Source: Actinomycetota bacterium (GTDB taxonomy: Bacteria; Actinomycetota; Actinomycetes; S36-B12; FW305-bin1). Taken from it: 64,000 nucleotides of DNA. Location of the stretch: contig SCTR01000011.1 of NCBI GenBank assembly GCA_004297305.1, positions 62,001 to 126,000 on the forward strand, given 5' to 3'. A program made the position numbers and the translations under genes. Positions 1 to 64,000 of this stretch are shown one piece after another; within the stretch, counting starts at the first letter, position 1, and each line of letters opens with the position of its first letter. The notes beneath the pieces were generated by a model. That model did no database searches. It was not told the DNA's origin and was given only the letters and a program-made list of their open reading frames with translations.

Positions 1-2
1 CC

Positions 3-734
3 GTGCACGCCGGGGCGGTCTACGTTCACCAGGGCCGGACGTATCTGGTCGAGCAGCTGGACCTCGACGCGGGTGTCGCGCTGGTGGCCCCGGCCGTGGT
101 GGACCACAGCACTCACGCGCGGCAGGTCAGCGACATCCGCATCCTTCGATGCGAGGAGGAACGCAGCTGGGGGGACGCGGTGGTCTGCTTCGGCGAGGTG
201 CAGGTGACGTCCGCGGTCGTGTCGTACCTGCGACGCCGCCTGCTGACCGGCGAGGTGCTCGGCGAGGAAGCACTGCAGTTGCCGCCCCGCCACCTGCACA
301 CCCGGGCCGTCTGGTGGACCGTCACCGCAGCCCAACTCGATGCGGCCGGCCTGACCGAGGCGGACGTCGCCGGCGCTGCGCATGCCGCCGAACACGCCAG
401 CATCGGACTGCTGCCGCTGGTCGCCACCTGCGACCGATGGGACATCGGGGGCGTCTCCACGGCCCTGCACCCGGACACCGGGGCGTGCACGGTCTTCGTG
501 TACGACGGTCACCCGGGCGGCGCCGGGTTCGCCGAGCGCGGTTTCCTGGCCGCCCGGGCGTGGCTGACCGCCACCCGCGACGCGGTCGCCGGGTGCGCCT
601 GCCCCGCCGGCTGCCCGTCGTGCGTGCAGTCGCCCAAGTGCGGCAACGGCAACGAGCCGCTGGACAAGAGCGGGGCTTCCCGACTGCTGGCGGAGCTGGT
701 GCGGCATGCTGACGCCGATGCGCCGAACGGGTGA
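3..734 (+). CDS. DEAD/DEAH-box helicase, C-terminal part (MrfA-like, DUF1998), partial
   Basis: This is the 3' end of a gene that begins before the window; the motor domains are missing. The visible 243 residues match the C-terminal DUF1998/MrfA zinc-binding region of actinobacterial helicases. A 'YDGHPGGAGFAERGF' segment is followed by a cysteine cluster (CACPAGCPSC, then PKCGNGNEPLDK) that would bind a metal ion. MrfA-type helicases work in DNA repair. In mycobacteria the homologous gene sits beside Tad-pilin-like genes, as it does here, which supports the identification. The domain call is firm; the cellular role is inferred from the family. Confidence 0.85.
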   Translation: MHAGAVYVHQGRTYLVEQLDLDAGVALVAPAVVDHSTHARQVSDIRILRCEEERSWGDAVVCFGEVQVTSAVVSYLRRRLLTGEVLGEEALQLPPRHLHTRAVWWTVTAAQLDAAGLTEADVAGAAHAAEHASIGLLPLVATCDRWDIGGVSTALHPDTGACTVFVYDGHPGGAGFAERGFLAARAWLTATRDAVAGCACPAGCPSCVQSPKCGNGNEPLDKSGASRLLAELVRHADADAPNG

Positions 735-773
735 GCGCTCAGGGCGGCCGGGAGGCGGCCGCGGGGAGAACGG

Positions 774-1433
774 TTGCTGCTGGTGGACCTCGACGGGACG
801 CTCTGGACCTGGCTGCAGGGCGTAGGGCCCTGGGCGCCGCTGGCGCTACTCGGAGCGACCATCACGGCCGGTCTGATCGTCCAGGCGTTCCGGGTGCGGC
901 TGTCCTGGGTGACCAGAGCCGTGCTGTGGGGCGTTGGCGCGCTCTCGGTGATCGTGGCCGCCGTCCTCGTGCTGCGGCCGGACAACGACGTACCGGGGGT
1001 CAGTGATGTCTCGTCCGCAGCGGTCGCGTTGCAGGTCGGGTCGTCGTTCACGCTGGACCCGCGCAACGCTGCCGCGCAGGTCGCCGGCCGCGCCCTGCTC
1101 TTCCTCCCCCTGGCCTGCCTGCTCGTCGTGCTCTGGCGGGGACACCCGGTGCGCGCCGTCCTCGTCCTCGCCGCGCTCGGTACCGCGCTGGAGGCGCTGC
1201 GGGCCCTGGCGTCCGGCTCCCGCGCGCTCGACCTGGACAACGTGCTGGCCGGCTACCTCGGGGCGGTGCTGGGCGCGGCGCTCGGGATGCTGATCCTGCG
1301 CTGGTCGCATCGGCTGGCTGCGGCCGGCCCCGCCGCCCGTCCCGTCAACCCGGGCGAGGCGGCGGCCCGGCGCGAACGGCTGCTCGAGCGACGCCGGCAA
1401 GCCGCGGTGAAGCGTCAGACCCGCCGTCGCTGA
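774..1433 (+). CDS. VanZ-like membrane protein
   Basis: A 219-residue protein with about five hydrophobic segments. It carries the VanZ-like pattern: an N...FLPL motif near residues 98-113 and 'DLDNVLAGYLGAVLG' near 153-167 before the last membrane helix. The tail after residue 180 is basic (RRERLLERRRQ). The TTG start is chosen because a GGGGAG ribosome binding site lies five bases upstream. VanZ-like proteins are cell-envelope membrane proteins, and some members affect glycopeptide sensitivity. No partner gene supports a resistance role here. Its last 89 bp overlap the convergent pilin-like gene. Confidence 0.65.
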   Translation: MLLVDLDGTLWTWLQGVGPWAPLALLGATITAGLIVQAFRVRLSWVTRAVLWGVGALSVIVAAVLVLRPDNDVPGVSDVSSAAVALQVGSSFTLDPRNAAAQVAGRALLFLPLACLLVVLWRGHPVRAVLVLAALGTALEALRALASGSRALDLDNVLAGYLGAVLGAALGMLILRWSHRLAAAGPAARPVNPGEAAARRERLLERRRQAAVKRQTRRR

Positions 1434-1950
1434 GCGCTCGCGCCCCGCGAACGACTCGGCCGACGAGATCCGGCAACGGCACCGAGACGGCGACACCGGC
1501 GGTGACCCCGGGGCGATCCAGCACGCACGATTCGAGCCGTGCCCCGTTCTCGGCGGCGACGACGGCCGCCCTCGCGCACGGGTCGGCGGCCGCTGGCCCG
1601 GCGATGCCGGCGAGAAGTCCCGCCGCCGCTGCCACCGCGGCGAGGTCGGCCGAATTGTCGGCGCGCTGCCGCGCCAGGACGAACTGCGCGGCGCTCAGCG
1701 CGACAGTTCCGCCGACGGCCAGCAGGGCGACCAGGCAGAGTGCCCACACCGTCGCCGCACCACGGTCGCTGCGCCACGGTGACCGGCGTCGGCGGCGGCG
1801 CCCGGGCCGTGACGAGTTCCCGGCGCGTGCCCGTCGCGGCCGAGTCCCGCCACGAGCAGTCCCGGCGGAAGTCGGGCCCACACGGTCGACGCCGGCAGTG
1901 TCGCGCCTGGTCATGCCGTCACGCCTGGTCATGCCGTCACGTCCGGTCAT
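1345..1950 (-). CDS. TadE-like protein of the helicase/secretion neighbourhood (Rv3654c type)
   Basis: A 201-residue protein with a long basic N-terminal leader (residues 1-55), then 'DRGAATVWALCLVALLAVGG', the hydrophobic N-terminal helix typical of Tad minor pseudopilins. An alanine-rich helix follows (RQRADNSADLAAVAAAAGL) with two cysteines in the second half. The family is known from the actinobacterial helicase/TadE neighbourhood and is probably exported or membrane-embedded. The ATG overlaps the stop of the upstream TadE gene (ATGA). Two further in-frame ATGs lie 18 and 36 bp downstream within an 18-bp repeat, so the true start is uncertain. The 3' end overlaps the VanZ-like gene by 89 bp. 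Confidence 0.7.
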   Translation of the reverse strand: MTGRDGMTRRDGMTRRDTAGVDRVGPTSAGTARGGTRPRRARAGNSSRPGRRRRRRSPWRSDRGAATVWALCLVALLAVGGTVALSAAQFVLARQRADNSADLAAVAAAAGLLAGIAGPAAADPCARAAVVAAENGARLESCVLDRPGVTAGVAVSVPLPDLVGRVVRGARALSDGGSDASPRLAGVARAAVRAGPPPRPG

Positions 1951-1951
1951 G
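1904..1951. repeat. 18-bp tandem repeat at the start of the TadE-like gene
   Basis: CGCCTGGTCATGCCGTCA occurs at 1904-1921 and 1922-1939, with a degenerate third unit at 1940-1951. On the minus strand each unit supplies an in-frame ATG (at 1950, 1932 and 1914) and encodes MTRRDG or a close variant. Confidence 0.9.
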
Positions 1952-2558
1952 CGACGCCGGCCTCTTCGAGGTCGGCGACCGCCCGGCTGGAGACCGTGAC
2001 GCCCCAGTGGTCGAACCAGGGCAGCGGGATCACGACGTGGTGGCGCACCGTGACGCTGACCGTGCCCGCCAGCCGGTCCACGTCGATCTCGGAGTCCGCA
2101 CCGGGATAGGCCTGCCGGACACCGGACCGGGCCTCCACGGTGCCATCGCCCCGGGCCGCGACCCGGGCAGCAGCCCGGGCCGCATCGCCGACCCGCAGCT
2201 GGGCGACGCCCACGGCCGAGAGCCACAGCAGGCTCAGCGCCACGACCAGCAGCACCGGGATCGCCAGGGCGGTTTCCAGCGTGACCATGCCGGCCTGCCG
2301 GACCCGGACGTCGCCGCGGGCGGACGCCGAGCGGGCAGCACCGTGACCCGGCACCGCACAGAGGTCACCGCGGGCGGACGCCGTACGGGCAGTACCGGGA
2401 CCCGGCACTGCACGGGCGGTAGCGCGGGCGGACGCCGTACGAACAGGACCGCGTCGCGCAGCGGCCGAACTGGCCACAGCGGTCCGGGCTTTGGTTGCGG
2501 CGAGACGGGGACGGACCGGGTTCGGCCCGTCCCCGCGGCGCGCTGACGCAGCGTTCAC
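1947..2558 (-). CDS. TadE-family pilin-like protein with repeat-containing N-terminal extension
   Basis: The conserved part is the last ~110 residues: 'AGMVTLETALAIPVLLVVAL' forms a classic TadE N-terminal hydrophobic helix, followed by 'GDAARAAARVAARGD' and a C-terminal beta-rich domain. The GTG start at 2558 overlaps the stop of the DUF4244 gene (GTGA), giving 203 residues. That leaves about 90 basic, low-complexity residues before the pilin helix, far more than usual, built partly of an 18-residue repeat. A shorter protein starting at a later GTG is possible. The stop overlaps the next gene's ATG. The family call is firm; the start is not. Confidence 0.7.
   Translation of the reverse strand: MNAASARRGDGPNPVRPRLAATKARTAVASSAAARRGPVRTASARATARAVPGPGTARTASARGDLCAVPGHGAARSASARGDVRVRQAGMVTLETALAIPVLLVVALSLLWLSAVGVAQLRVGDAARAAARVAARGDGTVEARSGVRQAYPGADSEIDVDRLAGTVSVTVRHHVVIPLPWFDHWGVTVSSRAVADLEEAGVA
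2316..2467. repeat. 54-bp in-frame tandem repeat (about 2.5 copies)
   Basis: Units begin with GCGGGCGGACGCCG at 2316, 2370 and 2424, exactly 54 bp apart. Units 1 and 2 are similar over their full length; unit 3 matches for about 20 bp and then diverges. On the minus strand this gives an 18-residue repeat (core R-T/S-ASAR and AVPG-G) in the extension of the TadE-like protein. Confidence 0.85.
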
Positions 2559-2758
2559 CCCAGGAATGCCTGGAACGCCCAGGTGAAGATCCGCTGCAGG
2601 ATCGACCAGAACCAGTCGCTGGTGAGCAGCTTCAGCAGCAGGCCGCCGAGACCGGCGACCGCGACGGTGCCGACGGCGTACTCGGCAGTCGTCATACCGT
2701 CGTCTCGACGGCGCGGGCGCGCATCCCGATGGCGCAGTCGCGCGAGGGTGTGGCGCAC
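2555..2758 (-). CDS. DUF4244 small pilin-like protein
   Basis: A 67-residue protein: basic leader, then 'DDGMTTAEYAVGTVAVAGLGGLL', the hydrophobic class-III-pilin-like helix characteristic of DUF4244, and an aromatic tail (DWFWSILQRIFTWAFQAFLG). The GTG start has a strong GAGGAGG site four bases upstream. DUF4244 proteins are the presumed major Flp/Tad-type pilin of actinobacterial Tad-like loci. Here the TadA/B/C genes normally found upstream are absent; the next gene is a BrkB-family protein. Confidence 0.85.
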   Translation of the reverse strand: MRHTLARLRHRDARPRRRDDGMTTAEYAVGTVAVAGLGGLLLKLLTSDWFWSILQRIFTWAFQAFLG

Positions 2759-2965
2759 GGGTCCTCCTCGTTCCCGGCGACGGCCGGGGCGACGACCCGC
2801 GTCGGGCCGCGAGGTGACCTTGCGGCCAGCACGCTGGATCGGACCGGTGCAGCAGCCGACCTGTGGAGGCGGTCCGCCGATCTACCGAGTTGTGGACGTC
2901 GAGGGCCTCTCGCCCAGGCACTTTCTGGTTCCCGCGGTTCTCGCCCGATTCCCCGCCGGCACCCG

Positions 2966-4042
2966 CTACGCGCCCGATTGCCCCGTGGATCCACCCGCGG
3001 ATCCGGTCTTCGCCCCGGTGTCGGAGTCGTCACCGGCAGCGGTGGCGGCCGGTGAGTACCGCCAGGACACCCGAGCGCCGGGAGTACGTTCCTGCTCACG
3101 GGCCAACGCGGTGTAGGCGCGCAGGTCCGCTGCCGTGGGCCGACTGGCGTCCAGCGCCCGCGGCCACGCCCGGCGCCGGCGTACCAAGGCGACCTCGGCC
3201 GAGTACATGAGGGCCTGGCTGACCAGGTAGATCAACGAGAAGAGCCCGACGACCGTGGCGAAACTGCCGTACAGCGGACCGGAGCGTGACACCAGGTAGG
3301 TGAGCAGCTGGCCACCGAGCACGAGCATGAGCGCGACGGTCACCGACCCGAGTGCCGCGGCAGGCCACACCGCGCTCAGCGCGACCGGCCGGGCCACCAA
3401 TAGCTTCGCGGCCAGCACGAGAACGACGAACACGACAAGGGCTGCGCCGACCAGGCCGGCGATGCGGCCCGCCCCGGCGATGTCGGGCAGCGAACCGGCC
3501 AGCACGCTCAGCACGCCGACGCCGAACGCCCCGATCAGCGTGACCACGAGCATCGCGAGCGCTCGCAGGTAGCGGGGAACGAAGCTGAACCGATCCCGGT
3601 GGGGCACCCCGGCCAGGTGGTTCAACGCGTCGTAGGCGGAGAAGACCACTCCGGTCCCGGTCAGCAACAGGCCGACGATGCCGATGATCAGCGGCAGTCC
3701 CGAGGTCGGCAACGTCAGCACCGCCGAGTTCACCGCATCCCGCAGATCGGCCGGCACCACCGCGTCGATCACCTGCTGGCGAAGCTCCACGTTGTCGACC
3801 AGCACCCGAGTCGCCACCGTGACGACCAGCAGCAGGATCGGGAAGACGCTGAGGAAGCCGTAGTAGGTGACCAGTGCCGCCTGCTTGCCGGCCTCGTCGT
3901 CGCCGTACTTCTTCACCACGGCGTACGGAAACCCGAAGACCGCATGGTTGCGTTGCAGGGTGTCCACTCTGCCGACCACGGTCGACACCAGCGTGGTGAC
4001 GCGACGGCCCGCCGCGCCCACGATCTGCGCGATCTGCGGCAC
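2966..4042 (-). CDS. YihY/virulence factor BrkB family membrane protein
   Basis: A 358-residue integral membrane protein. 'HAVFGFPYAVVKKYGDDEAGKQAALVTYYGFLSVFP' (residues ~30-65, in two parts) is the YihY/UPF0761 signature, followed by five further hydrophobic segments up to about residue 285. A hydrophilic tail of about 70 residues, rich in Ala, Gly, Ser and Thr, ends the protein. The GTG at 4042 is chosen because the family similarity begins just after it; upstream codons are unlike coding sequence. The function of the family is unsettled despite its early ribonuclease and Brk names. The 207 bp between this gene and DUF4244 shows no gene. Confidence 0.8.
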   Translation of the reverse strand: MPQIAQIVGAAGRRVTTLVSTVVGRVDTLQRNHAVFGFPYAVVKKYGDDEAGKQAALVTYYGFLSVFPILLLVVTVATRVLVDNVELRQQVIDAVVPADLRDAVNSAVLTLPTSGLPLIIGIVGLLLTGTGVVFSAYDALNHLAGVPHRDRFSFVPRYLRALAMLVVTLIGAFGVGVLSVLAGSLPDIAGAGRIAGLVGAALVVFVVLVLAAKLLVARPVALSAVWPAAALGSVTVALMLVLGGQLLTYLVSRSGPLYGSFATVVGLFSLIYLVSQALMYSAEVALVRRRRAWPRALDASRPTAADLRAYTALAREQERTPGARVSWRYSPAATAAGDDSDTGAKTGSAGGSTGQSGA

Positions 4043-4212
4043 AGCCCTACTGTGCCCGACCGCCCCGCCGGGAAAACCCCGCTGGCGCGTCGCCAGCCCA
4101 CATCCCTGTGGCACGGAATCGCCGCGGTCGCGATCTAGCGCGAGACGGTGACCTGAGACACACTGGCCCCGGCCGTCTTGCGATGGTGATGAGCCCAGTG
4201 GAGGTCCCGTCG

Positions 4213-4485
4213 ATGACCGAGCACCACGATCTGGCGTCGGCCCGCGCAGCAGTCGGTGAGCTGCAGCGGGTCGTCCGGGCACTGACCGCCGAGCACGGCG
4301 ATTCGATCGACGTGCACCGCCTGGCAGTGGATGTCTCGCGGCTGTCCGACGACCTTCGGCTGATCGTCGGCGACGACGCCCTGCAGCGCGCAGCGGAATC
4401 CCGCGAGGTCATCCTCGTCCCCGACGGGGACTATCCACCGGAACTGTTCTCCGACGCCCACGACGAAGGTATCGGGCGACGTTGA
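4213..4485 (+). CDS. small protein of unknown function, coupled to sdhC
   Basis: A 90-residue, mostly helical, acidic protein that I do not recognise. The ATG at 4213 follows GGAGG with eight-base spacing. Residues 8-75 look amphipathic (regular V/L spacing: VGELQRVVRALTAEHG, VDVSRLSDDLRLIVGDDAL), and the C-terminus is acidic and proline-containing (VPDGDYPPELFSDAHD). No cysteine cluster, signal peptide or membrane helix is seen. Its stop overlaps the TTG start of the succinate dehydrogenase anchor gene, so translation is probably coupled. A link to Sdh1 is inferred only from this coupling. Confidence 0.6.
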   Translation: MTEHHDLASARAAVGELQRVVRALTAEHGDSIDVHRLAVDVSRLSDDLRLIVGDDALQRAAESREVILVPDGDYPPELFSDAHDEGIGRR

Positions 4486-5270
4486 GCGGCGTCCGGACCG
4501 CGGGCCGCGCGGAGATTTCCGCCCGTACCCTGCGGACAGACGCCTGGTGGGTGCAGCCGGCGATCACGGCGGCGGTGCTGATCGCCTTCGTCATCTATTC
4601 GACCTGGCGAGCCTTCGAGAACGCCTACTACTACGCCGCGCCCTACATCTCGCCCTTCTACTCCCCCTGCCTGGCCACCTCCTGCGGTGAGGCCTCGCAC
4701 GGGTGGTGGACGCCGGTGGGCGGCTGGTGGACCCTGTCGCCGGCGTTGCTCATCCTGGTCTTCCCGTTGGGATTCCGGCTGACCTGCTACTACTACCGCA
4801 AGGCGTACTACCGCTCGTTCTGGCTGTCGCCACCGGCCTGCGCGGTTGCCGAGCCGCACCGCGGTTACAGCGGCGAGACCCGGTTCCCGCTGATCGTGCA
4901 GAACGCCCACCGGTGGTTCTTCTACGTCGGGTTGATCTTCAACGTGATCCTCACGTACGACGCCATCGTCGCCTTCCGGAATCCGGCGGGGCAGTGGGGA
5001 CACATGGGACTCGGGACGCTCATCCTGCTCACCAACGCGACGTTGCTGTGGCTGTACTCGGCGTCCTGCCACACCTGCCGGCACACCATCGGTGGCCGCC
5101 TGACCCACTTCTCCCGGCATCCGTTGCGCTACAAGGCCTGGACCTGGATCTCCGGTCTCAACGCCCGGCACGCGATCTTCGCGTGGATCTCGCTGTTCGG
5201 TGTCGCGCTGACCGACCTGTACGTCCGGCTGCTGGCCGCGGGCACGATCACGGACATCACGTTCTTCTAG
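4482..5270 (+). CDS. succinate dehydrogenase/fumarate reductase membrane anchor, Sdh1 type
   Basis: A 262-residue protein with about five membrane helices and many aromatic residues (ENAYYYAAPYISPFYSPC; RLTCYYYRKAYYR). It matches the single-subunit cytochrome b-like anchor of the actinobacterial Sdh1 complex (the mycobacterial Rv0249c type). Histidines in or near helices (NAHRWFFY, HTCRHTIGG, FSRHPLRYK, NARHAIFAW) are candidate haem or quinone ligands. It lies immediately upstream of the flavoprotein and iron-sulfur genes. The TTG start overlaps the previous stop; no better start is present. It should pass electrons between the catalytic subunits and quinone in the cytoplasmic membrane. Confidence 0.85.
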   Translation: MSGVRTAGRAEISARTLRTDAWWVQPAITAAVLIAFVIYSTWRAFENAYYYAAPYISPFYSPCLATSCGEASHGWWTPVGGWWTLSPALLILVFPLGFRLTCYYYRKAYYRSFWLSPPACAVAEPHRGYSGETRFPLIVQNAHRWFFYVGLIFNVILTYDAIVAFRNPAGQWGHMGLGTLILLTNATLLWLYSASCHTCRHTIGGRLTHFSRHPLRYKAWTWISGLNARHAIFAWISLFGVALTDLYVRLLAAGTITDITFF

Positions 5271-5301
5271 TACGACCGGACGGCGGGAGGCCGCGCACAC
5301 G

Positions 5302-7203
5302 ATGGTGGAAATCGAACGGCACGCCTACGACGTGGTGGTGGTCGGGGCGGGCGGCGCCGGCCTGCGAGCGGCGATCGAGGCCAGGGCCCAGGGAATGCGT
5401 ACGGCGATCATCTGCAAGTCCTTGTTCGGCAAGGCCCATACCGTCATGGCCGAGGGCGGCATCGCTGCCTCGATGGGCAACGTCAACTCCCACGACGGCT
5501 GGCAGGTCCACTTCCGCGACACGATGCGCGGTGGCAAGTTCCTCAACCACTGGCGGATGGCCGAGCTGCACGCCAAGGAGGCACCGGACCGGGTCTGGGA
5601 GCTGGAGACCTGGGGTGCACTGTTCGACCGGACCGCCGACGGCCGCATCAGCCAGCGCAACTTCGGCGGACACGAGTACCCGCGGCTGGCGCACGTCGGC
5701 GACCGCACCGGGCTGGAACTCATCCGGACGCTGCAGCAGCGGATCGTTGCGCTGCAACAGGAAGACTTCGCCGCGACCGGCGACTACGAGGCGAATCTGC
5801 GGGTCTTCGCCGAGTGCACCATTACCGACGTCATGCGCGACGGCGACCGTGTCGCCGGTGCTTTCGGCTACTGGCGGGAGAGCGGCCGATTCGTCCTGTT
5901 CACCGCTCCCGCGGTGATCCTGGCGACCGGTGGCATCGGAAAGTCGTTCAAGGTCACCAGCAACTCCTGGGAGTACACCGGCGACGGGCACGCGCTGGCG
6001 CTGCGCGCCGGCAGCACGCTGCTGAACATGGAGTTCATCCAGTTCCATCCGACCGGCATGGTCTGGCCGCCGAGCGTGAAGGGCATCCTGGTCACCGAGT
6101 CGGTGCGCGGCGACGGCGGCGTGCTCACCAACTCCGACGGCAAGCGCTTCATGTTCGACTACGTCCCGGACGTCTTCAAGGACAAGTACGCGAAGTCCGA
6201 GGCGGAGGGCGACCGCTGGTACACCGATCCGGACAACAATCTGCGGCCACCCGAACTGCTGCCACGCGACGAGGTCGCCCGCGCCATCAATGCCGAGGTG
6301 AAGGCCGGGCGCGGCTCGCCGCACGGCGGCGTCTTCCTCGACGTCTCGTCCCGGCTGCCGGCCGACACGATCCGGGCGAAGCTGCCGTCGATGCACCACC
6401 AGTTCAAAGAACTCGCCGACGTCGACATCACCGCCGAGCCCATGGAGGTCGGCCCGACCTGCCACTACGTGATGGGCGGGATCGAGGTCGACCCGGAGAC
6501 CGCGGCAGCCGCTCGCGTACCGGGTCTGTTCGCCGTCGGTGAGGTCGCCGGCGGCATGCACGGCTCGAACCGGCTGGGAGGCAACTCCTTGTCCGACCTG
6601 CTGGTGTTCGGACGGCGAGCCGGTGCCGGCGCAGCGGCGTACGTCGGGGCCTTGCACGGGCCCCGTCCCGCCGTCGACGACGCCGCGGTCGACGCGGCGG
6701 CGACCGCGGCGCTCGCGCCGTTCGGCAACGAGGGCGGAGAGAATCCGTACACGCTGCATCAGGACCTGCAACAGATCATGAACGATCTGGTCGGCATCAT
6801 CCGGACCGCCGCGGAAATGCAGTCCGCGCTGGACCGGCTGGCGACCCTGCGCGACCGGGCCGCCCGCGTCAGCGTCGAAGGGCATCGCCAGTTCAACCCC
6901 GGCTGGCACCTCGCCCTCGACCTGCACAACATGCTGCTGGTGTCCGAGTGCATCGCCAGAGCCGCGCTGCTGCGCGAGGAGTCGCGCGGCGGACACACCC
7001 GGGACGACTTCCCCGGGATGAGTTCGCAGTGGCGGCTGGTCAATCTGGTCTGCTCGTTGACCGGCGAGCAGACCATCTCGGTGCAGCAGCAGCCGCTGCC
7101 GGTGATGCCCGACGAGCTGCTCGGTCTCTTCGAGGTCTCCGAACTGTCCAAGTACCTCACTGACGACGAACTGGCCAGGCTGCCCGGAGAGGCGACGACA
7201 TGA
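5302..7203 (+). CDS. sdhA: succinate dehydrogenase/fumarate reductase flavoprotein subunit
   Basis: At 633 residues this is normal for the family. It oxidises succinate to fumarate, or the reverse. Visible motifs: the FAD dinucleotide-binding GAGGAG (15-20); KAHTVMAEGG with His46 as the expected covalent FAD site; HPTG (249-252) and RGDGG (269-273) of the active site; and 'GLFAVGEVAGGMHGSNRLGGNSL' (in two parts) of the C-terminal FAD site. It is followed by the iron-sulfur subunit with a 4-nt ATGA overlap and preceded by the membrane anchor. The three genes form one operon for a membrane complex on the cytoplasmic face. Confidence 0.95.
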   Translation: MVEIERHAYDVVVVGAGGAGLRAAIEARAQGMRTAIICKSLFGKAHTVMAEGGIAASMGNVNSHDGWQVHFRDTMRGGKFLNHWRMAELHAKEAPDRVWELETWGALFDRTADGRISQRNFGGHEYPRLAHVGDRTGLELIRTLQQRIVALQQEDFAATGDYEANLRVFAECTITDVMRDGDRVAGAFGYWRESGRFVLFTAPAVILATGGIGKSFKVTSNSWEYTGDGHALALRAGSTLLNMEFIQFHPTGMVWPPSVKGILVTESVRGDGGVLTNSDGKRFMFDYVPDVFKDKYAKSEAEGDRWYTDPDNNLRPPELLPRDEVARAINAEVKAGRGSPHGGVFLDVSSRLPADTIRAKLPSMHHQFKELADVDITAEPMEVGPTCHYVMGGIEVDPETAAAARVPGLFAVGEVAGGMHGSNRLGGNSLSDLLVFGRRAGAGAAAYVGALHGPRPAVDDAAVDAAATAALAPFGNEGGENPYTLHQDLQQIMNDLVGIIRTAAEMQSALDRLATLRDRAARVSVEGHRQFNPGWHLALDLHNMLLVSECIARAALLREESRGGHTRDDFPGMSSQWRLVNLVCSLTGEQTISVQQQPLPVMPDELLGLFEVSELSKYLTDDELARLPGEATT

Positions 7204-7958
7204 GCTATCAGGCGAGTTTCCGGGTATGGCGCGGTGACAACGATGCCGGTGCGCTGCAGGACTTCGACGTCGAGGTCAACGAGGGCGAGGTGGTCCTCGA
7301 CGTGATCCATCGGCTGCAGGCGACCACCGCTCCGGATCTCGCGGTGCGGTGGAACTGCAAGGCCGGCAAGTGCGGCTCCTGCAGCGCCGAGGTCAACGGC
7401 CGGCCCCGGCTGATGTGCATGACCCGTATGAACACCTTCACCGAAACCGAGACGGTGACCGTCACCCCGTTGCGGGCGTTCCCGGTCGTGCGGGACCTGG
7501 TCACCGATGTCTCCTTCAACTACGCGAAGGCGCGGGAGGTGCCGTCGTTTGCCGGTCCCGCCGACCTGGGTCCCGGCGAATACCGGATGCAGCAGGTCGA
7601 CGTGGCGCGCAGTCAGGAATTCCGCAAGTGCATCGAGTGCTACCTGTGCCAGAACACCTGCCATGTTGTGCGTGACCACGACGAGAACAAGCCGGCGTTC
7701 TCCGGCCCCCGGTTCTTCATCCGGCTCGCCGAACTGGACATGCATCCGCTGGACACCGTCGACCGCAAGCGTGAGGCCCAGGGCCAGCACGGGCTCGGCC
7801 TGTGCAACATCACCAAGTGCTGCACCGAGGTCTGCCCAGAACACATCAAGATCACCGACAACGCCATCATCCCCATGAAGGAACGCGTGGTCGACGTCAA
7901 GTACGACCCGCTGCGGGCTCTGTCGCGCAAGCTGCGGGGCAAGTCCGGCCCCGCCTGA
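7200..7958 (+). CDS. sdhB: succinate dehydrogenase/fumarate reductase iron-sulfur subunit
   Basis: A 252-residue electron-transfer subunit. The N-terminal ferredoxin domain binds [2Fe-2S] through Cys53, Cys58, Cys61 and Cys73 (CKAGKCGSC...C). The C-terminal domain has 'CIECYLCQNTC' (Cys144, 147, 150, 154) and 'CNITKCCTEVCPEH' (202-215) for the 4Fe-4S and 3Fe-4S clusters. The ATG overlaps the sdhA stop. It relays electrons from FAD to the membrane anchor. All cluster ligands appear to be present, so the complex is probably functional. Confidence 0.95.
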   Translation: MSYQASFRVWRGDNDAGALQDFDVEVNEGEVVLDVIHRLQATTAPDLAVRWNCKAGKCGSCSAEVNGRPRLMCMTRMNTFTETETVTVTPLRAFPVVRDLVTDVSFNYAKAREVPSFAGPADLGPGEYRMQQVDVARSQEFRKCIECYLCQNTCHVVRDHDENKPAFSGPRFFIRLAELDMHPLDTVDRKREAQGQHGLGLCNITKCCTEVCPEHIKITDNAIIPMKERVVDVKYDPLRALSRKLRGKSGPA

Positions 7959-8018
7959 CACGGCCGCCGATTCCGGCCCGGCCGGGGTATCCGGACCGGC
8001 TCAGTCCCGGTCGGCGCG

Positions 8019-8039
8019 GGCCGGAGGTTCCAGCCGGCC
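8019..8039. terminator. possible terminator hairpin between convergent genes
   Basis: GGCCGG (8019-8024) pairs with CCGGCC (8034-8039) across a nine-base loop. It lies between sdhB and the convergent small gene. There is no T-tract, so support is weak. Confidence 0.3.
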
Positions 8040-8052
8040 GGCGCCGCCGGGT

Positions 8053-8439
8053 TCAGGCGCCGTTGGCGGCGGCCTGCAGCGACTCGGCGGTCACCTGCTC
8101 ACCCAGACTGGTGAACCACCAGGTGGCCCGCTCCCCGGACAGCGTCGCAGAGATCGGCATCGGCGATTCGGTGCCCTCCGCGGCGGCCCGTCGCGCTGCC
8201 TCCCGTGAAGCTCGCAGCGCCCGCTCCGCGCGTTCGATGTCGCCGTCGGCGACGATGTACATCGCGAGGTACTTGTAGGGCGCGGTCGGATTCCCCTCGG
8301 TCGGCGTGAAGACGAAACGCTGTGCGGCCACGAAGCCGTCCAGCGCCAGGACGTCGGCCACGTGGCGGCCGTCGTACCAGGCGTTGAACTCCTCGTCGGT
8401 CCCCTCGACCGCGTTCGTCATCACCATCAGGAACTGCAC
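8053..8439 (-). CDS. EthD-like dimeric alpha/beta-barrel protein
   Basis: A 128-residue protein. 'FLMVMTNAVEGTDEEFNAWYDGRH' (in part) followed by 'VADVLALDGFVAAQRFVF' is the pattern of small dimeric ferredoxin-like barrel proteins related to EthD: a strand, an acidic loop, then a Trp-Tyr-Asp-x-x-His helix. The GTG start at 8439 has GAGGAGG six bases upstream, which decides it over longer forms. Such proteins often assist degradation or isomerisation of small molecules. It lies 61 bp downstream of an amidohydrolase gene on the same strand, so the two may share a pathway. The substrate is unknown. Confidence 0.65.
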   Translation of the reverse strand: MQFLMVMTNAVEGTDEEFNAWYDGRHVADVLALDGFVAAQRFVFTPTEGNPTAPYKYLAMYIVADGDIERAERALRASREAARRAAAEGTESPMPISATLSGERATWWFTSLGEQVTAESLQAAANGA

Positions 8440-8500
8440 GACGTCCTCCTCGAACTGCTGCCCCGACCAGTCATCACGACCCGTCGTCGAGCCGGCCGGG

Positions 8501-9529
8501 CTACGGTACCGCCTGCCCCGCACCGGTTCCGCTCGTCACGAGTCCGTAGACGCTCCTCGCCGTACCGCACAGCACCTCGTCGCGGCCGTCGGCCGGCAAC
8601 GTCGCGGTCAGCAGTTTCAGGGCGTTCCACGTCGTCACGTAGTCGATCTGCAGGCCGTCCACCGGGAAGTTGCTGCCGGCGATGCATCGCCGGGTTCCGA
8701 ACACCTCGAGGGCGTAGTGGACCGGTTCGGCCCAGTAGTCGGCCAGCTGCACGTCGGTTCGCGGGCTCGCGGCGCCCGGCGGCAGATACGGGTCGAAACC
8801 CAACCCACTCACCTTGAGCACGACGTTGTCGTACGCCGCCACGGCCGCCAGGCCGTCGCGCCACTGCGCGAGAACCTCGGTACGACGCGACGCGTACGGG
8901 CCGGCGGCAGCAGGGCCGCCGAGATGGTCCAGCACGATCGTCGCCTGCGGCACTGCCGCGGCGAGTTCGGCGACCTGGTCGAGCTGATGGAAGTACACCC
9001 AGGTCTCGAACGTCAGCTGACGTTCGGCGACGGCGGCCACGGCGGCGAGGACCTCGGGCGAGACCAGGGTGCGCGGTGGCAACGGCCAGCGGGTGCTGAT
9101 GAGCTCCGGACTGTCGTCGTGGCCGACGACGAATCGGATGCCCTTGAACCGATCGCCCAGCGCCGCGGCGTGCCCGTCCAGGACCGGCACGATCCCGGCG
9201 CCGGCCCGGACGTCGGCGAACGCGACAACCCCGCAGATCATCTCCGGCGGCGTGTGCAGGCTCGCCAGCCACTCCGATTCGCCGACCGGGCGCAGCAGCG
9301 GGGGGCCGTCGGTGCGGTACGCCGCGCCGCACTCGAGGAACACCGAACCGACCACCTGATGCCCGGCGTCGAAGTCCGCGGCCAGTTCGGTCAGGCCGTA
9401 ACGCCCCCACCGCAGCGGGCCGGCGTCGTCCGGGAACAGGTGGTGATGCGCATCGATGACCGGTAGCTGCGGCTCGACAGGGGCGACGGCGACAGGCTCG
9501 ACGGCCACAGGGGCGTGATCGGTGGGCAC
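8501..9529 (-). CDS. amidohydrolase-family (TIM-barrel) hydrolase
   Basis: A 342-residue member of the amidohydrolase-2 group, like gluconolactonase/fuconolactonase-type and 4-sulfomuconolactone-type hydrolases. 'VIDAHHHLFPD' (~24-34) gives the HxH metal-site motif; 'TFETWVYFHQLDQV', 'TIVLDHLGG' and 'CIAGSNFPVDGL' supply the later strands and the C-terminal Asp region. The first ~22 residues are a low-complexity Val-Ala-Pro-Glu leader, so a later start is possible. It should hydrolyse a lactone or amide in the cytoplasm. The substrate cannot be read from the sequence. Confidence 0.8.
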   Translation of the reverse strand: MPTDHAPVAVEPVAVAPVEPQLPVIDAHHHLFPDDAGPLRWGRYGLTELAADFDAGHQVVGSVFLECGAAYRTDGPPLLRPVGESEWLASLHTPPEMICGVVAFADVRAGAGIVPVLDGHAAALGDRFKGIRFVVGHDDSPELISTRWPLPPRTLVSPEVLAAVAAVAERQLTFETWVYFHQLDQVAELAAAVPQATIVLDHLGGPAAAGPYASRRTEVLAQWRDGLAAVAAYDNVVLKVSGLGFDPYLPPGAASPRTDVQLADYWAEPVHYALEVFGTRRCIAGSNFPVDGLQIDYVTTWNALKLLTATLPADGRDEVLCGTARSVYGLVTSGTGAGQAVP

Positions 9530-9549
9530 AGTCCGCGACGGTGGCCGCC

Positions 9550-9630
9550 GGCGGGCGCGGTGTCAACCACCCGGAACCGTCGGCGGGCGCGGTGTCAACC
9601 ACCCGGGACCGTCAACCACCCGGAACCGTC
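9550..9630. repeat. intergenic 32-bp direct repeat plus a partial third unit
   Basis: A 32-bp unit beginning GGCGGGCGCGGTGTCAACCA lies at 9550-9581 and again at 9582-9613 with one mismatch. The GTCAACCACCCGGAACCGTC part recurs at 9611-9630. It lies between the GGDEF gene and the amidohydrolase gene, upstream of the latter's start. Confidence 0.85.
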
Positions 9631-9673
9631 GACAGCACGGTGGACCACCGGGGAGGGCGGACCCGCCCGTCGG

Positions 9674-11602
9674 TCAGCTCGGCGTACGACCGGCGCCGAC
9701 GTTGTCCGTCGTCGGCAGCAGGTGGACCTGGGCCTTGCCGTCCCGCTTGGCGCGGTACATCGCCCGGTCGGCCAGCGCGAGCAGGTCCTGCGGGCTGACG
9801 TCCCCACCGGACACGATCACGCCGATGCTGACGCTCGGCTCGAACGCCGCCTCGCCGTAGGCGACCGGCGCGCTCACCGCCGCCAGCAGCCGGCGGCCCA
9901 CCGCCAGCATGCTGTCGCCGTCCTGCACCCCCGGGCACAGCACGACGAACTCGTCGCCGCCGAGGCGGGCAACGACGTCCTCCGGCCGAACCGTCGCCGC
10001 AAGCCGCTGGCCCACTGCCACCAGCACGGCGTCCCCGGCGGCATGGCCGGCGGCATCGTTGACCGCCTTGAAATCGTCGAGATCGGCGAACGCCAGTCCC
10101 AGCTGTCGCCCGTCGGCCCGGCAGGTGGCCAGCGCAGCGCCGAGCTCGGCCAGCAATCGGGCCCGCGTCACCGCACCGGTCAGGTAGTCGTGGTCGGCGA
10201 GCGTCCGCAGTCGCATCGCCTCAGCGGTCCGGACCGTGACGTCCTCGACCTGGCAGACGATCTGCTCGACCTCGGCGTGTTCCAGCACGACCGGGGCGAG
10301 ATACACCTCGAGTACCCGGGTCTGATCGGGTCCGGCGTACGTCACGTCGAGCCGGCACTCCGTCGTCTCGCCCGCGACCAGGTCCGCGATGGCCGCGCGT
10401 AGCGCGCGGCGCTGGGGTGCCGGGATGCGGCTGCCCCAACTCGGCAGGTCGGCGCCGCCAAGCAGTTGGGTGGCCGCCCGGTTCGCGCGCACCAGCCGCG
10501 TCGGCTCGGCCACCACGTCGAGGATGACGATGCCGAGCGAGGAACTGTCGAAGACACGTTCGAGCAGCCGCTGCTGGGTGCCGAGCGACACCATGGTGGT
10601 CCGCCGCTGCTCGACCAGGACCGCGACGAACAACACGGTCGAGCCGATACAGATGATCCACAGTTGGGTGAGCCCAACGGCCAGGGCACTGTCGGCTCCC
10701 GCGTTGACCGCGATCGGCCCGGACCCGCGCAAGGTCAGGAAGCTCACCACGATCGCGACCGCCACCAGCTCCACGGCCACCACCACGGGCCGGAACCGCA
10801 ACGCCGCCCACACGAGGAACGGCAGCGGGAGGTACGACAGCGGCAGGTCCTGCTGCGACCAGAAGACCAGCGCGACCGAGGCGGCCGTCGCGGCCAGCTG
10901 GACGCCGAGCTCCGGGCGCCACTCGTCGCGCAACGAGCCTCGCCGGCTCACCACCAGCAGGACCGTCGTCGACCCGACCACGACCGTCGCGACGAAGGAT
11001 GCGGCGGTCAGGCCGAACGTGGTCCAGGCGACGCCGCCGTCCCCCGACCGGACCACGACCAGACTGCAGATGGCCAGCACCACCGCTCCGGCAAGGCCGG
11101 CGGCGATCAGGGCGGCCAGGTCGCGCGGCTCGGCCAACCGGCGGCCGAGTCCCGGTTCCCTGCCTGCCGCCCGGCGGACCGGTCGCCAGCGCACCAGCCG
11201 CCGGAAGACCAGCCCCGTCACCGCCACCGCGACACCGCTGAGCACCGCCTGCCACGCCGCCGAGGCACCCGGGCTGTAGGAGGGGATGGCGGCGACCAGG
11301 CCGGCCGCGACCACCGCGCTGACGGCGAACCGGAAGCCCACGACTCCGCTGACCAGCAGGCCGATCGCGAGGCCGGACGCGGTCCGGAAGACCGGAACCT
11401 CGGTACCGGCTGGCCGGGCGGCGACCGCCACGGCCGAGGCCAGCACCATGATCGCGGTGCACAGCAGCCACCGGCTCACCAGTCGCCATAGGGCGGTCCC
11501 GGGCACCGTGCCCCCAATCCTCGCGAGCGGTCCGACTCGAGTCGATACGACCTCGGCTGCGTGCCGACGTGCAGAACAGTCATCGTCAGCAGCGGTCACC
11601 AC
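9674..11602 (-). CDS. MASE1-PAS-GGDEF diguanylate cyclase
   Basis: A 642-residue membrane signalling protein. The first ~320 residues hold eight to ten hydrophobic segments resembling a MASE1 sensor. A PAS-like domain follows (~340-460, with 'VFDSSSLGIVILDV'), then a GGDEF domain (~475-630). The signature RLGGDEF is intact (GGDEF at 548-552), so cyclic di-GMP synthesis from two GTP is expected. I see no RxxD inhibitory site in the usual place and no EAL domain. It should respond to an unknown ligand at the membrane. It stands alone on its strand; the nearest downstream gene is the amidohydrolase. Confidence 0.9.
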   Translation of the reverse strand: MVTAADDDCSARRHAAEVVSTRVGPLARIGGTVPGTALWRLVSRWLLCTAIMVLASAVAVAARPAGTEVPVFRTASGLAIGLLVSGVVGFRFAVSAVVAAGLVAAIPSYSPGASAAWQAVLSGVAVAVTGLVFRRLVRWRPVRRAAGREPGLGRRLAEPRDLAALIAAGLAGAVVLAICSLVVVRSGDGGVAWTTFGLTAASFVATVVVGSTTVLLVVSRRGSLRDEWRPELGVQLAATAASVALVFWSQQDLPLSYLPLPFLVWAALRFRPVVVAVELVAVAIVVSFLTLRGSGPIAVNAGADSALAVGLTQLWIICIGSTVLFVAVLVEQRRTTMVSLGTQQRLLERVFDSSSLGIVILDVVAEPTRLVRANRAATQLLGGADLPSWGSRIPAPQRRALRAAIADLVAGETTECRLDVTYAGPDQTRVLEVYLAPVVLEHAEVEQIVCQVEDVTVRTAEAMRLRTLADHDYLTGAVTRARLLAELGAALATCRADGRQLGLAFADLDDFKAVNDAAGHAAGDAVLVAVGQRLAATVRPEDVVARLGGDEFVVLCPGVQDGDSMLAVGRRLLAAVSAPVAYGEAAFEPSVSIGVIVSGGDVSPQDLLALADRAMYRAKRDGKAQVHLLPTTDNVGAGRTPS

Positions 11603-11632
11603 TTGAGGGTCGCCCGCCTACGATGGTCGGCC

Positions 11633-12859
11633 GTGACCACCGGCGTCGGGCGGGTCGGCGTCGTCGGCGCCGGGATCATCGGGCTGGCCGTGGCACGGGA
11701 ACTCGGCTCCCGGCTGCCGGGTGCCACGGTGACCGTCCTGGAGAAGGAAGACCGGGTCGCGGCCCACCAGACCGGTCACAACAGCGGCGTGGTGCACGCC
11801 GGGCTGTACTACCAACCCGGGTCGCTCAAGGCGCGGTTGTGCCGCCGGGGCGCGACGCTGCTCGCGGCGTACTGCGCCGAGCGGGGGCTGCCGTACGTCG
11901 AGTGCGGCAAGCTCGTCGTCGCCCACGGGCCGGCCCAGGTCGCCGCGCTGCGCGAGATCGAGCGCCGGGCGCGGGAGAACGGCGTACCCGGGCTGGCCTG
12001 GCTCGGGCCGGCGGGGATCGCCGACGTCGAGCCGAACGTGGCCGCCACCGCCGGACTGCACTCGCCGCGGACCGCGATCGTGGACTACGCCGCGGTCGCC
12101 CGGGCGCTGGCGGCCGACGTGCAGGCCGCGGGCGGCCAGCTACAACTGGGGTTCGCCGTACGCCGGGTCGACCGCCGCGGCGACGCGATCGCGGTCAGCG
12201 ACGGGGACCGCGAGGTGGTGGTCGACCGCCTGATCGTGTGCGCCGGGCTGCAGGCCGACCGGGTCGCGGCGCTGGCCGGGGACAGCGGCGGGCCGGCGAT
12301 CATTCCGTTCCGGGGGGAGTACCGCCGGCTGACCCCCCGCGCCGCCGCGCTGGTGCGTGGCCTGGTCTATCCGGTCCCGGACCCCCGCTACCCGTTCCTC
12401 GGCGTCCACCTGACCCCCCGGGTGGACGGCACGGTCGACGTGGGGCCCAACGCGGTGCTCGCGACGGCCCGCGAGGGGTACCGCCGGCGGGACGTCGACC
12501 TGGCCGACCTGCGCACGCTGCTGCGGACTCCGGGCGCCGCGGCGCTGGCGCGACGGCACTGGCGAACCGGCATCCGCGAACTGCGCGGCTCACTCGGTTC
12601 CCGGTCCTTCCTTGACGGGGCGCGGGCGTTCCTGCCCGACCTGCGCGCGGACGACCTCGCCCCCGGACCGTCGGGGGTGCGGGCACAGGCGGTGGACGCG
12701 GCCGGCACCCTCGTCGACGACTTCCGGATCGGGGGTACCGGGCCCGTGGTCACCGTCCGCAACGCGCCGTCGCCGGCGGCGACCTCGGCCCTGGCCATCG
12801 CCGAGCAGCTGGCCGGCGTCACGCTCGGCACCATCCGGCGGGACGGAACCGCGGCGTGA
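11633..12859 (+). CDS. lhgO: L-2-hydroxyglutarate oxidase (LhgO)
   Basis: A 408-residue FAD-dependent oxidoreductase of the DAO family. The FAD motif GAGIIG is at residues 12-17; 'AHQTGHNSGVVHAGLYY' and 'GSLKARLCRRG' are LhgO hallmarks. The C-terminal 'GVRAQAVDAAGTLVDDF' also fits. It oxidises L-2-hydroxyglutarate to 2-oxoglutarate, usually feeding electrons to quinone. The GTG at 11633 is chosen because the FAD-binding fold begins at once. It is followed by helR with a 4-nt GTGA overlap, so the two are co-translated, although no functional link is known. Confidence 0.88.
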   Translation: MTTGVGRVGVVGAGIIGLAVARELGSRLPGATVTVLEKEDRVAAHQTGHNSGVVHAGLYYQPGSLKARLCRRGATLLAAYCAERGLPYVECGKLVVAHGPAQVAALREIERRARENGVPGLAWLGPAGIADVEPNVAATAGLHSPRTAIVDYAAVARALAADVQAAGGQLQLGFAVRRVDRRGDAIAVSDGDREVVVDRLIVCAGLQADRVAALAGDSGGPAIIPFRGEYRRLTPRAAALVRGLVYPVPDPRYPFLGVHLTPRVDGTVDVGPNAVLATAREGYRRRDVDLADLRTLLRTPGAAALARRHWRTGIRELRGSLGSRSFLDGARAFLPDLRADDLAPGPSGVRAQAVDAAGTLVDDFRIGGTGPVVTVRNAPSPAATSALAIAEQLAGVTLGTIRRDGTAA

Positions 12860-15096
12860 CAACGGAATTCGACGCCGACCATGCCGACCTCGCCGACGAG
12901 CAGCGCTACGTCGCGGACCTCTACGCCAGGCTCGACGGCCTGCGGGCGCTGACCGCGCAACGGTTGGCGGCGGTCCGGCGCTCGCGCGCCGGCGGCAGCC
13001 CGCAGAACCTGTCCGAGCGCGACTCGTTCGCCGCGCTGCACGAGGACCGGCTGGCGCAACTGTGGTCGGTGGAGGACCGGTTGTGTTTCGGCCGGCTCGA
13101 CCTGAGCGACGGCAGCGACCGGCACATCGGGCGGCTGGGGCTCTCCGACGACGACCAGCGCCAGCTGCTGGTGGACTGGCGGGCACCGGCGGCGCGGCTG
13201 TTCTACCAGGCGACGGCGGCGGCGCCCGGCGACGTCGTACGCCGACGGCACCTGAGCACCCGCGGCCGTACGGTCACCGGTCTCACCGACGAGGTCCTCG
13301 ACCTCGACGCGCTGCCGGACGCCGAGCGGTCCCAGTTGCGCGGCGAGCCGGCGCTGCTGGCCGCGCTGAGCGCCCACCGCACCGGCCGCATGGGCGACAT
13401 CGTCGCCACGATCCAGGCCGAACAGGACCGCATCATCCGCGCCGACCTCCCCGGCGTCCTGGTCGTGCAGGGCGGACCCGGCACCGGCAAGACGGCGGTG
13501 GCGCTGCACCGCGCGGCGTACCTGCTGTACACGCACCGGGAACGGCTGGGCCGCAGCGGAGTGCTGCTGGTCGGGCCCAGCCCGGTGTTCCTGCGCTACA
13601 TCGAGCAGGTGCTGCCCTCGCTCGGCGAGACCGGCGTGGTGACCACGACGGCCGGCGGGCTCTATCCCGGCGTGGTCGCCGACATCGACGACGTCCCGGC
13701 GGTCGCCGCGCTGAAGGGCGACCTGCGGATGGCCGAGGTCCTGGCCAACGCGGTACGGGCCCGGCAGCGCGTCCCGGAGGCGCCGGTGCCGCTGGACGTC
13801 GAGGGTCACACGATCCTGCTGCGGCCTGCGGTCGTCGCCGGTGCCCGCGACCGCGCCCGCCGGTCGGGCAAGCCGCACAATCTCGCCCGCGTCGGGTTCG
13901 TCCGCGACCTGCTGAATCACCTCGCCGACCTGCTGGCCCGCGACGCCGGTGTGTCGTCGCCGGACGCCGGCGACCACGCGGACTTCGTCGAGACGCTGCG
14001 CGGCAGCCGCGACGTCCGCCGAGCGGTCAACCTCGCCTGGATGCCGCTGACGCCGGAGCAACTGCTGAGCGACCTGTACGCCAACCCGCAGCGGCGGCAA
14101 GCCGCCGCGCCGCAGCTGAGTGCCGCCGAATGTGCTCTGCTGCAACGGGATCCGGGTAGCCCGTGGACCCGGTCGGACGTCCCGTTGCTGGACGAGGCGG
14201 CCGAACTGCTCGGCGAGGACGACGAGGCCGAACGGGCGCAGGCACGGCTGCGGGCCAACGAGCGCGCGGCCGACCTGGCGTATGCCCGGCAGGTGCTGGG
14301 CGGGTCGGGCGGCGGGATGGTGTCCGCCGAGACCCTCGTCGACCGGTTCGCCGACCACGGGCCCGTCCTCGACGTCGCCGAACGGGCGGCGGCCGACCGC
14401 AGCTGGGCCTACGGCCACGTCGTGGTGGACGAGGCGCAGGAGTTGTCGGCGATGGCCTGGCGGCTGCTGGCCCGGCGGTGTCCGATGAAGTCGATGACCG
14501 TGGTGGGCGACGTGGCCCAGACCGGCTCGCCGGCCGGCTCGACGTCCTGGGCGGCGGCGCTGGACGCCTCGTTCGCCGGGCGCTGGCGAGTCGAGGAACT
14601 GACCGTCAACTACCGCACGCCGGCCCGGATCATGGCCGCCGCGGCACGCGTGCTCGCCGACGCCGGCATCACCACGCAGCCACCGAGTTCGGTCCGCGAC
14701 GGCGAGGACGACCCGGTGGCCGTCCGGGTCGCCGCGGGCGACTGGGCCGCGGTCACCGGCGCGGTCGCGGCCGCCGCGCGCGCGACCGGCGAGGGCCGGA
14801 TCGCGGTGGTCCTGCCCCGCCGCGGGTACGCCGAACTCCGGCAGGCGATCATCGCCGGCCTGCCGCCGGGGACCGCGGGGAGCGCCGCGGCCGCGCTCGA
14901 CCGGCCGGTCGCCGTCCTCGGCGTCGAGGAGGTCAAGGGCCTGGAGTTCGACACGGTGGTCCTGGTCGAACCCGCGGACCTGCTCGGGCAGTCGGAGTTC
15001 GGCGCGCACGACCTCTACGTGGCGCTGACCCGACCCACCCAGCGGCTAGTGCTGGTGCACGCCCGCGAGCTGCCGCCCGCGCTGCGGCAGCTGTAG
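12856..15096 (+). CDS. helR: HelD/HelR-family RNA polymerase recycling ATPase
   Basis: A 746-residue UvrD-like SF1 protein. An N-terminal helical arm (1-190, with 'LADEQRYVADLYARLDGLR') precedes Walker A 'GGPGTGKT' (206-213). 'VVVDEAQELSAMAW' holds the Walker B DEAQ at 525-528, and 'VEELTVNYRTPARI' and 'EEVKGLEFDTVVLVEP' are the later helicase motifs. Arm plus split motor is the layout of actinobacterial HelD/HelR, which remove stalled RNA polymerase from DNA and, in some species, protect it from rifamycins. No rifamycin-associated promoter element was noticed upstream. The gene overlaps lhgO by 4 nt. Confidence 0.88.
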   Translation: MTTEFDADHADLADEQRYVADLYARLDGLRALTAQRLAAVRRSRAGGSPQNLSERDSFAALHEDRLAQLWSVEDRLCFGRLDLSDGSDRHIGRLGLSDDDQRQLLVDWRAPAARLFYQATAAAPGDVVRRRHLSTRGRTVTGLTDEVLDLDALPDAERSQLRGEPALLAALSAHRTGRMGDIVATIQAEQDRIIRADLPGVLVVQGGPGTGKTAVALHRAAYLLYTHRERLGRSGVLLVGPSPVFLRYIEQVLPSLGETGVVTTTAGGLYPGVVADIDDVPAVAALKGDLRMAEVLANAVRARQRVPEAPVPLDVEGHTILLRPAVVAGARDRARRSGKPHNLARVGFVRDLLNHLADLLARDAGVSSPDAGDHADFVETLRGSRDVRRAVNLAWMPLTPEQLLSDLYANPQRRQAAAPQLSAAECALLQRDPGSPWTRSDVPLLDEAAELLGEDDEAERAQARLRANERAADLAYARQVLGGSGGGMVSAETLVDRFADHGPVLDVAERAAADRSWAYGHVVVDEAQELSAMAWRLLARRCPMKSMTVVGDVAQTGSPAGSTSWAAALDASFAGRWRVEELTVNYRTPARIMAAAARVLADAGITTQPPSSVRDGEDDPVAVRVAAGDWAAVTGAVAAAARATGEGRIAVVLPRRGYAELRQAIIAGLPPGTAGSAAAALDRPVAVLGVEEVKGLEFDTVVLVEPADLLGQSEFGAHDLYVALTRPTQRLVLVHARELPPALRQL

Positions 15097-15115
15097 GTCC
15101 GGCAGACTGGGCGCC

Positions 15116-15907
15116 GTGGTCGCGGTACGAACGCAGGTGGTCCGGCACGAGGTCACCGGCGTACGACGGACCCGGGTCAGCCGCGTCGAGGACCTCACCG
15201 CGCAGCTGCGCCGGATCACCGTGGCCGGCGACGACCTCGCCGGCTTCACCAGCCTCGCTGCCGACGACCACGTGAAGCTCTGCTTTCCCGGTGCGGACGG
15301 CCAGTTGCTGCTGCCGGAACCGTCACCGTCCGGCGGCGTGCAATGGCCGGACGGCATCCGCCCGGCGATGCGCGACTACACCCCCCGCCGCTACGACCCG
15401 GTGCGGCGGGAACTGGAGCTCGAACTGGTCGTGCACGGCGACGAGGGACCGGCCTCGGCCTGGGCCGCGGCGGCGGTACCCGGCTCCCTACTCGGCGTGG
15501 CCGGCCCGCGCGGCTCCCGCGTGGTCGGGGTGGACTACGACGCGTTCGTGCTGGCGGGGGACCAGACCGCGCTGCCGGCGATCGGCCGGCGACTGGAGGA
15601 ACTGCCGCCCGGCGCGCGGGCCGCCGTCGTCGTCGAGGTGCCCGACGCCGCCGAACAGATCGACCTGCCGTCCGCCGCGGACGTCGACCTGACCTGGGTT
15701 CATCGCGGTACCGCCGCGCCGGCCGCCGCGCTGCTGGCGGCCCTGGCTGCGGTCGACCTGCCCGCCGGCCACGTGCTGGCTTGGGCCGCAGGCGAATCCA
15801 GCCTGGTACGCCCGGCCCGCACGCTGCTGGCACAGCGGTGTGGCCCGGCCGCGGAAGTCTCGGTGAAGGGCTACTGGCAGCTCGGCGTCGCCGACGACGC
15901 GCCGTAG
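15116..15907 (+). CDS. siderophore-interacting protein (FAD/NAD(P)H ferric-siderophore reductase)
   Basis: A 263-residue protein of the SIP family. The FAD-binding RDYTPRRYD motif is at 86-94. 'VVHGDEGPASAWAAAAVPGSLLGVAGPRGS' (in part) and 'WAAGESSLVRPARTLL' are SIP signatures of the NAD(P)H domain, and it ends in 'KGYWQLG'. These enzymes reduce iron(III)-siderophore complexes in the cytoplasm to release iron. The GTG start lies 19 bp after helR. No siderophore biosynthesis or uptake genes are in the window. Confidence 0.85.
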   Translation: MVAVRTQVVRHEVTGVRRTRVSRVEDLTAQLRRITVAGDDLAGFTSLAADDHVKLCFPGADGQLLLPEPSPSGGVQWPDGIRPAMRDYTPRRYDPVRRELELELVVHGDEGPASAWAAAAVPGSLLGVAGPRGSRVVGVDYDAFVLAGDQTALPAIGRRLEELPPGARAAVVVEVPDAAEQIDLPSAADVDLTWVHRGTAAPAAALLAALAAVDLPAGHVLAWAAGESSLVRPARTLLAQRCGPAAEVSVKGYWQLGVADDAP

Positions 15908-15936
15908 CAGGGCCGCGGCCGATCCGTTCCTGTCAG

Positions 15937-16043
15937 CAGTTCCCGTCGGCCAGTTTCCGTCCGTTGCCATCAGCCAGGTTCCGTCGGTCAGGTCCCGTCG
16001 GCAGTTTCCGTCCGCCAGGTTCCGTCGGTCAGGTTCCGTCGAG
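15937..16043. repeat. degenerate 14-bp tandem repeat at a convergent junction
   Basis: Seven units of the form CAG(G/T)T(T/C)CCGTCGG(T/C) run head to tail from 15937 to 16043, with a 10-bp insertion after the second. CAGGTTCCGTCGGT is the most exact unit. The array fills the gap between two convergent genes and its last units contain the stop codon and final codons of the LuxR-type regulator. Confidence 0.8.
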
Positions 16044-16694
16044 ACCATGCTCGATGGCGTACCGAGTCAGCTGGACCCGGTTGTGCAGCTGGAGTTTGAC
16101 CAGGACGTTCTGCACGTGGTTCTGGACCGTGCGATGCGACAGCACGAGCCGGTCGGCGATGTCCTTGTAGGTCAAGCCCTTCGCCACCAGACGAAGCACC
16201 TCGGTCTCGCGTTCGGTCAGCCGCGGCCCGTCGGTGCCCTCGTTCTGCATGGCCGTCGACATCCGGCGGAACTCGCCCAGCACGAGACCGGCCAATCCGG
16301 CGCTGAACACGGCCTCACCGCGCGCCGTCCGCAGCACCGCGTCGGCGAGTTCCTCGTTCGTCGCGGACTTGGTGAGATAACCCGTGGCGCCGGCCTTGAC
16401 GGCCTCCAGGACATCGGCGCGTTCCCCGCTGGCCGACAGCATCAGCACCCGCGGCGGTGCGTCGAGTTCCTGCAGGGCCAGCACGACCTGCACCCCGGTG
16501 ATGTCGGGCAGTTGCAGGTCGACCACGGCGACGTCGGGCCGGGTCGCTCGGACGACGTCGAGGGCCCGCGAGCCTTCGCCGAGGACGGCCACGACCTGGA
16601 GCCCGGACTCGGCCAGCCCCCGCGCGACCGCGTCCCGCCACATCGGATGGTCGTCGACCACGACGACCCGGACCGCCTCGCCGCTGCCGCTCAC
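16029..16694 (-). CDS. LuxR/NarL-type response regulator (partner of the MacS-like kinase)
   Basis: A 221-residue response regulator. The receiver domain has Asp14/Asp15, the phospho-acceptor Asp59 in VVDLQLPD and Lys109. The C-terminal LuxR helix-turn-helix is 'LTERETEVLRLVAKGLTYKDI' (in part) to 'SHRTVQNHVQNVLVKL' (~150-210). The GTG start at 16694 overlaps the kinase stop (GTGA), so the two are co-translated. It should be phosphorylated by that kinase and bind DNA. Its 3' end runs into the 14-bp repeat array. Confidence 0.93.
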   Translation of the reverse strand: MSGSGEAVRVVVVDDHPMWRDAVARGLAESGLQVVAVLGEGSRALDVVRATRPDVAVVDLQLPDITGVQVVLALQELDAPPRVLMLSASGERADVLEAVKAGATGYLTKSATNEELADAVLRTARGEAVFSAGLAGLVLGEFRRMSTAMQNEGTDGPRLTERETEVLRLVAKGLTYKDIADRLVLSHRTVQNHVQNVLVKLQLHNRVQLTRYAIEHGLDGT

Positions 16695-17878
16695 CCCGCC
16701 CCTCCCTGATCTCGCATCGTCCGCGGTAGCCGGATCTCGACCTCGGTGCCGGTGCCGTGACCCGACCCCACCACGACGGCGCCCCCGAGGTCCACGACCC
16801 GGCCCACGATCGAACCGCTGACGCCGAGCCGGCCTTCGTCGTGGGCCTGCCGGAGCCGCTGCGGACTGACGCCGGGGCCGTCGTCGCGCACGCTCAGCAG
16901 CAGGTCGCCGTCCTCGTCCTCCAGCAGGACCCAGGCTCGGGCGTCGGTTCCGGCATGCCGTACGACGTTGTCCAGGGCCGCCCGTACCGCCGCGACCAGT
17001 TCCCCGGCGACCCATGCCGACACCGGCACGGCATCAGCGGGGACCGCGACCGACACCCGGACCGACCCCAGCGCCGCCAGCGCGGCGGCGACGTCGACGG
17101 CGTTGCCCACCCCCGTCCCCGGCAGGTCGCGGCCAGCGGTTCGCCCGGTGGCGATGAGGGCACGCAGCGCGGCCTCCTGTTCGGCGGCCAGCCGGGCGAG
17201 TTCGGCGCCCTCCGGTCCGAGGCCAGGTGCGCGCAGGTGCACCAGATCGAGGACCTGCAGGACGCCGTCGTGCACGGCCCGGCCGAGCCGATCACGTTCC
17301 TCCTCCTGGGCGCGGGCCGCCGACGCGGCCGCCAGTGCCGCGGCTGCCCGCTGTGACAACTGGGCGATCCAGCCGATGAGCGACCCGGCCAGGACCAGCA
17401 GCACGACGTTGTTGGCCGCGGTGTCGTCCAGCCCGCCCCGCACGGCGACGACCACCGCGCCGGTGGCCAGGCCGGCCAGCAGCCCCGCCAGCGGGCCGCG
17501 GCCCAGACCGCACGCGACGACCGCAGCCGCGGCCCACAGCACCGGGATCGTCTGGTCGGCGAGGCCCCGGTCGCCGACAGCCAGTCCCATCCCGGCCAGC
17601 GCCGCCCAGCCGACGGCCAGGTCGACCAGCAGCGCCGGGCCGCGGCGGCGGGACGGCCGGGCGTACCAGACCGTGGTCACCACGGTCCAACCGACCATGG
17701 CCGCCAGCACGATCCAGCCGAGCGCGGGCCGTACCGCGGACTCGTTGCGGACGGCGTACAGGACGACGGCGTACCCGACGGCGAGGACCCGGAACGCGGT
17801 CAACGCCCGCCACAGGTCCCCCTCGACGGCCATGGCGATCGAGGATACGGAGCCGACGGCTGCCGGGCTGGCCGTCAT
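16691..17878 (-). CDS. MacS-family sensor histidine kinase (DUF5931 plus HisKA_3)
   Basis: A 395-residue kinase. Residues ~19-175 are a five- to six-helix membrane domain opening with 'VEGDLWRALTAFRVLAVGYA', typical of the DUF5931 domain of MacS-like kinases. The dimerisation/phospho-acceptor motif is 'RLGRAVHDGVLQVL' with His203, followed by an ATPase domain ('ALDNVVRHAG', 'VRDDGPGVSPQ', 'GHGTGTEVEI'). The ATG overlaps the stop of the large membrane gene upstream (ATGA). A second in-frame start (MAVEG, 17 residues in) is possible. MacRS systems respond to cell-envelope conditions in some actinobacteria; the signal here is unknown. Confidence 0.88.
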   Translation of the reverse strand: MTASPAAVGSVSSIAMAVEGDLWRALTAFRVLAVGYAVVLYAVRNESAVRPALGWIVLAAMVGWTVVTTVWYARPSRRRGPALLVDLAVGWAALAGMGLAVGDRGLADQTIPVLWAAAAVVACGLGRGPLAGLLAGLATGAVVVAVRGGLDDTAANNVVLLVLAGSLIGWIAQLSQRAAAALAAASAARAQEEERDRLGRAVHDGVLQVLDLVHLRAPGLGPEGAELARLAAEQEAALRALIATGRTAGRDLPGTGVGNAVDVAAALAALGSVRVSVAVPADAVPVSAWVAGELVAAVRAALDNVVRHAGTDARAWVLLEDEDGDLLLSVRDDGPGVSPQRLRQAHDEGRLGVSGSIVGRVVDLGGAVVVGSGHGTGTEVEIRLPRTMRDQGGAG

Positions 17879-20100
17879 CGCTGCCGCCGCAGCCCGCCCG
17901 CCACACGCGACGCGGCTTCCCAACGCCGCTCCCACGTGAAGCCGGTCCACAGCAAGGCGATCCCGCAGCCGACGAGCACCACCCAGACCGGCGTCTGGCT
18001 GACGATGCCGGTCAGCGTCCGTGCCACGGCCACCCCGAGTGCGGCCATCCCGACCACGGTCGCTGCCTGCAGTCCCCACCGGTGCCCGGCCAGTAGGGCG
18101 AGCGTGCCGAGCACGACCAGCAGCGGCAGCCGCCACGGCAGTCCGTCGCCGGCGAGGACCAGGGCCGCCGTCGGAGCGAATCCCAGCACCAGACCCGGCC
18201 CCACCGCCGGCCACGACGGCCTTCGCGGCGGCATCGCCGCGGTGGTCGACGCAGCGGTGGTCGACGCGGCGGCGGACGACGGGGCAACGACCGACGTGGC
18301 AGCGGATGCCACCGCAACGGTCGATACCGGGCCGCGCCGCTGCTGGTCGCGCAGCGTGAGTACGCCGGCCGCGAGCATCACGGCCGCCAGCGGCCAGGTC
18401 GCCGCTTCGACACAGTCGATCCTCGCAGCGCCCAGCCAGGCCCAGCTGGCGAGCACGGCGGTCGCGAGCGCACCCCAGCCCGCCCCCCGCGCGCGCGGCG
18501 CGACCGCTCCCACGGCGAGCGCACCGGAGAGTACGGCGAGGCCGGCCGCCGGCCAGGCGCCCGGCGCAGGCTCCGACATCGTCTGCAGCACACCGGCACT
18601 GGCCACCAGGCAGGCGGCGAGCAACACCAGCGGCGCGGCGTCGCGCCGCCACCAGCCCACGCCCGCGACGACCGCCGCGGCCGATCCGACGACGGCCAGG
18701 CCCGTCGCGCCAGGGCCGGCTCCCAGCAGGACGGCCTCGCGGGCGGCCGCCGCCGCGAGCAGCACCACGGCAGCGCATCCCAGCGCGCAACGCACCGGCG
18801 CCGAGTCGCCGGACCCGCAGATCCGGTGACCGAAACCGGCGCCCAGCCCGGCGGTGAACGCCAGCACCAGCAGGCCCGGGCCCTGTGCGACCGGGTGCCG
18901 CACCACGAAGTCGGCCACGACGGCGAACACTGCGGCGAACACCGTGGCCGCGGCCACGCCACCCAGCCCGATCGATGCCGGCCGCCAGCCACGGCGACCC
19001 GTCACCACCGCTCCCACGGCCGGGCCTGCCGCCACCACGACGAGCCACCCGGCCGCCCGCGGCAGCGTGGCCACCGCAGTCAGGTCGGCTGCCGCGACGG
19101 CGACGATCGCCAGGAACTGCAGCGCCGCGATGGCGGCGACCACGCCGGCGGCCGCGTCACGCCAGCGCGCGACCGGCCGGCCGGCGGGCGCCGCGACCAG
19201 CAGCGCCGCGACGAGCGCGCTGAGCAACGGCCCGACGAGCGTCGCGGTTCCGCCGGGCCCGGGCGGGCTGCTCAGCGTGACGGCGAGCAGCAGGAGCTCG
19301 ATCGAGACCGCTGCGCCGACGACGAGACCGAGTGTCACGTCGTACGACCGCCGTGGGTCTCGCCAGCCGCGGGCGACCAGCGGCGCGGCCGCCGCCAGTC
19401 CACCGCAGGTCAGCCCGAGCCACGGCGGCTGCCAGGTCGGTGACAGGGCAGCCGCCGCCGTCTGGAAGCCGACCACGGCGAGCGCCTGGCCGATCAGCAG
19501 CGCGACGCCGGCGGCGAGCACCCCGGTGGCCGCCCGGTGGGCCCGACGGCTCACCCAGGCAGGCCGCACCCGGCGCGCCCACCCGGTACCGGCGGCACCC
19601 AGCACGGCAAGCGTGGCCGCGACCACCGGCTGCCACGGGCCACCGGGTGTCACCGCCGCCACCACGAGGACAGCCGCCGAACTGGCGCCGACCGCAGCGC
19701 AGCAGTGCAGCGCTGGCGACCGCAGCGGCCGGGACGCCAGCCCGGCAGACACGGCGACGAGTGCGAGACCCGTTGCGGCCCAGCCGATCGTCGAGTATGG
19801 CGCGGCCAGCACCTGGCCCAGCAGCCGCCAGTCGGCCACCACCAGTCCGGCGGTGGCGGCCAGCAGCGCCTCGGCAGTCAACCGGGTACGGCGGCGGGCC
19901 AGCGCGGCCAACGCCGCGGTCAACACCGTCGCGACGGACACCAGCAGGAAGCGCCCGGCCGGGCCGATACCGGACCAGGCGACGGCGGCGAACGCGAGCG
20001 CTCCCACGGCCAGCAGCAGCGCCCCGGTCGCGCTGACCAGGACCCGGCCACGCGCGGACCAGCGGGGGTTCGAGGAGGACACACCAGGGGTGATCGTCAT
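17875..20100 (-). CDS. very large polytopic membrane protein (SCO7613 C-terminal-like)
   Basis: A 741-residue protein made almost wholly of hydrophobic Ala/Val/Leu segments, some twenty or more helices, with short Arg-rich loops. One Ser/Thr/Ala-rich loop lies near residues 595-630 (SAAASTTAASTTAA). It resembles actinobacterial membrane proteins annotated as SCO7613 C-terminal-domain proteins, whose function is unknown. It is the first gene of a three-gene operon and its stop overlaps the kinase start, suggesting it works with, or is sensed by, that two-component system. The composition is so biased that family assignment rests on general pattern only. Confidence 0.6.
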   Translation of the reverse strand: MTITPGVSSSNPRWSARGRVLVSATGALLLAVGALAFAAVAWSGIGPAGRFLLVSVATVLTAALAALARRRTRLTAEALLAATAGLVVADWRLLGQVLAAPYSTIGWAATGLALVAVSAGLASRPLRSPALHCCAAVGASSAAVLVVAAVTPGGPWQPVVAATLAVLGAAGTGWARRVRPAWVSRRAHRAATGVLAAGVALLIGQALAVVGFQTAAAALSPTWQPPWLGLTCGGLAAAAPLVARGWRDPRRSYDVTLGLVVGAAVSIELLLLAVTLSSPPGPGGTATLVGPLLSALVAALLVAAPAGRPVARWRDAAAGVVAAIAALQFLAIVAVAAADLTAVATLPRAAGWLVVVAAGPAVGAVVTGRRGWRPASIGLGGVAAATVFAAVFAVVADFVVRHPVAQGPGLLVLAFTAGLGAGFGHRICGSGDSAPVRCALGCAAVVLLAAAAAREAVLLGAGPGATGLAVVGSAAAVVAGVGWWRRDAAPLVLLAACLVASAGVLQTMSEPAPGAWPAAGLAVLSGALAVGAVAPRARGAGWGALATAVLASWAWLGAARIDCVEAATWPLAAVMLAAGVLTLRDQQRRGPVSTVAVASAATSVVAPSSAAASTTAASTTAAMPPRRPSWPAVGPGLVLGFAPTAALVLAGDGLPWRLPLLVVLGTLALLAGHRWGLQAATVVGMAALGVAVARTLTGIVSQTPVWVVLVGCGIALLWTGFTWERRWEAASRVAGGLRRQR

Positions 20101-20215
20101 GCCGCCGACGCTGCCGTCGCCGGCGACGGCCCGAATCGGTCCGCGGACTCGACTCGGCGCTGCGAGGTACCCAGCGCAGGTGAGCAGGACTACCTAGTCC
20201 CCGCCGGCCCGGGAC

Positions 20216-20677
20216 TCACATCTTGCGGAAGTCCCAGCTCACGATCTTGTCCGGGACCATCCGCAGCCACGCATGGCGTCCGTCGTGGCTCATCACACCG
20301 TCGTTGTACTTGCGGGCGTAGCGCTCCTCCACCGGGTCCAGTTCCGGGACGTCCTCGCCGGTCCGCGGCACCTCGCCCACGATCTCGACCCGGCCCAGCA
20401 GTTCGACCCCGTGCAACTGCGAGTACGACGCCCCGCCGTCCACCAGGATGCTGACGCGCGGATCACGCTGCAGATTGGCCCAGCGCTGGCTGGCCGACAG
20501 CGACGACAGCCAGATGGCACCGCCGAACCAGACGTACCACAGCGGCGAATTGTGGGGCGCGCCGTCGCCCCCGACGCTGGCGAGCCGGCATACCCACGAC
20601 GCGTCCAGGAACTCGTCGAGTTCGTCCGCGGTCATCGCGATACGGCGACCGCGTCGCTGCTGGGCCGGCTCGGTCAT
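20216..20677 (-). CDS. PPOX-class flavin/F420-dependent split-barrel protein
   Basis: A 153-residue protein of the pyridoxamine-5'-phosphate-oxidase-like fold. 'WVCRLASVGGDGAPHNSPLWYVWFGG' (in part, ~28-54), 'ASQRWANLQRDPRVSILVDGG' (in part) and 'LHGVELLGRVEI' are typical. Such proteins bind FMN, F420 or haem and reduce small molecules. The start ATG overlaps the stop of the crotonase gene, so the two form an operon. Which cofactor it uses cannot be read from the sequence. Confidence 0.85.
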   Translation of the reverse strand: MTEPAQQRRGRRIAMTADELDEFLDASWVCRLASVGGDGAPHNSPLWYVWFGGAIWLSSLSASQRWANLQRDPRVSILVDGGASYSQLHGVELLGRVEIVGEVPRTGEDVPELDPVEERYARKYNDGVMSHDGRHAWLRMVPDKIVSWDFRKM

Positions 20678-21471
20678 CTGTTGTCCTCCAAGGCAGTTCG
20701 GTCAGCTGGACGCTGCATGGCGCCGCCGCCGGGCCAGGTCGGCTCGCGGCGCTCGAAGAAGGCACGGACACCTTCCCGGAAGTCCTCGGACTGCCGGATC
20801 ACCTCAGCCGCCCGCTCGGTCGCGGCCCACCCTCGCGCGTCGTCCGGCTCGGCGATCTCGCGCAGGGCCACCAGGATCTGCGCGACCGACGTCGGCGCGG
20901 ACGCCATGACGAGCGCCGCCGCGTCCAGCGCCGCGGCTACCGCGCGGCCCGGAGCGACCACCTGATTGACGAAGCCGAACTCGTACGCCTGCGTCGCGTC
21001 GATAGTGCCGCCAGTGAGCATGAGCCACCGGGCGACGTTGGGCGGCAACGCGCGCAGCGCGCGAAACAACGCGCCGGAAGTGGGGATGACGCCGCGGCGG
21101 GCCTCGGGCAGCCCGAACGTCGCGGTCTGCGACGCCACCACCAGGTCGCAGGCCAGCGCGATCTCGAAACCGCCGCCGAGCGCGGGGCCCTCGACCGCAG
21201 CGATCAACGGTTTGGTGCGGGGCCGGCGGATCACGCCGTACTCCCCGCCGTCCTCGGTTGCCGGACTGGCCGTAGCAGTCAGGTCGGTGCCTGCGGAGAA
21301 CACCCGCGGCGTGCCGGTGATGACGCCGACCCGCAGTGCCGCATCGGCTTCCAGCTCGGCCAGCGCGGCGTCGATGCCCAGCGCCATCTCGCCGTCGATC
21401 GCGTTCCGTTTGGCTTCCCGGTCCAATCCCACGATCAGCACCGCGTCCTGACGTCGCGTGGTGACAGGCAT
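20674..21471 (-). CDS. enoyl-CoA hydratase/isomerase (crotonase) family protein
   Basis: A 265-residue crotonase-fold protein. The oxyanion-hole regions are 'RNAIDGEMALGIDAAL' and 'EGPALGGGFEIALACDL'. 'LPEARRGVIPTSG' retains the first catalytic Glu position (PEA). The second catalytic Glu expected near 'ARWLMLTGGTIDA' is replaced by hydrophobic residues, so it may be an isomerase or another crotonase reaction rather than a standard hydratase. A good AGGAGG site precedes the ATG. It is coupled to the downstream split-barrel gene. Confidence 0.85.
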   Translation of the reverse strand: MPVTTRRQDAVLIVGLDREAKRNAIDGEMALGIDAALAELEADAALRVGVITGTPRVFSAGTDLTATASPATEDGGEYGVIRRPRTKPLIAAVEGPALGGGFEIALACDLVVASQTATFGLPEARRGVIPTSGALFRALRALPPNVARWLMLTGGTIDATQAYEFGFVNQVVAPGRAVAAALDAAALVMASAPTSVAQILVALREIAEPDDARGWAATERAAEVIRQSEDFREGVRAFFERREPTWPGGGAMQRPADRTALEDNR

Positions 21472-21569
21472 GTCGCCTCCTGTCCTCGCGGGAACGAAAC
21501 GTGCGCCCGGCAGAACCTAGCAACCGGCCGGTCAGGCGTCGGGCCGCGCAGTGCCGCCCGACGCGGCCG

Positions 21570-22103
21570 TCATGGCGTCGCCGTACGGTCGCGCAGCGCC
21601 AGCACCGTGTTCCAGTTGCGCATCGTGCCGAGCACGCCGAGCCGCGCGAGGGCGACCGCGGCGAGCTTGCTGCGCCCGCCGCCGCCCGGCAGTGTCAGGT
21701 AGGCGCCGTCGGCGGTCACCGTGATGCGGTCCTCGCCCCAATCCGTCGTCTGCACGGTCTCGACGGCCTGCGCGCTCGGCGTGCTCGCCAGGAACCCGAC
21801 CCACAGTCGCGTCGGCGTCGCGGCCGCATCCGGGTAGGGGTTGTCCTCGACGATCCGCGCCAGGTCCGCATGCGTACGAACCAGGACGTCGACCCGCGCC
21901 GACCGGGCCGCCAGCGCCTGCTCGACCCGGGCACGGATCGCCGCCGGTGTCGTGGCATCGGCGCTCAGCAACGCGTTGCCGCTCTGCAGGTACGTCGACA
22001 CCTCGTCGTACCCGAGGCCCGTGAGGACCTCGCGCAGGTCGCTCATCGGCAGCTTGCCGGTCCCTCCGACGTTCACCGCCCGCAGCAGGACCGCGTACCG
22101 CAT
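21570..22103 (-). CDS. DUF1697 family protein
   Basis: A 177-residue cytoplasmic protein. 'YAVLLRAVNVGGTGKLPMSDLR' (in part) followed by 'YLQSGNALLSA' is the DUF1697 signature, and 'SKLAAVALARLG' with 'GTMRNWNTVLAL' complete it at the C-terminus. Length is normal for the family. The function is unknown. It lies 12 bp downstream of the LytR-CpsA-Psr gene on the same strand and may be read from its transcript. Confidence 0.9.
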   Translation of the reverse strand: MRYAVLLRAVNVGGTGKLPMSDLREVLTGLGYDEVSTYLQSGNALLSADATTPAAIRARVEQALAARSARVDVLVRTHADLARIVEDNPYPDAAATPTRLWVGFLASTPSAQAVETVQTTDWGEDRITVTADGAYLTLPGGGGRSKLAAVALARLGVLGTMRNWNTVLALRDRTATP

Positions 22104-22115
22104 GGCCGGGCGGGC

Positions 22116-23672
22116 TCAGGCGCAGACGCTGTCGGCGGCCGTGGTGACCGCGGGGTTGGAGATCCCGGTGGGAGCTGCCGCCTTGAACTGGATCGGCGAC
22201 AGGTTCGTGTACGCCGATCCCACGATGACCTGGAAGGTCTTGCCGAGGCCGGTCACCGGCTGCAGTGCCGCGTCCGGCAGCGCCGCCTGCACCGTCTTCA
22301 GGGACTGGCTGTACGCCGGGTCGTACCGAATGGTCGACACCGTCTGATCGGTGTTCTTGGCCGTCTTGACCGTCCCGGCCGAGGCGAAACCGGCGGCCTT
22401 GAAATCCGACTGCACCGCCGGTCCGACCGCGGGATCGGTGGTGCCGTTGAACACCTGTACGGCGATCGTCGCGGGATCCACCGCGACCTGGGTCGGCGCG
22501 GAGGGGTCGGTGTTGACCAGCGCGGTGTCGTTGCGGATCGCGTCGAACAGCGCCTGTGAACGCGCCTTGTTCCACAGGATCAGACTCGTCTGGCCGTTGT
22601 AGACGTAGCTGGCGGTGTCCACCGCGACCGTCGTGAAGTCGACCTTCTTCATGTCGATCGTCGACAGCCGGCCGGCCAGGTCGACGAGCTGATCGCGGCC
22701 CAGCCCGTCGTCGACGGTGAGGCTGCGCAGCGCGGCGTCGATGAAGGAACTGAGCGCGACCGGGTTGCGGAGCATGTCGCCGCTGGTCGCCTTCTGCAGC
22801 ATCGAGGTAATGAACCGCTGCTGGGCGTTGATCCGGCCGAAGTCCGACGTCGCGTAGATGTGCCTGGCCCGGACGTACGCCAACGCCTGAATCCCCGAGA
22901 TGGTCTGCTTCCCGGCCTTGAGGTTGAGGCCCGAGTCCTTGTCCTGCAATGGCTTGGTCAAACAGACCTCGACGCCGTTCACGGCATCGACCATGTCGAG
23001 GAAGCCCTGGAAGTTCACCTCGACGTAGTGGTCGATGTGGACTCCCGTTGCCTTGGCCACGGTCTTGACGATGCAGTTGGGACCGCCGATGGAGAACGCC
23101 ACGTTGATCCGCGTCCGGACCGGCGCCGTCCGATTGCCCTTGGTGTCACGGCATTGCGGGATGTCGACCAGCGAGTCGCGCGGGAAACCGACGACGGTGA
23201 CGTGGCCGGCGTCCTTGCCGATATGGATCAGCATGATGGTGTCGGTGTGTTCGCCGTAGTCGTCGACCCCGACGTGCAACCGGGTCGCCTCGGCGTTGGA
23301 CAGCCCGTCACGGTTGTCCGAGCCGACGAGCAGGATGTTGATCGATCCCATGCCCGCGGCGGTCACCGCGGGTTGCTGGTCGGCCGGGTCGCCCGACGAG
23401 GCGTCCGGGTCGGTGATGGCCACCCGCTTGATCTCGCTGTCCAGCCGTTGCGACACCGCCCAGCCGGCGCTGCTGCCCACCAGCACCAGCAGAGCGAACA
23501 CCGCGACGACCGCTCTGCCCACCCGCTGCACCCGGCTCCGGCCGCCAGGTCCACCAGCGGCGACCGGCGCCGCCTGGTCGGCCCCGCCCGGCGGATCGGC
23601 GTACCGGCTCGTGGCACCGTCCGCGGCAGGCTGCGCGGTCGCGTCGGAGTCAGGCGGCGGCGCTTCGGGCAC
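22116..23672 (-). CDS. LytR-CpsA-Psr (LCP) family protein with LytR C-terminal domain
   Basis: A 518-residue envelope protein. A Pro/Ala-rich cytoplasmic tail (1-50) is followed by a membrane helix (~53-74) and an extracytoplasmic LCP domain (~108-290). That domain contains 'NILLVGSDNRDG', 'HTDTIMLIHIG', 'GFPRDSLVDIP', 'INVAFSIGG' and 'YVRARHIYATSDFGR', which hold the Arg and Asp residues for polyprenyl-pyrophosphate binding. A LytR_C domain (~405-500, 'IAVQVFNGTTDP') ends it. LCP enzymes attach glycopolymers such as arabinogalactan or teichoic-type polymers to peptidoglycan. A divergent 239-bp gap separates it from the ECF42 locus. Confidence 0.93.
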   Translation of the reverse strand: MPEAPPPDSDATAQPAADGATSRYADPPGGADQAAPVAAGGPGGRSRVQRVGRAVVAVFALLVLVGSSAGWAVSQRLDSEIKRVAITDPDASSGDPADQQPAVTAAGMGSINILLVGSDNRDGLSNAEATRLHVGVDDYGEHTDTIMLIHIGKDAGHVTVVGFPRDSLVDIPQCRDTKGNRTAPVRTRINVAFSIGGPNCIVKTVAKATGVHIDHYVEVNFQGFLDMVDAVNGVEVCLTKPLQDKDSGLNLKAGKQTISGIQALAYVRARHIYATSDFGRINAQQRFITSMLQKATSGDMLRNPVALSSFIDAALRSLTVDDGLGRDQLVDLAGRLSTIDMKKVDFTTVAVDTASYVYNGQTSLILWNKARSQALFDAIRNDTALVNTDPSAPTQVAVDPATIAVQVFNGTTDPAVGPAVQSDFKAAGFASAGTVKTAKNTDQTVSTIRYDPAYSQSLKTVQAALPDAALQPVTGLGKTFQVIVGSAYTNLSPIQFKAAAPTGISNPAVTTAADSVCA

Positions 23673-23832
23673 GGAGCAGTCTCCCCGATTCGATGGGTGG
23701 GCCCTCGGACGATACCGGCGACCATTGCCGCCGGTAGCCGCCAGAACCCGTCGGATCGACGCTGCAGTCCGCCGGACGGTTCCCGGCGCCCCGTCGAGCC
23801 GGCAAAGTCGGCGAAAGATGTCGCGCCCGACC

Positions 23833-23859
23833 TGTCGATCCGGGCACGGTCGGCTCGTA
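23833..23859 (+). promoter_or_regulatory. candidate ECF42-type promoter
   Basis: TGTCGA (23833-23838) is followed after 17 bases by CGTA (23856-23859), about 50 bp before the DGPF gene's ATG. TGTCGA is the -35 element reported for ECF42 sigma factors; their -10 is CGAC or CGTC, so CGTA is a partial match. This suggests autoregulation of the two-gene locus. Confidence 0.5.
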
Positions 23860-23911
23860 CAAGGGATGAGGCGCCGGAACCGCCGGCCGCCCGGTCACAA
23901 GGAGTACGACG

Positions 23912-24259
23912 ATGACCCAGTACCTGCTGTCCGTCTGGTCCGCCGAAGGCGACGTGGAGCCCACCGCCGAGCAGATCGCCCAGATGTACGCCGACGTGGA
24001 TTCGTTCAACCAGCGCGTGAAGGAAGCCGGCGCCTGGGTTTTCGGGGGCGGTCTGCACCCGGCCCACACCGCCACGGTCGTGGACGGCACGGCCGGTGAT
24101 CTGATCACGACCGACGGCCCGTTCGCGGAGGCCAAGGAGCAACTCGGCGGCTTCTGGATCATCGAGGCCGCCGACCTCGACGCGGCGTTGGCGTGGGCCC
24201 GCGACGGCAGTTTCGCCTGCCAGGGCAAGGTCGAGGTCCGGCCGTTCCAGGACATGTAG
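23912..24259 (+). CDS. YCII/DGPF-family protein
   Basis: A 115-residue protein of the YCII-related fold. The DGPF motif is at residues 68-71 (TTDGPFAEAKEQLGGFWII), with 'FQDM' at the end as in the family. The ATG has an AAGGAG site eight bases upstream. DGPF genes are the standard partners and targets of ECF42 sigma factors, and one lies directly downstream. Their biochemical role is not established; a dimeric barrel with a conserved His/Asp pair is typical. Confidence 0.9.
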   Translation: MTQYLLSVWSAEGDVEPTAEQIAQMYADVDSFNQRVKEAGAWVFGGGLHPAHTATVVDGTAGDLITTDGPFAEAKEQLGGFWIIEAADLDAALAWARDGSFACQGKVEVRPFQDM

Positions 24260-24266
24260 GCCGGCC

Positions 24267-25586
24267 TTGCCCATCGAACCGCAGGTCCCGGCGGTCGACG
24301 CGACGGTCGAACGCGTCTTCCGCCGGGACTCCGGCCGGGCGGTGGCGACGCTGACCCGGCTGGTCGGTGACCTCGGCGTGGCCGAGGAGTGCGTCCAGGA
24401 GGCGTACGTCGCGGCACTGCACCACTGGCCGCGCACCGGCGTACCGCCGAACCCGGCCGGCTGGATCCTCACCACCGCGCGCCGTCGCGCGATCGACCGG
24501 TTCCGCCGTGACTCGCTGCGCCACGACAAGCACGCCCAAGCCGAGCTGATGCGCGACCCCGACGCAGCCGGTAGCGCCGACGGCGCCGACCAGGAGGTGA
24601 GCGGGGTGGCCGACGACCGGCTGCGGCTGGTCTTCACCTGCTGCCACCCGTCGCTGGCGCGGGCGACCCAGGTCGCCTTGACGCTGCGGCTGGTGGCGGG
24701 ACTGCAGACCGCCGAGATCGCCCGGGCGTTCCTCGTCCCGGAGCCGACCATGGCGCAGCGGCTGGTCCGGGCGAAGGCGAAGATCAAGGCCGCGCGGATC
24801 CCGTACCGCGTGCCCGGCGACGCGGAGCTTCCCGACCGGCTGCCCCCGGTACTGCAGGTGATCTACCTGGTCTTCAACGAGGGCTACGTCGCCAGCGCCG
24901 GTGACCGGCTGGTCCGCGAATCGCTGTGCGAGGAGGCGATCCGGCTCGCGCGGCTCGTGCACGACCTCATGCCGGACGAACCGGAGGTCACCGGCCTGCT
25001 GGCGCTGCTGCTGCTGACCCATGCCCGTCGCGGCGCCCGCGCCGCCGCCGACGGCGGCCTGGTCCGGCTCGCCGAGCAGGACCGCCGCGACTGGGACGCC
25101 GTCGCGATAGCCGAGGGCCACGAGCTGGTCCGGGCCTGCCTGCGGCGCAATACGCCTGGGCCGTACCAGCTACAGGCGGCGATCGCCGCGGTCCACGCCG
25201 ACGCGGCGACCGCAGCCGACACCGACTGGGCACAGATCGTGCTGCTGTACGACCACCTGCTGGCGCTGACCGGCAGCGGCGTGGTCGCCACGAACCGGGC
25301 CGTCGCGATCGCCGAACTCGACGGTCCGGCCGCGGCGCTGGCGAGCCTGGACCGCCTCGACCTGACCGGCTACTACCTGTGGCACGCCGCACGTGCCGAT
25401 GCGCTCGCCCGGCTGGGCCGTCACGACGAGGCGGTGTCGGCGTACGACGACGCCCTGCGCCGCACGGACAATGCCGTGGAACAGCGATTCCTGCGCCGCC
25501 GGCGAGACGAGTCGGCAGCGACCAGCGCCGCCCCGCCGGCCGCCGACGCCGGCCGGTCGTCACCGCCGTGGGATCAATCTCGCTGA
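24267..25586 (+). CDS. ECF42-like RNA polymerase sigma factor with C-terminal DUF6596/TPR-like extension
   Basis: A 439-residue protein. Sigma region 2 is at ~15-80 ('LTRLVGDLGVAEECVQEAYVAAL', 'NPAGWILTTARRRAIDRFRRD' in parts). Region 4 is at ~120-175 ('LRLVAGLQTAEIARAFLVPEPTM' in part). The remaining ~250 residues are a helical extension ('PPVLQVIYLVFNEGY', 'EAIRLARLVHDLMPDEPEV', 'RNTPGPYQLQAAIAAVHADA') that defines this group and is thought to control activity without an anti-sigma factor. It follows the DGPF gene by 7 bp. The TTG start is the first plausible one. Confidence 0.92.
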   Translation: MPIEPQVPAVDATVERVFRRDSGRAVATLTRLVGDLGVAEECVQEAYVAALHHWPRTGVPPNPAGWILTTARRRAIDRFRRDSLRHDKHAQAELMRDPDAAGSADGADQEVSGVADDRLRLVFTCCHPSLARATQVALTLRLVAGLQTAEIARAFLVPEPTMAQRLVRAKAKIKAARIPYRVPGDAELPDRLPPVLQVIYLVFNEGYVASAGDRLVRESLCEEAIRLARLVHDLMPDEPEVTGLLALLLLTHARRGARAAADGGLVRLAEQDRRDWDAVAIAEGHELVRACLRRNTPGPYQLQAAIAAVHADAATAADTDWAQIVLLYDHLLALTGSGVVATNRAVAIAELDGPAAALASLDRLDLTGYYLWHAARADALARLGRHDEAVSAYDDALRRTDNAVEQRFLRRRRDESAATSAAPPAADAGRSSPPWDQSR

Positions 25587-25695
25587 ACTTGACAGCGGCA
25601 ACGACCGGCCGTTAGGCATCGCCAATGCCCACCCACCCCACAGCTCACCGTCGCGTCGTCGACAGTGGGCAGGACTGCTGCTGCCGGAGCACCGT

Positions 25696-26907
25696 GTGAC
25701 TGTTGACCTGACTCCCGATCCTGCGGTCGCTGAACTGGCCGCCCGCACCGCTGAGTTCGTCAGGACGGTGGTGTTGCCCGTCGAACAGCGGGTCGGGGGA
25801 ATCGTCCATTCCGGCGGGCCGGTCCGCCAGGAGCTGCAGGACGCCGCCCGTGAGGCGGGCCTGCTCAGCCCGCAGGTGTCGCCCAGCTACGGCGGGCACG
25901 GGCTGGACGCCCGGGGTCAGGCGCTCGTCTTCGAGCAGGCCGGCTACGCGCTGCTCGGACCGCTGGCGATGAACTGCGCGGCCCCGGACGAGGGCAACAT
26001 GCACCTGCTCGAGGTCGTGGCCGACGACATGCAGCGCGAGCGCTTCCTGCGCCCGCTGGCCGAGGGCCGGGTCCGGTCGTGCTTCGCGATGACCGAGCCC
26101 GCGCCGGGCGCGGGTTCGGACCCCCGGGCCCTGGCCACCACCGCGACCAAGGTCCCGGGCGGGTGGAGCATCACCGGGCACAAGTGGTTCATCAGTGGCG
26201 CGCGCGGCGCGGCGTTCAGCATCTGCATGGCCCGTACCTCCGGTTCCCCGGGCGATGCCGGCGGCGCCACGATGTTCCTGCTGGACATGGACACGCCCGG
26301 CGTGACCTACGTCCGCGACATCGACACGATGGACCAGGGGATCTTCGCCGGACACAGCGAACTGAGGTTCGACGGCGCCTTCGTTCCGGACGACTGCATC
26401 CTCGGCGAGGTGGACAAGGGATTCGAGTACGCCCAGGTCCGGCTGGCCCCTGCCCGGCTCACCCACTGCATGCGGTGGCTCGGTGCGGCCAGCCACGCGC
26501 ACGACCTGGCCATGCGGCACGCGACCAACCGTCGCGCGTTCGGTTCGCGACTGGCGGATCTCGGTATGGCGCAACAGCACCTGGCCGACAACGAGATCGA
26601 CCTGGAGACCTCGCGCGCCATGGTCATGCGGTGCGCCTGGGAGCTCGACCAGGACTCCAACAGCGCGGAATCGGCACGGCTGTCGTCGATTGCGAAGGTA
26701 TTCGTGTCCGAGGCGGTGAACCGGGTCGTGGACCGGTCGTTGCAGTTGTGCGGTGCGCTGGGCGCCTCGGAGGACATCCTGGTCGCCCGGTACCTGCGGG
26801 ACGCCCGGGCCTTCCGCATCTACGACGGGTCCTCCGAGACCCACCGGTGGGCGCTGGCCCGCCGGGCGGTACGCCGCGCCACCCGGCAGCAGGAGTCAGC
26901 CGGATGA
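25696..26907 (+). CDS. acyl-CoA dehydrogenase, ACAD10/11-like
   Basis: A 403-residue flavin enzyme. 'CFAMTEPAPGAGSDP', 'WSITGHKWFISGA' and 'NRRAFGSRLADLGMAQQHLAD' (in part) are standard acyl-CoA dehydrogenase signatures. The C-terminal 'IYDGSSETHRWALAR' places Asp where most family members have Glu, as in the ACAD10/11 group. The GTG start follows GGAG with six-base spacing. The next genes are an APH-fold kinase and, convergently, a MaoC hydratase. Human ACAD10/11 fuse the same kinase and dehydrogenase domains and process 4-hydroxyacyl-CoA through a phosphorylated intermediate, so a like role is inferred here. Confidence 0.85.
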   Translation: MTVDLTPDPAVAELAARTAEFVRTVVLPVEQRVGGIVHSGGPVRQELQDAAREAGLLSPQVSPSYGGHGLDARGQALVFEQAGYALLGPLAMNCAAPDEGNMHLLEVVADDMQRERFLRPLAEGRVRSCFAMTEPAPGAGSDPRALATTATKVPGGWSITGHKWFISGARGAAFSICMARTSGSPGDAGGATMFLLDMDTPGVTYVRDIDTMDQGIFAGHSELRFDGAFVPDDCILGEVDKGFEYAQVRLAPARLTHCMRWLGAASHAHDLAMRHATNRRAFGSRLADLGMAQQHLADNEIDLETSRAMVMRCAWELDQDSNSAESARLSSIAKVFVSEAVNRVVDRSLQLCGALGASEDILVARYLRDARAFRIYDGSSETHRWALARRAVRRATRQQESAG

Positions 26908-26972
26908 GTTTCCCCATCCGTTCCGGCACTGCGGCGACGGGGGCTCCGGCGACTGCGGGCGTACGACGGTGA
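26904..26972 (+). CDS. possible 22-codon bridging ORF
   Basis: An ATG at 26904 overlaps the dehydrogenase stop (ATGA) and opens a 22-codon frame whose TGA (26970-26972) overlaps the GTG start of the kinase gene (GTGA). The peptide (MSFPIRSGTAATGAPATAGV...) has no recognisable motif. It may only carry ribosomes across the 61-bp gap, or be chance. Confidence 0.3.
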   Translation: MSFPIRSGTAATGAPATAGVRR

Positions 26973-28000
26973 CGGCGGTTCCGGGGATCGACCTTCCTGC
27001 CGCGCAGGCCCATTTCGGCGCGGTGCTGGGCTGCGATCCGTCGAGTATCAGTTTCTCGCTGATCGCCGGCGGGCGGTCGAACCTCACCTACCTGATGTCA
27101 GCCGGCGGGCGGGACCTGGTGTTGCGGCGGCCGCCGCTGGGCCACGTCCTGCCGTCCGCTCATGACATGGGCCGGGAGTACCGGGTCATTTCCGCGCTGT
27201 ACGGCACGGCGGTCCGGGTCCCGGAACCGATCGCTGCGGCCGGGGCGGACAACCCGTTGGGGTGGCCGTACTTCGTGATGGCGCGGGTCGCCGGCAGCGT
27301 GGTCAGCAACGCCGCGGCTGCCCGGGAACTCACCCCGGATCAGGCCAGGCGCGCCTCGGTGAGCCTGGTCGAGCAACTCGTCGCGATCCACACCGTCGAC
27401 CTCGACGCGATCGGCCTGGCCGACCTCGGCCGGCCCGCCGGTTTCATGGCGCGGCAGGTGAAGCGCTGGCTGGAGCAGTGGCGTGCCTCCGGTGGCGTCG
27501 AGACCGGGCTGCCGATGGAACGGCTGGGGGCCGGGGTGCTCGAGTCGTTGCCGCCCACCGCCTCGACCGGTCTGGTGCACGGCGACTACCGGCTCGACAA
27601 CACCATCCTGGCCGCTGACGACCCCGGCCGGGTGGCCGCGGTGATCGACTGGGAGATGGCCACGCTGGGCGATCCGCTGGCCGACCTGGGCGTCTTCGCG
27701 ACGTACTGGGATCCGGTCACCGAGCCGCTCACCGGCGGTGGCCACGCCATGGACGCCAACCCCGGGTTCCCCGACACCGCGACGTTGCTGCGCATGTACG
27801 AGGACGCCTGCGGCCGGTCCCTGGGGCCGATCTCACCGTACGTCGCCTTCGGCCATTTCAAGCTCGCCGCGATCGCCCAGACGATCGCCGCGCGCCACGA
27901 CCAGGGCCTGACGGTGGGCGAGCAGTTCGCCGCCGCGGCCGGCGTCGTTCCCGAGCTGGTCCACGGTGGCCTGGCGGTCCTGGCCGCCGGCGAGAGCTAG
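26969..28000 (+). CDS. APH-fold phosphotransferase, ACAD10/11- and LvaA-like
   Basis: A 343-residue kinase of the aminoglycoside phosphotransferase fold. 'LIAGGRSNLTYL' is the glycine-rich loop and 'DLVLRRPP' holds the ATP-site region. HGDYRLDN (204-211) is the catalytic loop with Asp206, and IDWE (226-229) carries the metal-binding Asp. 'ATLGDPLADLG' is typical of the ACAD10/11 kinase clade. These enzymes phosphorylate 4-hydroxyacyl-CoA or short hydroxyacids, not antibiotics. The gene directly follows an ACAD10/11-like dehydrogenase, which strengthens that reading. The GTG start fits the domain boundary. Confidence 0.83.
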   Translation: MTAVPGIDLPAAQAHFGAVLGCDPSSISFSLIAGGRSNLTYLMSAGGRDLVLRRPPLGHVLPSAHDMGREYRVISALYGTAVRVPEPIAAAGADNPLGWPYFVMARVAGSVVSNAAAARELTPDQARRASVSLVEQLVAIHTVDLDAIGLADLGRPAGFMARQVKRWLEQWRASGGVETGLPMERLGAGVLESLPPTASTGLVHGDYRLDNTILAADDPGRVAAVIDWEMATLGDPLADLGVFATYWDPVTEPLTGGGHAMDANPGFPDTATLLRMYEDACGRSLGPISPYVAFGHFKLAAIAQTIAARHDQGLTVGEQFAAAAGVVPELVHGGLAVLAAGES

Positions 28001-28049
28001 CGCGACACCGTGTCGCGACGCCGGCGAACCATCGGTGTCGCGCGGCGGC

Positions 28050-28502
28050 TCAGAAGTACGCGCGCTGCACGTGTTCGGCGACTGCTGCCGGGCGCGAACC
28101 GCCCTCGATCTCGATCGTGGTGCGCATGACGACCTGCAGGCCGCCGTCGACCTCGGTCACCTCGAGCAGGTCGGTGCTGGACCTGACCCGCGAGCCGACG
28201 ACGACCGGGGTGATGAACCGGACCTTGTTGAGCCCGTAGTTGATATTCATCCGGGTGCCGTCGTACACGAACGCACCAGCGGTGAGCGCCGGCAGCAGCG
28301 AGAGGGTCAGGAAGCCGTGGGCGATCGTGCCGCCGAAAGGTCCCTGGGCGGCGCGAGCGACATCGACGTGAATCCACTGCCGGTCACCGGTGACCTCGGC
28401 GAACGTGTCGACCATCTCCTGCGTGATGTCCAGCCAGTCGCTGACGCCGAGGTGCGTCCCGGCTGCGGCGCGAATATCGGCCTCGGTGGTGAGGTGTTTC
28501 AT
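28050..28502 (-). CDS. MaoC-like (R)-enoyl-CoA hydratase
   Basis: A 150-residue hot-dog-fold protein. 'DRQWIHVDVARAAQGPFGGTIAHGFLTLSLL' (in part, ~41-70) contains the catalytic Asp/His pair of MaoC hydratases, and 'NYGLNKVRFITPVVVGSRVR' (in part) is the family's second signature. The ATG is supported by GGAGG eight bases upstream. It should hydrate 2-enoyl-CoA. It converges on the ACAD/APH pair and could act on the enoyl-CoA they make. It is divergent from an LLM oxidoreductase. Confidence 0.92.
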   Translation of the reverse strand: MKHLTTEADIRAAAGTHLGVSDWLDITQEMVDTFAEVTGDRQWIHVDVARAAQGPFGGTIAHGFLTLSLLPALTAGAFVYDGTRMNINYGLNKVRFITPVVVGSRVRSSTDLLEVTEVDGGLQVVMRTTIEIEGGSRPAAVAEHVQRAYF

Positions 28503-28620
28503 GGGCCGGTCCTCCGATGGGTTCGCCTGCGGGACGCCACAGAGTACCGATGCGCGGACGATGAACTCGACCGCGTCACTCGCCCCATCGCCGGTGGCTA
28601 CTAGGGTGCCGGCTACCCGT

Positions 28621-28676
28621 TCTGCTGTCTGGCTGGCGGTCCGGCGAGTCTGCTGTCTGGCTGGCCGCCCGGCGGG
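28621..28676. repeat. 28-bp direct repeat in a divergent promoter region
   Basis: Two adjacent 28-bp units at 28621-28648 and 28649-28676 share TCTGCTGTCTGGCTGGC and differ at three positions in all. They lie between the MaoC gene and the LLM oxidoreductase gene, 35 bp before the latter's start, and could be an operator. Confidence 0.85.
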
Positions 28677-28710
28677 CTGTCCGGGTGGGCAACGACGAAG
28701 GGACCAGCAC

Positions 28711-29733
28711 ATGGTTGCCATGGGAGTCCTGCTCAGCGATGTCCCACTGACAGTTCCGGCGGCCCAGCAGTTCCAGGACCTCGTCCGCATCGCGCGGGCC
28801 GCCGACCGCAACGGATTCAGCTATATCGCGGTCGGTCAGCATTTCGTCGAAGGCGACAGCCGGTGGCTGCAGCCGATCCCGCTGCTGGCCCGGTTGGCAG
28901 CCGAGGTCGGTCCGAGTGTCCGCCTGCTGACACACATCGCCATCGCGCCCTTGTATCCCCCGGTGTTGCTCGCCGAGGAGTTGGCGACGCTCGACATCGT
29001 CACCGACGGCCGGCTGATCTTCGGTGCCGGCCTGGGCTACCGGCCCGACGAGTTCGCGAGCCTGGGCGTCCCGTTCGCCGAACGCGCCGCCCGGTTCGAC
29101 GACATCCTCGAAGTCCTCCCGCTGCTGTGGACCCGCGACGTCGTCGACTTCACCGGCCGCCACCTGCGACTGCAGCACGTGCGTACCCACCTGCGCCCGG
29201 TGCAGCAGCCGCACGTGCCGATCTGGGTGGGCGGCACGAGCGACGCGGCGATCCAACGGGCAGCCCGCTGTGCGGATGCGTGGGTGGCCCCGCAGGAGAC
29301 GACCCCGGAACTGGCCATCGACCGCTGGAAGGTCTTGCGGGCCGGGCTCGAGGCGCGGGGCAAACAGTTCGGCCCGCAACCGTTCCGGCGCAACGTCGTG
29401 ATCGCCGACAGCCAGGAGCAGGCGAACGCCGAATACCGGCGGGTGGCCGAGGCGACGTACGCCAACTACGCGTCCCGGGGGGCGGATCCGTTGGGCGGCC
29501 GGCCTTCCGGCGAGGAGTTCATCCGGTCCGTCCAGTCCCACGCCGTGCTCGGGACGGCGGACACCGTCGTACCGCGGCTGGTCGCCCTGGTCGAACAACT
29601 ACCCATCGACCCGCTCATCGTCCGGCCGCAATGGCCCGGCATGAGTGCCGACGAGACGATCGAGGTCATCGACCGGCTGGGGCAGGATCTGGTGCCGGCG
29701 ATCCGTGCCGTACCAGCACATACCCGGCTGTGA
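28711..29733 (+). CDS. LLM-class (luciferase-like, F420/FMN) oxidoreductase
   Basis: A 340-residue TIM-barrel protein of the bacterial luciferase-like monooxygenase family. 'LARLAAEVGPSVRLLTHIAI' (in part), 'LATLDIVTDGRLIFGAGLGYRPDEF' (in part) and 'PHVPIWVGGTSDAAIQRAARCADAW' (in part) are the usual signatures. Such actinobacterial proteins use F420 or FMN. The ATG has an AAGGGA site. It stands alone between a divergent MaoC gene and a strong convergent terminator. The substrate is unknown. Confidence 0.9.
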   Translation: MVAMGVLLSDVPLTVPAAQQFQDLVRIARAADRNGFSYIAVGQHFVEGDSRWLQPIPLLARLAAEVGPSVRLLTHIAIAPLYPPVLLAEELATLDIVTDGRLIFGAGLGYRPDEFASLGVPFAERAARFDDILEVLPLLWTRDVVDFTGRHLRLQHVRTHLRPVQQPHVPIWVGGTSDAAIQRAARCADAWVAPQETTPELAIDRWKVLRAGLEARGKQFGPQPFRRNVVIADSQEQANAEYRRVAEATYANYASRGADPLGGRPSGEEFIRSVQSHAVLGTADTVVPRLVALVEQLPIDPLIVRPQWPGMSADETIEVIDRLGQDLVPAIRAVPAHTRL

Positions 29734-29759
29734 GCGAACGTCCCCGTTCCGATCCCGGC

Positions 29760-29793
29760 GCGGGGAGCCGGTTCGGACGAACCGGCTCCCCGC
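29760..29793. terminator. strong bidirectional hairpin between convergent genes
   Basis: GCGGGGAGCCGGTTCG (29760-29775) is a perfect inverted copy of the 16 bases at 29778-29793, with two bases between. It fills the gap between the LLM gene and the convergent lipoprotein gene. No T-tract follows on either side, but the stem is very stable. Confidence 0.75.
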
Positions 29794-29807
29794 CTGCCTG
29801 ATCAGGT

Positions 29808-30881
29808 TCAGCGCGTGGCCGCGTCCAGGTAGGACATGTCGACCCGGCTCGCGTACGACCAGGTCGGGTCCGACGTCGTGACGTAGGTCAGACCCATGTT
29901 CTGCACGAACGTGGTGACCCCGGCCCACGCCTGCTCGGTGATCCGGCCGCCGTCCGGCAGCCAGGCGAAACGCTGGCTGTCGATGAGCTGCGCCAGGTCG
30001 GCCTTGGGGATCGCCTTCCAGTCCTCGCGCTGGTACAGCAGCTCGGCGAGCTGCGTGCCCGTGTGGTCCTTGATGTACGTCATCGCCTTCTCCATGCCGC
30101 GCACGAAACGGACCAGCTGGTCCTTCAGCGGCGGGAGGTTGGCCTTCATCCCCCAGAATCCGCTGTCGATGAAGTTCAGATCGCGCACCGCTGCCGGCAA
30201 CTTGCTCGGGTCCCGCGGGTCGATGATCAGCGACATCTTCCCCGCAGCGATACCGCTGGTGAACTGTCCGTAGGTGCTGCCGCCGCAGTCGTTGGTCCCG
30301 GCCGCGACGGTGGCCGAAATGGCCGGCACGTCCTGCGACGCGATGATCCGGTAGTCCAGACCCAGCGCCCGCTTGTAGGCCGTGACCCACCCGAAGGGCG
30401 AGGTTGCCTCCGTCGAGGTGATCACGGTCTTGCACTGGTCGAGCGAGGTGATACCGGGCTTGCCCACCACGAAGCCGGCCGCCTTGTTGCCCAGCGCCCA
30501 GAACAGGATCGCGGTGTCCTTGCCCTGCTTGGCCACCGTGATCGGCGCGAGCGCACCGCCTTGCGCGATGTCGGCCTGGCCGGACGTCACCGACGTCACC
30601 GTGTTGGCACCCGCTACCGTGAGGTCGACGTCGACGCCCTCGGCGGCGAACAGCCCCGCCTGCTTGGCGACGAAGACCGGTGTCGACGACGGGTCGGTTG
30701 TCGCCACGACGACCCGTAGCTTCGGCAGCGGGCCGGAGCCCGAGCTGCTCGCGTCCGGTGAGCTGCTGCCGCACGCCGCGAACAGCATCGCCCCGCCGGC
30801 CAACCCCGCCGCGAGTGCAACGGCCCGGCGGCGCCGGACGAGCGGTCGAGCTGACGGAGTGGTCCTACGTCGATCCACCAT
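29808..30881 (-). CDS. ABC-type substrate-binding lipoprotein (NMT1/SsuA-like), orphan
   Basis: A 357-residue lipoprotein precursor. An Arg-rich n-region (VRRRRA), a hydrophobic stretch and the lipobox LFAAC with Cys37 lead into a periplasmic-binding-protein domain of the NMT1/SsuA type ('VFVAKQAGLFAAEGVDVDLT', 'NTVTSVTSGQADIAQGGA', 'AAGTNDCGGSTYG'). The ATG is preceded by GAGGAAG. Permease and ATPase genes are not adjacent on either side. A clear paralogue with the same orphan status lies at 48546-49598. The ligand is unknown; family members bind sulfonates, nitrate or thiamine precursors. Confidence 0.85.
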   Translation of the reverse strand: MVDRRRTTPSARPLVRRRRAVALAAGLAGGAMLFAACGSSSPDASSSGSGPLPKLRVVVATTDPSSTPVFVAKQAGLFAAEGVDVDLTVAGANTVTSVTSGQADIAQGGALAPITVAKQGKDTAILFWALGNKAAGFVVGKPGITSLDQCKTVITSTEATSPFGWVTAYKRALGLDYRIIASQDVPAISATVAAGTNDCGGSTYGQFTSGIAAGKMSLIIDPRDPSKLPAAVRDLNFIDSGFWGMKANLPPLKDQLVRFVRGMEKAMTYIKDHTGTQLAELLYQREDWKAIPKADLAQLIDSQRFAWLPDGGRITEQAWAGVTTFVQNMGLTYVTTSDPTWSYASRVDMSYLDAATR

Positions 30882-31115
30882 CACACTTCCTCGCATCATC
30901 AGCGGCTGACAGCTCGACGGCAAGGAAGCCCCCGACATGAATCAACCGACAGGAACAATAGGCGAGGCGACGTCCCCTCGATTCCCGTCAACCCTGAGCG
31001 GGCCGGTCGTCGCCTGACGCAGCAGTGGAACGGCGTTCTGCGGATGTCAAGAACGCTTGTCGAAGCTCGCCCCGTGTCCATACCAAGCGCCCTGCAGGAG
31101 CCGGGCGCCGATGCC

Positions 31116-31481
31116 CTAGAGGTCGCGCGCCGCCGCCCTGTCCGTGATCTCTCGCTGCAGTCGGTTGCCCATCGGCCAGCCCGCGTAGAAGGCGACCTGG
31201 ACCGCCATCTCCTGCAGCTGTTCGACGGTCATCTCCCCTTGGTAGAGCGCGGCATCGATGTGCACCCCGGCCTCCGCGATCGCGCCGCGGGTGGCGAGGA
31301 TCGCCAGCGTGATCAGGCGCCGGTCACGCCGGCTCAGACCGGGGCGCTGCCAGACACCCTCGATCAGCACATCGGCGTTGTACTGCGCCAACGGATCACC
31401 CGAGCGGAAGTCGGTGAACGGCGCGAACGGGTGGACGTCGGCAGCGCCCGCGGCGCTCGGTTCGGCCTCGGAGTTCGTCAT
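31116..31481 (-). CDS. carboxymuconolactone decarboxylase (CMD/AhpD-like) family protein
   Basis: A 121-residue protein. 'PGLSRRDRRLITLAILATRGA' (in part) and 'EQLQEMAVQVAFYAGWP' are the CMD-family helices. The Cys-x-x-Cys of AhpD is absent and the loop shows 'AIAEAGVHI' instead, so it is closer to the decarboxylase type than to a peroxidase partner. It may act in aromatic catabolism (protocatechuate branch), but no other genes of that branch lie next to it. The upstream 234 bp to the lipoprotein gene shows no clear gene. Confidence 0.85.
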   Translation of the reverse strand: MTNSEAEPSAAGAADVHPFAPFTDFRSGDPLAQYNADVLIEGVWQRPGLSRRDRRLITLAILATRGAIAEAGVHIDAALYQGEMTVEQLQEMAVQVAFYAGWPMGNRLQREITDRAAARDL

Positions 31482-31534
31482 GGCCGGGACCGTAGCGCGC
31501 CGGCTCGGATCCTGAAAAGGCTAGGGACGGAAGG

Positions 31535-32968
31535 TCAAGCACGTCGGGGAGCCGACGGTGACGCTGCATCACTCGGTGCTGCTGCATCGCCGGCGTTCAC
31601 CGGCACCACCGTCGGTGCGCTGGCGCTGCCACGCCGGTTCGGGCCGGCGAGCAGGTAGGCGGTGATCGCGGTCAGGACACTGAAGCACCCGGCGAGCAGG
31701 AGGCTGACAGTGAAGCCACCCTCAGCCGGATAGGTGTCACCCGGGGCGGTAAACGCGTACAGCACAAGGGCTCCCAGCGCACTGCCCGCGGTCTGACCCA
31801 GATTCCGCAGCACCTGGTAGAACCCGGTGGCGCTTCCGGTCTCCTCCGGTGGGACCGCCCGCACGATCAGGCCGGGCATCGCGGCGAAGGTGAAGCCGAC
31901 ACCGACGCCGGAGATGAAGACGACACCGAACGTCACCCACAACGACCTGTGCTCCAGCGCGAAGAAGACGCTCGCGACCGCGAACAGCAGGGCGCCGACG
32001 GGGATCATCGACCGGGTACCGAATCGGCGTTCGTACACGCCCAGGAGCCGGCTGACGATCACCGTCCCGATGGACACCGGGACGAGAATGAGCCCGGATA
32101 GCGCCACCGAGGCGCCGAAACCGAAACCGGTCGAGGTCGGCACCTGCATCAGTTCGACGATGATCGGCATGTAGAGGTACGAGGCGACGCAGATCAGGAA
32201 CACCGCGACGTCGGCGGTGAGCACGAGACGGTGCCGTACCTGTCGGAGGTCGACCAGCGGATCCTCACAACGCAGCTGGTGCCATACCCAGACGGCCAGG
32301 AACACGACGCTGCCGGCAGCAACGCCGACGCTGCGTGCGGACGTCCAGCCCCAGCTGCCGCTCTCGCTCAACCAGATCGAGGCGGCGACGACCCCCACGC
32401 TGAGGGTCACCGCGCCGAGCAGGTCGAATCGTCGGGCGACGAGCGGGACCCGGCCGGGCAGCACCGTGCACGCCAGCACCAGGCCGATACCGGTGGTGAT
32501 CGCGCCCAGCCAGAAGGCGGCGCGGTAGTCCGCGAACTGCACCACCAGGCCGGTCAACGGGAATCCCACCGCGGCGCCCACCGTGGACGTGATCGACAGC
32601 GTGGCGACAGTCTGGGCCAACCGCTTGCGGGGCAACCGGATCCGCGCGATGGCGATGGCGACCGGCACCAGGCCGAGGCCGACTCCCTGCGCGGTCCGGG
32701 CGGCGATGAGGACCGGGAAGCTCACGGGCAGTGCTGCCACGACGCAGCCACCCAGCACCACGCACAACCCCACGATGGCGATCAGCCGCTGCCGGGGGCC
32801 GTCGGCGAGGCGGCCCAGGATCGGCGAGGCGACCGCGCCGGACAGCAGGGCTGCGGTGAGGATCCACTGCGCGGTACCCAGCGGGACACCGTTGTCGCGG
32901 GCGATCGTGGGGATCAGCGGAGCACCGAGACTGGACACCACCGAGACGTTGACCGCCAAGGCCACCAA
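31535..32968 (-). CDS. MFS transporter (DHA2-like, about 14 helices)
   Basis: A 477-residue transporter. '[18 protein letters not shown]' gives the MFS motif A region; '[20 protein letters not shown]' (in part) and '[16 protein letters not shown]' are DHA2 features. The C-terminal tail is Ala/Pro/Ser-rich. It should export a small molecule with proton antiport. The TTG at 32968 falls inside what should be the first helix; in-frame codons upstream read ...RDRALVPT, which looks like real protein but lacks a start codon before a stop. The true N-terminus is therefore in doubt, perhaps because of a frameshift. Confidence 0.8.
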
Positions 32969-33056
32969 CGTCGGGACGAGCGCTCGATCGCGCCAGGTCC
33001 TGCTCGAGGTCGTACGCGCTCACCCCTCTGTCGTGCGCCGAAGCCGGATGTCAATC

Positions 33057-33071
33057 GCGGTGTACTACCGC
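33057..33071. promoter_or_regulatory. palindromic operator candidate
   Basis: GCGGT-GTACT-ACCGC is a perfect inverted repeat with five-base arms in the 246-bp divergent region between the MFS gene and the DrrAB-like genes. It could bind a TetR- or MarR-type repressor; none is adjacent. Confidence 0.35.
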
Positions 33072-33214
33072 ACCCGCACGGTAGACCCGACGGGATCCCG
33101 GCGCGCGGTCGACCCCCATCCGCCACCCAGTCCGCCCGGAATGCCCGGCCGGGATCGCGCTCCCGGCCGGTAGCCTCGCGTGGATCGCGGCACGGTCGGC
33201 GGAGGGAGACGACG

Positions 33215-34177
33215 ATGACGGACCTGGCGATCGAAGCCACCGGGCTCGTCAAGATCTTCGGCGACAACCGGGCCGTGGACGGCGTCGATCTCGCCGTCCC
33301 CGGTGGCACGGTCTACGGCGTCCTCGGACCCAACGGTGCCGGCAAGACGACCACCATCCGGATGCTCGCCACCTTGCTGCAGCCGGACGGCGGGACCGCC
33401 CGGGTCATGGGTCACGACGTGGTCTCCGAGGCTCGGCAGGTCCGCAAGGCGGTCAGTCTCACCGGCCAGTTCGCGTCTGTCGACGAGGAACTGACCGGTA
33501 CCGAGAACCTCGTCCTGCTCGCCCGCCTGTACGGCTACCGCAGGGGGGCGGCTCGCCGGCGCGCGGCGGAACTGCTGGCTGCGTTCGGCATCGCCGACGC
33601 CGCGGGCCGGCAGGTCAAGTCGTACTCCGGCGGGATGCGGCGGCGCATCGACATCGCCGCCAGCATCGTGGTCACTCCGCAGCTGCTGTTCCTCGACGAG
33701 CCGACGACCGGGCTGGACCCTCGTAGCCGCAACCAGGTGTGGGACGTCGTCCGGCTGATGGTCGACTGCGGGACGACCGTCCTGCTCACCACGCAGTACC
33801 TCGACGAGGCCGACCAGCTCGCCGACCGGATCGCCGTGATCGATCACGGCCGCGTCATCGCCGAGGGCACCAGCAGTGAGCTGAAGTCCCGCGCCGGTGC
33901 CGGCTCACTGCAGCTTCGACTCGCGCAGCCCGCGCTGCGCGACCAGGTGAAGGACCGCCTCGCTGCACTGCTCGGACTTCCGGTGGTCGCCGACGGCGAC
34001 CCGGCGGTGCTGACCGCGCAGGTCGCCGATCCCGGGCGGGTCGCCGCCGTGCTGGCCCGGCTCGCCGACGACGGGGTCGACATCGTCGGCTACGCGGTCG
34101 GGCAGCCGAGCCTCGACGAAGTGTTCCTGGCGCTCACCGGCCACCACGCCGAAACGACGGACGAGGAGGTGGCATGA
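33215..34177 (+). CDS. ABC transporter ATPase, DrrA-like
   Basis: A 320-residue ATP-binding protein. Walker [10 protein letters not shown] is at 38-46, the signature YSGGM at 137-141 and Walker B LFLDE with Asp161-Glu162; '[13 protein letters not shown]' at the C-terminus is the DrrA-clade hallmark. The ATG follows GGAGGGAG. It overlaps the permease gene by 4 nt (ATGA), so the two form one exporter. DrrAB-type systems export anthracyclines or other lipophilic compounds; the substrate here is unknown and no biosynthetic cluster is present. Confidence 0.93.
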
Positions 34178-35019
34178 GTACGCCGACGGCCCAGGCCGCA
34201 CCGGACACCGCTGTGGCCGGCGACGGGCTGCGGGGCGTCCTGGCGACCGGCAGCCGCCCGCCGGCACCCGGGGCGGTCACGAACTCGCTCACCTACGGCT
34301 GGCGTGCCCTGCTCCGGATCAAACACGTGCCCGAACAACTCATCGACGTCACGCTGTTTCCGATCATGTTCACGCTCATGTTCACGTTCCTGTTCGGTGG
34401 CGCGCTGGCCGGCTCCCCGTCGGAGTACGTGCAGTTCCTGCTTCCCGGGATCCTCGTGCAGACCACGGTCTTCATCACGATGTACACGGGCCTGAACATG
34501 GCCACCGACATCGACAAGGGCATGTTCGACCGATTCCGGTCGCTGCCGATCTGGCAACCGGCACCGGTCGTCGGAGCGATGCTCGGAGATCTCGCCCGGT
34601 TCGCCACAGCCTGCGCAATGGTCATCGTGCTGGGACTGATCCTCGGCTTCCGTCCGGTGGGCGGTCCGACCGGTGTTCTGCTGGCCATCGCGCTCGTCCT
34701 GGTGTTCTGCTGGGCGGTGTCCTGGATCTGGATCCTGGTGGGGCTGTATGTCCGGAGCCCGAACTCGGTCATGGGGATCAGCATGATGATCCTGTTCCCG
34801 CTGACCTTCGCCAGCAACATCTTCGTGGATCCCGCCACGATGCCCGGGTGGCTGCAGACGGTGGTCGAGTACAACCCGATCAGCTACCTGGTCACTGCGG
34901 TTCGCGACCTCATGGCCGGACAGCTGCCGGGATCGGACCTCACCGTCGTGCTGGTCGTCGCGGCGGCGATCGTCGCGAGTTTCGGGCCGCTGTCGATGCA
35001 CCGGTACCGGACCCGCTGA
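34174..35019 (+). CDS. ABC-2 type permease, DrrB-like
   Basis: A 281-residue membrane protein with six hydrophobic segments. '[23 protein letters not shown]' (in part), '[18 protein letters not shown]', '[21 protein letters not shown]' (in part) and '[21 protein letters not shown]' (in part) are characteristic of the DrrB/ABC-2 family. A GGAGG site lies inside the end of the ATPase gene. It forms the membrane channel for the adjacent ATPase. Confidence 0.93.
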
Positions 35020-35049
35020 CGTCGGCGGGGCCCGTGGCATGATCGCGCC

Positions 35050-36021
35050 ATGGAGTACACCCAACTCGGCCGCACCGGACTCACTGTCAGCAGACTCGTC
35101 CTCGGCACCATGAATTTCGGCCCCGCTACGACAGAACCCGACTCGTTCCGGATCATGGACGAGGCTCATGAGCTGGGCCTCAACGTGTTCGACACCGCCA
35201 ACGTGTACGGCGGCGAGCTCGGCCGCGGCGCGACGGAGACCATCGTCGGAAACTGGCTCGCCCAGGGCAACGGCCGGCGCGAGCGAACCGTGCTGGCGAC
35301 CAAGGTCTTCAACAAGATGGGTGACTGGCCCAACGAGTCGAGGCTGTCGGCGACGCATATCCGCCGCGCCTGCGACGAGTCGCTGCGGCGGCTGCAGACC
35401 GACCACATCGACCTGTATCAGATGCACCACGTGGACCGGCAGACTCCATGGGAAGAGATCTGGACCGCGATGGACATCCTGCGGACGCAGGGCAAGGTGA
35501 CGTACGTCGGCACCTCGAACTTCGCGGGCTGGCACATCGCGCAGGGCCAGGAGACCGCGACCCGCCTGGACACCCTGGGCCTGTCCAGCGAGCAGTGCAT
35601 CTACAACCTGATCAACCGCTCGGCCGAGCGCGAGGTCCTCCCGGCGTGCGAGGCGTACGGGATCGGCGTCATCCCGTGGTCGCCGCTGGACAGCGGCCTG
35701 CTCGGCGGAATCCTGCGCAAGCAGGCCGAAGGGCGCCGCCGCTACGAAGGACGGGCCGAGCGTGATCTCGAGCCGCACCGGGCGCAACTGGTCCAGTGGG
35801 AGGCGCTGTGCGACGAGCTCGGACACGAACCGAGCCACGTCGCTATCGCCTGGTTGCTGACCCGGCCGGCGGTGACCGCACCCATCGTCGGGCCGCGGAC
35901 TTCCGAGCAACTGGCCGGCATGGCCGCCGCGCTCGACGTCACCCTCGACGCGGCGACCCTGCAGCGCATCGACGAGATCTTCCCGGGTCCCGGACCGTCG
36001 CCGGAGGACTTCGCCTGGTGA
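35050..36021 (+). CDS. aldo/keto reductase
   Basis: A 323-residue TIM-barrel NAD(P)H oxidoreductase. The catalytic tetrad is visible: Asp in 'VFDTANVYGG', Tyr in the same segment, Lys in 'LATKVFNKMG' and His in 'LYQMHHVDRQ'. 'GPRTSEQLAGMAAALDVTLD' (in part) is the C-terminal cofactor-binding motif. Substrates are aldehydes or ketones, not predictable more closely. It follows the DrrAB-like pair by 30 bp and precedes an LLM oxidoreductase by 22 bp, so co-transcription is likely. Confidence 0.92.
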   Translation: MEYTQLGRTGLTVSRLVLGTMNFGPATTEPDSFRIMDEAHELGLNVFDTANVYGGELGRGATETIVGNWLAQGNGRRERTVLATKVFNKMGDWPNESRLSATHIRRACDESLRRLQTDHIDLYQMHHVDRQTPWEEIWTAMDILRTQGKVTYVGTSNFAGWHIAQGQETATRLDTLGLSSEQCIYNLINRSAEREVLPACEAYGIGVIPWSPLDSGLLGGILRKQAEGRRRYEGRAERDLEPHRAQLVQWEALCDELGHEPSHVAIAWLLTRPAVTAPIVGPRTSEQLAGMAAALDVTLDAATLQRIDEIFPGPGPSPEDFAW

Positions 36022-36043
36022 GCGCGACAGGTCGGCGCGCGCG

Positions 36044-36931
36044 GTGAAGTTCGCCCTGATGCTCGGCGGGCCGCCGCCGGACCAGTACGCCGGGATCGCC
36101 GCACTGGCCGAGGACGCCGGGTTCGAATCCGTCTTCGTCGCCGACCACGTCGTGTTCCCGCCGCAACTGCCGGCGACGTATCCGCACACCGCCGACGGTG
36201 TGCCGCCCGTCCTGCCGACCGTGCCGCTGTTCGACCCGCTGGTGGTCCTGGGTGCGGTCGCCACCGCCACCACCTCGATCCGGCTGGGCACCGGTGTCTA
36301 CCTGCTGCCGCTGCGGCATCCGCTGCACGTCGCCCGCATGCTGGTCACCGTCGACGCACTGTCCGGCGGCCGAGTGACGCTCGGCGTCGGCGTCGGCTGG
36401 CTGGAAGACGAGTTCGCGGCGCTGGGGGCGTCCTTCGGCAGTCGTGGCCGACGCACCGACGAGATGATCGCGGTGCTGCGCCGGCTGTTCGCCGAGGACG
36501 TCGTGGCCCACTCCGGTGACTCGTTCTCGTGGCCACCCATGCGGTTCGAGCCCAAACCGGCTCGGCCCGAGGGGATTCCGATCGAGATCGGCGGGATGTC
36601 CGCGGCAGCGATGCGGCGTGCGGGAACCGTGGGCGACGGCTGGCTGGAAAGCGGCAGCAAGGACCTGACCGACCTGGCCGGCCGGATCGACATCGTGCTG
36701 GGGCATCGCGCGGCGGCCGGGCGCGGTGGCCCGTTCGAGATCACCAGCCGGATGCCGGCGTCGTTCGACCCGGCCGCAGTCCAGGCCCACGCCGAGATCG
36801 GCGTCACGCGGATCGCCAGTCGCCCGCCGGTGGCGCACGGCAGCCGGCCGGGCGCGGACGACTACCAGCGGTTCATCGAGCGGTACGCGCGTACCGTGAT
36901 CGAACCCTACGGCGCCGGCCACCCGAGCTGA
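36044..36931 (+). CDS. LLM-class F420-dependent oxidoreductase
   Basis: A 295-residue luciferase-like protein of the F420-dependent type. 'GLGAVATATTSIRLGTGVYLLPLRHP'-like sequence near residues 68-93, 'LSGGRVTLGVGVGWLEDEFAALG' (in part) and 'EGIPIEIGGMSAAAMRRAGTVGDGW' (in part) are signatures. It starts with GTG and lies 22 bp after an aldo/keto reductase. It differs in length and detail from the other LLM protein at 28711 and is not a recent copy. The substrate is unknown. Confidence 0.9.
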   Translation: MKFALMLGGPPPDQYAGIAALAEDAGFESVFVADHVVFPPQLPATYPHTADGVPPVLPTVPLFDPLVVLGAVATATTSIRLGTGVYLLPLRHPLHVARMLVTVDALSGGRVTLGVGVGWLEDEFAALGASFGSRGRRTDEMIAVLRRLFAEDVVAHSGDSFSWPPMRFEPKPARPEGIPIEIGGMSAAAMRRAGTVGDGWLESGSKDLTDLAGRIDIVLGHRAAAGRGGPFEITSRMPASFDPAAVQAHAEIGVTRIASRPPVAHGSRPGADDYQRFIERYARTVIEPYGAGHPS

Positions 36932-36975
36932 TCCGGTGCGGCTGGGTACCGTGGCACTCCGCCGGAGGGGGGATC

Positions 36976-38514
36976 GTGGGTGACCTGATGCCACCGAGTC
37001 TGCTGTTCGGCGATCCGACCGCAGCCTCGGCCCCGGCAGACCCAGCCGTGCAACGCCGGGACCTCAACGTCGACCAGATCGTCGCCGACCTCACCACCGG
37101 CGACGACGAGGACCTGGTCTCCCTGTACGCCGCCGGACCGGCCGACCGTGCCACCGTCGAACACCGTCACGCCGTGCTGACCGACCTGGCCCAGCCTGCC
37201 AACCAGGCCGTGCTGCGCACCTTCGTCGCCCGCATGTCGCGGCTGCGCGACCAGCTGCGGCTGCTGCATTCGCCGTACACCCGGCACCAGACCCCCGCCT
37301 GGTGTCTGGAAGCAGCTGAGACCTACTGCGGCAGCGTCCTGGAACTCGTCGCGGGGCTGCGCGCGGCACCGGTCGGCTCGGCCGGCCTGATCGGCTACCG
37401 CGACTACCTCGTCGACTACACCGAGTCGGCCGAGTTTGGCCGGTTGTCGGCCGCGGCGGCAGAGCTGCGGCAGCTGTTGTCGGGCGTCGAGTACTGCGTC
37501 CAGCTCGACGGCAACAGAGTCACGGTCTCCGGCTACGACGGGCAACCGGACTACACCGCCGAACTGGCGGCCACGTTCGCGCGATTCGACCCGGGCGACC
37601 GCCCGCCGTTGGTCACCACCGAGACCGCCCGGGTCGCGATCAACGGTGTGGAGACCGAGATCCTCGACCGGGTCGCCGACCTGCACCCGGCGGCGTTCGG
37701 TCAGCTCGAGCAGTTCTACGCCGGGCAGTCCGAGCAGTTCCCGGCAGCCGCCGTGGTCGAGTTGGACCGGCAGGTCCGCTTCTTCCTGCGCTACCTGGAC
37801 TACCTCGCCCCGATGCGCGATGCCGGCCTGCCGTTCTGCCTGCCCGCCTTGGTGGACTCCGCGGCCACGCTCGCCGTCACCTCGTCGTTCGATCTCGCCC
37901 TCGCCCGCCGGCAGGTGCTGGCCGGAAACACGGTGGTGTGCAACGACGTCCAGCTGGCCGGTGCCGAACGCGTCATCGTCGTCACCGGACCCAATCAGGG
38001 CGGCAAGACGACCTTCGCTCGCGCGGTCGGTCAGGTGTTCCTCCTCGCCGGCCTCGGCCTGCCGGTACCGGGGCGCTCAGCCACGCTTCGGCTGCCGGAC
38101 CGGATCTTCACCCATTTCGAGCAGGCAGAGGACCTCCGCCGTGCCGGCGGGCGGCTCGAGGACGAGTTGGTCCGATTGGCCGACACGCTGCGTGACGCGA
38201 CGTCCGACAGTGTCCTGGTGCTGAACGAACCGTTCAGCTCCACCACGACCGAGGACGCCGCGCTGCTCGCCCAGCGGGTACTCGATCGTGTCGTGGGGTC
38301 CGGCGCACTGTGCATCTGCGTGAGTTTCATTCCCGACCTGGGAGCCGGTTCGCCCACCACGGTGACCATGGTCAGCGAACTCGTCCCGGACCGACCCGCC
38401 GACCGTACCTACCGGATCGTGCGTGCCACCCCGGACCCTCGGGCGTACGCGACAGCGCTCGCCGCCCGACACGGTCTCACCTACTCGCAGCTCACCGAAC
38501 GGCTGGCCCGATGA
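36976..38514 (+). CDS. MutS-like ATPase lacking mismatch-recognition domain (first of a tandem pair)
   Basis: A 512-residue protein. Residues ~15-330 are a helical core like the MutS lever/clamp ('DLNVDQIVADL', 'RHAVLTDLAQPANQAVL'). A MutS domain V ATPase follows: Walker A GPNQGGKTT at 338-346 and a Walker B of the form LVLNEPFSSTTTEDA with Asn417-Glu418. The N-terminal mismatch-binding domain of true MutS is absent. The GTG start has GGAGG seven bases upstream. Its stop overlaps the ATG of a second MutS-like gene. Actinobacteria generally lack MutS/MutL repair, so this is unlikely to be canonical mismatch repair. Confidence 0.82.
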   Translation: MGDLMPPSLLFGDPTAASAPADPAVQRRDLNVDQIVADLTTGDDEDLVSLYAAGPADRATVEHRHAVLTDLAQPANQAVLRTFVARMSRLRDQLRLLHSPYTRHQTPAWCLEAAETYCGSVLELVAGLRAAPVGSAGLIGYRDYLVDYTESAEFGRLSAAAAELRQLLSGVEYCVQLDGNRVTVSGYDGQPDYTAELAATFARFDPGDRPPLVTTETARVAINGVETEILDRVADLHPAAFGQLEQFYAGQSEQFPAAAVVELDRQVRFFLRYLDYLAPMRDAGLPFCLPALVDSAATLAVTSSFDLALARRQVLAGNTVVCNDVQLAGAERVIVVTGPNQGGKTTFARAVGQVFLLAGLGLPVPGRSATLRLPDRIFTHFEQAEDLRRAGGRLEDELVRLADTLRDATSDSVLVLNEPFSSTTTEDAALLAQRVLDRVVGSGALCICVSFIPDLGAGSPTTVTMVSELVPDRPADRTYRIVRATPDPRAYATALAARHGLTYSQLTERLAR

Positions 38515-40037
38515 GAGTGGCGTTGCTTCACCCGCCGGCGGCACCGGCCTCCGGCGAGCCGCGACCACCGGATCGGTCACTGCTGCCGGAGCTGGCGCTG
38601 CCGGCGCACGAGTCCGATCTTCGACGCGACCTTGAACTCGACGTCATTCTCGACGCGATGGCACAGCGCGACCCTGTCCTGCGCGAGATCGCCCACCACG
38701 GCCTGCTGACCGGCCTGCGCACGGTCGACGCGATCCGCTACCGCCAGCACGTGCTGGCCGACTGTCTGCGCAACCCCACGGTGCTGCGTGAGTTCTACGC
38801 CGTCACCGCGGAGTCGATCCGGGCCGAGCGACGCGCGGTCGTCGGCCGCACCAACCGCAGCCCGGAAGGCGTCGTACGGACCGCGGCCGGCGTGCTCGAC
38901 CAGTTCGTCGCCACGCTGCGGAGGCTCCGCGCGCTCGCCGCTGATCACGGCGCCGCCTTCCGCTCCGACGGCCTGCGCGACCTGATGACCGAGTTGACCA
39001 CCGGGCTCGACGAGTCCTACCTCGACACGGTCACCGACCACCTGCAGCGGCTGCGGTTCCGCGACGGAGTACTGGCCAGTGCCCGGCTCGGCGAAGGCAA
39101 CCGGGGGACCGGATACGTGGTGCACGATCCGTTGTCGCGGCGGCGGCCGTGGCTGCCCCGGCTGGGCGCGGCGCGGCGGGCTGCGGCGTTCGAGGTGGCC
39201 AACTACGACGAGGTCGGCCTGCGAGAGCTGGCCAAACTGCGCGGCGACGCACTGCGGGACGTCGCCGCGACGCTCGCCACTGCGACCGAGCACATCCTGG
39301 GCTTCCTGCAGTCGTTGCGCGCCGAGTTGGGCTTCTACGTCGGATGCGTGAATCTGTCCGACGCCCTGCGCCGGGTGGGTACACCGACCTGTCTGCCGGA
39401 CCCGGTGCAGCCCAACGGATCGGTGGTCTGCACCGCGCGCGGACTGCGCGACATCGCCGTCGCCCTGCAACCGGACACCCTTGCCGTCGGCAACGACCTG
39501 GACGCCGACGGCAGACAGCTGGTGGTCGTGACCGGGGCGAACTCCGGGGGCAAGTCGACGTTCCTGCGCAGTTACGGTGCGGCAGTCCTGATGATGCACG
39601 CCGGCATGTTCGTCGCGGCAGACTCGTTCACGTGCGACGTGTTCGACGGTGTCGTCACCCACTTCCCCCGGGAGGAGGACACCTCGATGCAGCACGGCAA
39701 GCTCGACGAGGAACTCCGCCGGATGAGCGACGTCGTCGCCACGCTCGGCCGCCACGACGTGGTGTTGTGCAACGAGTCGTTCGCGACGACCGACGAACGC
39801 GAAGGCGCCCAGCTCGGCAGCGACATCGTCCGGGCGTTGTGCGACGCCGGTCACCAGGTGGTCCTGGTGACCCATCTGTACAGCCTGGCCCGCGACCTGC
39901 TGGCCGACGGGCCCCCGGCGCTGTCGCTACGGGCCGAACGCGACGCCGCCGGAGTCCGGACGTATCGCCTGGTGCCCGGGCAGCCGCAGCCGACCAGCCA
40001 CGGCGACGACATCTACGCCCGCGTGTTCAGTTCCTGA
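38511..40037 (+). CDS. MutS-like ATPase lacking mismatch-recognition domain (second of a tandem pair)
   Basis: A 508-residue paralogue of the preceding protein. 'DLELDVILDAMAQRDPVLREI' (in part) and 'RYRQHVLADCLRNPTVLREF' mirror the first protein's N-terminal core. Walker A GANSGGKST is at 342-350, and the Walker B reads VVLCNESFATTDEREG with Asn421-Glu422. 'LVTHLYSLARDLL' is a MutS-like C-terminal motif. Its ATG overlaps the previous stop, so the two are likely made in equal amount and may form a heterodimer. The last 25 bp overlap the convergent MFS gene. Confidence 0.82.
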   Translation: MRVALLHPPAAPASGEPRPPDRSLLPELALPAHESDLRRDLELDVILDAMAQRDPVLREIAHHGLLTGLRTVDAIRYRQHVLADCLRNPTVLREFYAVTAESIRAERRAVVGRTNRSPEGVVRTAAGVLDQFVATLRRLRALAADHGAAFRSDGLRDLMTELTTGLDESYLDTVTDHLQRLRFRDGVLASARLGEGNRGTGYVVHDPLSRRRPWLPRLGAARRAAAFEVANYDEVGLRELAKLRGDALRDVAATLATATEHILGFLQSLRAELGFYVGCVNLSDALRRVGTPTCLPDPVQPNGSVVCTARGLRDIAVALQPDTLAVGNDLDADGRQLVVVTGANSGGKSTFLRSYGAAVLMMHAGMFVAADSFTCDVFDGVVTHFPREEDTSMQHGKLDEELRRMSDVVATLGRHDVVLCNESFATTDEREGAQLGSDIVRALCDAGHQVVLVTHLYSLARDLLADGPPALSLRAERDAAGVRTYRLVPGQPQPTSHGDDIYARVFSS

Positions 40038-41536
40038 CCGCGCGACGCGGGCGTGCCAGCCGTCGTCTCGGACGACGCGGGCGTGCCGGCCACCGTCGCG
40101 GACGTCGCCGGGCCGGGCTGCGATTCCCCGGCCCGCCGCCGGGCCGCCGGCCGCAGGGACAACAGCACCACGGCGGCGGTCAGGCTGGCACCGGCGGCGA
40201 TCCGCAAGGCCACGGCGTAACCGCCCAAGCCCGGAATCGCCGTACCCGCGGGAGTCGCCATCGTGACGGCGGCGGCGACCGTCGCGGTGCCCAGCGCCTG
40301 CCCGGCGGTCCGGCAGATGAAGTTCATTCCCGCCGCCACCCCCCGCTCTGAGAGCGCCACGGTGCGCACGACGTACGCCGGTGACGCCGACACCAGCAGT
40401 CCGAATCCCAGCGACACCACCGAGGCGCCGATGGCCAACGCGAGCGCCACGTTGTTCCAGACCGACAACAGCACGAAGCCGCCGGTGGCGATCAACGCGC
40501 CGAGCACCAAGGTGGCCAGCAGTCCGATACGCCGGGCCAGCAACGTCATCGACGTCGACGTCGCTGCCTGCACGACGATGCAGGGCAACAGCAACGTCGA
40601 CGCGGCGAAGGTGCTCAGCCCGAGGCCGTAGCCGGCGACGGCTGGGTCGGTCTGCCCGATGACGACGACCACCAGCAGGACCGTGTACTGGCCGAGGCCG
40701 AGAGCCAGCATCGGGACACTGCCGACACAGATGCTGCGACTGAAGAAGACCTTGGTGTCCACCAGCGGATTCCGCGCGAACCAGCCGTGAATCGCCCACG
40801 CGCCGAGGCTGCCGAGCCCGATTCCGGCGACCAGCAGCGTCGTACCGGAACTCCACCCCCAGCTGCCGCCCTCCGACAGCGCCACCAGGCAGCCGGTCAG
40901 GCCCACCACGAGCAGGCCACTGCCCACCAGGTCGATCCGGCCCGTCCCGGCGGGCGGGGCGCTGGCCACGATCCGCCGCGTCACCAGCAGGGCCAGCGCC
41001 GCCACCGCGGCGAGGATGCCGAACATGACCTGCGTGCTGTCGGTCAGCGCGCCCACCGCGCCGCCGAAGAAGAATCCGAGCCCGGCGCCGATCGACGTAC
41101 TGGCACTGAGCAATCCCAGGCTGAAATTCAGCCGCGCGCCCGGCACCGTGTCGGCGATCACCGCGAACCCGAGCGGGACGGCGGCACAGCCGGGACCCTG
41201 CAGCAGCCGAGCCACCAGCAGTAGCGCGAAACTGTCGGTGACCGCGGCGAGCAGGCAGCCGGAGAACAGCAGCGACAGCACCACCAACAGCATCCGGCGC
41301 TTGCCGTACAGGTCGCCGAGGCGGCCCAGCAGCGGTGTGGCGACGGTCCCGGCGACCAGGGCCACGATGACGATCAGGCTGGCCGACGCCTGCGAGACTC
41401 CGTAGTGCGCACTGAGCTTGGGCACCAAGGGGATGACCGAGGTCGTCAGGACGGCGTAGGTGAGTGGCCCGAGCGTGAGACCACCGACGAACAGCAGCAG
41501 CCGAGGCGTCGTCCACGGCGTGTCTGCCCGGGTCAC
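40013..41536 (-). CDS. MFS exporter (DHA2-like, 14 helices)
   Basis: A 507-residue transporter. 'LLGRLGDLYGKRRMLLVVL' is MFS motif A, and 'ARLLQGPGCAAVPLGFAVIAD' (in part) is motif C-like. The C-terminal ~40 residues are a Thr/Ala/Pro tail with a short repeat (AGTPASSETTAGTPASRG). The GTG has GGAGG seven bases upstream. The promoter region holds an array of 17-bp repeats, and a MarR regulator gene lies just upstream on the same strand, a common arrangement for regulated drug exporters. The 3' end overlaps the second MutS-like gene by 25 bp. Confidence 0.9.
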   Translation of the reverse strand: MTRADTPWTTPRLLLFVGGLTLGPLTYAVLTTSVIPLVPKLSAHYGVSQASASLIVIVALVAGTVATPLLGRLGDLYGKRRMLLVVLSLLFSGCLLAAVTDSFALLLVARLLQGPGCAAVPLGFAVIADTVPGARLNFSLGLLSASTSIGAGLGFFFGGAVGALTDSTQVMFGILAAVAALALLVTRRIVASAPPAGTGRIDLVGSGLLVVGLTGCLVALSEGGSWGWSSGTTLLVAGIGLGSLGAWAIHGWFARNPLVDTKVFFSRSICVGSVPMLALGLGQYTVLLVVVVIGQTDPAVAGYGLGLSTFAASTLLLPCIVVQAATSTSMTLLARRIGLLATLVLGALIATGGFVLLSVWNNVALALAIGASVVSLGFGLLVSASPAYVVRTVALSERGVAAGMNFICRTAGQALGTATVAAAVTMATPAGTAIPGLGGYAVALRIAAGASLTAAVVLLSLRPAARRRAGESQPGPATSATVAGTPASSETTAGTPASRGQELNTRA

Positions 41537-41564
41537 CGCCGCGCCTCCGTCCGGCTGACATCAC

Positions 41565-41715
41565 GTTCGATCGTCAAACCTGTTCGATCGTCAAACCTGT
41601 TCGATCGTCAAACCTGGTCGACCGTCGGCCCATTCGATCGCTGCGCCGCTCAATCGTCTATTCGTCGGATCGTCGGCCCGTTCGAACGTCGGCCGGCTCG
41701 ATGGTCAACCGGATC
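41565..41715. repeat. 17-bp iterated repeats upstream of the MFS gene
   Basis: GTTCGATCGTCAAACCT occurs as three perfect units at 41565-41581, 41582-41598 and 41599-41615. Several degenerate units with TCGATCG or TCG-CGTCGG cores continue to about 41715. Each unit is an imperfect palindrome around GATC and, on the minus strand, supplies a TTGACG -35-like hexamer. It occupies the MFS promoter region next to a MarR gene. The rest of this 296-bp gap shows no gene. Confidence 0.85.
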
Positions 41716-41832
41716 GACAAGCACACGACGTTGCGATGCTAAACCCTGCCGAACAGCATTGCCGCAGCAGCCTCGTCGTGGCAGCCTCGTCTGGCAGTGC
41801 GGCCGGTCCGGTGACAGTGGGCGCCGACTCCG

Positions 41833-42282
41833 TCAGATCCGGTCGGCGAGGCGCTCCAGCAGGGGCAGAGCCTTGGCCAACTGCTCCTGCTCGGCGGGGG
41901 TGAACTCGGCCGCCAGTGCAACGGCGACACCGCGGGCGTTGCGCGAGCGCCGGCCGACCAGCAGCCGCCGGCCGGCCGCCGTCACGGTGAGCAGGAACCG
42001 CCGCGCGTCCGCGGCGTCGGGCGCGCGGGCGATGAGGGCCCGCGACTCCAGGATGCCGACGATGACGCTGATGGCCTGCGGGCTGATGCGTTCCTGGTCG
42101 GACAGCGTCGAGGCCGGCAGCGGCCCTTCCCGGTCCAGGCGGGCCAGCACGGACATTTCCGACAGCGTCACGTCGCCGGTGTGCTCGCCCAACCGGAAAC
42201 GCCGCACAATCCGCCCGACCACGATTCGCAGGTCGTTGCCGAGCTGATTGAGGTCAACTGCCTGCTCGCCGTCGTCGATCAC
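41833..42282 (-). CDS. MarR-family transcriptional regulator (paralogue 1)
   Basis: A 149-residue winged-helix regulator. 'DLNQLGNDLRIVVGRIVRRF', 'MSVLARLDREGPL', the recognition helix 'QERISPQAISVIVGILESRAL' (in part) and the wing 'ARRFLLTVTAAGRRLL' are all present. The GTG at 42282 is taken; a longer form from 42315 is possible, as neither has a clear ribosome site. It lies upstream of the MFS exporter and is divergent from an SDR gene. It is strikingly similar to a second MarR at 46124-46594. Confidence 0.9.
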   Translation of the reverse strand: MIDDGEQAVDLNQLGNDLRIVVGRIVRRFRLGEHTGDVTLSEMSVLARLDREGPLPASTLSDQERISPQAISVIVGILESRALIARAPDAADARRFLLTVTAAGRRLLVGRRSRNARGVAVALAAEFTPAEQEQLAKALPLLERLADRI

Positions 42283-42359
42283 GGCGTGAGCGTAGCGGCG
42301 CGATGGGCGCTGCACAGCAGGCGGCAGGTATCTTCGCCGGCGACGACGAGGAGGTCGCC

Positions 42360-43184
42360 TTGACGAAGGTCTGGTTCATCACCGGGGCGTCCCGGGGCCT
42401 GGGAGCGACCTGGGCGCGGGCAGCGCTGGAGCGCGGCGACCAGGTGGCCGCCACGGCGCGCGACGCCAAGTCGCTGCAGTCCCTGGTCGACGACTACGGC
42501 GACGCCGTTCTGCCGCAGACCCTGGATGTCACGTCGCGAACCGCGGCCTTCGATGCGGTGCAGACGGCTCACGCCCGGTTCGGCCGGCTCGACGTGGTGG
42601 TGAACAACGCCGGCTACGTGCACTACGGCTTCGTGGAGGAAGTCACCGAGTCCGAGGCACGCGCCCAGTTGGACACCAACTTCTTCGGTGCGCTGTGGGT
42701 GACGCAGGCAGCATTGCCGCTGTTGCGGGCGCAGGGCCACGGCCATCTGGTGCAGATCTCCAGCATGGGCGGACTCACCGGGTACGCCGAGATCGGCATG
42801 TACTGCGCCTCGAAATGGGCACTGGAAGGTCTGACCGAGGCGTTGTCACGCGAGATCGCGGACCTGGGGATCAAGGTGTCGCTGGTCGAGCCGGCCGGCT
42901 ACAACACGGGCATGGACGGCGCCCAGGCCGGACGCTCGGTGCAGGACCCCGTCCACGAGCCGGCCCGCCGGAAGCGGGCACTCGAGCGGACCGCAGCGAT
43001 CCCGGACCGGCCCGAGCCGACCGCCACCGTCGCGGCCATGTTCGCGCTGGTCGACTCGGACGATCCGCCGCTGCGCCTGGTGCTGTCCAGCGGCGGGTAC
43101 GACGAGGTCCAGTCGGTGTACGCCGAACGGCTCCGCACCTGGCAGAGCTGGGAAGCGGTGTCCCGCGGCGCCGATCATGGCTGA
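42360..43184 (+). CDS. short-chain dehydrogenase/reductase
   Basis: A 274-residue classical SDR. The NAD(P) motif is 'ITGASRGLG' (~7-15); NNAG lies in 'VVVNNAGYVHYG'. The catalytic Ser in 'QISSMGG' and the YxxxK motif in 'MYCASKWALEG' are present. The TTG start is chosen because GAGGAGG lies five bases upstream; an ATG 57 bp earlier lacks one. It oxidises or reduces a hydroxyl/keto group of an unknown substrate. It is divergent from a MarR gene and convergent with a VOC gene beyond a hairpin terminator. Confidence 0.92.
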   Translation: MTKVWFITGASRGLGATWARAALERGDQVAATARDAKSLQSLVDDYGDAVLPQTLDVTSRTAAFDAVQTAHARFGRLDVVVNNAGYVHYGFVEEVTESEARAQLDTNFFGALWVTQAALPLLRAQGHGHLVQISSMGGLTGYAEIGMYCASKWALEGLTEALSREIADLGIKVSLVEPAGYNTGMDGAQAGRSVQDPVHEPARRKRALERTAAIPDRPEPTATVAAMFALVDSDDPPLRLVLSSGGYDEVQSVYAERLRTWQSWEAVSRGADHG

Positions 43185-43223
43185 CCGGCGCCGCGGCGCA
43201 CCGTCGTCCTGATTCCCCCTTGG

Positions 43224-43243
43224 CGGATTCCTGGTGGAATCCG
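43224..43243. terminator. hairpin terminator between convergent genes
   Basis: CGGATTCC (43224-43231) pairs with GGAATCCG (43236-43243) around a TGGT loop. It lies between the SDR gene and the convergent VOC gene. On the minus strand it is followed by AAGGGGGAATC, and no long T-tract is seen. Confidence 0.55.
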
Positions 43244-43258
43244 GCGTGCGCGGAACTC

Positions 43259-43789
43259 CTACTTGCGGAACATGGTGGCGGCCAACGCCTCGTCGGGCTG
43301 CTCGCCCATCTTGAGGTGGCGCACCTGCTCCCAGTTGCCGCGTACCTGAGCCAGGATCTCGTCGTCGGGAAGGTCGAGGTCGATCGGAATCGACACGATG
43401 CCCCACGACTCGTACCCGGTGAGCCAGAAGACCTCGGTCGGGTTGCCTTCCGGGTCGCGGAAGTAGCAGCCGATCGCGCTGGCGTGCGAGACGACCCGGT
43501 CCAGCTTGTAGCCGGCCTTCCTCACCCGCTCGTAGAAGTCCTTGAGGTCGGCAAGCGTTTCGACCCGCATGGAGATCTGCTGGATCAGGTGCGGATCCTC
43601 GGCCGAGGGGCGGCCCTTGACCAGGGCGATCTCATGATCGACGGCGGCCGGGTCGGCGCTCAGGAACGACCCTGACGCGCTCTTCTTCGTCACAGTCATG
43701 CCGATGAAGTCCCGGTAGAACTCCGTCATGGCATCCAGGTCCTGGACAAAGATTCCGATGTGGCCCAGCCCGGTGACCTTTGCTGACAA
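43259..43789 (-). CDS. VOC-family (glyoxalase/extradiol dioxygenase fold) protein
   Basis: A 176-residue protein. 'VTGLGHIGIFVQDLDAMTEFY' (in part), with His10, opens the first half. 'EIALVKG', 'HLIQQISMRVETLADLKDFYERV' (in part) and 'YFRDPEGNPTEVFWLTGY' supply the later metal-ligand positions (His and Glu) of the vicinal-oxygen-chelate fold. The TTG start has GGAGG five bases upstream. A single module pair suggests a small ring-cleavage or lyase enzyme. It is the last gene of the TfdA-DoxX-VOC-VOC run. Confidence 0.88.
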   Translation of the reverse strand: MSAKVTGLGHIGIFVQDLDAMTEFYRDFIGMTVTKKSASGSFLSADPAAVDHEIALVKGRPSAEDPHLIQQISMRVETLADLKDFYERVRKAGYKLDRVVSHASAIGCYFRDPEGNPTEVFWLTGYESWGIVSIPIDLDLPDDEILAQVRGNWEQVRHLKMGEQPDEALAATMFRK

Positions 43790-43906
43790 TGTGTCCTCCT
43801 GACAAGCGTCGTGGTCGACCTGCTGGACGCGAGGTCTTCCGGACGAGCGGCGATGCCGCTTTCAAGCACAGCGTAAGCCGTGCGCGGCGGTCGGTGCCCT
43901 AGTACC

Positions 43907-44416
43907 TCAGTTGGGCGGGCCCAGCCCGAGCATCGCGGCGATGTTGCCCTCGATCGCCGTACTGACGATCTCGACGCGGGACTGCTCGCCCGGACGCCGG
44001 TACTGGCCGTTGATCGCCACCGGCTGCCCACCGTCGACACCCTCGGTGTACGAACCAGCAACGTGCTCGAAGCCGGCAGCGGTCAGCTGACCGGCCGCCG
44101 CGGTCATGTCGTCGACCCAGTACGCGACATGGTGCGGACCCGGGTCGCCCCAGTTGGTCCCGGGGATCGCCTCCATCAACTCGATGAAGGGATGCACGCA
44201 GCTGAAGGCGGCGCGACGCCGTCGGTAGTGCATGCCGTCGGCAGGGGTCCACAGCAGTTGGTCGACGGTCTGCGGCGCGCTGAAACGGACGCTGAGCGTC
44301 GTCCCGAGCACGTCCACGGCGGCCTCGACGTCGTCGACGACCACCCCGAAGTGGAACAGCTCGCCGAGGTCGGGGACCGGCGGACCCAGCTGGAGTGCCG
44401 GGTCGACCAGGCTCAT
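43907..44416 (-). CDS. VOC-family (glyoxalase-like) protein
   Basis: A 169-residue protein. 'LGELFHFGVVVDDVEAAVDVL' (in part), 'CVHPFIELMEAIPGTNWGDPG' (in part) and 'PHHVAYWVDDMTAAAGQL' are the paired VOC strands, with His residues in 'LFHFGV' and 'PHHVAYWV' as likely metal ligands. The ATG overlaps the DoxX stop (ATGA), so the two are co-translated. It differs clearly from the other VOC protein downstream. The substrate is unknown; the neighbours suggest oxidation of an organic acid or aromatic compound. Confidence 0.85.
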   Translation of the reverse strand: MSLVDPALQLGPPVPDLGELFHFGVVVDDVEAAVDVLGTTLSVRFSAPQTVDQLLWTPADGMHYRRRRAAFSCVHPFIELMEAIPGTNWGDPGPHHVAYWVDDMTAAAGQLTAAGFEHVAGSYTEGVDGGQPVAINGQYRRPGEQSRVEIVSTAIEGNIAAMLGLGPPN

Positions 44417-44937
44417 GCGCTCGCGGCGGCGGCGGCCTCCCGGGACCGCACGACGCTCCGCCGACGCGAGATGACCACCGAGGCCATCGTCACGGCCGCG
44501 CCGACGCCGGCCAGCCGCAGCCCCAGCCCGGGACGCCAGCGCAGCGCGTTGTCGACCGACGCTGAGCCGGGGCCGGTGAGTGCCAGCGAGGCCGCCACCA
44601 AGGCGAGCATCGCCGGATACTCGATGCCGCCCTTGATGACGAAGAAGCCCTTCGGCAACTGGGTGCTCGCCGCCACGATCATGGTGCCGGTCACCATCGT
44701 CGACCCGATGGGGGTGCCGGCCCCGGCCGCCAGCAGCAGGCCGCCGCCGAACTCCCCGATGCCGGCCGCCAGCGCCGAGCGTTCGGCCGGCTCGAAGCCG
44801 AGCCGGCCCATCATGCCGGTGGTGCCTTCACGGCCCCCGCCACCGAACCAGCCGAACAACTTCTGCGCGCCATGGGCGGCAACGGTCAACCCGGTCCCGA
44901 CTCGCAGGACCGCCAGGCCCGCGTCTGCTGTCCCCAT
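44413..44937 (-). CDS. DoxX-family membrane protein
   Basis: A 174-residue protein with four membrane segments. 'GLAVLRVGTGLTVAAHGAQKLFGWFGGGG' (in parts) and 'PAERSALAAGIGEFGGGLLLAAG' (in part) are the DoxX signature. The ATG has GGAG nine bases upstream. DoxX proteins act in membrane redox or thiosulfate-related processes, and many are of unknown function. It lies between a TfdA-type dioxygenase and a VOC protein, which suggests a part in the same pathway or in protection of it. Confidence 0.9.
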   Translation of the reverse strand: MGTADAGLAVLRVGTGLTVAAHGAQKLFGWFGGGGREGTTGMMGRLGFEPAERSALAAGIGEFGGGLLLAAGAGTPIGSTMVTGTMIVAASTQLPKGFFVIKGGIEYPAMLALVAASLALTGPGSASVDNALRWRPGLGLRLAGVGAAVTMASVVISRRRSVVRSREAAAAASA

Positions 44938-44989
44938 CCGATGGTCGCTCCGCTCCGACGTCGATGTATGACGGTGTCCGACCGGGTGG

Positions 44990-45907
44990 TCAGCCGCCGA
45001 ACGGCTCGCCGACGATCGCCTGCGAACGGAAGCCGTCCGCGCCGACCGGGACGTCGCCGGCAACGGTGATCCGCTGCATCTTGCGGGCCATGTCGGCGTC
45101 GCCGATGTCGACCGGACCCAGGTGTGCCGTCGACCGGTTGTCCCAGAACGCGACACTGTCGGCCTGCCAACGGAACCGCACCGAGAACTCCACGCGCGAC
45201 AGGTGCTCGCACAGCAGGCCCAGCAGCCGCTTGCTCTCCAGTGCGCTCATGCCGCAGATGTACGAGGTGTACTGCGGGTTCACGAACAGCAGCTTCTCGC
45301 CCGTCTCCGGGTGCACCCGCACCACCGGGTGGACCGCGACGGGGGTCTGCACGCCGGCCTTCGCGTTGGCGAACTCGGAGTAGTCGACGCCCTTGTGGAC
45401 CGCCTGCAGCCCATCGATCATGTCCTTGAGCGGCTGCGACAGCGTCCGGTAGGCCTCAACGAGGTTGAACCACAGGGTGTCTCCGCCGGCCGGCGGGATC
45501 ACGATGCCGTGCAGGATCGAACCCAGCGGCGGGTTGACGACGTAGGTGTTGTCCGTGTGGACCTGCAACTCGATGGCCGGCGGGGCCGCCAACCGGTGGC
45601 TGCCGTCGAGGTACTCCTTGACCTCCTGGACGTCCAGCGCGTAGAGCTCCGGATGTCCGGCGACGCCTTCCCGAGCCGGGTGGGCCGGAGTGACCTTGCC
45701 GAACTGCGCGCCGAAGCTGATCTGCTGCTCGGGCGTGATGTGCTGGTCGCGGAAGAAGATCACTCGCCACTTGAGCAGCAGGCTGCGGATCTCCGCGACC
45801 ACGTCGGCATGCAGCGGCTCACGCAGGTCGACGCCGAACACCTCGGCACCGATCAAGCTGGTCATGGGCCGGACCTCAAGCTCCGTCCGCACCGTCGTCT
45901 GGCTCAT
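44990..45907 (-). CDS. TauD/TfdA-family Fe(II)/2-oxoglutarate-dependent dioxygenase
   Basis: A 305-residue enzyme. 'LLKWRVIFFRDQHITPEQQISFGAQFG' (in parts) is the TauD N-terminal motif. The iron ligands are His and Asp in 'VHTDNTY' and the distal His in 'WDNRSTAHLG'. The 2-oxoglutarate-binding Arg lies in 'RKMQRITVAGD'. It hydroxylates a substrate while decarboxylating 2-oxoglutarate. The ATG has a strong GAGGAGG site. It is the first gene of a minus-strand run with DoxX and two VOC proteins and lies next to a MarR gene, so it may act on an aromatic or aliphatic acid. Confidence 0.92.
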   Translation of the reverse strand: MSQTTVRTELEVRPMTSLIGAEVFGVDLREPLHADVVAEIRSLLLKWRVIFFRDQHITPEQQISFGAQFGKVTPAHPAREGVAGHPELYALDVQEVKEYLDGSHRLAAPPAIELQVHTDNTYVVNPPLGSILHGIVIPPAGGDTLWFNLVEAYRTLSQPLKDMIDGLQAVHKGVDYSEFANAKAGVQTPVAVHPVVRVHPETGEKLLFVNPQYTSYICGMSALESKRLLGLLCEHLSRVEFSVRFRWQADSVAFWDNRSTAHLGPVDIGDADMARKMQRITVAGDVPVGADGFRSQAIVGEPFGG

Positions 45908-46020
45908 CGTGTCCTCCTCGTCCCCGTCGGCTCGTTCTGTCGGCTCGTCCTCATCTGCGCCGCGCCGGGGGTTCCGCCACAGCGGGCCGCGGCAGCTCCA
46001 CGGTAGTTCAGGCCGATGAA

Positions 46021-46036
46021 GTAGTACGTACCATAC
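46021..46036. promoter_or_regulatory. AT-richer palindrome upstream of the dioxygenase operon
   Basis: GTAGTACGTACCATAC includes the perfect palindrome GTACGTAC (46024-46031) in an otherwise GC-rich 216-bp gap between the dioxygenase start and the MarR gene. It is a candidate site for that MarR protein or part of a promoter. Confidence 0.35.
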
Positions 46037-46123
46037 CGCGAGCAGACCTGTGCTACCGCCCCGGGTGCTCCACCCGGCGTAGCGCCTGCACCACTGGGTG
46101 ATCGCGACGCGAGCGCTGAACCG

Positions 46124-46594
46124 TCACAACCGGTCGGCCAACCGTTCCAGCAGCGGCAAGGCCGCCAAGAGTTGCTGCTGCTCCTCGGGGCTGAGCTCCG
46201 CGCCGAGCGCGCGGGCGACGTGCTGGGCGTTACGGGAGCGTCGGCCCGCCAGGAGTCGGCGGCCGGCCGGGGTCGCCCACAGCGTCGATCGCCGGCCGTC
46301 CTCGGCGTCCATGCCGCGCGCGATCAGGCCGCGGTCCTCCAGCTTGCCGACGATGGCGCTGATCGCCTGCGGGCTGATCCGCTCCTGCTCGGCCAGCGCC
46401 GTCGGCGGCAGCGCACCGTGCCGTTCGAGGCGGGCCAGCACGGACAGGTCCGACGCCGTCACCTCGCCGCCGAGGTCGCCGAGCCGGAACCGGCGCACGA
46501 TCCGGCCGACCACGATGCGCAGGTCGTTGCCGAGTTGGTTGAGATCGATCGAGTCCGTGCCAGTGCCGGCGGCCGGGGTCGCTGCGGTATCCAT
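46124..46594 (-). CDS. MarR-family transcriptional regulator (paralogue 2)
   Basis: A 156-residue winged-helix protein. 'DLNQLGNDLRIVVGRIVRRF' is identical to the same segment of the MarR at 41833-42282, and the recognition helix 'QERISPQAISAIVGKLEDRGL' (in part) is nearly so. The C-terminus 'LLAALPLLERLADRL' also matches. A short acidic/Ala N-terminus differs. It lies directly upstream of the dioxygenase operon on the same strand. Its position and the palindrome in between suggest it controls that operon. Confidence 0.92.
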   Translation of the reverse strand: MDTAATPAAGTGTDSIDLNQLGNDLRIVVGRIVRRFRLGDLGGEVTASDLSVLARLERHGALPPTALAEQERISPQAISAIVGKLEDRGLIARGMDAEDGRRSTLWATPAGRRLLAGRRSRNAQHVARALGAELSPEEQQQLLAALPLLERLADRL

Positions 46595-46651
46595 GCCGAG
46601 AGGATAGGTGTACCGCGCCTTCCGAACCCATGGCCTGACAGGAACTCTGCG

Positions 46652-47158
46652 CTAGGCGCCGGGTTCTTCGATCCAGTCGTACCGGACCTGCGTCCGCAGC
46701 AGGACGTCCGCCACCGACCGGCGGCGCGGACTCACGACGCACCACAGGAGGCCCAGCGGAAACAGCACGCAAACCGCGGCTCGCAGAAACGCTGTGGCCC
46801 AACCCAGTCGGCGGCCGCGGCCGCTGACGACCCGCAGACCCAGCAGATGGTCGCCGTACGTCCGGCCCGTCGTCACCCACGACGCCGTGAAGTAGCCGAC
46901 GGTCAGCACCAGGCAACAGGCGATGGCCACCGGATACCTCACCGAAGGCCACGAGAACGACACCGGCTGCGAGAGAAACTGCACAGCGGCCCAGCCCAAC
47001 CAGGCGGCCGCCGCGATCGCCACGACGATCCCCGCATCGACGACGTTGGCGAGCAGCCGGCTGGCGAAACCGGCGGGCAGCTTCTGAAAGGCACGAGCAT
47101 TCTTCGGGATCTGGCGCTGTTGACGTCGGACCACCCGGACGTCGGGCGGTTCGGTCAC
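46652..47158 (-). CDS. RDD-family membrane protein
   Basis: A 168-residue protein. A basic N-terminus (RVVRRQQRQIPKNARAFQ) precedes 'PAGFASRLLANVVDAGIVVAI' (in part), which holds the Arg...Asp signature of RDD proteins. Three or four membrane helices follow, with 'TGRTYGDHLLGLRVVSGRGRR' (in part) between them. The GTG start overlaps the stop of the repeat protein gene (GTGA). RDD proteins are often transporters or envelope proteins of unknown role. Here it is the translational partner of the repeat protein upstream. Confidence 0.9.
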   Translation of the reverse strand: MTEPPDVRVVRRQQRQIPKNARAFQKLPAGFASRLLANVVDAGIVVAIAAAAWLGWAAVQFLSQPVSFSWPSVRYPVAIACCLVLTVGYFTASWVTTGRTYGDHLLGLRVVSGRGRRLGWATAFLRAAVCVLFPLGLLWCVVSPRRRSVADVLLRTQVRYDWIEEPGA

Positions 47159-48171
47159 TGCAGTGGCTCCTGGGCTGCCGCAACAGATTCTGTCGGGTGG
47201 CTCGGCTCTGTCGGGGTGCTACCGGCGGTCCGGCCGCGCCGGCCACGGAAGAGGATGCGGTCCACGGCGCGCCCGAGTGCCTCGTCGGCCTGGATCCCCT
47301 GCAGCCGGACACCCTGGACGGCCTCCGAGGCGATCGAGCCGGTGGACACCCGAATGATCTCGGCGAGGTCGATCTCCTCGACCAGGTAGTCGGCCAGCCC
47401 GACCAGATCGACCCGCTGCCGGACCACCTCGGTGAGGTCGAGGGTGTTCAGGGCATCGGTGACGATCGGACCCAGCTCGACGTGGTCGACCACGACGCGC
47501 GTCAGGTCCACCCGGGCGAGGACGGCGTCGACGAGTGCCGCGGTATCGAGCTGGGCGATCACCGCCGCAGCGAGCTGGTCGAGGTCGGTCCGCTGCACCG
47601 CGGTGGCCAGCAATCGGTCCAGGTCCAGTCGTTCCAGAACGCCGACGGCGACAGCGGTCACGTCCACCCGGTCGACAACGGCGGCGACCACTCGTTCCGG
47701 GCCGACCAGGCTCACTGCCGTCGTCGCCACGGCGGGAGCGGCCGATGCAGTCCAGGTTGCCAGCGCCTGGACCGACCCGTCCCGTTCGCGCTCCCAGCGG
47801 CTGGCCAGACGTTGCAGCGCGGCGGCGGCAGTGAAGCGCTCGGGCACGCCGGGCGGTGCCAGCGCGAAGCCGACGACCGGTCGCATGACCTGGCTGCCGC
47901 GTCGAAGCGCTCGCGCCGCGAGCCCGGTCGCGCTCCAGCCCACGGCGAGGGCGAGCTCCGCCCCGGCCGCGATCGGTCGCGCCGACCGGCCGTCGGTGGC
48001 GTGACCGACGGAGGACTCCGACAGCGAGCGAGCGACGAGGTCGGCGGCCACTGCCGCCGCGCCGAAGGCGACCCGGACAACCTGCGCGAGCTGGTCGGCA
48101 TCGGGCACCGCGACGGCCGGGACCGTCGACGGCAGCATCGCCCCCGTTCGGGATACGGGCTCGGTTGTCAT
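47155..48171 (-). CDS. repeat protein of unknown function, coupled to the RDD gene
   Basis: A 338-residue protein. Residues 169-277 consist of nine tandem units of 10-13 residues with the consensus (V/L/I)D(L/V)xx(L/V)(V/L)xxV(L/V)xR, for example VDVTAVAVGVLER, LDLDRLLATAVQR and LDTAALVDAVLAR. This suggests a regular helical or solenoid array. The N-terminal half is Ala/Val-rich without a clear signal peptide. The C-terminus is a basic stretch (FRGRRGRTAG) and a Pro/Thr tail. The ATG has AGAGGAG six bases upstream. I do not recognise a function; similar repeats occur in actinobacterial proteins near RDD genes. Confidence 0.75.
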   Translation of the reverse strand: MTTEPVSRTGAMLPSTVPAVAVPDADQLAQVVRVAFGAAAVAADLVARSLSESSVGHATDGRSARPIAAGAELALAVGWSATGLAARALRRGSQVMRPVVGFALAPPGVPERFTAAAALQRLASRWERERDGSVQALATWTASAAPAVATTAVSLVGPERVVAAVVDRVDVTAVAVGVLERLDLDRLLATAVQRTDLDQLAAAVIAQLDTAALVDAVLARVDLTRVVVDHVELGPIVTDALNTLDLTEVVRQRVDLVGLADYLVEEIDLAEIIRVSTGSIASEAVQGVRLQGIQADEALGRAVDRILFRGRRGRTAGSTPTEPSHPTESVAAAQEPLQ

Positions 48172-48396
48172 GATGCTCCTCTGCAGGCCGACCTCATCGT
48201 CGCGCGCCACACGCGTCCGGTCGAGCGCGGCGTGCCCGCTGGCTGCCTGGTCGTGCCGAGCTGCCGGCGTCCGGCCGGCGCCGTCACAGGTCCTGGAACC
48301 GGCCGAGTCGCAGGCTCGGGTCGCGTCGGCGACGCTCCGGCCAGACCGGCGATAGTGCCAGGCCGGCGATAGTGGTTGAGCGACAATGTCACGATC
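48172..48396. other. 5' part of a 374-bp divergent intergenic region
   Basis: The gap between the repeat-protein gene (leftward) and the lipoprotein gene (rightward) runs from 48172 to 48545. This part shows no gene or strong signal except GACAATGTC (48382-48390), with GACA/TGTC arms, just before the promoter described next. A leftward promoter must also lie here but I cannot place it. Confidence 0.5.
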
Positions 48397-48426
48397 TTGA
48401 CTCGGCTACTGTGCGTACTCTATAAT
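48397..48426 (+). promoter_or_regulatory. near-consensus sigma-70 type promoter
   Basis: TTGACT (48397-48402) and a perfect TATAAT (48421-48426) are separated by 18 bases, in an AT-richer island. Transcription would begin near 48433 and give about 110 nt of leader before the lipoprotein GTG at 48546. Such a perfect -10 box is rare in this GC-rich window. Confidence 0.75.
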
Positions 48427-48545
48427 GCGGCACCAACGGGGCGTCTGCCGCGACCTGAGGTCGCTCACCGATTCTTCTGGCGCTCCGTCTGCCATGTCCG
48501 TTCCGTTTGCTATGCCCCCGTCACGTCGTTGAGGAGACAGAACTC

Positions 48546-49598
48546 GTGGATAGGTCAACACCTCGGATGAGGCCGGCACGGCTGGCGATGATCGGCGCGG
48601 CGGCAGCCGTGCTGGTGCCAGCGATCGCCGCTTGTGGGAGCGACGCCGGCCCGTCCGCCTCCGGATCGGCGGCGCCGCTGACCTTGAAGGTCGCCGTCTC
48701 CATCCCGGACCCCTCGCAATCGCAGGTCTTCATCGCGCAGCAGGCGGGCTACTTCAGGGAGTTCGGCCTCGACGTCCAGATCTCGCTTCCCGGGCCGAAC
48801 ACCGTGACGTCGGTGTCCTCCGGCCAGGTGGACGTGGCCTTCGGCGGCGCGGGAGCGCCGGCGTCGGTGCAGAACCAGGGGAAGGCGACCTCGATCGTCT
48901 ACTGGGGTCTGGGCAACAAGGCGGCCGGCTTCGTCATCGGCAAGACCGGCATCACCAAGATCGAAGACTGCAAGACGATCATTACTGTGCCCCAGGCGAC
49001 GTCGCCGTACGGCTGGGCGGTCGCCTACCAGAAGGCGCTCGACCTGAAATACCAGATCGTGCCGCAGGGCGATGCCTCGGCCATTTCCAACAGCGTGGCC
49101 GCCGGCACCAACGACTGCGGTATCACGACATTCGGCACGATCTACCCCGCGGTCGCCGCGGGCAAGGCGACGGTCATCGTCGATCCCCGCAACGTCTCGT
49201 CGCTGCCGGCCAAGCTGCAGCCGCTGAACTTCGCCGACACGGCGGTCTGGGGCCTGCGTGACAACCTCAAGAACAAGCAGGCCGAGCTCGTCGCCTTCAT
49301 CAAGGGCATGGACAAGGGCCTGAAGAAGATGAAGAGCGACACCCCCGACCAGCTGGCGACCCTCCTGCTGCAAGACAGCGTGTGGAAGGGCTACACGAAG
49401 GATCAGCTGGCGATGCTGATCAAGGAGCAGATGTTCGGCTTCGCACCCGAGGACGGCTTCATCTCCGAGGCCGCCTGGGCGCAGGACGTCGTCTTCTTGA
49501 ACCAGTCGGCGTACCCCTACGTCCAGGCGAACGACCCGAACTGGTCGTACGCCGCGCGGGTCGACATGGGCCCGTACAAGCAGGCGCTCGGCAAGTAG
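48546..49598 (+). CDS. ABC-type substrate-binding lipoprotein (NMT1/SsuA-like), orphan paralogue
   Basis: A 350-residue lipoprotein precursor with lipobox AIAAC (Cys30). The binding domain shares long motifs with the lipoprotein at 29808-30881: 'NTVTSVSSGQVDVAFGGA', 'GNKAAGFVIGKTGIT', 'DCKTIIT', 'ATSPYGW' and 'AAGTNDCG'. The GTG start has GAGGAG nine bases upstream. No permease or ATPase gene is adjacent. A near-consensus promoter lies 120 bp upstream and a hairpin terminator follows, so it is a single-gene transcript. High expression is likely; the ligand is unknown. Confidence 0.88.
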   Translation: MDRSTPRMRPARLAMIGAAAAVLVPAIAACGSDAGPSASGSAAPLTLKVAVSIPDPSQSQVFIAQQAGYFREFGLDVQISLPGPNTVTSVSSGQVDVAFGGAGAPASVQNQGKATSIVYWGLGNKAAGFVIGKTGITKIEDCKTIITVPQATSPYGWAVAYQKALDLKYQIVPQGDASAISNSVAAGTNDCGITTFGTIYPAVAAGKATVIVDPRNVSSLPAKLQPLNFADTAVWGLRDNLKNKQAELVAFIKGMDKGLKKMKSDTPDQLATLLLQDSVWKGYTKDQLAMLIKEQMFGFAPEDGFISEAAWAQDVVFLNQSAYPYVQANDPNWSYAARVDMGPYKQALGK

Positions 49599-49658
49599 CA
49601 CCTACTCCGCATCGCGGCACACCTGCCGCCGATGCCGGCACCGGACGACGGCGACCAG

Positions 49659-49690
49659 CGGCGACCACGCCGCGGGTCGCCGTCTTTCGT
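49659..49690 (+). terminator. intrinsic terminator after the lipoprotein gene
   Basis: CGGCGACC (49659-49666) pairs with GGTCGCCG (49675-49682) around an eight-base loop, followed by the T-rich TCTTTCGT. It separates the lipoprotein gene from the copper ATPase promoter. Confidence 0.65.
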
Positions 49691-49723
49691 TGGTGATCAG
49701 TGCCTTTCGTACTCTTGCCCCGT

Positions 49724-49740
49724 ATACCCCAGGGGGGTAT
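49724..49740 (+). promoter_or_regulatory. CsoR-type copper-responsive operator
   Basis: ATACCCC-AGG-GGGGTAT is a perfect 7-3-7 inverted repeat that matches the CsoR operator pattern. It ends 11 bp before the copper ATPase ATG, and its left arm overlaps a TATACC -10-like sequence. CsoR would release it when copper binds. The csoR gene is not in this window. Confidence 0.8.
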
Positions 49741-49750
49741 GGTCGCGGCC

Positions 49751-52228
49751 ATGGGTACGCAACTGCCGTCAGTGACCGACCCGGTGTGCGGGATGCAGGT
49801 CGACCCGGCCACCGCGCGCGAGCACGTGACGTACGACGGGCATACGACGTACTTCTGCTCGGCCTCGTGCCGGGCCACGTTCGAGGCCGACCCCAGCCGC
49901 CACGTGGCCGCGCCGGCCGACGGCCACACCGATCACGCCCATGCCGGGCACGACCATGCCGGGCACGACCATGCCGGGCACGACCATGCCGGGCACGACC
50001 ATGCCGGGCACGACCATGCCGGGCACGACCATTCGGGCCACGGCTCGCCTGCCACCGTCGGGAGGGCCGAGGGTCCGGTCGCGGAGTGGACGTGCCCGAT
50101 GCACCCGCAGATCCGCCGCCCCGGCCCGGGTCCGTGCCCCATCTGCGGCATGGCGCTCGAACCGGTGATGGCGACCGTCGACGACGGACCGAGCCCGGAG
50201 CTGCGCGACATGACCCGCCGCTTCTGGGTCGCCGTAGCGCTGTCCCTCCCGGTGGTACTGCTGGAGATGGGCGGGCACTTCTTCCCCGCCATCCGCGGAG
50301 CGGTCGGCGGGGAACAGGCCGCCATCTATTGGCAGTTCGCGCTCGCGACGCCGGTCGTGCTGTGGGCGGGCTGGCCGTTCTTCGTTCGCGGCGTCCAGTC
50401 GGTCGGCAACAAGAGCCTCAACATGTTCACCCTGATCGCGATGGGCACCGGCGTCGCCTGGGCGTTCTCGGTCGTGGCGACGTTCCTGCCTGGGGTGTTT
50501 CCGGATTCGTTCCGCGGCATGGACGGCACCGTCGACGTGTACTACGAGGCGGCCGCGGTCATCACCACCCTGGTGCTCCTCGGTCAGGTCCTCGAACTGC
50601 GGGCCCGGGAGCAGACCTCGGGTGCCATCAAGGCCCTGCTCGATCTCACCCCGGCCACTGCGCACCGCCTCATCGACGGCCCGGACGGTCACGCCACCGA
50701 GGAGGACGTCGCACTCGACGACCTCGCCGTCGGCGACCGGCTCCGGGTCCGGCCCGGCGAGAAGGTCCCGGTCGACGCCGTCGTGACGGACGGTCGCTCC
50801 ACCGTCGACGAATCGATGGTGACCGGGGAGTCGATGCCGGTGACCAAGCGCGCCGGCGACACCGTGATCGGTGGAACCGTGAACCAGTCCGGTTCGCTGG
50901 TGGTTCGTGCCGACAAGGTCGGCCGCGACACCATGCTCGCGCGCATCGTCCAACTGGTGGCCGACGCGCAGCGCTCCCGCGCACCCATCCAACGCACGGT
51001 CGACCGGGTATCCGCGGTGTTCGTCCCCGCTGTCATCGGTGTCGCGGCGTTGGCGTTCGTCAGCTGGGCGCTCTTCGGCCCCGACCCGAAGCTGGCGAAC
51101 GCCCTGGTCGTTGCGGTCGCCGTCCTCATCATCGCCTGCCCGTGTGCGCTGGGCCTCGCCACGCCCATGTCGATCATGGTCGGCGTCGGTCGTGGCGCCG
51201 GGCTCGGCGTCCTCATCAAGGACGCCGAAGCGCTGGAGCTGATGGAGAAGGTCGACACCGTCGTGGTCGACAAGACCGGCACCCTGACCGAGGGGAAGCC
51301 GACGGTCACCGACGTCGTCCTCGCGGACGCCTCCAGGTCCGCCGGACACGACCGGGCGGCAGTTCTGCGGTTCGCCGGGGCTGTGGAACAGGCGTCCGAG
51401 CACCCGCTGGCGCGGGCGATCGTCGCCGCCGCTCGGCCCGAGGGCAGCAACGCCCGGCTGCCCGGCGTGGCCGACTTCGACGCCCCGGCCGGCCGGGGCG
51501 TCGTCGGTGCGGTCGAGGGCCACCTGGTGCGCGTCGGGACCGCCGCGTTCCTGCGAGACGAGGGCCTCGACCCGGCGTCGCTCGACGCGGCCGCCGAACA
51601 CCTGCGCGGGCAGGGCGCGACCGCGGTGTTCGTCGCCGTCGACGATGTCGTGGCTGCCGTGATCGCGGTCGCGGACGCGGTGAAGGACACGACCCCGCAG
51701 GCATTGCGCCGGCTGCGCGACGAGGGCATCGACGTGGTCATGCTGACCGGCGACAACGCCACGACTGCCCAGGCGGTCGCGGCCAGGCTCGGCATCCAGC
51801 ACGTCGAGGCCGAGGTGATGCCGGACCGCAAGAGCGAACTCGTCGCGCAGCTACGCGCCCAGGGCAAGGTGGTCGCGTTCGCCGGCGACGGCGTCAACGA
51901 CTCCCCGGCGCTGGCAGCTGCGGACGTCGGCCTGGCGATGTCGTCGGGCACCGATGTGGCCATCGAGTCCGCCGGTGTCACGCTGCTGCGCGGCGACCTG
52001 AACGGCATCGCGCACGCCCGCTCGCTGTCCAGAGCGACGATGCGCAACATCCGGAGCAACCTGGCATTCGCCTTCGGCTACAACATGATCGGCATTCCGG
52101 TCGCCGCAGGGGTGCTCTACCCGCTGTTCGGCGTTCTCCTGTCACCGATCATCGCTGCGGCGGCGATGGCCCTCTCGTCCGTCTCGGTGATCGGCAACGC
52201 GCTGCGGCTTCGCAGCCAGCGGCTCTGA
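49751..52228 (+). CDS. copper-translocating P1B-type ATPase with YHS, His-rich and heavy-metal-binding domains
   Basis: An 825-residue metal pump. Order: YHS domain (~7-50, '[10 protein letters not shown]', 'YFCSASC'); His-rich GHDHA repeat (64-98); heavy-metal-binding '[21 protein letters not shown]' (in part, ~113-135); then the P-type ATPase core. Key residues: CPC at 463-465, the phosphorylation DKTGT with Asp507, His551-Pro552 and GDGVND at 712-717. 'GYNMIGIP' and '[15 protein letters not shown]' match copper pumps. It exports copper from the cytoplasm. The CsoR-like operator directly upstream fits. The last 87 bp overlap the convergent glutaminase gene. Confidence 0.93.
49940..50039. 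repeat. 15-bp coding minisatellite (His-rich)
   Basis: CATGCCGGGCACGAC is repeated six times without a single mismatch from 49940 to 50029, followed by a degenerate seventh unit. It encodes HAGHD units of the copper ATPase. Identical codons throughout point to recent expansion or active slippage. Confidence 0.93.
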
Positions 52229-53566
52229 TCCGCGCAGTGTCGCGCCGGCTGAGATGGCTTCTGCCAGTGACGGAGTCTCGCGAACGCCCGACCCCAGCAG
52301 TCCCCGGCCGCGGTCGTCGGCGACCACGACCTGGATGTCCTCGCTGCGCAGGCCGGACAGCACCACGCCCAGCGCCGCCTTCGCGACCGGATGCAGCCGG
52401 GTGACCGCGCTGAGGTCCAGTGCGAGCGCGCGGACGCCGGGCCGGTCGGGACCGCCGACTGCGGCGAGCACGCCCAGCGCGGCCTCGATCGCGGCGAAGT
52501 CGAGGTCGCCCTGCAGCCCGATGACGGCGACGGAGCCGCCTGCGGCCATGGCGTCATGCGTGACCACCGGTGCCGTCAGCCCGGGATGGCGCATGAGGTC
52601 CAGGCCCAACTGTGACGAGAGCCGCTGCACCGCAAGCACGGCGCGGACACTGTTGCCCTGGGCGTCCAGTCGCGGACTGTAGGCGCCGACGCCGAACTGC
52701 GCCGGGCTGGCCGCGAGCAACCCGCCGGCCACCCCGCTCTTGGCGGGCAGTCCGGCGCGCAGCAGCCACTCACCGGCGTAGGTGTACATCCCGCACGTCG
52801 CCATCACCGTCAGGACGTGGCCCGCGCTCTCCTCGTCGACGGCGCGGACCCCGGTGACCGGGTTGACGCCACCGTTGGCGAGCGTCGCCGCCATCACCGC
52901 GAGATCGACCGTGGTCACCAGCAGGGAGCACTGCGCGACATAGCAGTCCAGCGTCTCGGTGACATCGGCGGTCAGCGCGCCCGCGTTGTGCATGAGATAG
53001 GCCAGCGCACGGTTGCGGTCCCCGGTGGCCAATTCGGACTCGTACGTCGACTCATGACGTACCAGCTCACGACCGGCGAAGGCCGACAGCGCCGCTCTGA
53101 TGCGTTCGTGCCGTTGCGACGTCGTCTCGGCAGCCACCAGGGAGGTCGTCAGGATCGCCCCGGCGTTCACCATCGGATTGAGCGGCCGGCCGGTCCCCGG
53201 TTCCAGCCGTACGTCGTTGAAGGCCTCGCCGGTCGGCTCCACTCCGACCCGAGCCAGGACCTGTTCCAAACCGAGATCCTGCAGCGCCAGGGCATACACG
53301 AACGGTTTGGAGACCGACTGGATCGTGAAGGGCACCAAGGCATCGCCCGCGTGGTAGACCGCGCCGGTCACGCTGGCCAAGGCGATACCGAAGTGGGCCG
53401 GGTCGGCCCGGGCGAGCTCGGGAATGTAGCCGGCGACCTCACCGCGGTCCTCGCCGCGGACCGCGGCGTGCAGGCGATGCAAGGCGCGGGTCACCGGCCG
53501 GCGCCAGGAGATCTCGGTGCCGTCCTCGCCGATCACAGCGGCGGGATCGAACCCGTGGTCGGTCAC
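52142..53566 (-). CDS. glsA: glutaminase A with C-terminal STAS domain
   Basis: A 474-residue fusion. The glutaminase domain (~25-320) has the Ser-x-x-Lys motif in '[10 protein letters not shown]' (Ser84, Lys87), 'NPMVNAGAI', 'LAYLMHNAG' and 'GIPAKSGV'-like '[11 protein letters not shown]'. It hydrolyses glutamine to glutamate and ammonia. A STAS domain (~345-445, '[19 protein letters not shown]' and '[19 protein letters not shown]' in parts) follows, as in some actinobacterial glutaminases. The last ~29 codons, a basic tail ([17 protein letters not shown]), lie wholly inside the end of the convergent copper ATPase gene. Confidence 0.92.
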
Positions 53567-53630
53567 GTCGCGACCCTAGCCACCCCGACCGGTGGTGGAT
53601 CACCCCGAAGCCGCGGGCTAGTTTCCGCCC

Positions 53631-54689
53631 ATGCGCCTGTTCGCCTGCGACACCTGCCGCTCGGTCGCCTTCTTCGACGATCTCGGCTGCGGTAGCTGTG
53701 GCACGCCGCTCGGCTACCTCCCGTCGGCCCGAGGCCTCGTCGGCCTCACCGGTGATCGGCTGCGGGCGGCCGTGGGCGGGACGGCGTACTTCAGCTGCGC
53801 CAACCGATCGTGGGGGTGCAACTGGCTGGTGCCGGAGGACGCCGGTTCCGGGCAGTGCGAGGCGTGCCGGCTGACCCGGCGCCGGCCCGACCGCGACGAC
53901 ACCGTCGGCTGGGAGCAACTGGCCCGGACCTGGCAGGCCACGCGTCGGCTGCTGTTCCAGCTGCACGACATCGGGCTTCCGGTCGTCTCCCACCTCGACC
54001 GGCCGGACGGCGGACTGGCGTTCGACCTGGTCGCCTCGACGAGCGGCGCGCAAGTGATGATCGGCCACGCCAACGGCGTCATCACGATCGATATCTCCGA
54101 GACCAGCGACCCCCACCGGGAGGCCCTGCGCGCCAGCCTGCAGGAGGCATACCGCACGATGCTCGGCCACTTCCGACACGAGATCGGCCACTACTACTGG
54201 CAGGTCCTGGTGTGGGACACCGGCCGCGTCGAGGGCTTCCGGGAACTGTTCGGCGACGAGCGCGCCGACTACGGCCAGGCACTCGACGTCCACTACCGCT
54301 TCGGCGCCCCCGACGGCTGGCAGGACAGCTACTTCTCCCACTACGCCACCAGCCACCCGTGGGAGGACTTCGCCGAGACGTTCGCGCACTACCTCCACAT
54401 CCACGACACCCTGCAGACGGCCGCGTCGTTCGGGCTCGGTACGGCGTTGCCGCCCGGTCCCTGGTCGGACGACGAACGAGTACGGCTGACGAGCACACCG
54501 CAGGACACGATGACGCGGCTGTCAGCGGCGCAACTGCTGGCCGTCGGGCGTCCGTTGTCCCTGGCGGTCAACCACATCAGCCGGTCCATGGGGCAAAACG
54601 AGCTCTACCCCTTCCGGGTCACGCCGGCCATCCTGGCCAAACTCGAGTACGTGCGTGACCTGGTGTTGACCGCCGCCGGCGAGCGCTGA
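53631..54689 (+). CDS. zinc-ribbon, putative zinc-binding metallopeptidase (PF15887 type)
   Basis: A 352-residue protein. An N-terminal zinc ribbon has CDTC and CGSC (6-24), with further Cys pairs at ~56-79 (SCANRSWGC, CEAC). The peptidase centre is HEIGH at 183-187 in 'FRHEIGHYYW', with the probable third ligand in 'WEDFAETFAHYLHIHDT' (244-260). This matches actinobacterial 'putative zinc-binding metallo-peptidase' proteins, whose substrates are unknown. No signal peptide is present, so it is probably cytoplasmic. The start is 64 bp from the divergent glutaminase gene. Confidence 0.88.
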   Translation: MRLFACDTCRSVAFFDDLGCGSCGTPLGYLPSARGLVGLTGDRLRAAVGGTAYFSCANRSWGCNWLVPEDAGSGQCEACRLTRRRPDRDDTVGWEQLARTWQATRRLLFQLHDIGLPVVSHLDRPDGGLAFDLVASTSGAQVMIGHANGVITIDISETSDPHREALRASLQEAYRTMLGHFRHEIGHYYWQVLVWDTGRVEGFRELFGDERADYGQALDVHYRFGAPDGWQDSYFSHYATSHPWEDFAETFAHYLHIHDTLQTAASFGLGTALPPGPWSDDERVRLTSTPQDTMTRLSAAQLLAVGRPLSLAVNHISRSMGQNELYPFRVTPAILAKLEYVRDLVLTAAGER

Positions 54690-54883
54690 CCGCCCGTCGC
54701 GTCCGCGGCTCTGCCCCAACAAACGCGCAGTGCCACGACAACGCGGCGGTGCCACCACGACGGCCCGAGCCGGGTTGCCAAACCCGGCAGCGGCACGGCG
54801 GCGGCGCGTCGGGCAACGCGTCGTACGACCGCCCGGTGCCTGCAAGGATGCGACACGACCACACGACCCGGACGGGGTGCCCT

Positions 54884-56263
54884 ATGTCGGACGGAACGGC
54901 TGCCGCGGCCCCGCCTGCAGCAGTCCCGGACACCGCGAGCCTGTTGCGCTCGCGTGCCTACCTGCAGGCACTCGTGCTGGCCGCCATCGTCGGAGTGCCG
55001 ATATCCGCGCTGTCCTATGGTTTCCTGGCCCTGACGAGCCGGCTGCAGACCTGGATCTTCGACGAACTTCCCGTCGAGCTCGGATTCACCTCGCCGCCCC
55101 TCTGGTGGCCGTTGCTGCCGCTGCCGATCGCCGGCCTGCTGGTCGCGCTCACCATCACGCGGCTGCCCGGCAACGCCGGGCATTCACCGGCGGAGGGCTT
55201 CAAGACGGGCGGACCGCCGCTACCGGCTGAACTGCCCGGGATCATCCTCGCCGCGCTCGCCACCCTGGCCCTCGGCGTCGTGCTCGGCCCCGAGGCGCCG
55301 CTGATCGCGATCGGCGGCGGGCTGGGCTACCTCGCAGTCCGGCTGGCCAAGCGGGACGCCCCACCGATGGCCGCCACCGTGATCGCCACCGCGGGCAGTT
55401 TCGCCGCCGTGAGCACACTGCTCGGCTCGCCGCTGCTGGGCGCCTTCCTGCTGATGGAGGTCGCCGGCATCGCTGGACCGATGCTGGGACTGGTGCTGTT
55501 GCCCGGGCTGCTGGCCGCGGGCATCGGGACCCTCATCTTCGTCGGGCTCGACGCCTGGACCGGACTGGGCACCTACTCCCTGGCGCTGCCCGACGTACCG
55601 GACTTCACCACCCCGACGGTCGCGATGTTCTGCTGGGCGCTCGTGCTGGGGCTCGCGTGTTCCCTTCTCGGGTGGACGATCCGCGCCATCGGGCTGGCGT
55701 TGCGCCCGGTGGTGCATCGTTCGCGGCTCATCGTCACGACACTGCTCGGCCTGCTGATCGGCGGGCTGGCGGTGGTGTTCGCCAGCATCACCGACCGCGA
55801 TCCCAGTGAGGTGTTGTTCTCCGGCCAGGACGCGCTGCCGGGCCTGGTGGGGCAGGCGGCGACCTGGTCGACCGCCTCGCTGGTCGTCCTCATCGTCTGC
55901 AAGAGCCTGGCGTACGGCCTGTCGCTCAGCGCCTTCCGCGGCGGCCCGGTGTTCCCGGCGATGTTCATCGGAGCAGCGCTGGGAATCGCGGTGGGGTCAT
56001 TGCCCGGGCTGGGTCTGGTGCCGGGACTGGCAATCGGGATCGGCGCGATGTCGACTGCGATGCTGCGGTTGCCGCTGACCTCCACCCTGCTGGCGACACT
56101 GCTTCTGGCCGACGACGGCCTCGCGGTCACGCCGCTGGTCATCGTGGCGGTGGTCGTGACGTACGTCGTGACCGCCCGGCTGCCGGAGCCCGACCAGGTC
56201 GTGCTGCCTCGCCGGCTACGGCCGGCGAGGCCCAGCACCGCCTCAGCTGGGGTGGCCGGCTAA
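54884..56263 (+). CDS. ClC-like chloride channel/transporter
   Basis: A 459-residue membrane protein with ten or more helices. 'VLGPEAPLIAIGGGLGYL' corresponds to the GREGP gating region with its Glu kept, and 'FRGGPVFPAMFIGAALG' to the GxFxP motif. The usual first motif GSGIP is replaced ('GNAGHSPAEGFKTGG'), so ion selectivity may differ from model ClC proteins. The ATG at 54884 is taken; another in-frame ATG at 54848 lies earlier. It is probably a chloride/proton antiporter or fluoride-type ClC. The 194-bp gap upstream shows no gene. Its stop overlaps the convergent gene by 4 bp. Confidence 0.82.
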   Translation: MSDGTAAAAPPAAVPDTASLLRSRAYLQALVLAAIVGVPISALSYGFLALTSRLQTWIFDELPVELGFTSPPLWWPLLPLPIAGLLVALTITRLPGNAGHSPAEGFKTGGPPLPAELPGIILAALATLALGVVLGPEAPLIAIGGGLGYLAVRLAKRDAPPMAATVIATAGSFAAVSTLLGSPLLGAFLLMEVAGIAGPMLGLVLLPGLLAAGIGTLIFVGLDAWTGLGTYSLALPDVPDFTTPTVAMFCWALVLGLACSLLGWTIRAIGLALRPVVHRSRLIVTTLLGLLIGGLAVVFASITDRDPSEVLFSGQDALPGLVGQAATWSTASLVVLIVCKSLAYGLSLSAFRGGPVFPAMFIGAALGIAVGSLPGLGLVPGLAIGIGAMSTAMLRLPLTSTLLATLLLADDGLAVTPLVIVAVVVTYVVTARLPEPDQVVLPRRLRPARPSTASAGVAG

Positions 56264-56556
56264 CGATCCTCGACCTGGAGCAGATCCAGGTTGTGGAACA
56301 CCGGCGGTCCGTCGCACAGCGCCGCCATCCGCCCGGCGAACTCGGATGTCGCCGGGTCCGCGGAGTTCTTCATGGCTTCTTCGTACGAGCCGAACTCGAC
56401 GATGGTCAGATACGAGCCGGCGTTGTCCCGGTCAGCGCACAGCATGATGCGACTGGGACCCATCGCCGGGAACCGGTCACGCCATTCCTCATTGAGCGCG
56501 CGCACCTCGTCGATGCGCGACGTCTTCCACTCGATCACCTGCACGAAGCGGGTCAT
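56260..56556 (-). CDS. small dimeric alpha/beta-barrel-like protein
   Basis: A 98-residue protein. 'FVQVIEWKTSRIDEVRALNEEW' (in part), 'SYLTIVEFGSYEEAMKNS' and 'PVFHNLDLLQVED' give the strand-helix-strand pattern of antibiotic-biosynthesis-monooxygenase-like barrels. The ATG has GGGAGG four bases upstream. No catalytic residues are recognisable. It is a single-gene unit with a 266-bp gap beyond it. The gap holds no gene that I can see. Confidence 0.65.
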   Translation of the reverse strand: MTRFVQVIEWKTSRIDEVRALNEEWRDRFPAMGPSRIMLCADRDNAGSYLTIVEFGSYEEAMKNSADPATSEFAGRMAALCDGPPVFHNLDLLQVEDR

Positions 56557-56822
56557 GTGACCTCCCGATAGGACCAGCGGCGGCGCGATCAGCGTGGCCT
56601 GACGGGGCCGCCGGTGCAAGGGTCCCGGCGTGGCGATCGGCCGTGGTGCACTGCTGCGTCAAGGCCGGGCGGTGTCGGCAGGTGCGTCGGGCGGGGCGGG
56701 GTCGGTAGCGCGCAGTGGCTCGGACACAGCGTGGGTAGCTTGGGCGGCCCAGTAGCGTCCAACGGGCGAGCGCACGACGCGACACAACACGATGCGGGAC
56801 GCCGGACAGCAGGGAGTCAGGG

Positions 56823-57488
56823 ATGGCGGTGATCCGGTTCGAGGGGATACCGGCGGAGGCGTTCGAGTTCTACGACGACCTGGTCGCGGACAACACCCGC
56901 AGCTGGTGGCAGGCCCACAGGGCGACGTACGAGCGGGCCGTACGCGACCCGCTGACGGCCCTGCTCGCCGAGCTGGCCGCTGAATTCGGTGCGGCACAGG
57001 TCTTCCGGCCGTACCGGGACACCCGCTTCAGCAACGACAAGACCCCGCTGAAGGATCACCAGGGTGCGTTCGTCGGCGTGGAGGACGCGGTCGGCTACTA
57101 CGTCCAGGTTTCTCGGGCCGGCCTGCTGGTGGCCGGCGGCTGGTACTCACCGCAAGGCCAGCAGGTCGCCCGCTTCCGTGCGGCGATCGACAGCGGCCAC
57201 GCCGCGCACGTCCGTGCCCTGCTGGCTGCCCTCGACCGGCAGGGCTGGGAGCTCGACGGCCGCCCGCTGAAGACCCGGCCCCGAGGCGTATCACCGGATC
57301 ACCCCGATCTCGACCTGATGCGGATGCGGGCCCTCACCGCGACGCACCCGTTTCCGGTCGAACCCTGGATGGGGACCCGCAAGACGCTGCAGACGGTACG
57401 AACGCGCTGGCGCCAGGTGCGGCCACTGGTCGAATGGCTCGGCGATCAGGTCGGACCGGCCGCCGACCCGGCGGCCCCGCCGCTGTAA
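56823..57488 (+). CDS. DUF2461 family protein
   Basis: A 221-residue cytoplasmic protein. 'EFYDDLVADNTRSWWQAHRATYE' (in part), 'VFRPYRDTRFSNDKTPLKDHQGAF' (in part) and 'LKTRPRGVSPDHPDLDLMR' (in part) are the DUF2461 signature, and length is normal. The function is unknown. The ATG has an AGGGAG site seven bases upstream. It stands alone; the 266 bp before it is GC-rich without a gene. Confidence 0.92.
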   Translation: MAVIRFEGIPAEAFEFYDDLVADNTRSWWQAHRATYERAVRDPLTALLAELAAEFGAAQVFRPYRDTRFSNDKTPLKDHQGAFVGVEDAVGYYVQVSRAGLLVAGGWYSPQGQQVARFRAAIDSGHAAHVRALLAALDRQGWELDGRPLKTRPRGVSPDHPDLDLMRMRALTATHPFPVEPWMGTRKTLQTVRTRWRQVRPLVEWLGDQVGPAADPAAPPL

Positions 57489-57589
57489 GCCGTCCCGGCC
57501 GTCACAGGAGGCGGCCAATCCACCACCCGGCGGCCGCCGAAGCAGAGCCGGACAGTGCTTCGGTGACCAGCAGCAGTTTCAGCAGCCGC

Positions 57590-57625
57590 GACAGCCGGCC
57601 AACAGAAGACAGCCGGCCAACAGAA
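57590..57625. repeat. 18-bp perfect direct repeat upstream of the DM13 gene
   Basis: GACAGCCGGCCAACAGAA occurs twice without spacing at 57590-57607 and 57608-57625, 13 bp before the GTG start of the DM13 gene, so it sits in the likely leader or operator. Confidence 0.9.
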
Positions 57626-57638
57626 GGCGAGGTGCCCG

Positions 57639-58226
57639 GTGTCCCGTGCCACCCGCATCGGCCTCGGCGTCGCCGCCGCGACGGTCCTGACCGTCGTCGC
57701 GGTGGTCGCGCTGGCGGCGTTCCAACCCTGGAAACTGTTCGTCGACCAGGTCGTCGACGAAGCGGCCCCGGTCGTCTCGATACCCGCTGTCGTCACGCCG
57801 CCGGCGACGCCCGGGGCCGTCGCCACGTCACCGGCGACGCCGGGGACCACTACCGGCAGCAGCCCGTCACCGGGTTCGCCCACCGTGCTGGCGGCCGGAA
57901 CGTTGCTCAGCCATGAGCACCAGACGACAGGATCCGTCCGGCTGCTGAGCCTGCCGGACGGGCGCCGGGTCCTCCGGATCGAGAATCTGGACACCAGCAA
58001 CGGCCCCGATCTCAAGGTCTGGCTCTCCGACGCCCCGGTCATCGACTCGTCCGACGGCTGGCACGTGTTCGACGACGGGCGGTGGCTGGATCTCGGACCG
58101 TTGAAGGGCAATGTCGGGAACCAGAACTACGACGTCCCCGCCGGCGCCGATCTGACCGGACTGACCAGCGTCACGATCTGGTGCGACCGGTTCGACGTCT
58201 CTTTCGGCGCCGCCCGGTTGGCCTGA
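57639..58226 (+). CDS. DM13-domain membrane-anchored protein
   Basis: A 195-residue envelope protein. A signal-anchor helix (~7-28) is followed by a Pro/Thr/Ser linker with a short repeat (TPPATPG, SPATPG) at ~50-80 and a DM13 domain from ~86. The DM13 features are 'GTLLSHEHQTTGSVRLL', 'RVLRIENLDTSNGPDLKVWLSDA' (in part), 'VGNQNYDVP' and 'TIWCDRFDVSFGAARL'. The Cys in 'IWCDRF' is typical and is thought to take part in redox or haem-like chemistry. The GTG start lies directly behind an 18-bp direct repeat. The domain faces outward. Confidence 0.88.
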   Translation: MSRATRIGLGVAAATVLTVVAVVALAAFQPWKLFVDQVVDEAAPVVSIPAVVTPPATPGAVATSPATPGTTTGSSPSPGSPTVLAAGTLLSHEHQTTGSVRLLSLPDGRRVLRIENLDTSNGPDLKVWLSDAPVIDSSDGWHVFDDGRWLDLGPLKGNVGNQNYDVPAGADLTGLTSVTIWCDRFDVSFGAARLA

Positions 58227-58284
58227 GAACTCCGACTCGGTCACCCGGCGGCGAGGGTTTCGGCGTCTCGGGTATCGGCGAGGC

Positions 58285-60696
58285 GTGGCGGGGGCGGAAC
58301 TCGGGCCCGCCAGGATGACCCCCGTGCATGGCGTGCGTACCGCAGGGGGCAGGACAACGGCACATCCGCCGTTGCTCGACCGGTGGACCGCGCGGCTGCT
58401 GGTCGGCGGAGCCACTCGCCGCCCCACCGTCCGCACTCCCCTCGACATCGGCCGCGCCGCCGTGGCCATCGCCGCAGCGGCCTTGCTCTGGTGGGTCGCG
58501 GACACCCTCGGCCGCCCCGGCTGGAGCGTGAGCTGGGAATGGGTCGCCATCGGACTGCGGACCCTGGTGTTCCTCTGCCTCACCGGCGTCGCCGCCGTGG
58601 TGGCGGTGGTCGCAGCCCGCAGCGGTCGCTGGCCCCTGGCAGCGGCCGCCGCCGTCGCCGTACTCGGGTCGGCGACCTTGCCGCTGGTGCTGGATCGTGA
58701 CGGGCTCAGCGCCGACGCCGCGGCGTGGATCGCGACACTGGCTGGGGCCACTGCGGTATGGCCGCACACGATGTCGGTGGTACGCCGGACCCTCCTGCTC
58801 GGCGAACTGGCTGCTGCCGTCCTGGTCCTGACCGCGCCGAGCCTGTCGCTGTCGGCGCTGCTGGCCGGGGCGTTCGCCGGCTATGCCGCCGGCTGCCTGT
58901 GGCGACTGGCCTTCGGCCGCGACGTCGATCGCGTCCCGGTCGCCGATGCGCTGGCCGGCTGCGCCGAACTCGGCCTCGACCTGTCGTCGCTGGTCCCGGC
59001 CGGCGGAAGCCGCATCGGCGACCGTTTCATCGGGCATTCACCGGACGGCGCGGTCGAGGTGACCGTGTACAGCCGCGGCGCCGTCGACGCCCAACTGGTG
59101 ACGCGCGTGGCCCAGATCGCCTGGTACCGAAGCCCTCGGCTGCCCGCGCCGTTCACTCGGCTGCAGCATCTGGAACATCACGTCGCGATGGTCGAGCACG
59201 CCGCGGCCCACGGGGTCGCCACCGCCACCGTCGAACTGGTCGGCTTGGCCGGTGCCGGCGAGGACGGCATCGTCGTCACGTCGTACGGCGACCCCGTGGC
59301 CCTCGCCGACCTGCCGGTCGCCGAGCTGGACGCAGCGCGGATCGCCGCGGTCTGGACGACCGTCCGCGCCCTCGGCGACGCCGGGATGGCCCACGGTCGC
59401 CTTGACGGATCCACCATCGCGTTCCAGGGCACCGACTGCGTCCTGCTGGATCTGGTCGGCGGTTCGCTCATCACCTCGCCGCGCGCCGTCGCCGCGGACC
59501 GCGCGGCCTGCCTGGTGGCCACCAGCCTGGTGGTCGGCCCGGATGCCGCGGTCGCCGCGGCGCACGAGGCGCTGGGGACGGCAGGGCTGGCAGCGGTCGT
59601 CCCCGTACTGCAGGCTGCCGCCCTGCCTCGCAGCCTGCGCCCGGCACGCCGTTCCACCACCCTGAACGACCTGCGGCAGAAGGCGGCCGCGGCCGCGCAG
59701 ACGCAACCCGGCGAGCTGGCCGAGATCCACCGGGTCCAGCTGTCCAGCGTGCTGCTGGCCGCCGGAACCCTGCTCGGACTGTGGTTGCTCATCGGCGAGC
59801 TGACCGGCTATTCCGACGTCCTCGCGGAGATGCTGACCGCGAACTGGTGGTGGATCGCCGTGGCGTTCGCCGTCGGCATCTCGACCGATCTGACTGAGGC
59901 CGTGGCGCTTTCGGGCGCGGTAGCAGCTCGGTTGCGGGCCGGGCCGCTGGTCATGCTGCGGCTGGCCGACGGCTTCTTCGGCCTCATCGGCGGCACCGTC
60001 GCGACCACTGCTGCGGCCGTGCGGTTCTTCCAGAAGGAGGGACTGGGAGCATCGATCGCGTTGAGCTCCGGCGTCCTGTACAGCCTGGCCGGCTTCGCCG
60101 ATCAGGTGGTGCTGTCGGCGATCGCCCTGTGTTTCGCGTGGGGAGCGTTCTCGCTGTCGTCGGTTCGAGCCGGCAGCGACGGTACGACATCGACCGACGG
60201 CGGCCCGGACTGGCTGGTACTCCTGCTGGCCGGACTCGTGGTCATCAGCGTGGTGGTCGGCATCCTCGCGTTGCGGCCCCGCTTCCGCCGGGCGGTCCGG
60301 GACAAGGTCAAGCCGCAGTACACCTTGGTCCGGGACAACCTGCGCGACATCGCCAGCCAGCCCGGCAAGCTGACGCGGCTGTTCGGCGCCAACGTCGCCA
60401 CCCAGGTGCTGCTCGCCGTCTGCCTCGGGCTGTGCCTGCATGCGTACGGCGGCAACAGTTCCATCGCGGTTCTCATCCTGGTGAACACCGCTGCGTCGTT
60501 GCTCGGCGGGCTCGCCCCTGTCCCGGGCGGGATGGGAGTGATGGAGAGCGCGATCATCACCGGGCTGCTGGCGGCCGGCGTACCGCAGGAACAGGCGATC
60601 CCGGCGACGTTCTCCTACCGGTTGATTACGGCGTATCTGCCGCCGGTGTGGGGCTATCCCGCGGTGATCTGGCTGCGCCGGCACGACTACCTGTAG
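58285..60696 (+). CDS. large flippase-like membrane protein (UPF0104/MprF N-terminal type) with degenerate kinase-like region
   Basis: An 803-residue protein. Helices at ~55-185 lead to a soluble region (~215-420) that resembles a degenerate protein kinase: 'VRALGDAGMAHGRLDGSTI' in the place of the catalytic loop and 'CVLLDLVGG' in the place of the DFG motif. The C-terminal ~310 residues form the UPF0104/lysylphosphatidylglycerol-synthase-type membrane domain ('LADGFFGLIGGTVATTAAAVRFF' in part, 'GLAPVPGGMGVMESAIITGLL' in part). Similar fusions occur in actinobacteria. It may move lipids or polyprenyl-linked compounds. Start at GTG 58285 or ATG 58315. Confidence 0.8.
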   Translation: MAGAELGPARMTPVHGVRTAGGRTTAHPPLLDRWTARLLVGGATRRPTVRTPLDIGRAAVAIAAAALLWWVADTLGRPGWSVSWEWVAIGLRTLVFLCLTGVAAVVAVVAARSGRWPLAAAAAVAVLGSATLPLVLDRDGLSADAAAWIATLAGATAVWPHTMSVVRRTLLLGELAAAVLVLTAPSLSLSALLAGAFAGYAAGCLWRLAFGRDVDRVPVADALAGCAELGLDLSSLVPAGGSRIGDRFIGHSPDGAVEVTVYSRGAVDAQLVTRVAQIAWYRSPRLPAPFTRLQHLEHHVAMVEHAAAHGVATATVELVGLAGAGEDGIVVTSYGDPVALADLPVAELDAARIAAVWTTVRALGDAGMAHGRLDGSTIAFQGTDCVLLDLVGGSLITSPRAVAADRAACLVATSLVVGPDAAVAAAHEALGTAGLAAVVPVLQAAALPRSLRPARRSTTLNDLRQKAAAAAQTQPGELAEIHRVQLSSVLLAAGTLLGLWLLIGELTGYSDVLAEMLTANWWWIAVAFAVGISTDLTEAVALSGAVAARLRAGPLVMLRLADGFFGLIGGTVATTAAAVRFFQKEGLGASIALSSGVLYSLAGFADQVVLSAIALCFAWGAFSLSSVRAGSDGTTSTDGGPDWLVLLLAGLVVISVVVGILALRPRFRRAVRDKVKPQYTLVRDNLRDIASQPGKLTRLFGANVATQVLLAVCLGLCLHAYGGNSSIAVLILVNTAASLLGGLAPVPGGMGVMESAIITGLLAAGVPQEQAIPATFSYRLITAYLPPVWGYPAVIWLRRHDYL

Positions 60697-60739
60697 CCGC
60701 TGCCACAGCGCGCGGCGCAGCCAGCTCACCGCAGACTCG

Positions 60740-61600
60740 TCAGGCGGCGCGCCGGGCGGTCAGCAGCAGATACTCCCAGTCCATGACCAGCCGCTCGCCG
60801 TCGCCGGTGTCGAAGCGTCGGGACAGCTCCACCAGGTCCGCGTCCAGCGCCGCCACCCGGGCAGCGTCGTCGGCGATGCCGCGGTACGCCGCGATCGTGG
60901 GTCCGTAGCACCGCTTGAAGAAGTCACGGAACTGCGCGGGCGTGGCGAAGCAGTCGACCCGCAGCGTCGCCCGGCGGGCCTCGACCTCGATGACCCGGTC
61001 GCCCAGCAACTGCCGCACGTGCTGCTCGTCACCCCACAGGACCGGCGGCTGAGTTCCCGGGGGCGGCGCCGGCACGTACGGCTTCATCGCGGCGAACATC
61101 TGCCCGATGAACCCCGCCGGGGTCCAGCTCAGCACCGCGATGGTCCCGCCGGGCCGGCAGACCCGCGCGAGTTCGTCGGCGGCGGCCTGGTGGTGGGGAG
61201 CGAACATCACCCCGACGCAGGACAGCACGACGTCGAACGTCGAGGCGGGCCAGGGCAGGTCTTCGGCGTCGGCTTCCTGCCAGCCGAGCTGCACCCCGGC
61301 ACGGGCCGCGTCGGCCTGCCCGGCGGCGAACAACTCGGGTGTCAGGTCGCTGGCAATGACGCGAGCACCCTGCGCGGCAGCAGGAATCGCCGCATTGCCG
61401 GACCCGGCAGCGACGTCCAACACCTGCTGTCCCGCCGTGACGCCGGCTGCGGCGACCAGCGCCGGACCCAGGTCGGCGATCACGTCATGGGCGACTGCCG
61501 GATAGTCCCCCATCGCCCACATGCCGCGGTGTTTCGCCTTCAGCGCCCGGTCGCCGGATCCGGTATCGGCGGTCGGTGCCGTGCTCGTCGTCGTACTCAT
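60740..61600 (-). CDS. SAM-dependent class I methyltransferase
   Basis: A 286-residue enzyme. The SAM-binding motif is 'VLDVAAGSGNAAIPAA' (~61-76), with 'VIASDLTPELFAAG' as motif Post-I and 'DVVLSCVGVMFAPHH' as motif II. 'LARVCRPGGTIAVLSW' closes the fold. The ATG is at 61600; the upstream GAGAGGGA could serve as a ribosome site. The methyl acceptor is unknown. It is divergent from an HxlR-type regulator across a 158-bp region with a GTAC palindrome, so it is the probable target of that regulator. Confidence 0.9.
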   Translation of the reverse strand: MSTTTSTAPTADTGSGDRALKAKHRGMWAMGDYPAVAHDVIADLGPALVAAAGVTAGQQVLDVAAGSGNAAIPAAAQGARVIASDLTPELFAAGQADAARAGVQLGWQEADAEDLPWPASTFDVVLSCVGVMFAPHHQAAADELARVCRPGGTIAVLSWTPAGFIGQMFAAMKPYVPAPPPGTQPPVLWGDEQHVRQLLGDRVIEVEARRATLRVDCFATPAQFRDFFKRCYGPTIAAYRGIADDAARVAALDADLVELSRRFDTGDGERLVMDWEYLLLTARRAA

Positions 61601-61687
61601 CGCAATCGATCCCTCTCGTCGGGTCGCGGGCCGTCGTCCCGGCCTGCCGCTGGCCACGACGCTAGGGAGCCGCCGTACGGCGTCCTA

Positions 61688-61702
61688 GTACGAGATCTGT
61701 AC
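61688..61702. promoter_or_regulatory. candidate HxlR operator
   Basis: GTAC-GAGATCT-GTAC is a near-palindrome (13 of 15 positions) around AGATCT. It lies about midway between the divergent methyltransferase and HxlR genes in an AT-richer patch, the usual place for an autoregulatory site. Confidence 0.45.
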
Positions 61703-61758
61703 CGCCACGTGCCCGATTGCCGCCGCCGCCCGGCCGGCTGGGATCTAGCCTGCGATCC

Positions 61759-62460
61759 ATGGGTGCCTCCTACCGTCAGTTCTGCCCGGTGTCGAAGGCG
61801 ATGGAGCTGCTCGACGAGCGTTGGACGATGCTCGTCGTTCGTGAGCTGCTCTTGGGCAGTGAGCGTTTCAACGACCTGCGCCGCGGCCTGCCGGCCATGT
61901 CACCCACCCTGCTGTCCAAGCGACTCGCACAGCTGGTCCGGGCCGGCGTCGTACGACGACAGGCCGACGGCAGTGACGTCCGGTACGTGCTGACCCCGGC
62001 CGGTCGCGAGCTCGAACCGGTGGTCACCGCCGTCGGCATCTGGGGCACCCGCTGGGTGGGCCAGCTCGGCGATGCGGACCTCGACCCGCGGCTGCTGCTG
62101 TGGGACATGCACCGGCACGTCGACTTCGGGCAGGTCCCGGACGGCCGAACAGTCGTGCAGTTCACCTTCCAGGACAAGCGCGGCAAGGACCGGGACTGGT
62201 GGTTGGTCATCACCGACGCGGGGACCGACGTCTGCGACCTCGACCCGGGCTACGACGTCTCGGTACTCCTGATCTCGAACCTGCGGACCATGGTCGACGT
62301 CTGGCGCGGCGACCTGACCTGGTCGACCGCACTGCGCTCCGGCGCGCTCGACGTCCAGGGACCTGCACCGCTGCGACGCGCTGTCCCGCAGTGGTTCACG
62401 CCGTCGAACTTCGCTGCCGTGCCGCGGCCGGCTCTCCGGAACGCGGTAGCGACACCGTAA
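61759..62460 (+). CDS. HxlR-family winged-helix regulator with C-terminal extension
   Basis: A 233-residue regulator. 'FCPVSKAMELLDERWTMLVVRELL' (in part) with the conserved Cys9 and 'SERFNDLRRGLPAMSPTLLSKRL' (in part) form the HxlR winged helix (1-95). The remaining ~135 residues resemble the SCP2-like C-terminal domain of larger HxlR proteins. Cys9 may sense quinones or electrophiles, as in YodB-type members. It is divergent from the methyltransferase. Its last 65 bp overlap the convergent kinase gene. Confidence 0.88.
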   Translation: MGASYRQFCPVSKAMELLDERWTMLVVRELLLGSERFNDLRRGLPAMSPTLLSKRLAQLVRAGVVRRQADGSDVRYVLTPAGRELEPVVTAVGIWGTRWVGQLGDADLDPRLLLWDMHRHVDFGQVPDGRTVVQFTFQDKRGKDRDWWLVITDAGTDVCDLDPGYDVSVLLISNLRTMVDVWRGDLTWSTALRSGALDVQGPAPLRRAVPQWFTPSNFAAVPRPALRNAVATP

Positions 62461-63826
62461 CCGTCGTACCGCTGGCCACCGAGCTCTGGCAGGCCACCGA
62501 CCCGCCATGGGCGGCGACCACGGCCGTGACGATCGACAGGCCCAGACCTGACCCACCGCGGCTGCGGGCCGGATCACCCCGATAGAACCGGTCGAACGCC
62601 CGATCCAGTTGCTCCGGGGTCATCCCCGGACCACCGTCACCGACGCCGATGGTGACCGTGGCGTCGTCGGAGGACATCGTCACGACGACCGCCGACGAGT
62701 GCGGAGTGTGGGTCAGGGAGTTGTCGAGCAGGTTGTCGAGCACCTGATGCAGCCGGAAGGCATCTCCGATCAGCTCGACCGGGTGCGCCGGTGCTGCCCA
62801 CTCGAGCGGCCTGGCCGGCTGGCGCGCTCTGGCGGCCGCCACTGCGTCGGCGACGACACCGGCGACGTCGGTCGGCTGACGCTCCAACGGCCGCTGCTGA
62901 TCCAGTCGGGCAAGCAGCAGCAACTCGTCGACCAGGACGCCCATTCGCGCGGCCTCGTTCTCGATTCGCGACAGCACGATCGCCTGCTGCTGCGAACTGG
63001 ACATCGCCCCGGTCCGGGTCAGTTCGGCGTACCCGCGAATCGACGTCAGCGGGGTTCGCAGTTCGTGGCCGGCATCACCGACGAACCGGCGCAGCCGTGC
63101 CTCACTGGCCTCCCGTTCGGCGAAGGCTTCCTCGATCTGCCCGAGCATCCCGTTGAGCGACGCGGACAATCGCCCGACCTCGGTTCCAGGCGCACCTTCG
63201 GGAACCCGGCGCGACAGGTCGCCGGCGGCGATGGCCTCCGCGGTGGATTCCACCACCTCCAGCGGCCGCAATCCCATCCGGACGACCCACCCGGCCGCCA
63301 CCACGGTGAGGCCGAGCACCACCAGGCCGATGACGAGGAGCCAGCAGGCGAAGGTTCGCAGGGTGCTGTCGGTCGGCTCCAACGACACCGCCAGCACCGC
63401 GCTGCCACCGTCGCCGGCCGGTAGTGCCCTGGCGCGGTACGCCGGCCCACCTCGCAGACCCGGCACCGTCACGATGGCACCGTCCAGGCTCGCCACCTTC
63501 GCCGCGGTGAAGTCAGTGAGGTCCGGGCCCGGGATGTCCTGCAACAGCGTGCCGCCGACCTGAAAGAGGATGGCGCCGCCGGAGTCCAGCCGGGTGATGA
63601 CGAAGGCACTGGGCAGCTGCCTGTCACCGGTGGCAGCGACCGGCCGATCGATCGGCGGGGGCCCGAGTCCCCGCTGTGCAGCGGCACTGAGCAGGCTGCT
63701 GTCGATCTGAGCGGTCAGCGTGGCCCGCAGGAGCACCACGGCGACGATGCCGCTGGCGAGCAGGGCGAAGGCGACCAGGACCACGACGCCCAGGGCGACG
63801 CGGTGGTGCAAGGACCAGCGCGACAT
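62396..63826 (-). CDS. HAMP-containing sensor histidine kinase
   Basis: A 476-residue two-component kinase. Membrane helices are at ~10-33 and ~159-182, with an extracytoplasmic sensor between. HAMP (~185-235) precedes the HisKA box 'DAGHELRTPLTSIRGYAEL' with His254. The ATPase part has 'QVLDNLLDNSLTHT', 'VGDGGPGM' and 'GGSGLGLSIV'. The ATG lies one base after the stop of the upstream response regulator, so the two are co-translated. The C-terminal tail overlaps the HxlR gene. The signal is unknown. Confidence 0.94.
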   Translation of the reverse strand: MSRWSLHHRVALGVVVLVAFALLASGIVAVVLLRATLTAQIDSSLLSAAAQRGLGPPPIDRPVAATGDRQLPSAFVITRLDSGGAILFQVGGTLLQDIPGPDLTDFTAAKVASLDGAIVTVPGLRGGPAYRARALPAGDGGSAVLAVSLEPTDSTLRTFACWLLVIGLVVLGLTVVAAGWVVRMGLRPLEVVESTAEAIAAGDLSRRVPEGAPGTEVGRLSASLNGMLGQIEEAFAEREASEARLRRFVGDAGHELRTPLTSIRGYAELTRTGAMSSSQQQAIVLSRIENEAARMGVLVDELLLLARLDQQRPLERQPTDVAGVVADAVAAARARQPARPLEWAAPAHPVELIGDAFRLHQVLDNLLDNSLTHTPHSSAVVVTMSSDDATVTIGVGDGGPGMTPEQLDRAFDRFYRGDPARSRGGSGLGLSIVTAVVAAHGGSVACQSSVASGTTVTVSLPRSGEPAAARQRSSTA

Positions 63827-63827
63827 G

Positions 63828-64000
63828 TCAGGGCCGCGGTTGCCGCAGTGAGTAGCCCACACCGCGCAACGTGTGGATCAGCGGTGGGTCGACCCGGTCG
63901 ATCTTCTTGCGCAGATACGAGATGTACGACTCCACGACACCGGCGTCGCCGCCGAAGTCGTACCGCCACACGTGGTCGAGTATCTGCGTCTTGGAGACCA
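63828..64000 (-). CDS. OmpR/PhoB-family response regulator, C-terminal part (cut by window end)
   Basis: Only the last 56 codons lie in the window. They encode the winged helix of an OmpR-type regulator: 'VSKTQILDHVWRYDF', 'VVESYISYLRKKID' and 'LIHTLRGVGYSL' are the standard recognition-helix and wing motifs. The stop is one base before the kinase ATG. The receiver domain and start lie beyond 64000. Confidence 0.92.
   Translation of the reverse strand, partial: VSKTQILDHVWRYDFGGDAGVVESYISYLRKKIDRVDPPLIHTLRGVGYSLRQPRP

Follow-up and report, generated by a model that had tools for sequence, protein, structure and literature searches.

The stretch of DNA analysed here, 64,000 nucleotides of an Actinomycetota contig (the window), carries two adjacent genes, A and B, which encode MutS-core ATPase subunits (Table 1). 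The GC content at codon positions 1/2/3 was 0.74/0.50/0.87 in gene A and 0.75/0.49/0.88 in gene B, which is that of real genes in the GC-rich host genome, and the reading-frame check revealed no internal stops in either of them. MutS_V was the only Pfam match of both proteins (E 4e-16 for A and 1e-13 for B). The two proteins are paralogous, with 29% identity across 239 aa (E 3e-24). The preliminary description had spoken of two translationally coupled paralogues of about 510 residues, and the lengths, the identity and the ATGA overlap bear this out. It had also placed the pair in a lineage generally lacking MutS, which is right for the host genome (2.68 Mb, 100% complete): no PF00488 (MutS-domain) protein other than A and B was found in the whole of it, and NucS is present.

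Further along the window two very similar MarR-type regulator genes flank VOC-like, dioxygenase-like and short-chain dehydrogenase genes, an arrangement which may reflect a local duplication. The P-type ATPase gene of the window (E 4e-18 vs a plasmid P-type ATPase) has a DPVCGM motif near its start and by eye resembles a copper-type metal pump.

Table 1. Positions of the gene pair, of its surroundings and of features at related loci (L numbers denote loci; all other positions are those of the window)
Feature	Position	Strand	Description
Gene A	36976..38514	+	MutS-core ATPase subunit A, 512 aa, GTG start
Gene B	38511..40037	+	MutS-core ATPase subunit B, 508 aa, ATG start
ATGA overlap	38511..38514	+	ATG of B over TGA of A, 4 nt, couples A and B
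Gap of 44 bp	36932..36975	+	between luciferase-like gene and A; ribosome-binding site GGAGGGGGG precedes the GTG start of A
Upstream same-strand genes	33242..36931	+	DrrA-type ABC ATPase, ABC-2 permease, aldo/keto reductase, luciferase-like oxidoreductase
MFS exporter gene	40013..41536	-	convergent, overlaps end of B
MarR-type regulator genes	41833-42315 and 46124-46594	-	two very similar genes
P-type ATPase gene	49700-52228		
Two adjacent crcB genes	L069 10519-11227 (G000:C10)		Fluc-type, other contig of the host genome
RF01734	L044 10326-10386		Rfam scan
RF01734	L045 10256-10320		Rfam scan
RF01734	L047 10280-10341		Rfam scan
RF01734	L048 10382-10442		Rfam scan
RF01734	L050 9984-10047		Rfam scan
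RF01734	L051 10193-10254		Rfam scan
RF01734	L053 and L054		Rfam scan
RF01734	L063		heads run dynamin-A-B
RF01734	L005 3407-3468		Rfam scan, below gathering score
RF01734	L013 and L061		below gathering score, conserved GGCGAUGG...CCUAC core present
RF01734	L055 and L062		weak, below gathering score
Dynamin-like GTPase	L045 13560-15677; L005 1536-3203; L013 14552-16465; L063 5282-7093		adjoins the pair
Two A+B copies	L006 2017-5147 and 5087-8190		Arthrobacter MAG, divergent copies in convergent orientation
Split gene A	L049 6255-7890		Rubrobacter radiotolerans plasmid 2, two overlapping frames

Domain layout and ATPase motifs

AlphaFold2 monomer models were built from 19 (A) and 21 (B) sequences; their mean pLDDT was 83 and 79, respectively, and their pTM 0.81. 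Nearly the whole of each model could be superposed on known structures: on residues 297 to 846, approximately, of MSH2 (Z 29 and 27), on approximately 260 to 790 of E. coli MutS and on positions 1-495 of MutS2, its core (Z approx. 25-28). Since these alignments begin past the N-terminal part of MutS and MSH2, domains I and II are absent from A and B, in agreement with the earlier remark that the mismatch-binding N-terminus is missing. The predicted layout consists of core/lever, clamp and ABC ATPase, with no mismatch-binding, connector, KOW or Smr domains; as modelled, it is that of a MutS2 deprived of KOW and Smr, or of a MutS deprived of domains I and II.

The Walker A motif is GPNQGGKTT in A and GANSGGKST in B, and the Walker B motif LNEPF and CNESF, respectively, exactly as first described. 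In the sequence alignment the Walker-B Asn falls on the Asp of MutS2 and MSH3 (LVLIDE, LVILDE), N417-E418 of A being placed on their D-E. NE was present in 29 of 29 A and 30 of 30 B relatives and DE in the MutS1 and MutS2 controls, while the catalytic Glu and the Walker A Lys were invariant among the 59 A/B sequences. An engineered E. coli MutS carries the same Asp-to-Asn change (D693N, PDB 3k0s, a title among our structure matches). In the alignments the H-loop of B always keeps VTH, whereas A has V-T/S-F with an invariant Phe (VTH and CVSF in the window copy). The two ATPase sites are not equivalent, since the H-loop His is kept in B and absent from A.

The pair was compared with the known MutS-like proteins. 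With MutS, MSH2-MSH6 and MSH2-MSH3 it shares a homologous core and ATPase, and the latter two are eukaryotic heterodimers with unequal ATPase sites, as the pair would be. Unlike MutS/MSH, it has neither mismatch-binding nor connector domains, no MutL in its gene context and an NE Walker B; with the MutS1 profiles, the cut-offs of which are at least 480 bits, A reached 73 bits and B 45. MutS2 likewise consists of core/lever, clamp and ABC ATPase and has no domains I and II, but the pair ends at the ATPase domain with no KOW or Smr, is made of two different subunits, has NE instead of DE and falls in a separate clan (100/99 support). KamC (NCBIfam NF052383), by its NCBIfam name the lysine 5,6-aminomutase reactivase ATPase, is also a MutS-like ATPase of approx. 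508 aa and is named for an enzyme and not for a DNA target. The pair scored 40.9 and 51.9 bits with this model against the curated cut-off of 300, the model matched actinobacterial MutS2-size proteins far better (E approx. 1e-56), and no KamC above the cut-off was found in 296 genomes of the phylum. Identity with KamC was rejected on the score and because the model tracks MutS2-size proteins.

Relatives of the pair and their genomic surroundings

A collection of related loci, drawn from assembled genomes and from plasmids, contained relatives from Actinomycetota, Dormibacterota and Bacillota and, on plasmids, from Pseudomonadota. The overlap of A and B was exactly 4 nt in 28 of the 29 pairs examined, L062 being the exception, and in the ATPase-domain tree A, B, MutS1 and MutS2 formed four separate clans with 100/99 support. 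The two clans, the nearly constant overlap and the differing H-loops point to an early duplication which gave rise to a heterodimer with two unlike ATPase sites. Judged from their sequences, A and B are the paralogous subunits of a MutS-core ATPase of ancient origin and always come as a pair. The heterodimer proposed earlier thereby gained support from the strict A+B pairing.

Some members deviate from the common arrangement. An Arthrobacter MAG (L006) has two divergent A+B copies, which adjoin enolase, MFS transporter and histidine phosphatase genes; no fluoride riboswitch was detectable in the genome of this MAG. On plasmid 2 of Rubrobacter radiotolerans gene A is annotated in two parts, apparently owing to a frameshift, and B is intact.

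On the annotated plasmids the pair is surrounded by crcB, CLC-type channels (CLC-F), enolase, pyrophosphatases (ppa or ppaC) and phosphoglycerate mutase (gpmA), as well as DUF190, universal stress proteins, antiporters of the cation/proton type and subunits of proton-pumping oxidoreductases. An E. cloacae operon, ppaC-uspA-eno-gpmA-crcB, confers fluoride resistance according to knockout and complementation experiments, in a paper which makes no mention of MutS (PMC5533749); the operon adjoining the pair on a Klebsiella plasmid has the same gene order. In Rfam scans the fluoride riboswitch RF01734 lay directly 5' of A, or headed the same-strand run ending in A-B, at 14 loci, in five of which (L005, L013, L055, L061, L062) the match was below the gathering score. 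At six other loci of the family (L003, L006, L052, L064, L065, L066) no riboswitch was seen, although enolase is present in L006 despite the missing riboswitch. Of 16 genomes, 11 had a riboswitch no more than 10 kb from the pair, where 0.17 would be expected by chance (P 1.4e-20); with one genus collapsed the count was 9 of 14 (P 8e-17). In the phylum, 396 genomes were compared, and a fluoride riboswitch was present in 12 of the 14 which have the pair and in 77 of the 382 others (Fisher P 5e-7). These P-values overstate independence, because the genomes are related to one another. The association of pair and riboswitch spans four phyla and many genera.

The family is thus tied to the bacterial fluoride response by association, its members lying mostly in fluoride islands and often behind riboswitches. 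Since the relatives are mostly in fluoride-resistance clusters, the family is likelier to be a fluoride-stress machine than a mismatch-repair one, and a role in fluoride stress is very probable for the family as a whole. The survey of distribution and neighbours proposed in the preliminary description led to four phyla and mostly to fluoride-resistance islands. A dynamin-like GTPase gene adjoins the pair in four unrelated loci, and in L063 it is the first gene of the riboswitch-led run.

The copy in the window

On the evidence of its sequence the window copy truly belongs to the family and is intact: the genes are adjacent paralogues, one of clan A and one of clan B, with the 4-nt overlap and the NE Walker B. 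Its surroundings are different. Fluoride genes were found neither in the window nor within 20 kb past either of its edges, and neither RF01734 nor DUF190 was found in the whole host genome. No riboswitch was detected by Rfam in the 44-bp gap before the pair, even at a relaxed E-value, and a search with the core pattern gave a single, far-away match where 1.3 were expected by chance; in this respect the copy departs from the 14 loci with RF01734 upstream. The only fluoride gene found in the host genome was crcB, in two adjacent copies. By its arrangement this crcB pair, which has no riboswitch match, may form a heterodimeric fluoride channel.

In the A+B tree the window copy belongs to a supported group of seven, in which L013 and L063 are fluoride-linked and the other four have no riboswitch. 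L013, from the same order as the window organism, has CrcB, DUF190, an antiporter, enolase and a weak riboswitch. We conclude that the window copy lost, or never had, the fluoride riboswitch setting. It may be expressed constitutively and keep the role of the family, or it may have been taken over for a different stress, and the chances that it shares the fluoride-stress role are about even.

Recruitment from fluoride to a job linked to its neighbours, such as xenobiotic or secondary-metabolite stress, is suggested by the ABC transporter, aldo/keto reductase and luciferase-like genes upstream on the same strand, only the 44-bp gap away, by the lack of a fluoride riboswitch in the host genome and by its lack in five of the seven loci of the clade, the window copy included. 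Against this, the same clade contains the fluoride-linked L013 and L063, the active-site motifs of the window copy are unchanged from those of the fluoride-linked members, and its ABC-exporter, reductase and luciferase-like neighbours do not recur beside the other family members examined. Recruitment is conceivable but on the unlikely side.

Possible function of the pair

According to the main text of Weinberg 2010 (PMC2864571), 'DNA repair (mutS)' is among the genes which carry the crcB motif in their 5' UTRs; mutS was read there as DNA repair, and DNA-damaging stress was proposed. Fluoride sensing by the motif was shown later (Baker 2012, as cited in PMC5971314). The mutS genes of Weinberg 2010 lie behind fluoride riboswitches, the riboswitch-linked relatives of the pair are annotated likewise on plasmids, and these genes probably are the A/B pair. 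The main text of that paper describes no two-gene, domain-I-less, Asn-Glu clade, and the window copy has no riboswitch. New here are the fluoride islands of the relatives, while 'mutS' among the crcB-motif genes was already noted there. In the literature searched we found no paper joining the fluoride riboswitch and MutS, none testing or classifying the pair and no experimental work on any member. The initial statement that no function had been assigned was nearly right in that no test was found, and needs amending only for the mutS placed behind the crcB motif by Weinberg 2010, as its main text has it.

MutS cores are clamps which shut around a target and alter it with the help of ATP: DNA in MutS, collided ribosomes in MutS2 and, going by its name, an aminomutase in KamC. 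Regulation by fluoride does not by itself point to the target of the ATPase, and DNA and ribosomes appear to be the less probable ones. We rate a reactivase highest, because fluoride is the signal of the family and fluoride-inhibited enzymes are its companions. A and B would form a heterodimeric clamp which closes on the target and, at the expense of ATP, forces it apart or unloads it. As the target, a fluoride-jammed protein complex would be likeliest. Enolase blocked by Mg-F-phosphate and pyrophosphatase blocked by Mg-F-PPi, the genes of which accompany the pair, are possible examples, and such a target would make the pair a reactivase rather than a DNA-repair enzyme. The Asp-to-Asn change in Walker B would tune the handling of Mg2+ and spare the motor from Mg-fluoride trapping; the E. 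coli MutS mutant with this change was reportedly made to study Mg2+ coordination.

It is an evenly balanced question whether, overall, A and B make up an obligate heterodimer, a MutS-core ATPase which serves in the fluoride response and remodels a fluoride-jammed target, probably a protein. That the target of the family is a remodelled protein has slightly less than even chances, enolase or pyrophosphatase specifically is doubtful, and the complete scheme, in which an ATP-driven reactivase resistant to Mg-fluoride through its Asn strips fluoride from metalloenzymes such as these two, must be called unlikely. If the reactivase were true, fluoride-poisoned proteins would be repaired, in place of fluoride export. 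The current picture of how bacteria resist fluoride has two main parts, export and extra copies of the inhibited enzymes. A dedicated motor of two subunits, placed again and again behind fluoride riboswitches in four phyla and also carried by conjugative plasmids, points to a third arm which has so far escaped study.

MSH4-MSH5 is a heterodimer also devoid of the mismatch domain, and by analogy the pair could be a clamp of this kind on branched or damaged DNA, the link to fluoride being DNA damage by fluoride stress. The modelled fold of MutS lever, clamp and ATPase and the heterodimer suggested by the paralogy would suit such a role, as would the DNA damage proposed for the crcB-linked mutS in the main text of Weinberg 2010. 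However, the recurring neighbours of the pair in the annotated islands include no DNA-repair partner (MutL, nuclease or recombinase) and are instead exporters of fluoride, enzymes which it inhibits and ion transporters, and domain-I-less MutS cores work on ribosomes (PMC10897456), which makes a DNA clamp rather improbable. The DNA or nucleic-acid target named in the preliminary description is accordingly unsupported, as the genomic company is a fluoride-resistance regulon and other MutS cores have non-DNA targets.

The ATPase of MutS2 splits collided ribosomes, to which the KOW and Smr domains recruit it (PMC10897456). The pair, the models of which match the MutS2 core over almost their full length, might similarly clear ribosomes or translation factors jammed by fluoride in GDP-metal-fluoride traps. 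It has, however, neither of these recruiting domains, no ribosome-related gene recurs in the fluoride islands, and Rubrobacter and related genomes carry a MutS2-size protein besides the pair, and the probability of this reading is low.

That A and B are decayed copies, dead ATPases on account of the Walker-B Asn, is highly improbable: the engineered D693N structure does exist as a mutant form, but the Asn is invariant in all 59 sequences from four phyla, the catalytic Glu and Walker A Lys are kept with it and the frames are intact, so that the decay considered at the outset is excluded for the window copy, and an active-site change kept so long would be specialisation. The invariant Asn offers a testable chemical hypothesis joining Mg2+ coordination and fluoride. 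Anti-phage defence was rejected, since the ATPase matches in PADLOC were all weak (for B, mad8 at 4e-6) and no defence context recurred, and so was a phage origin, with only partial matches to unannotated gut phage records.

The routine label 'DNA mismatch repair protein MutS' hides the pair and may plant false mismatch-repair genes in genomes. In Klebsiella, Citrobacter, Enterobacter and Salmonella the pair is annotated in this way on large plasmids (including L044), and in E. coli it was found in one of 5426 genomes, also on a large plasmid.
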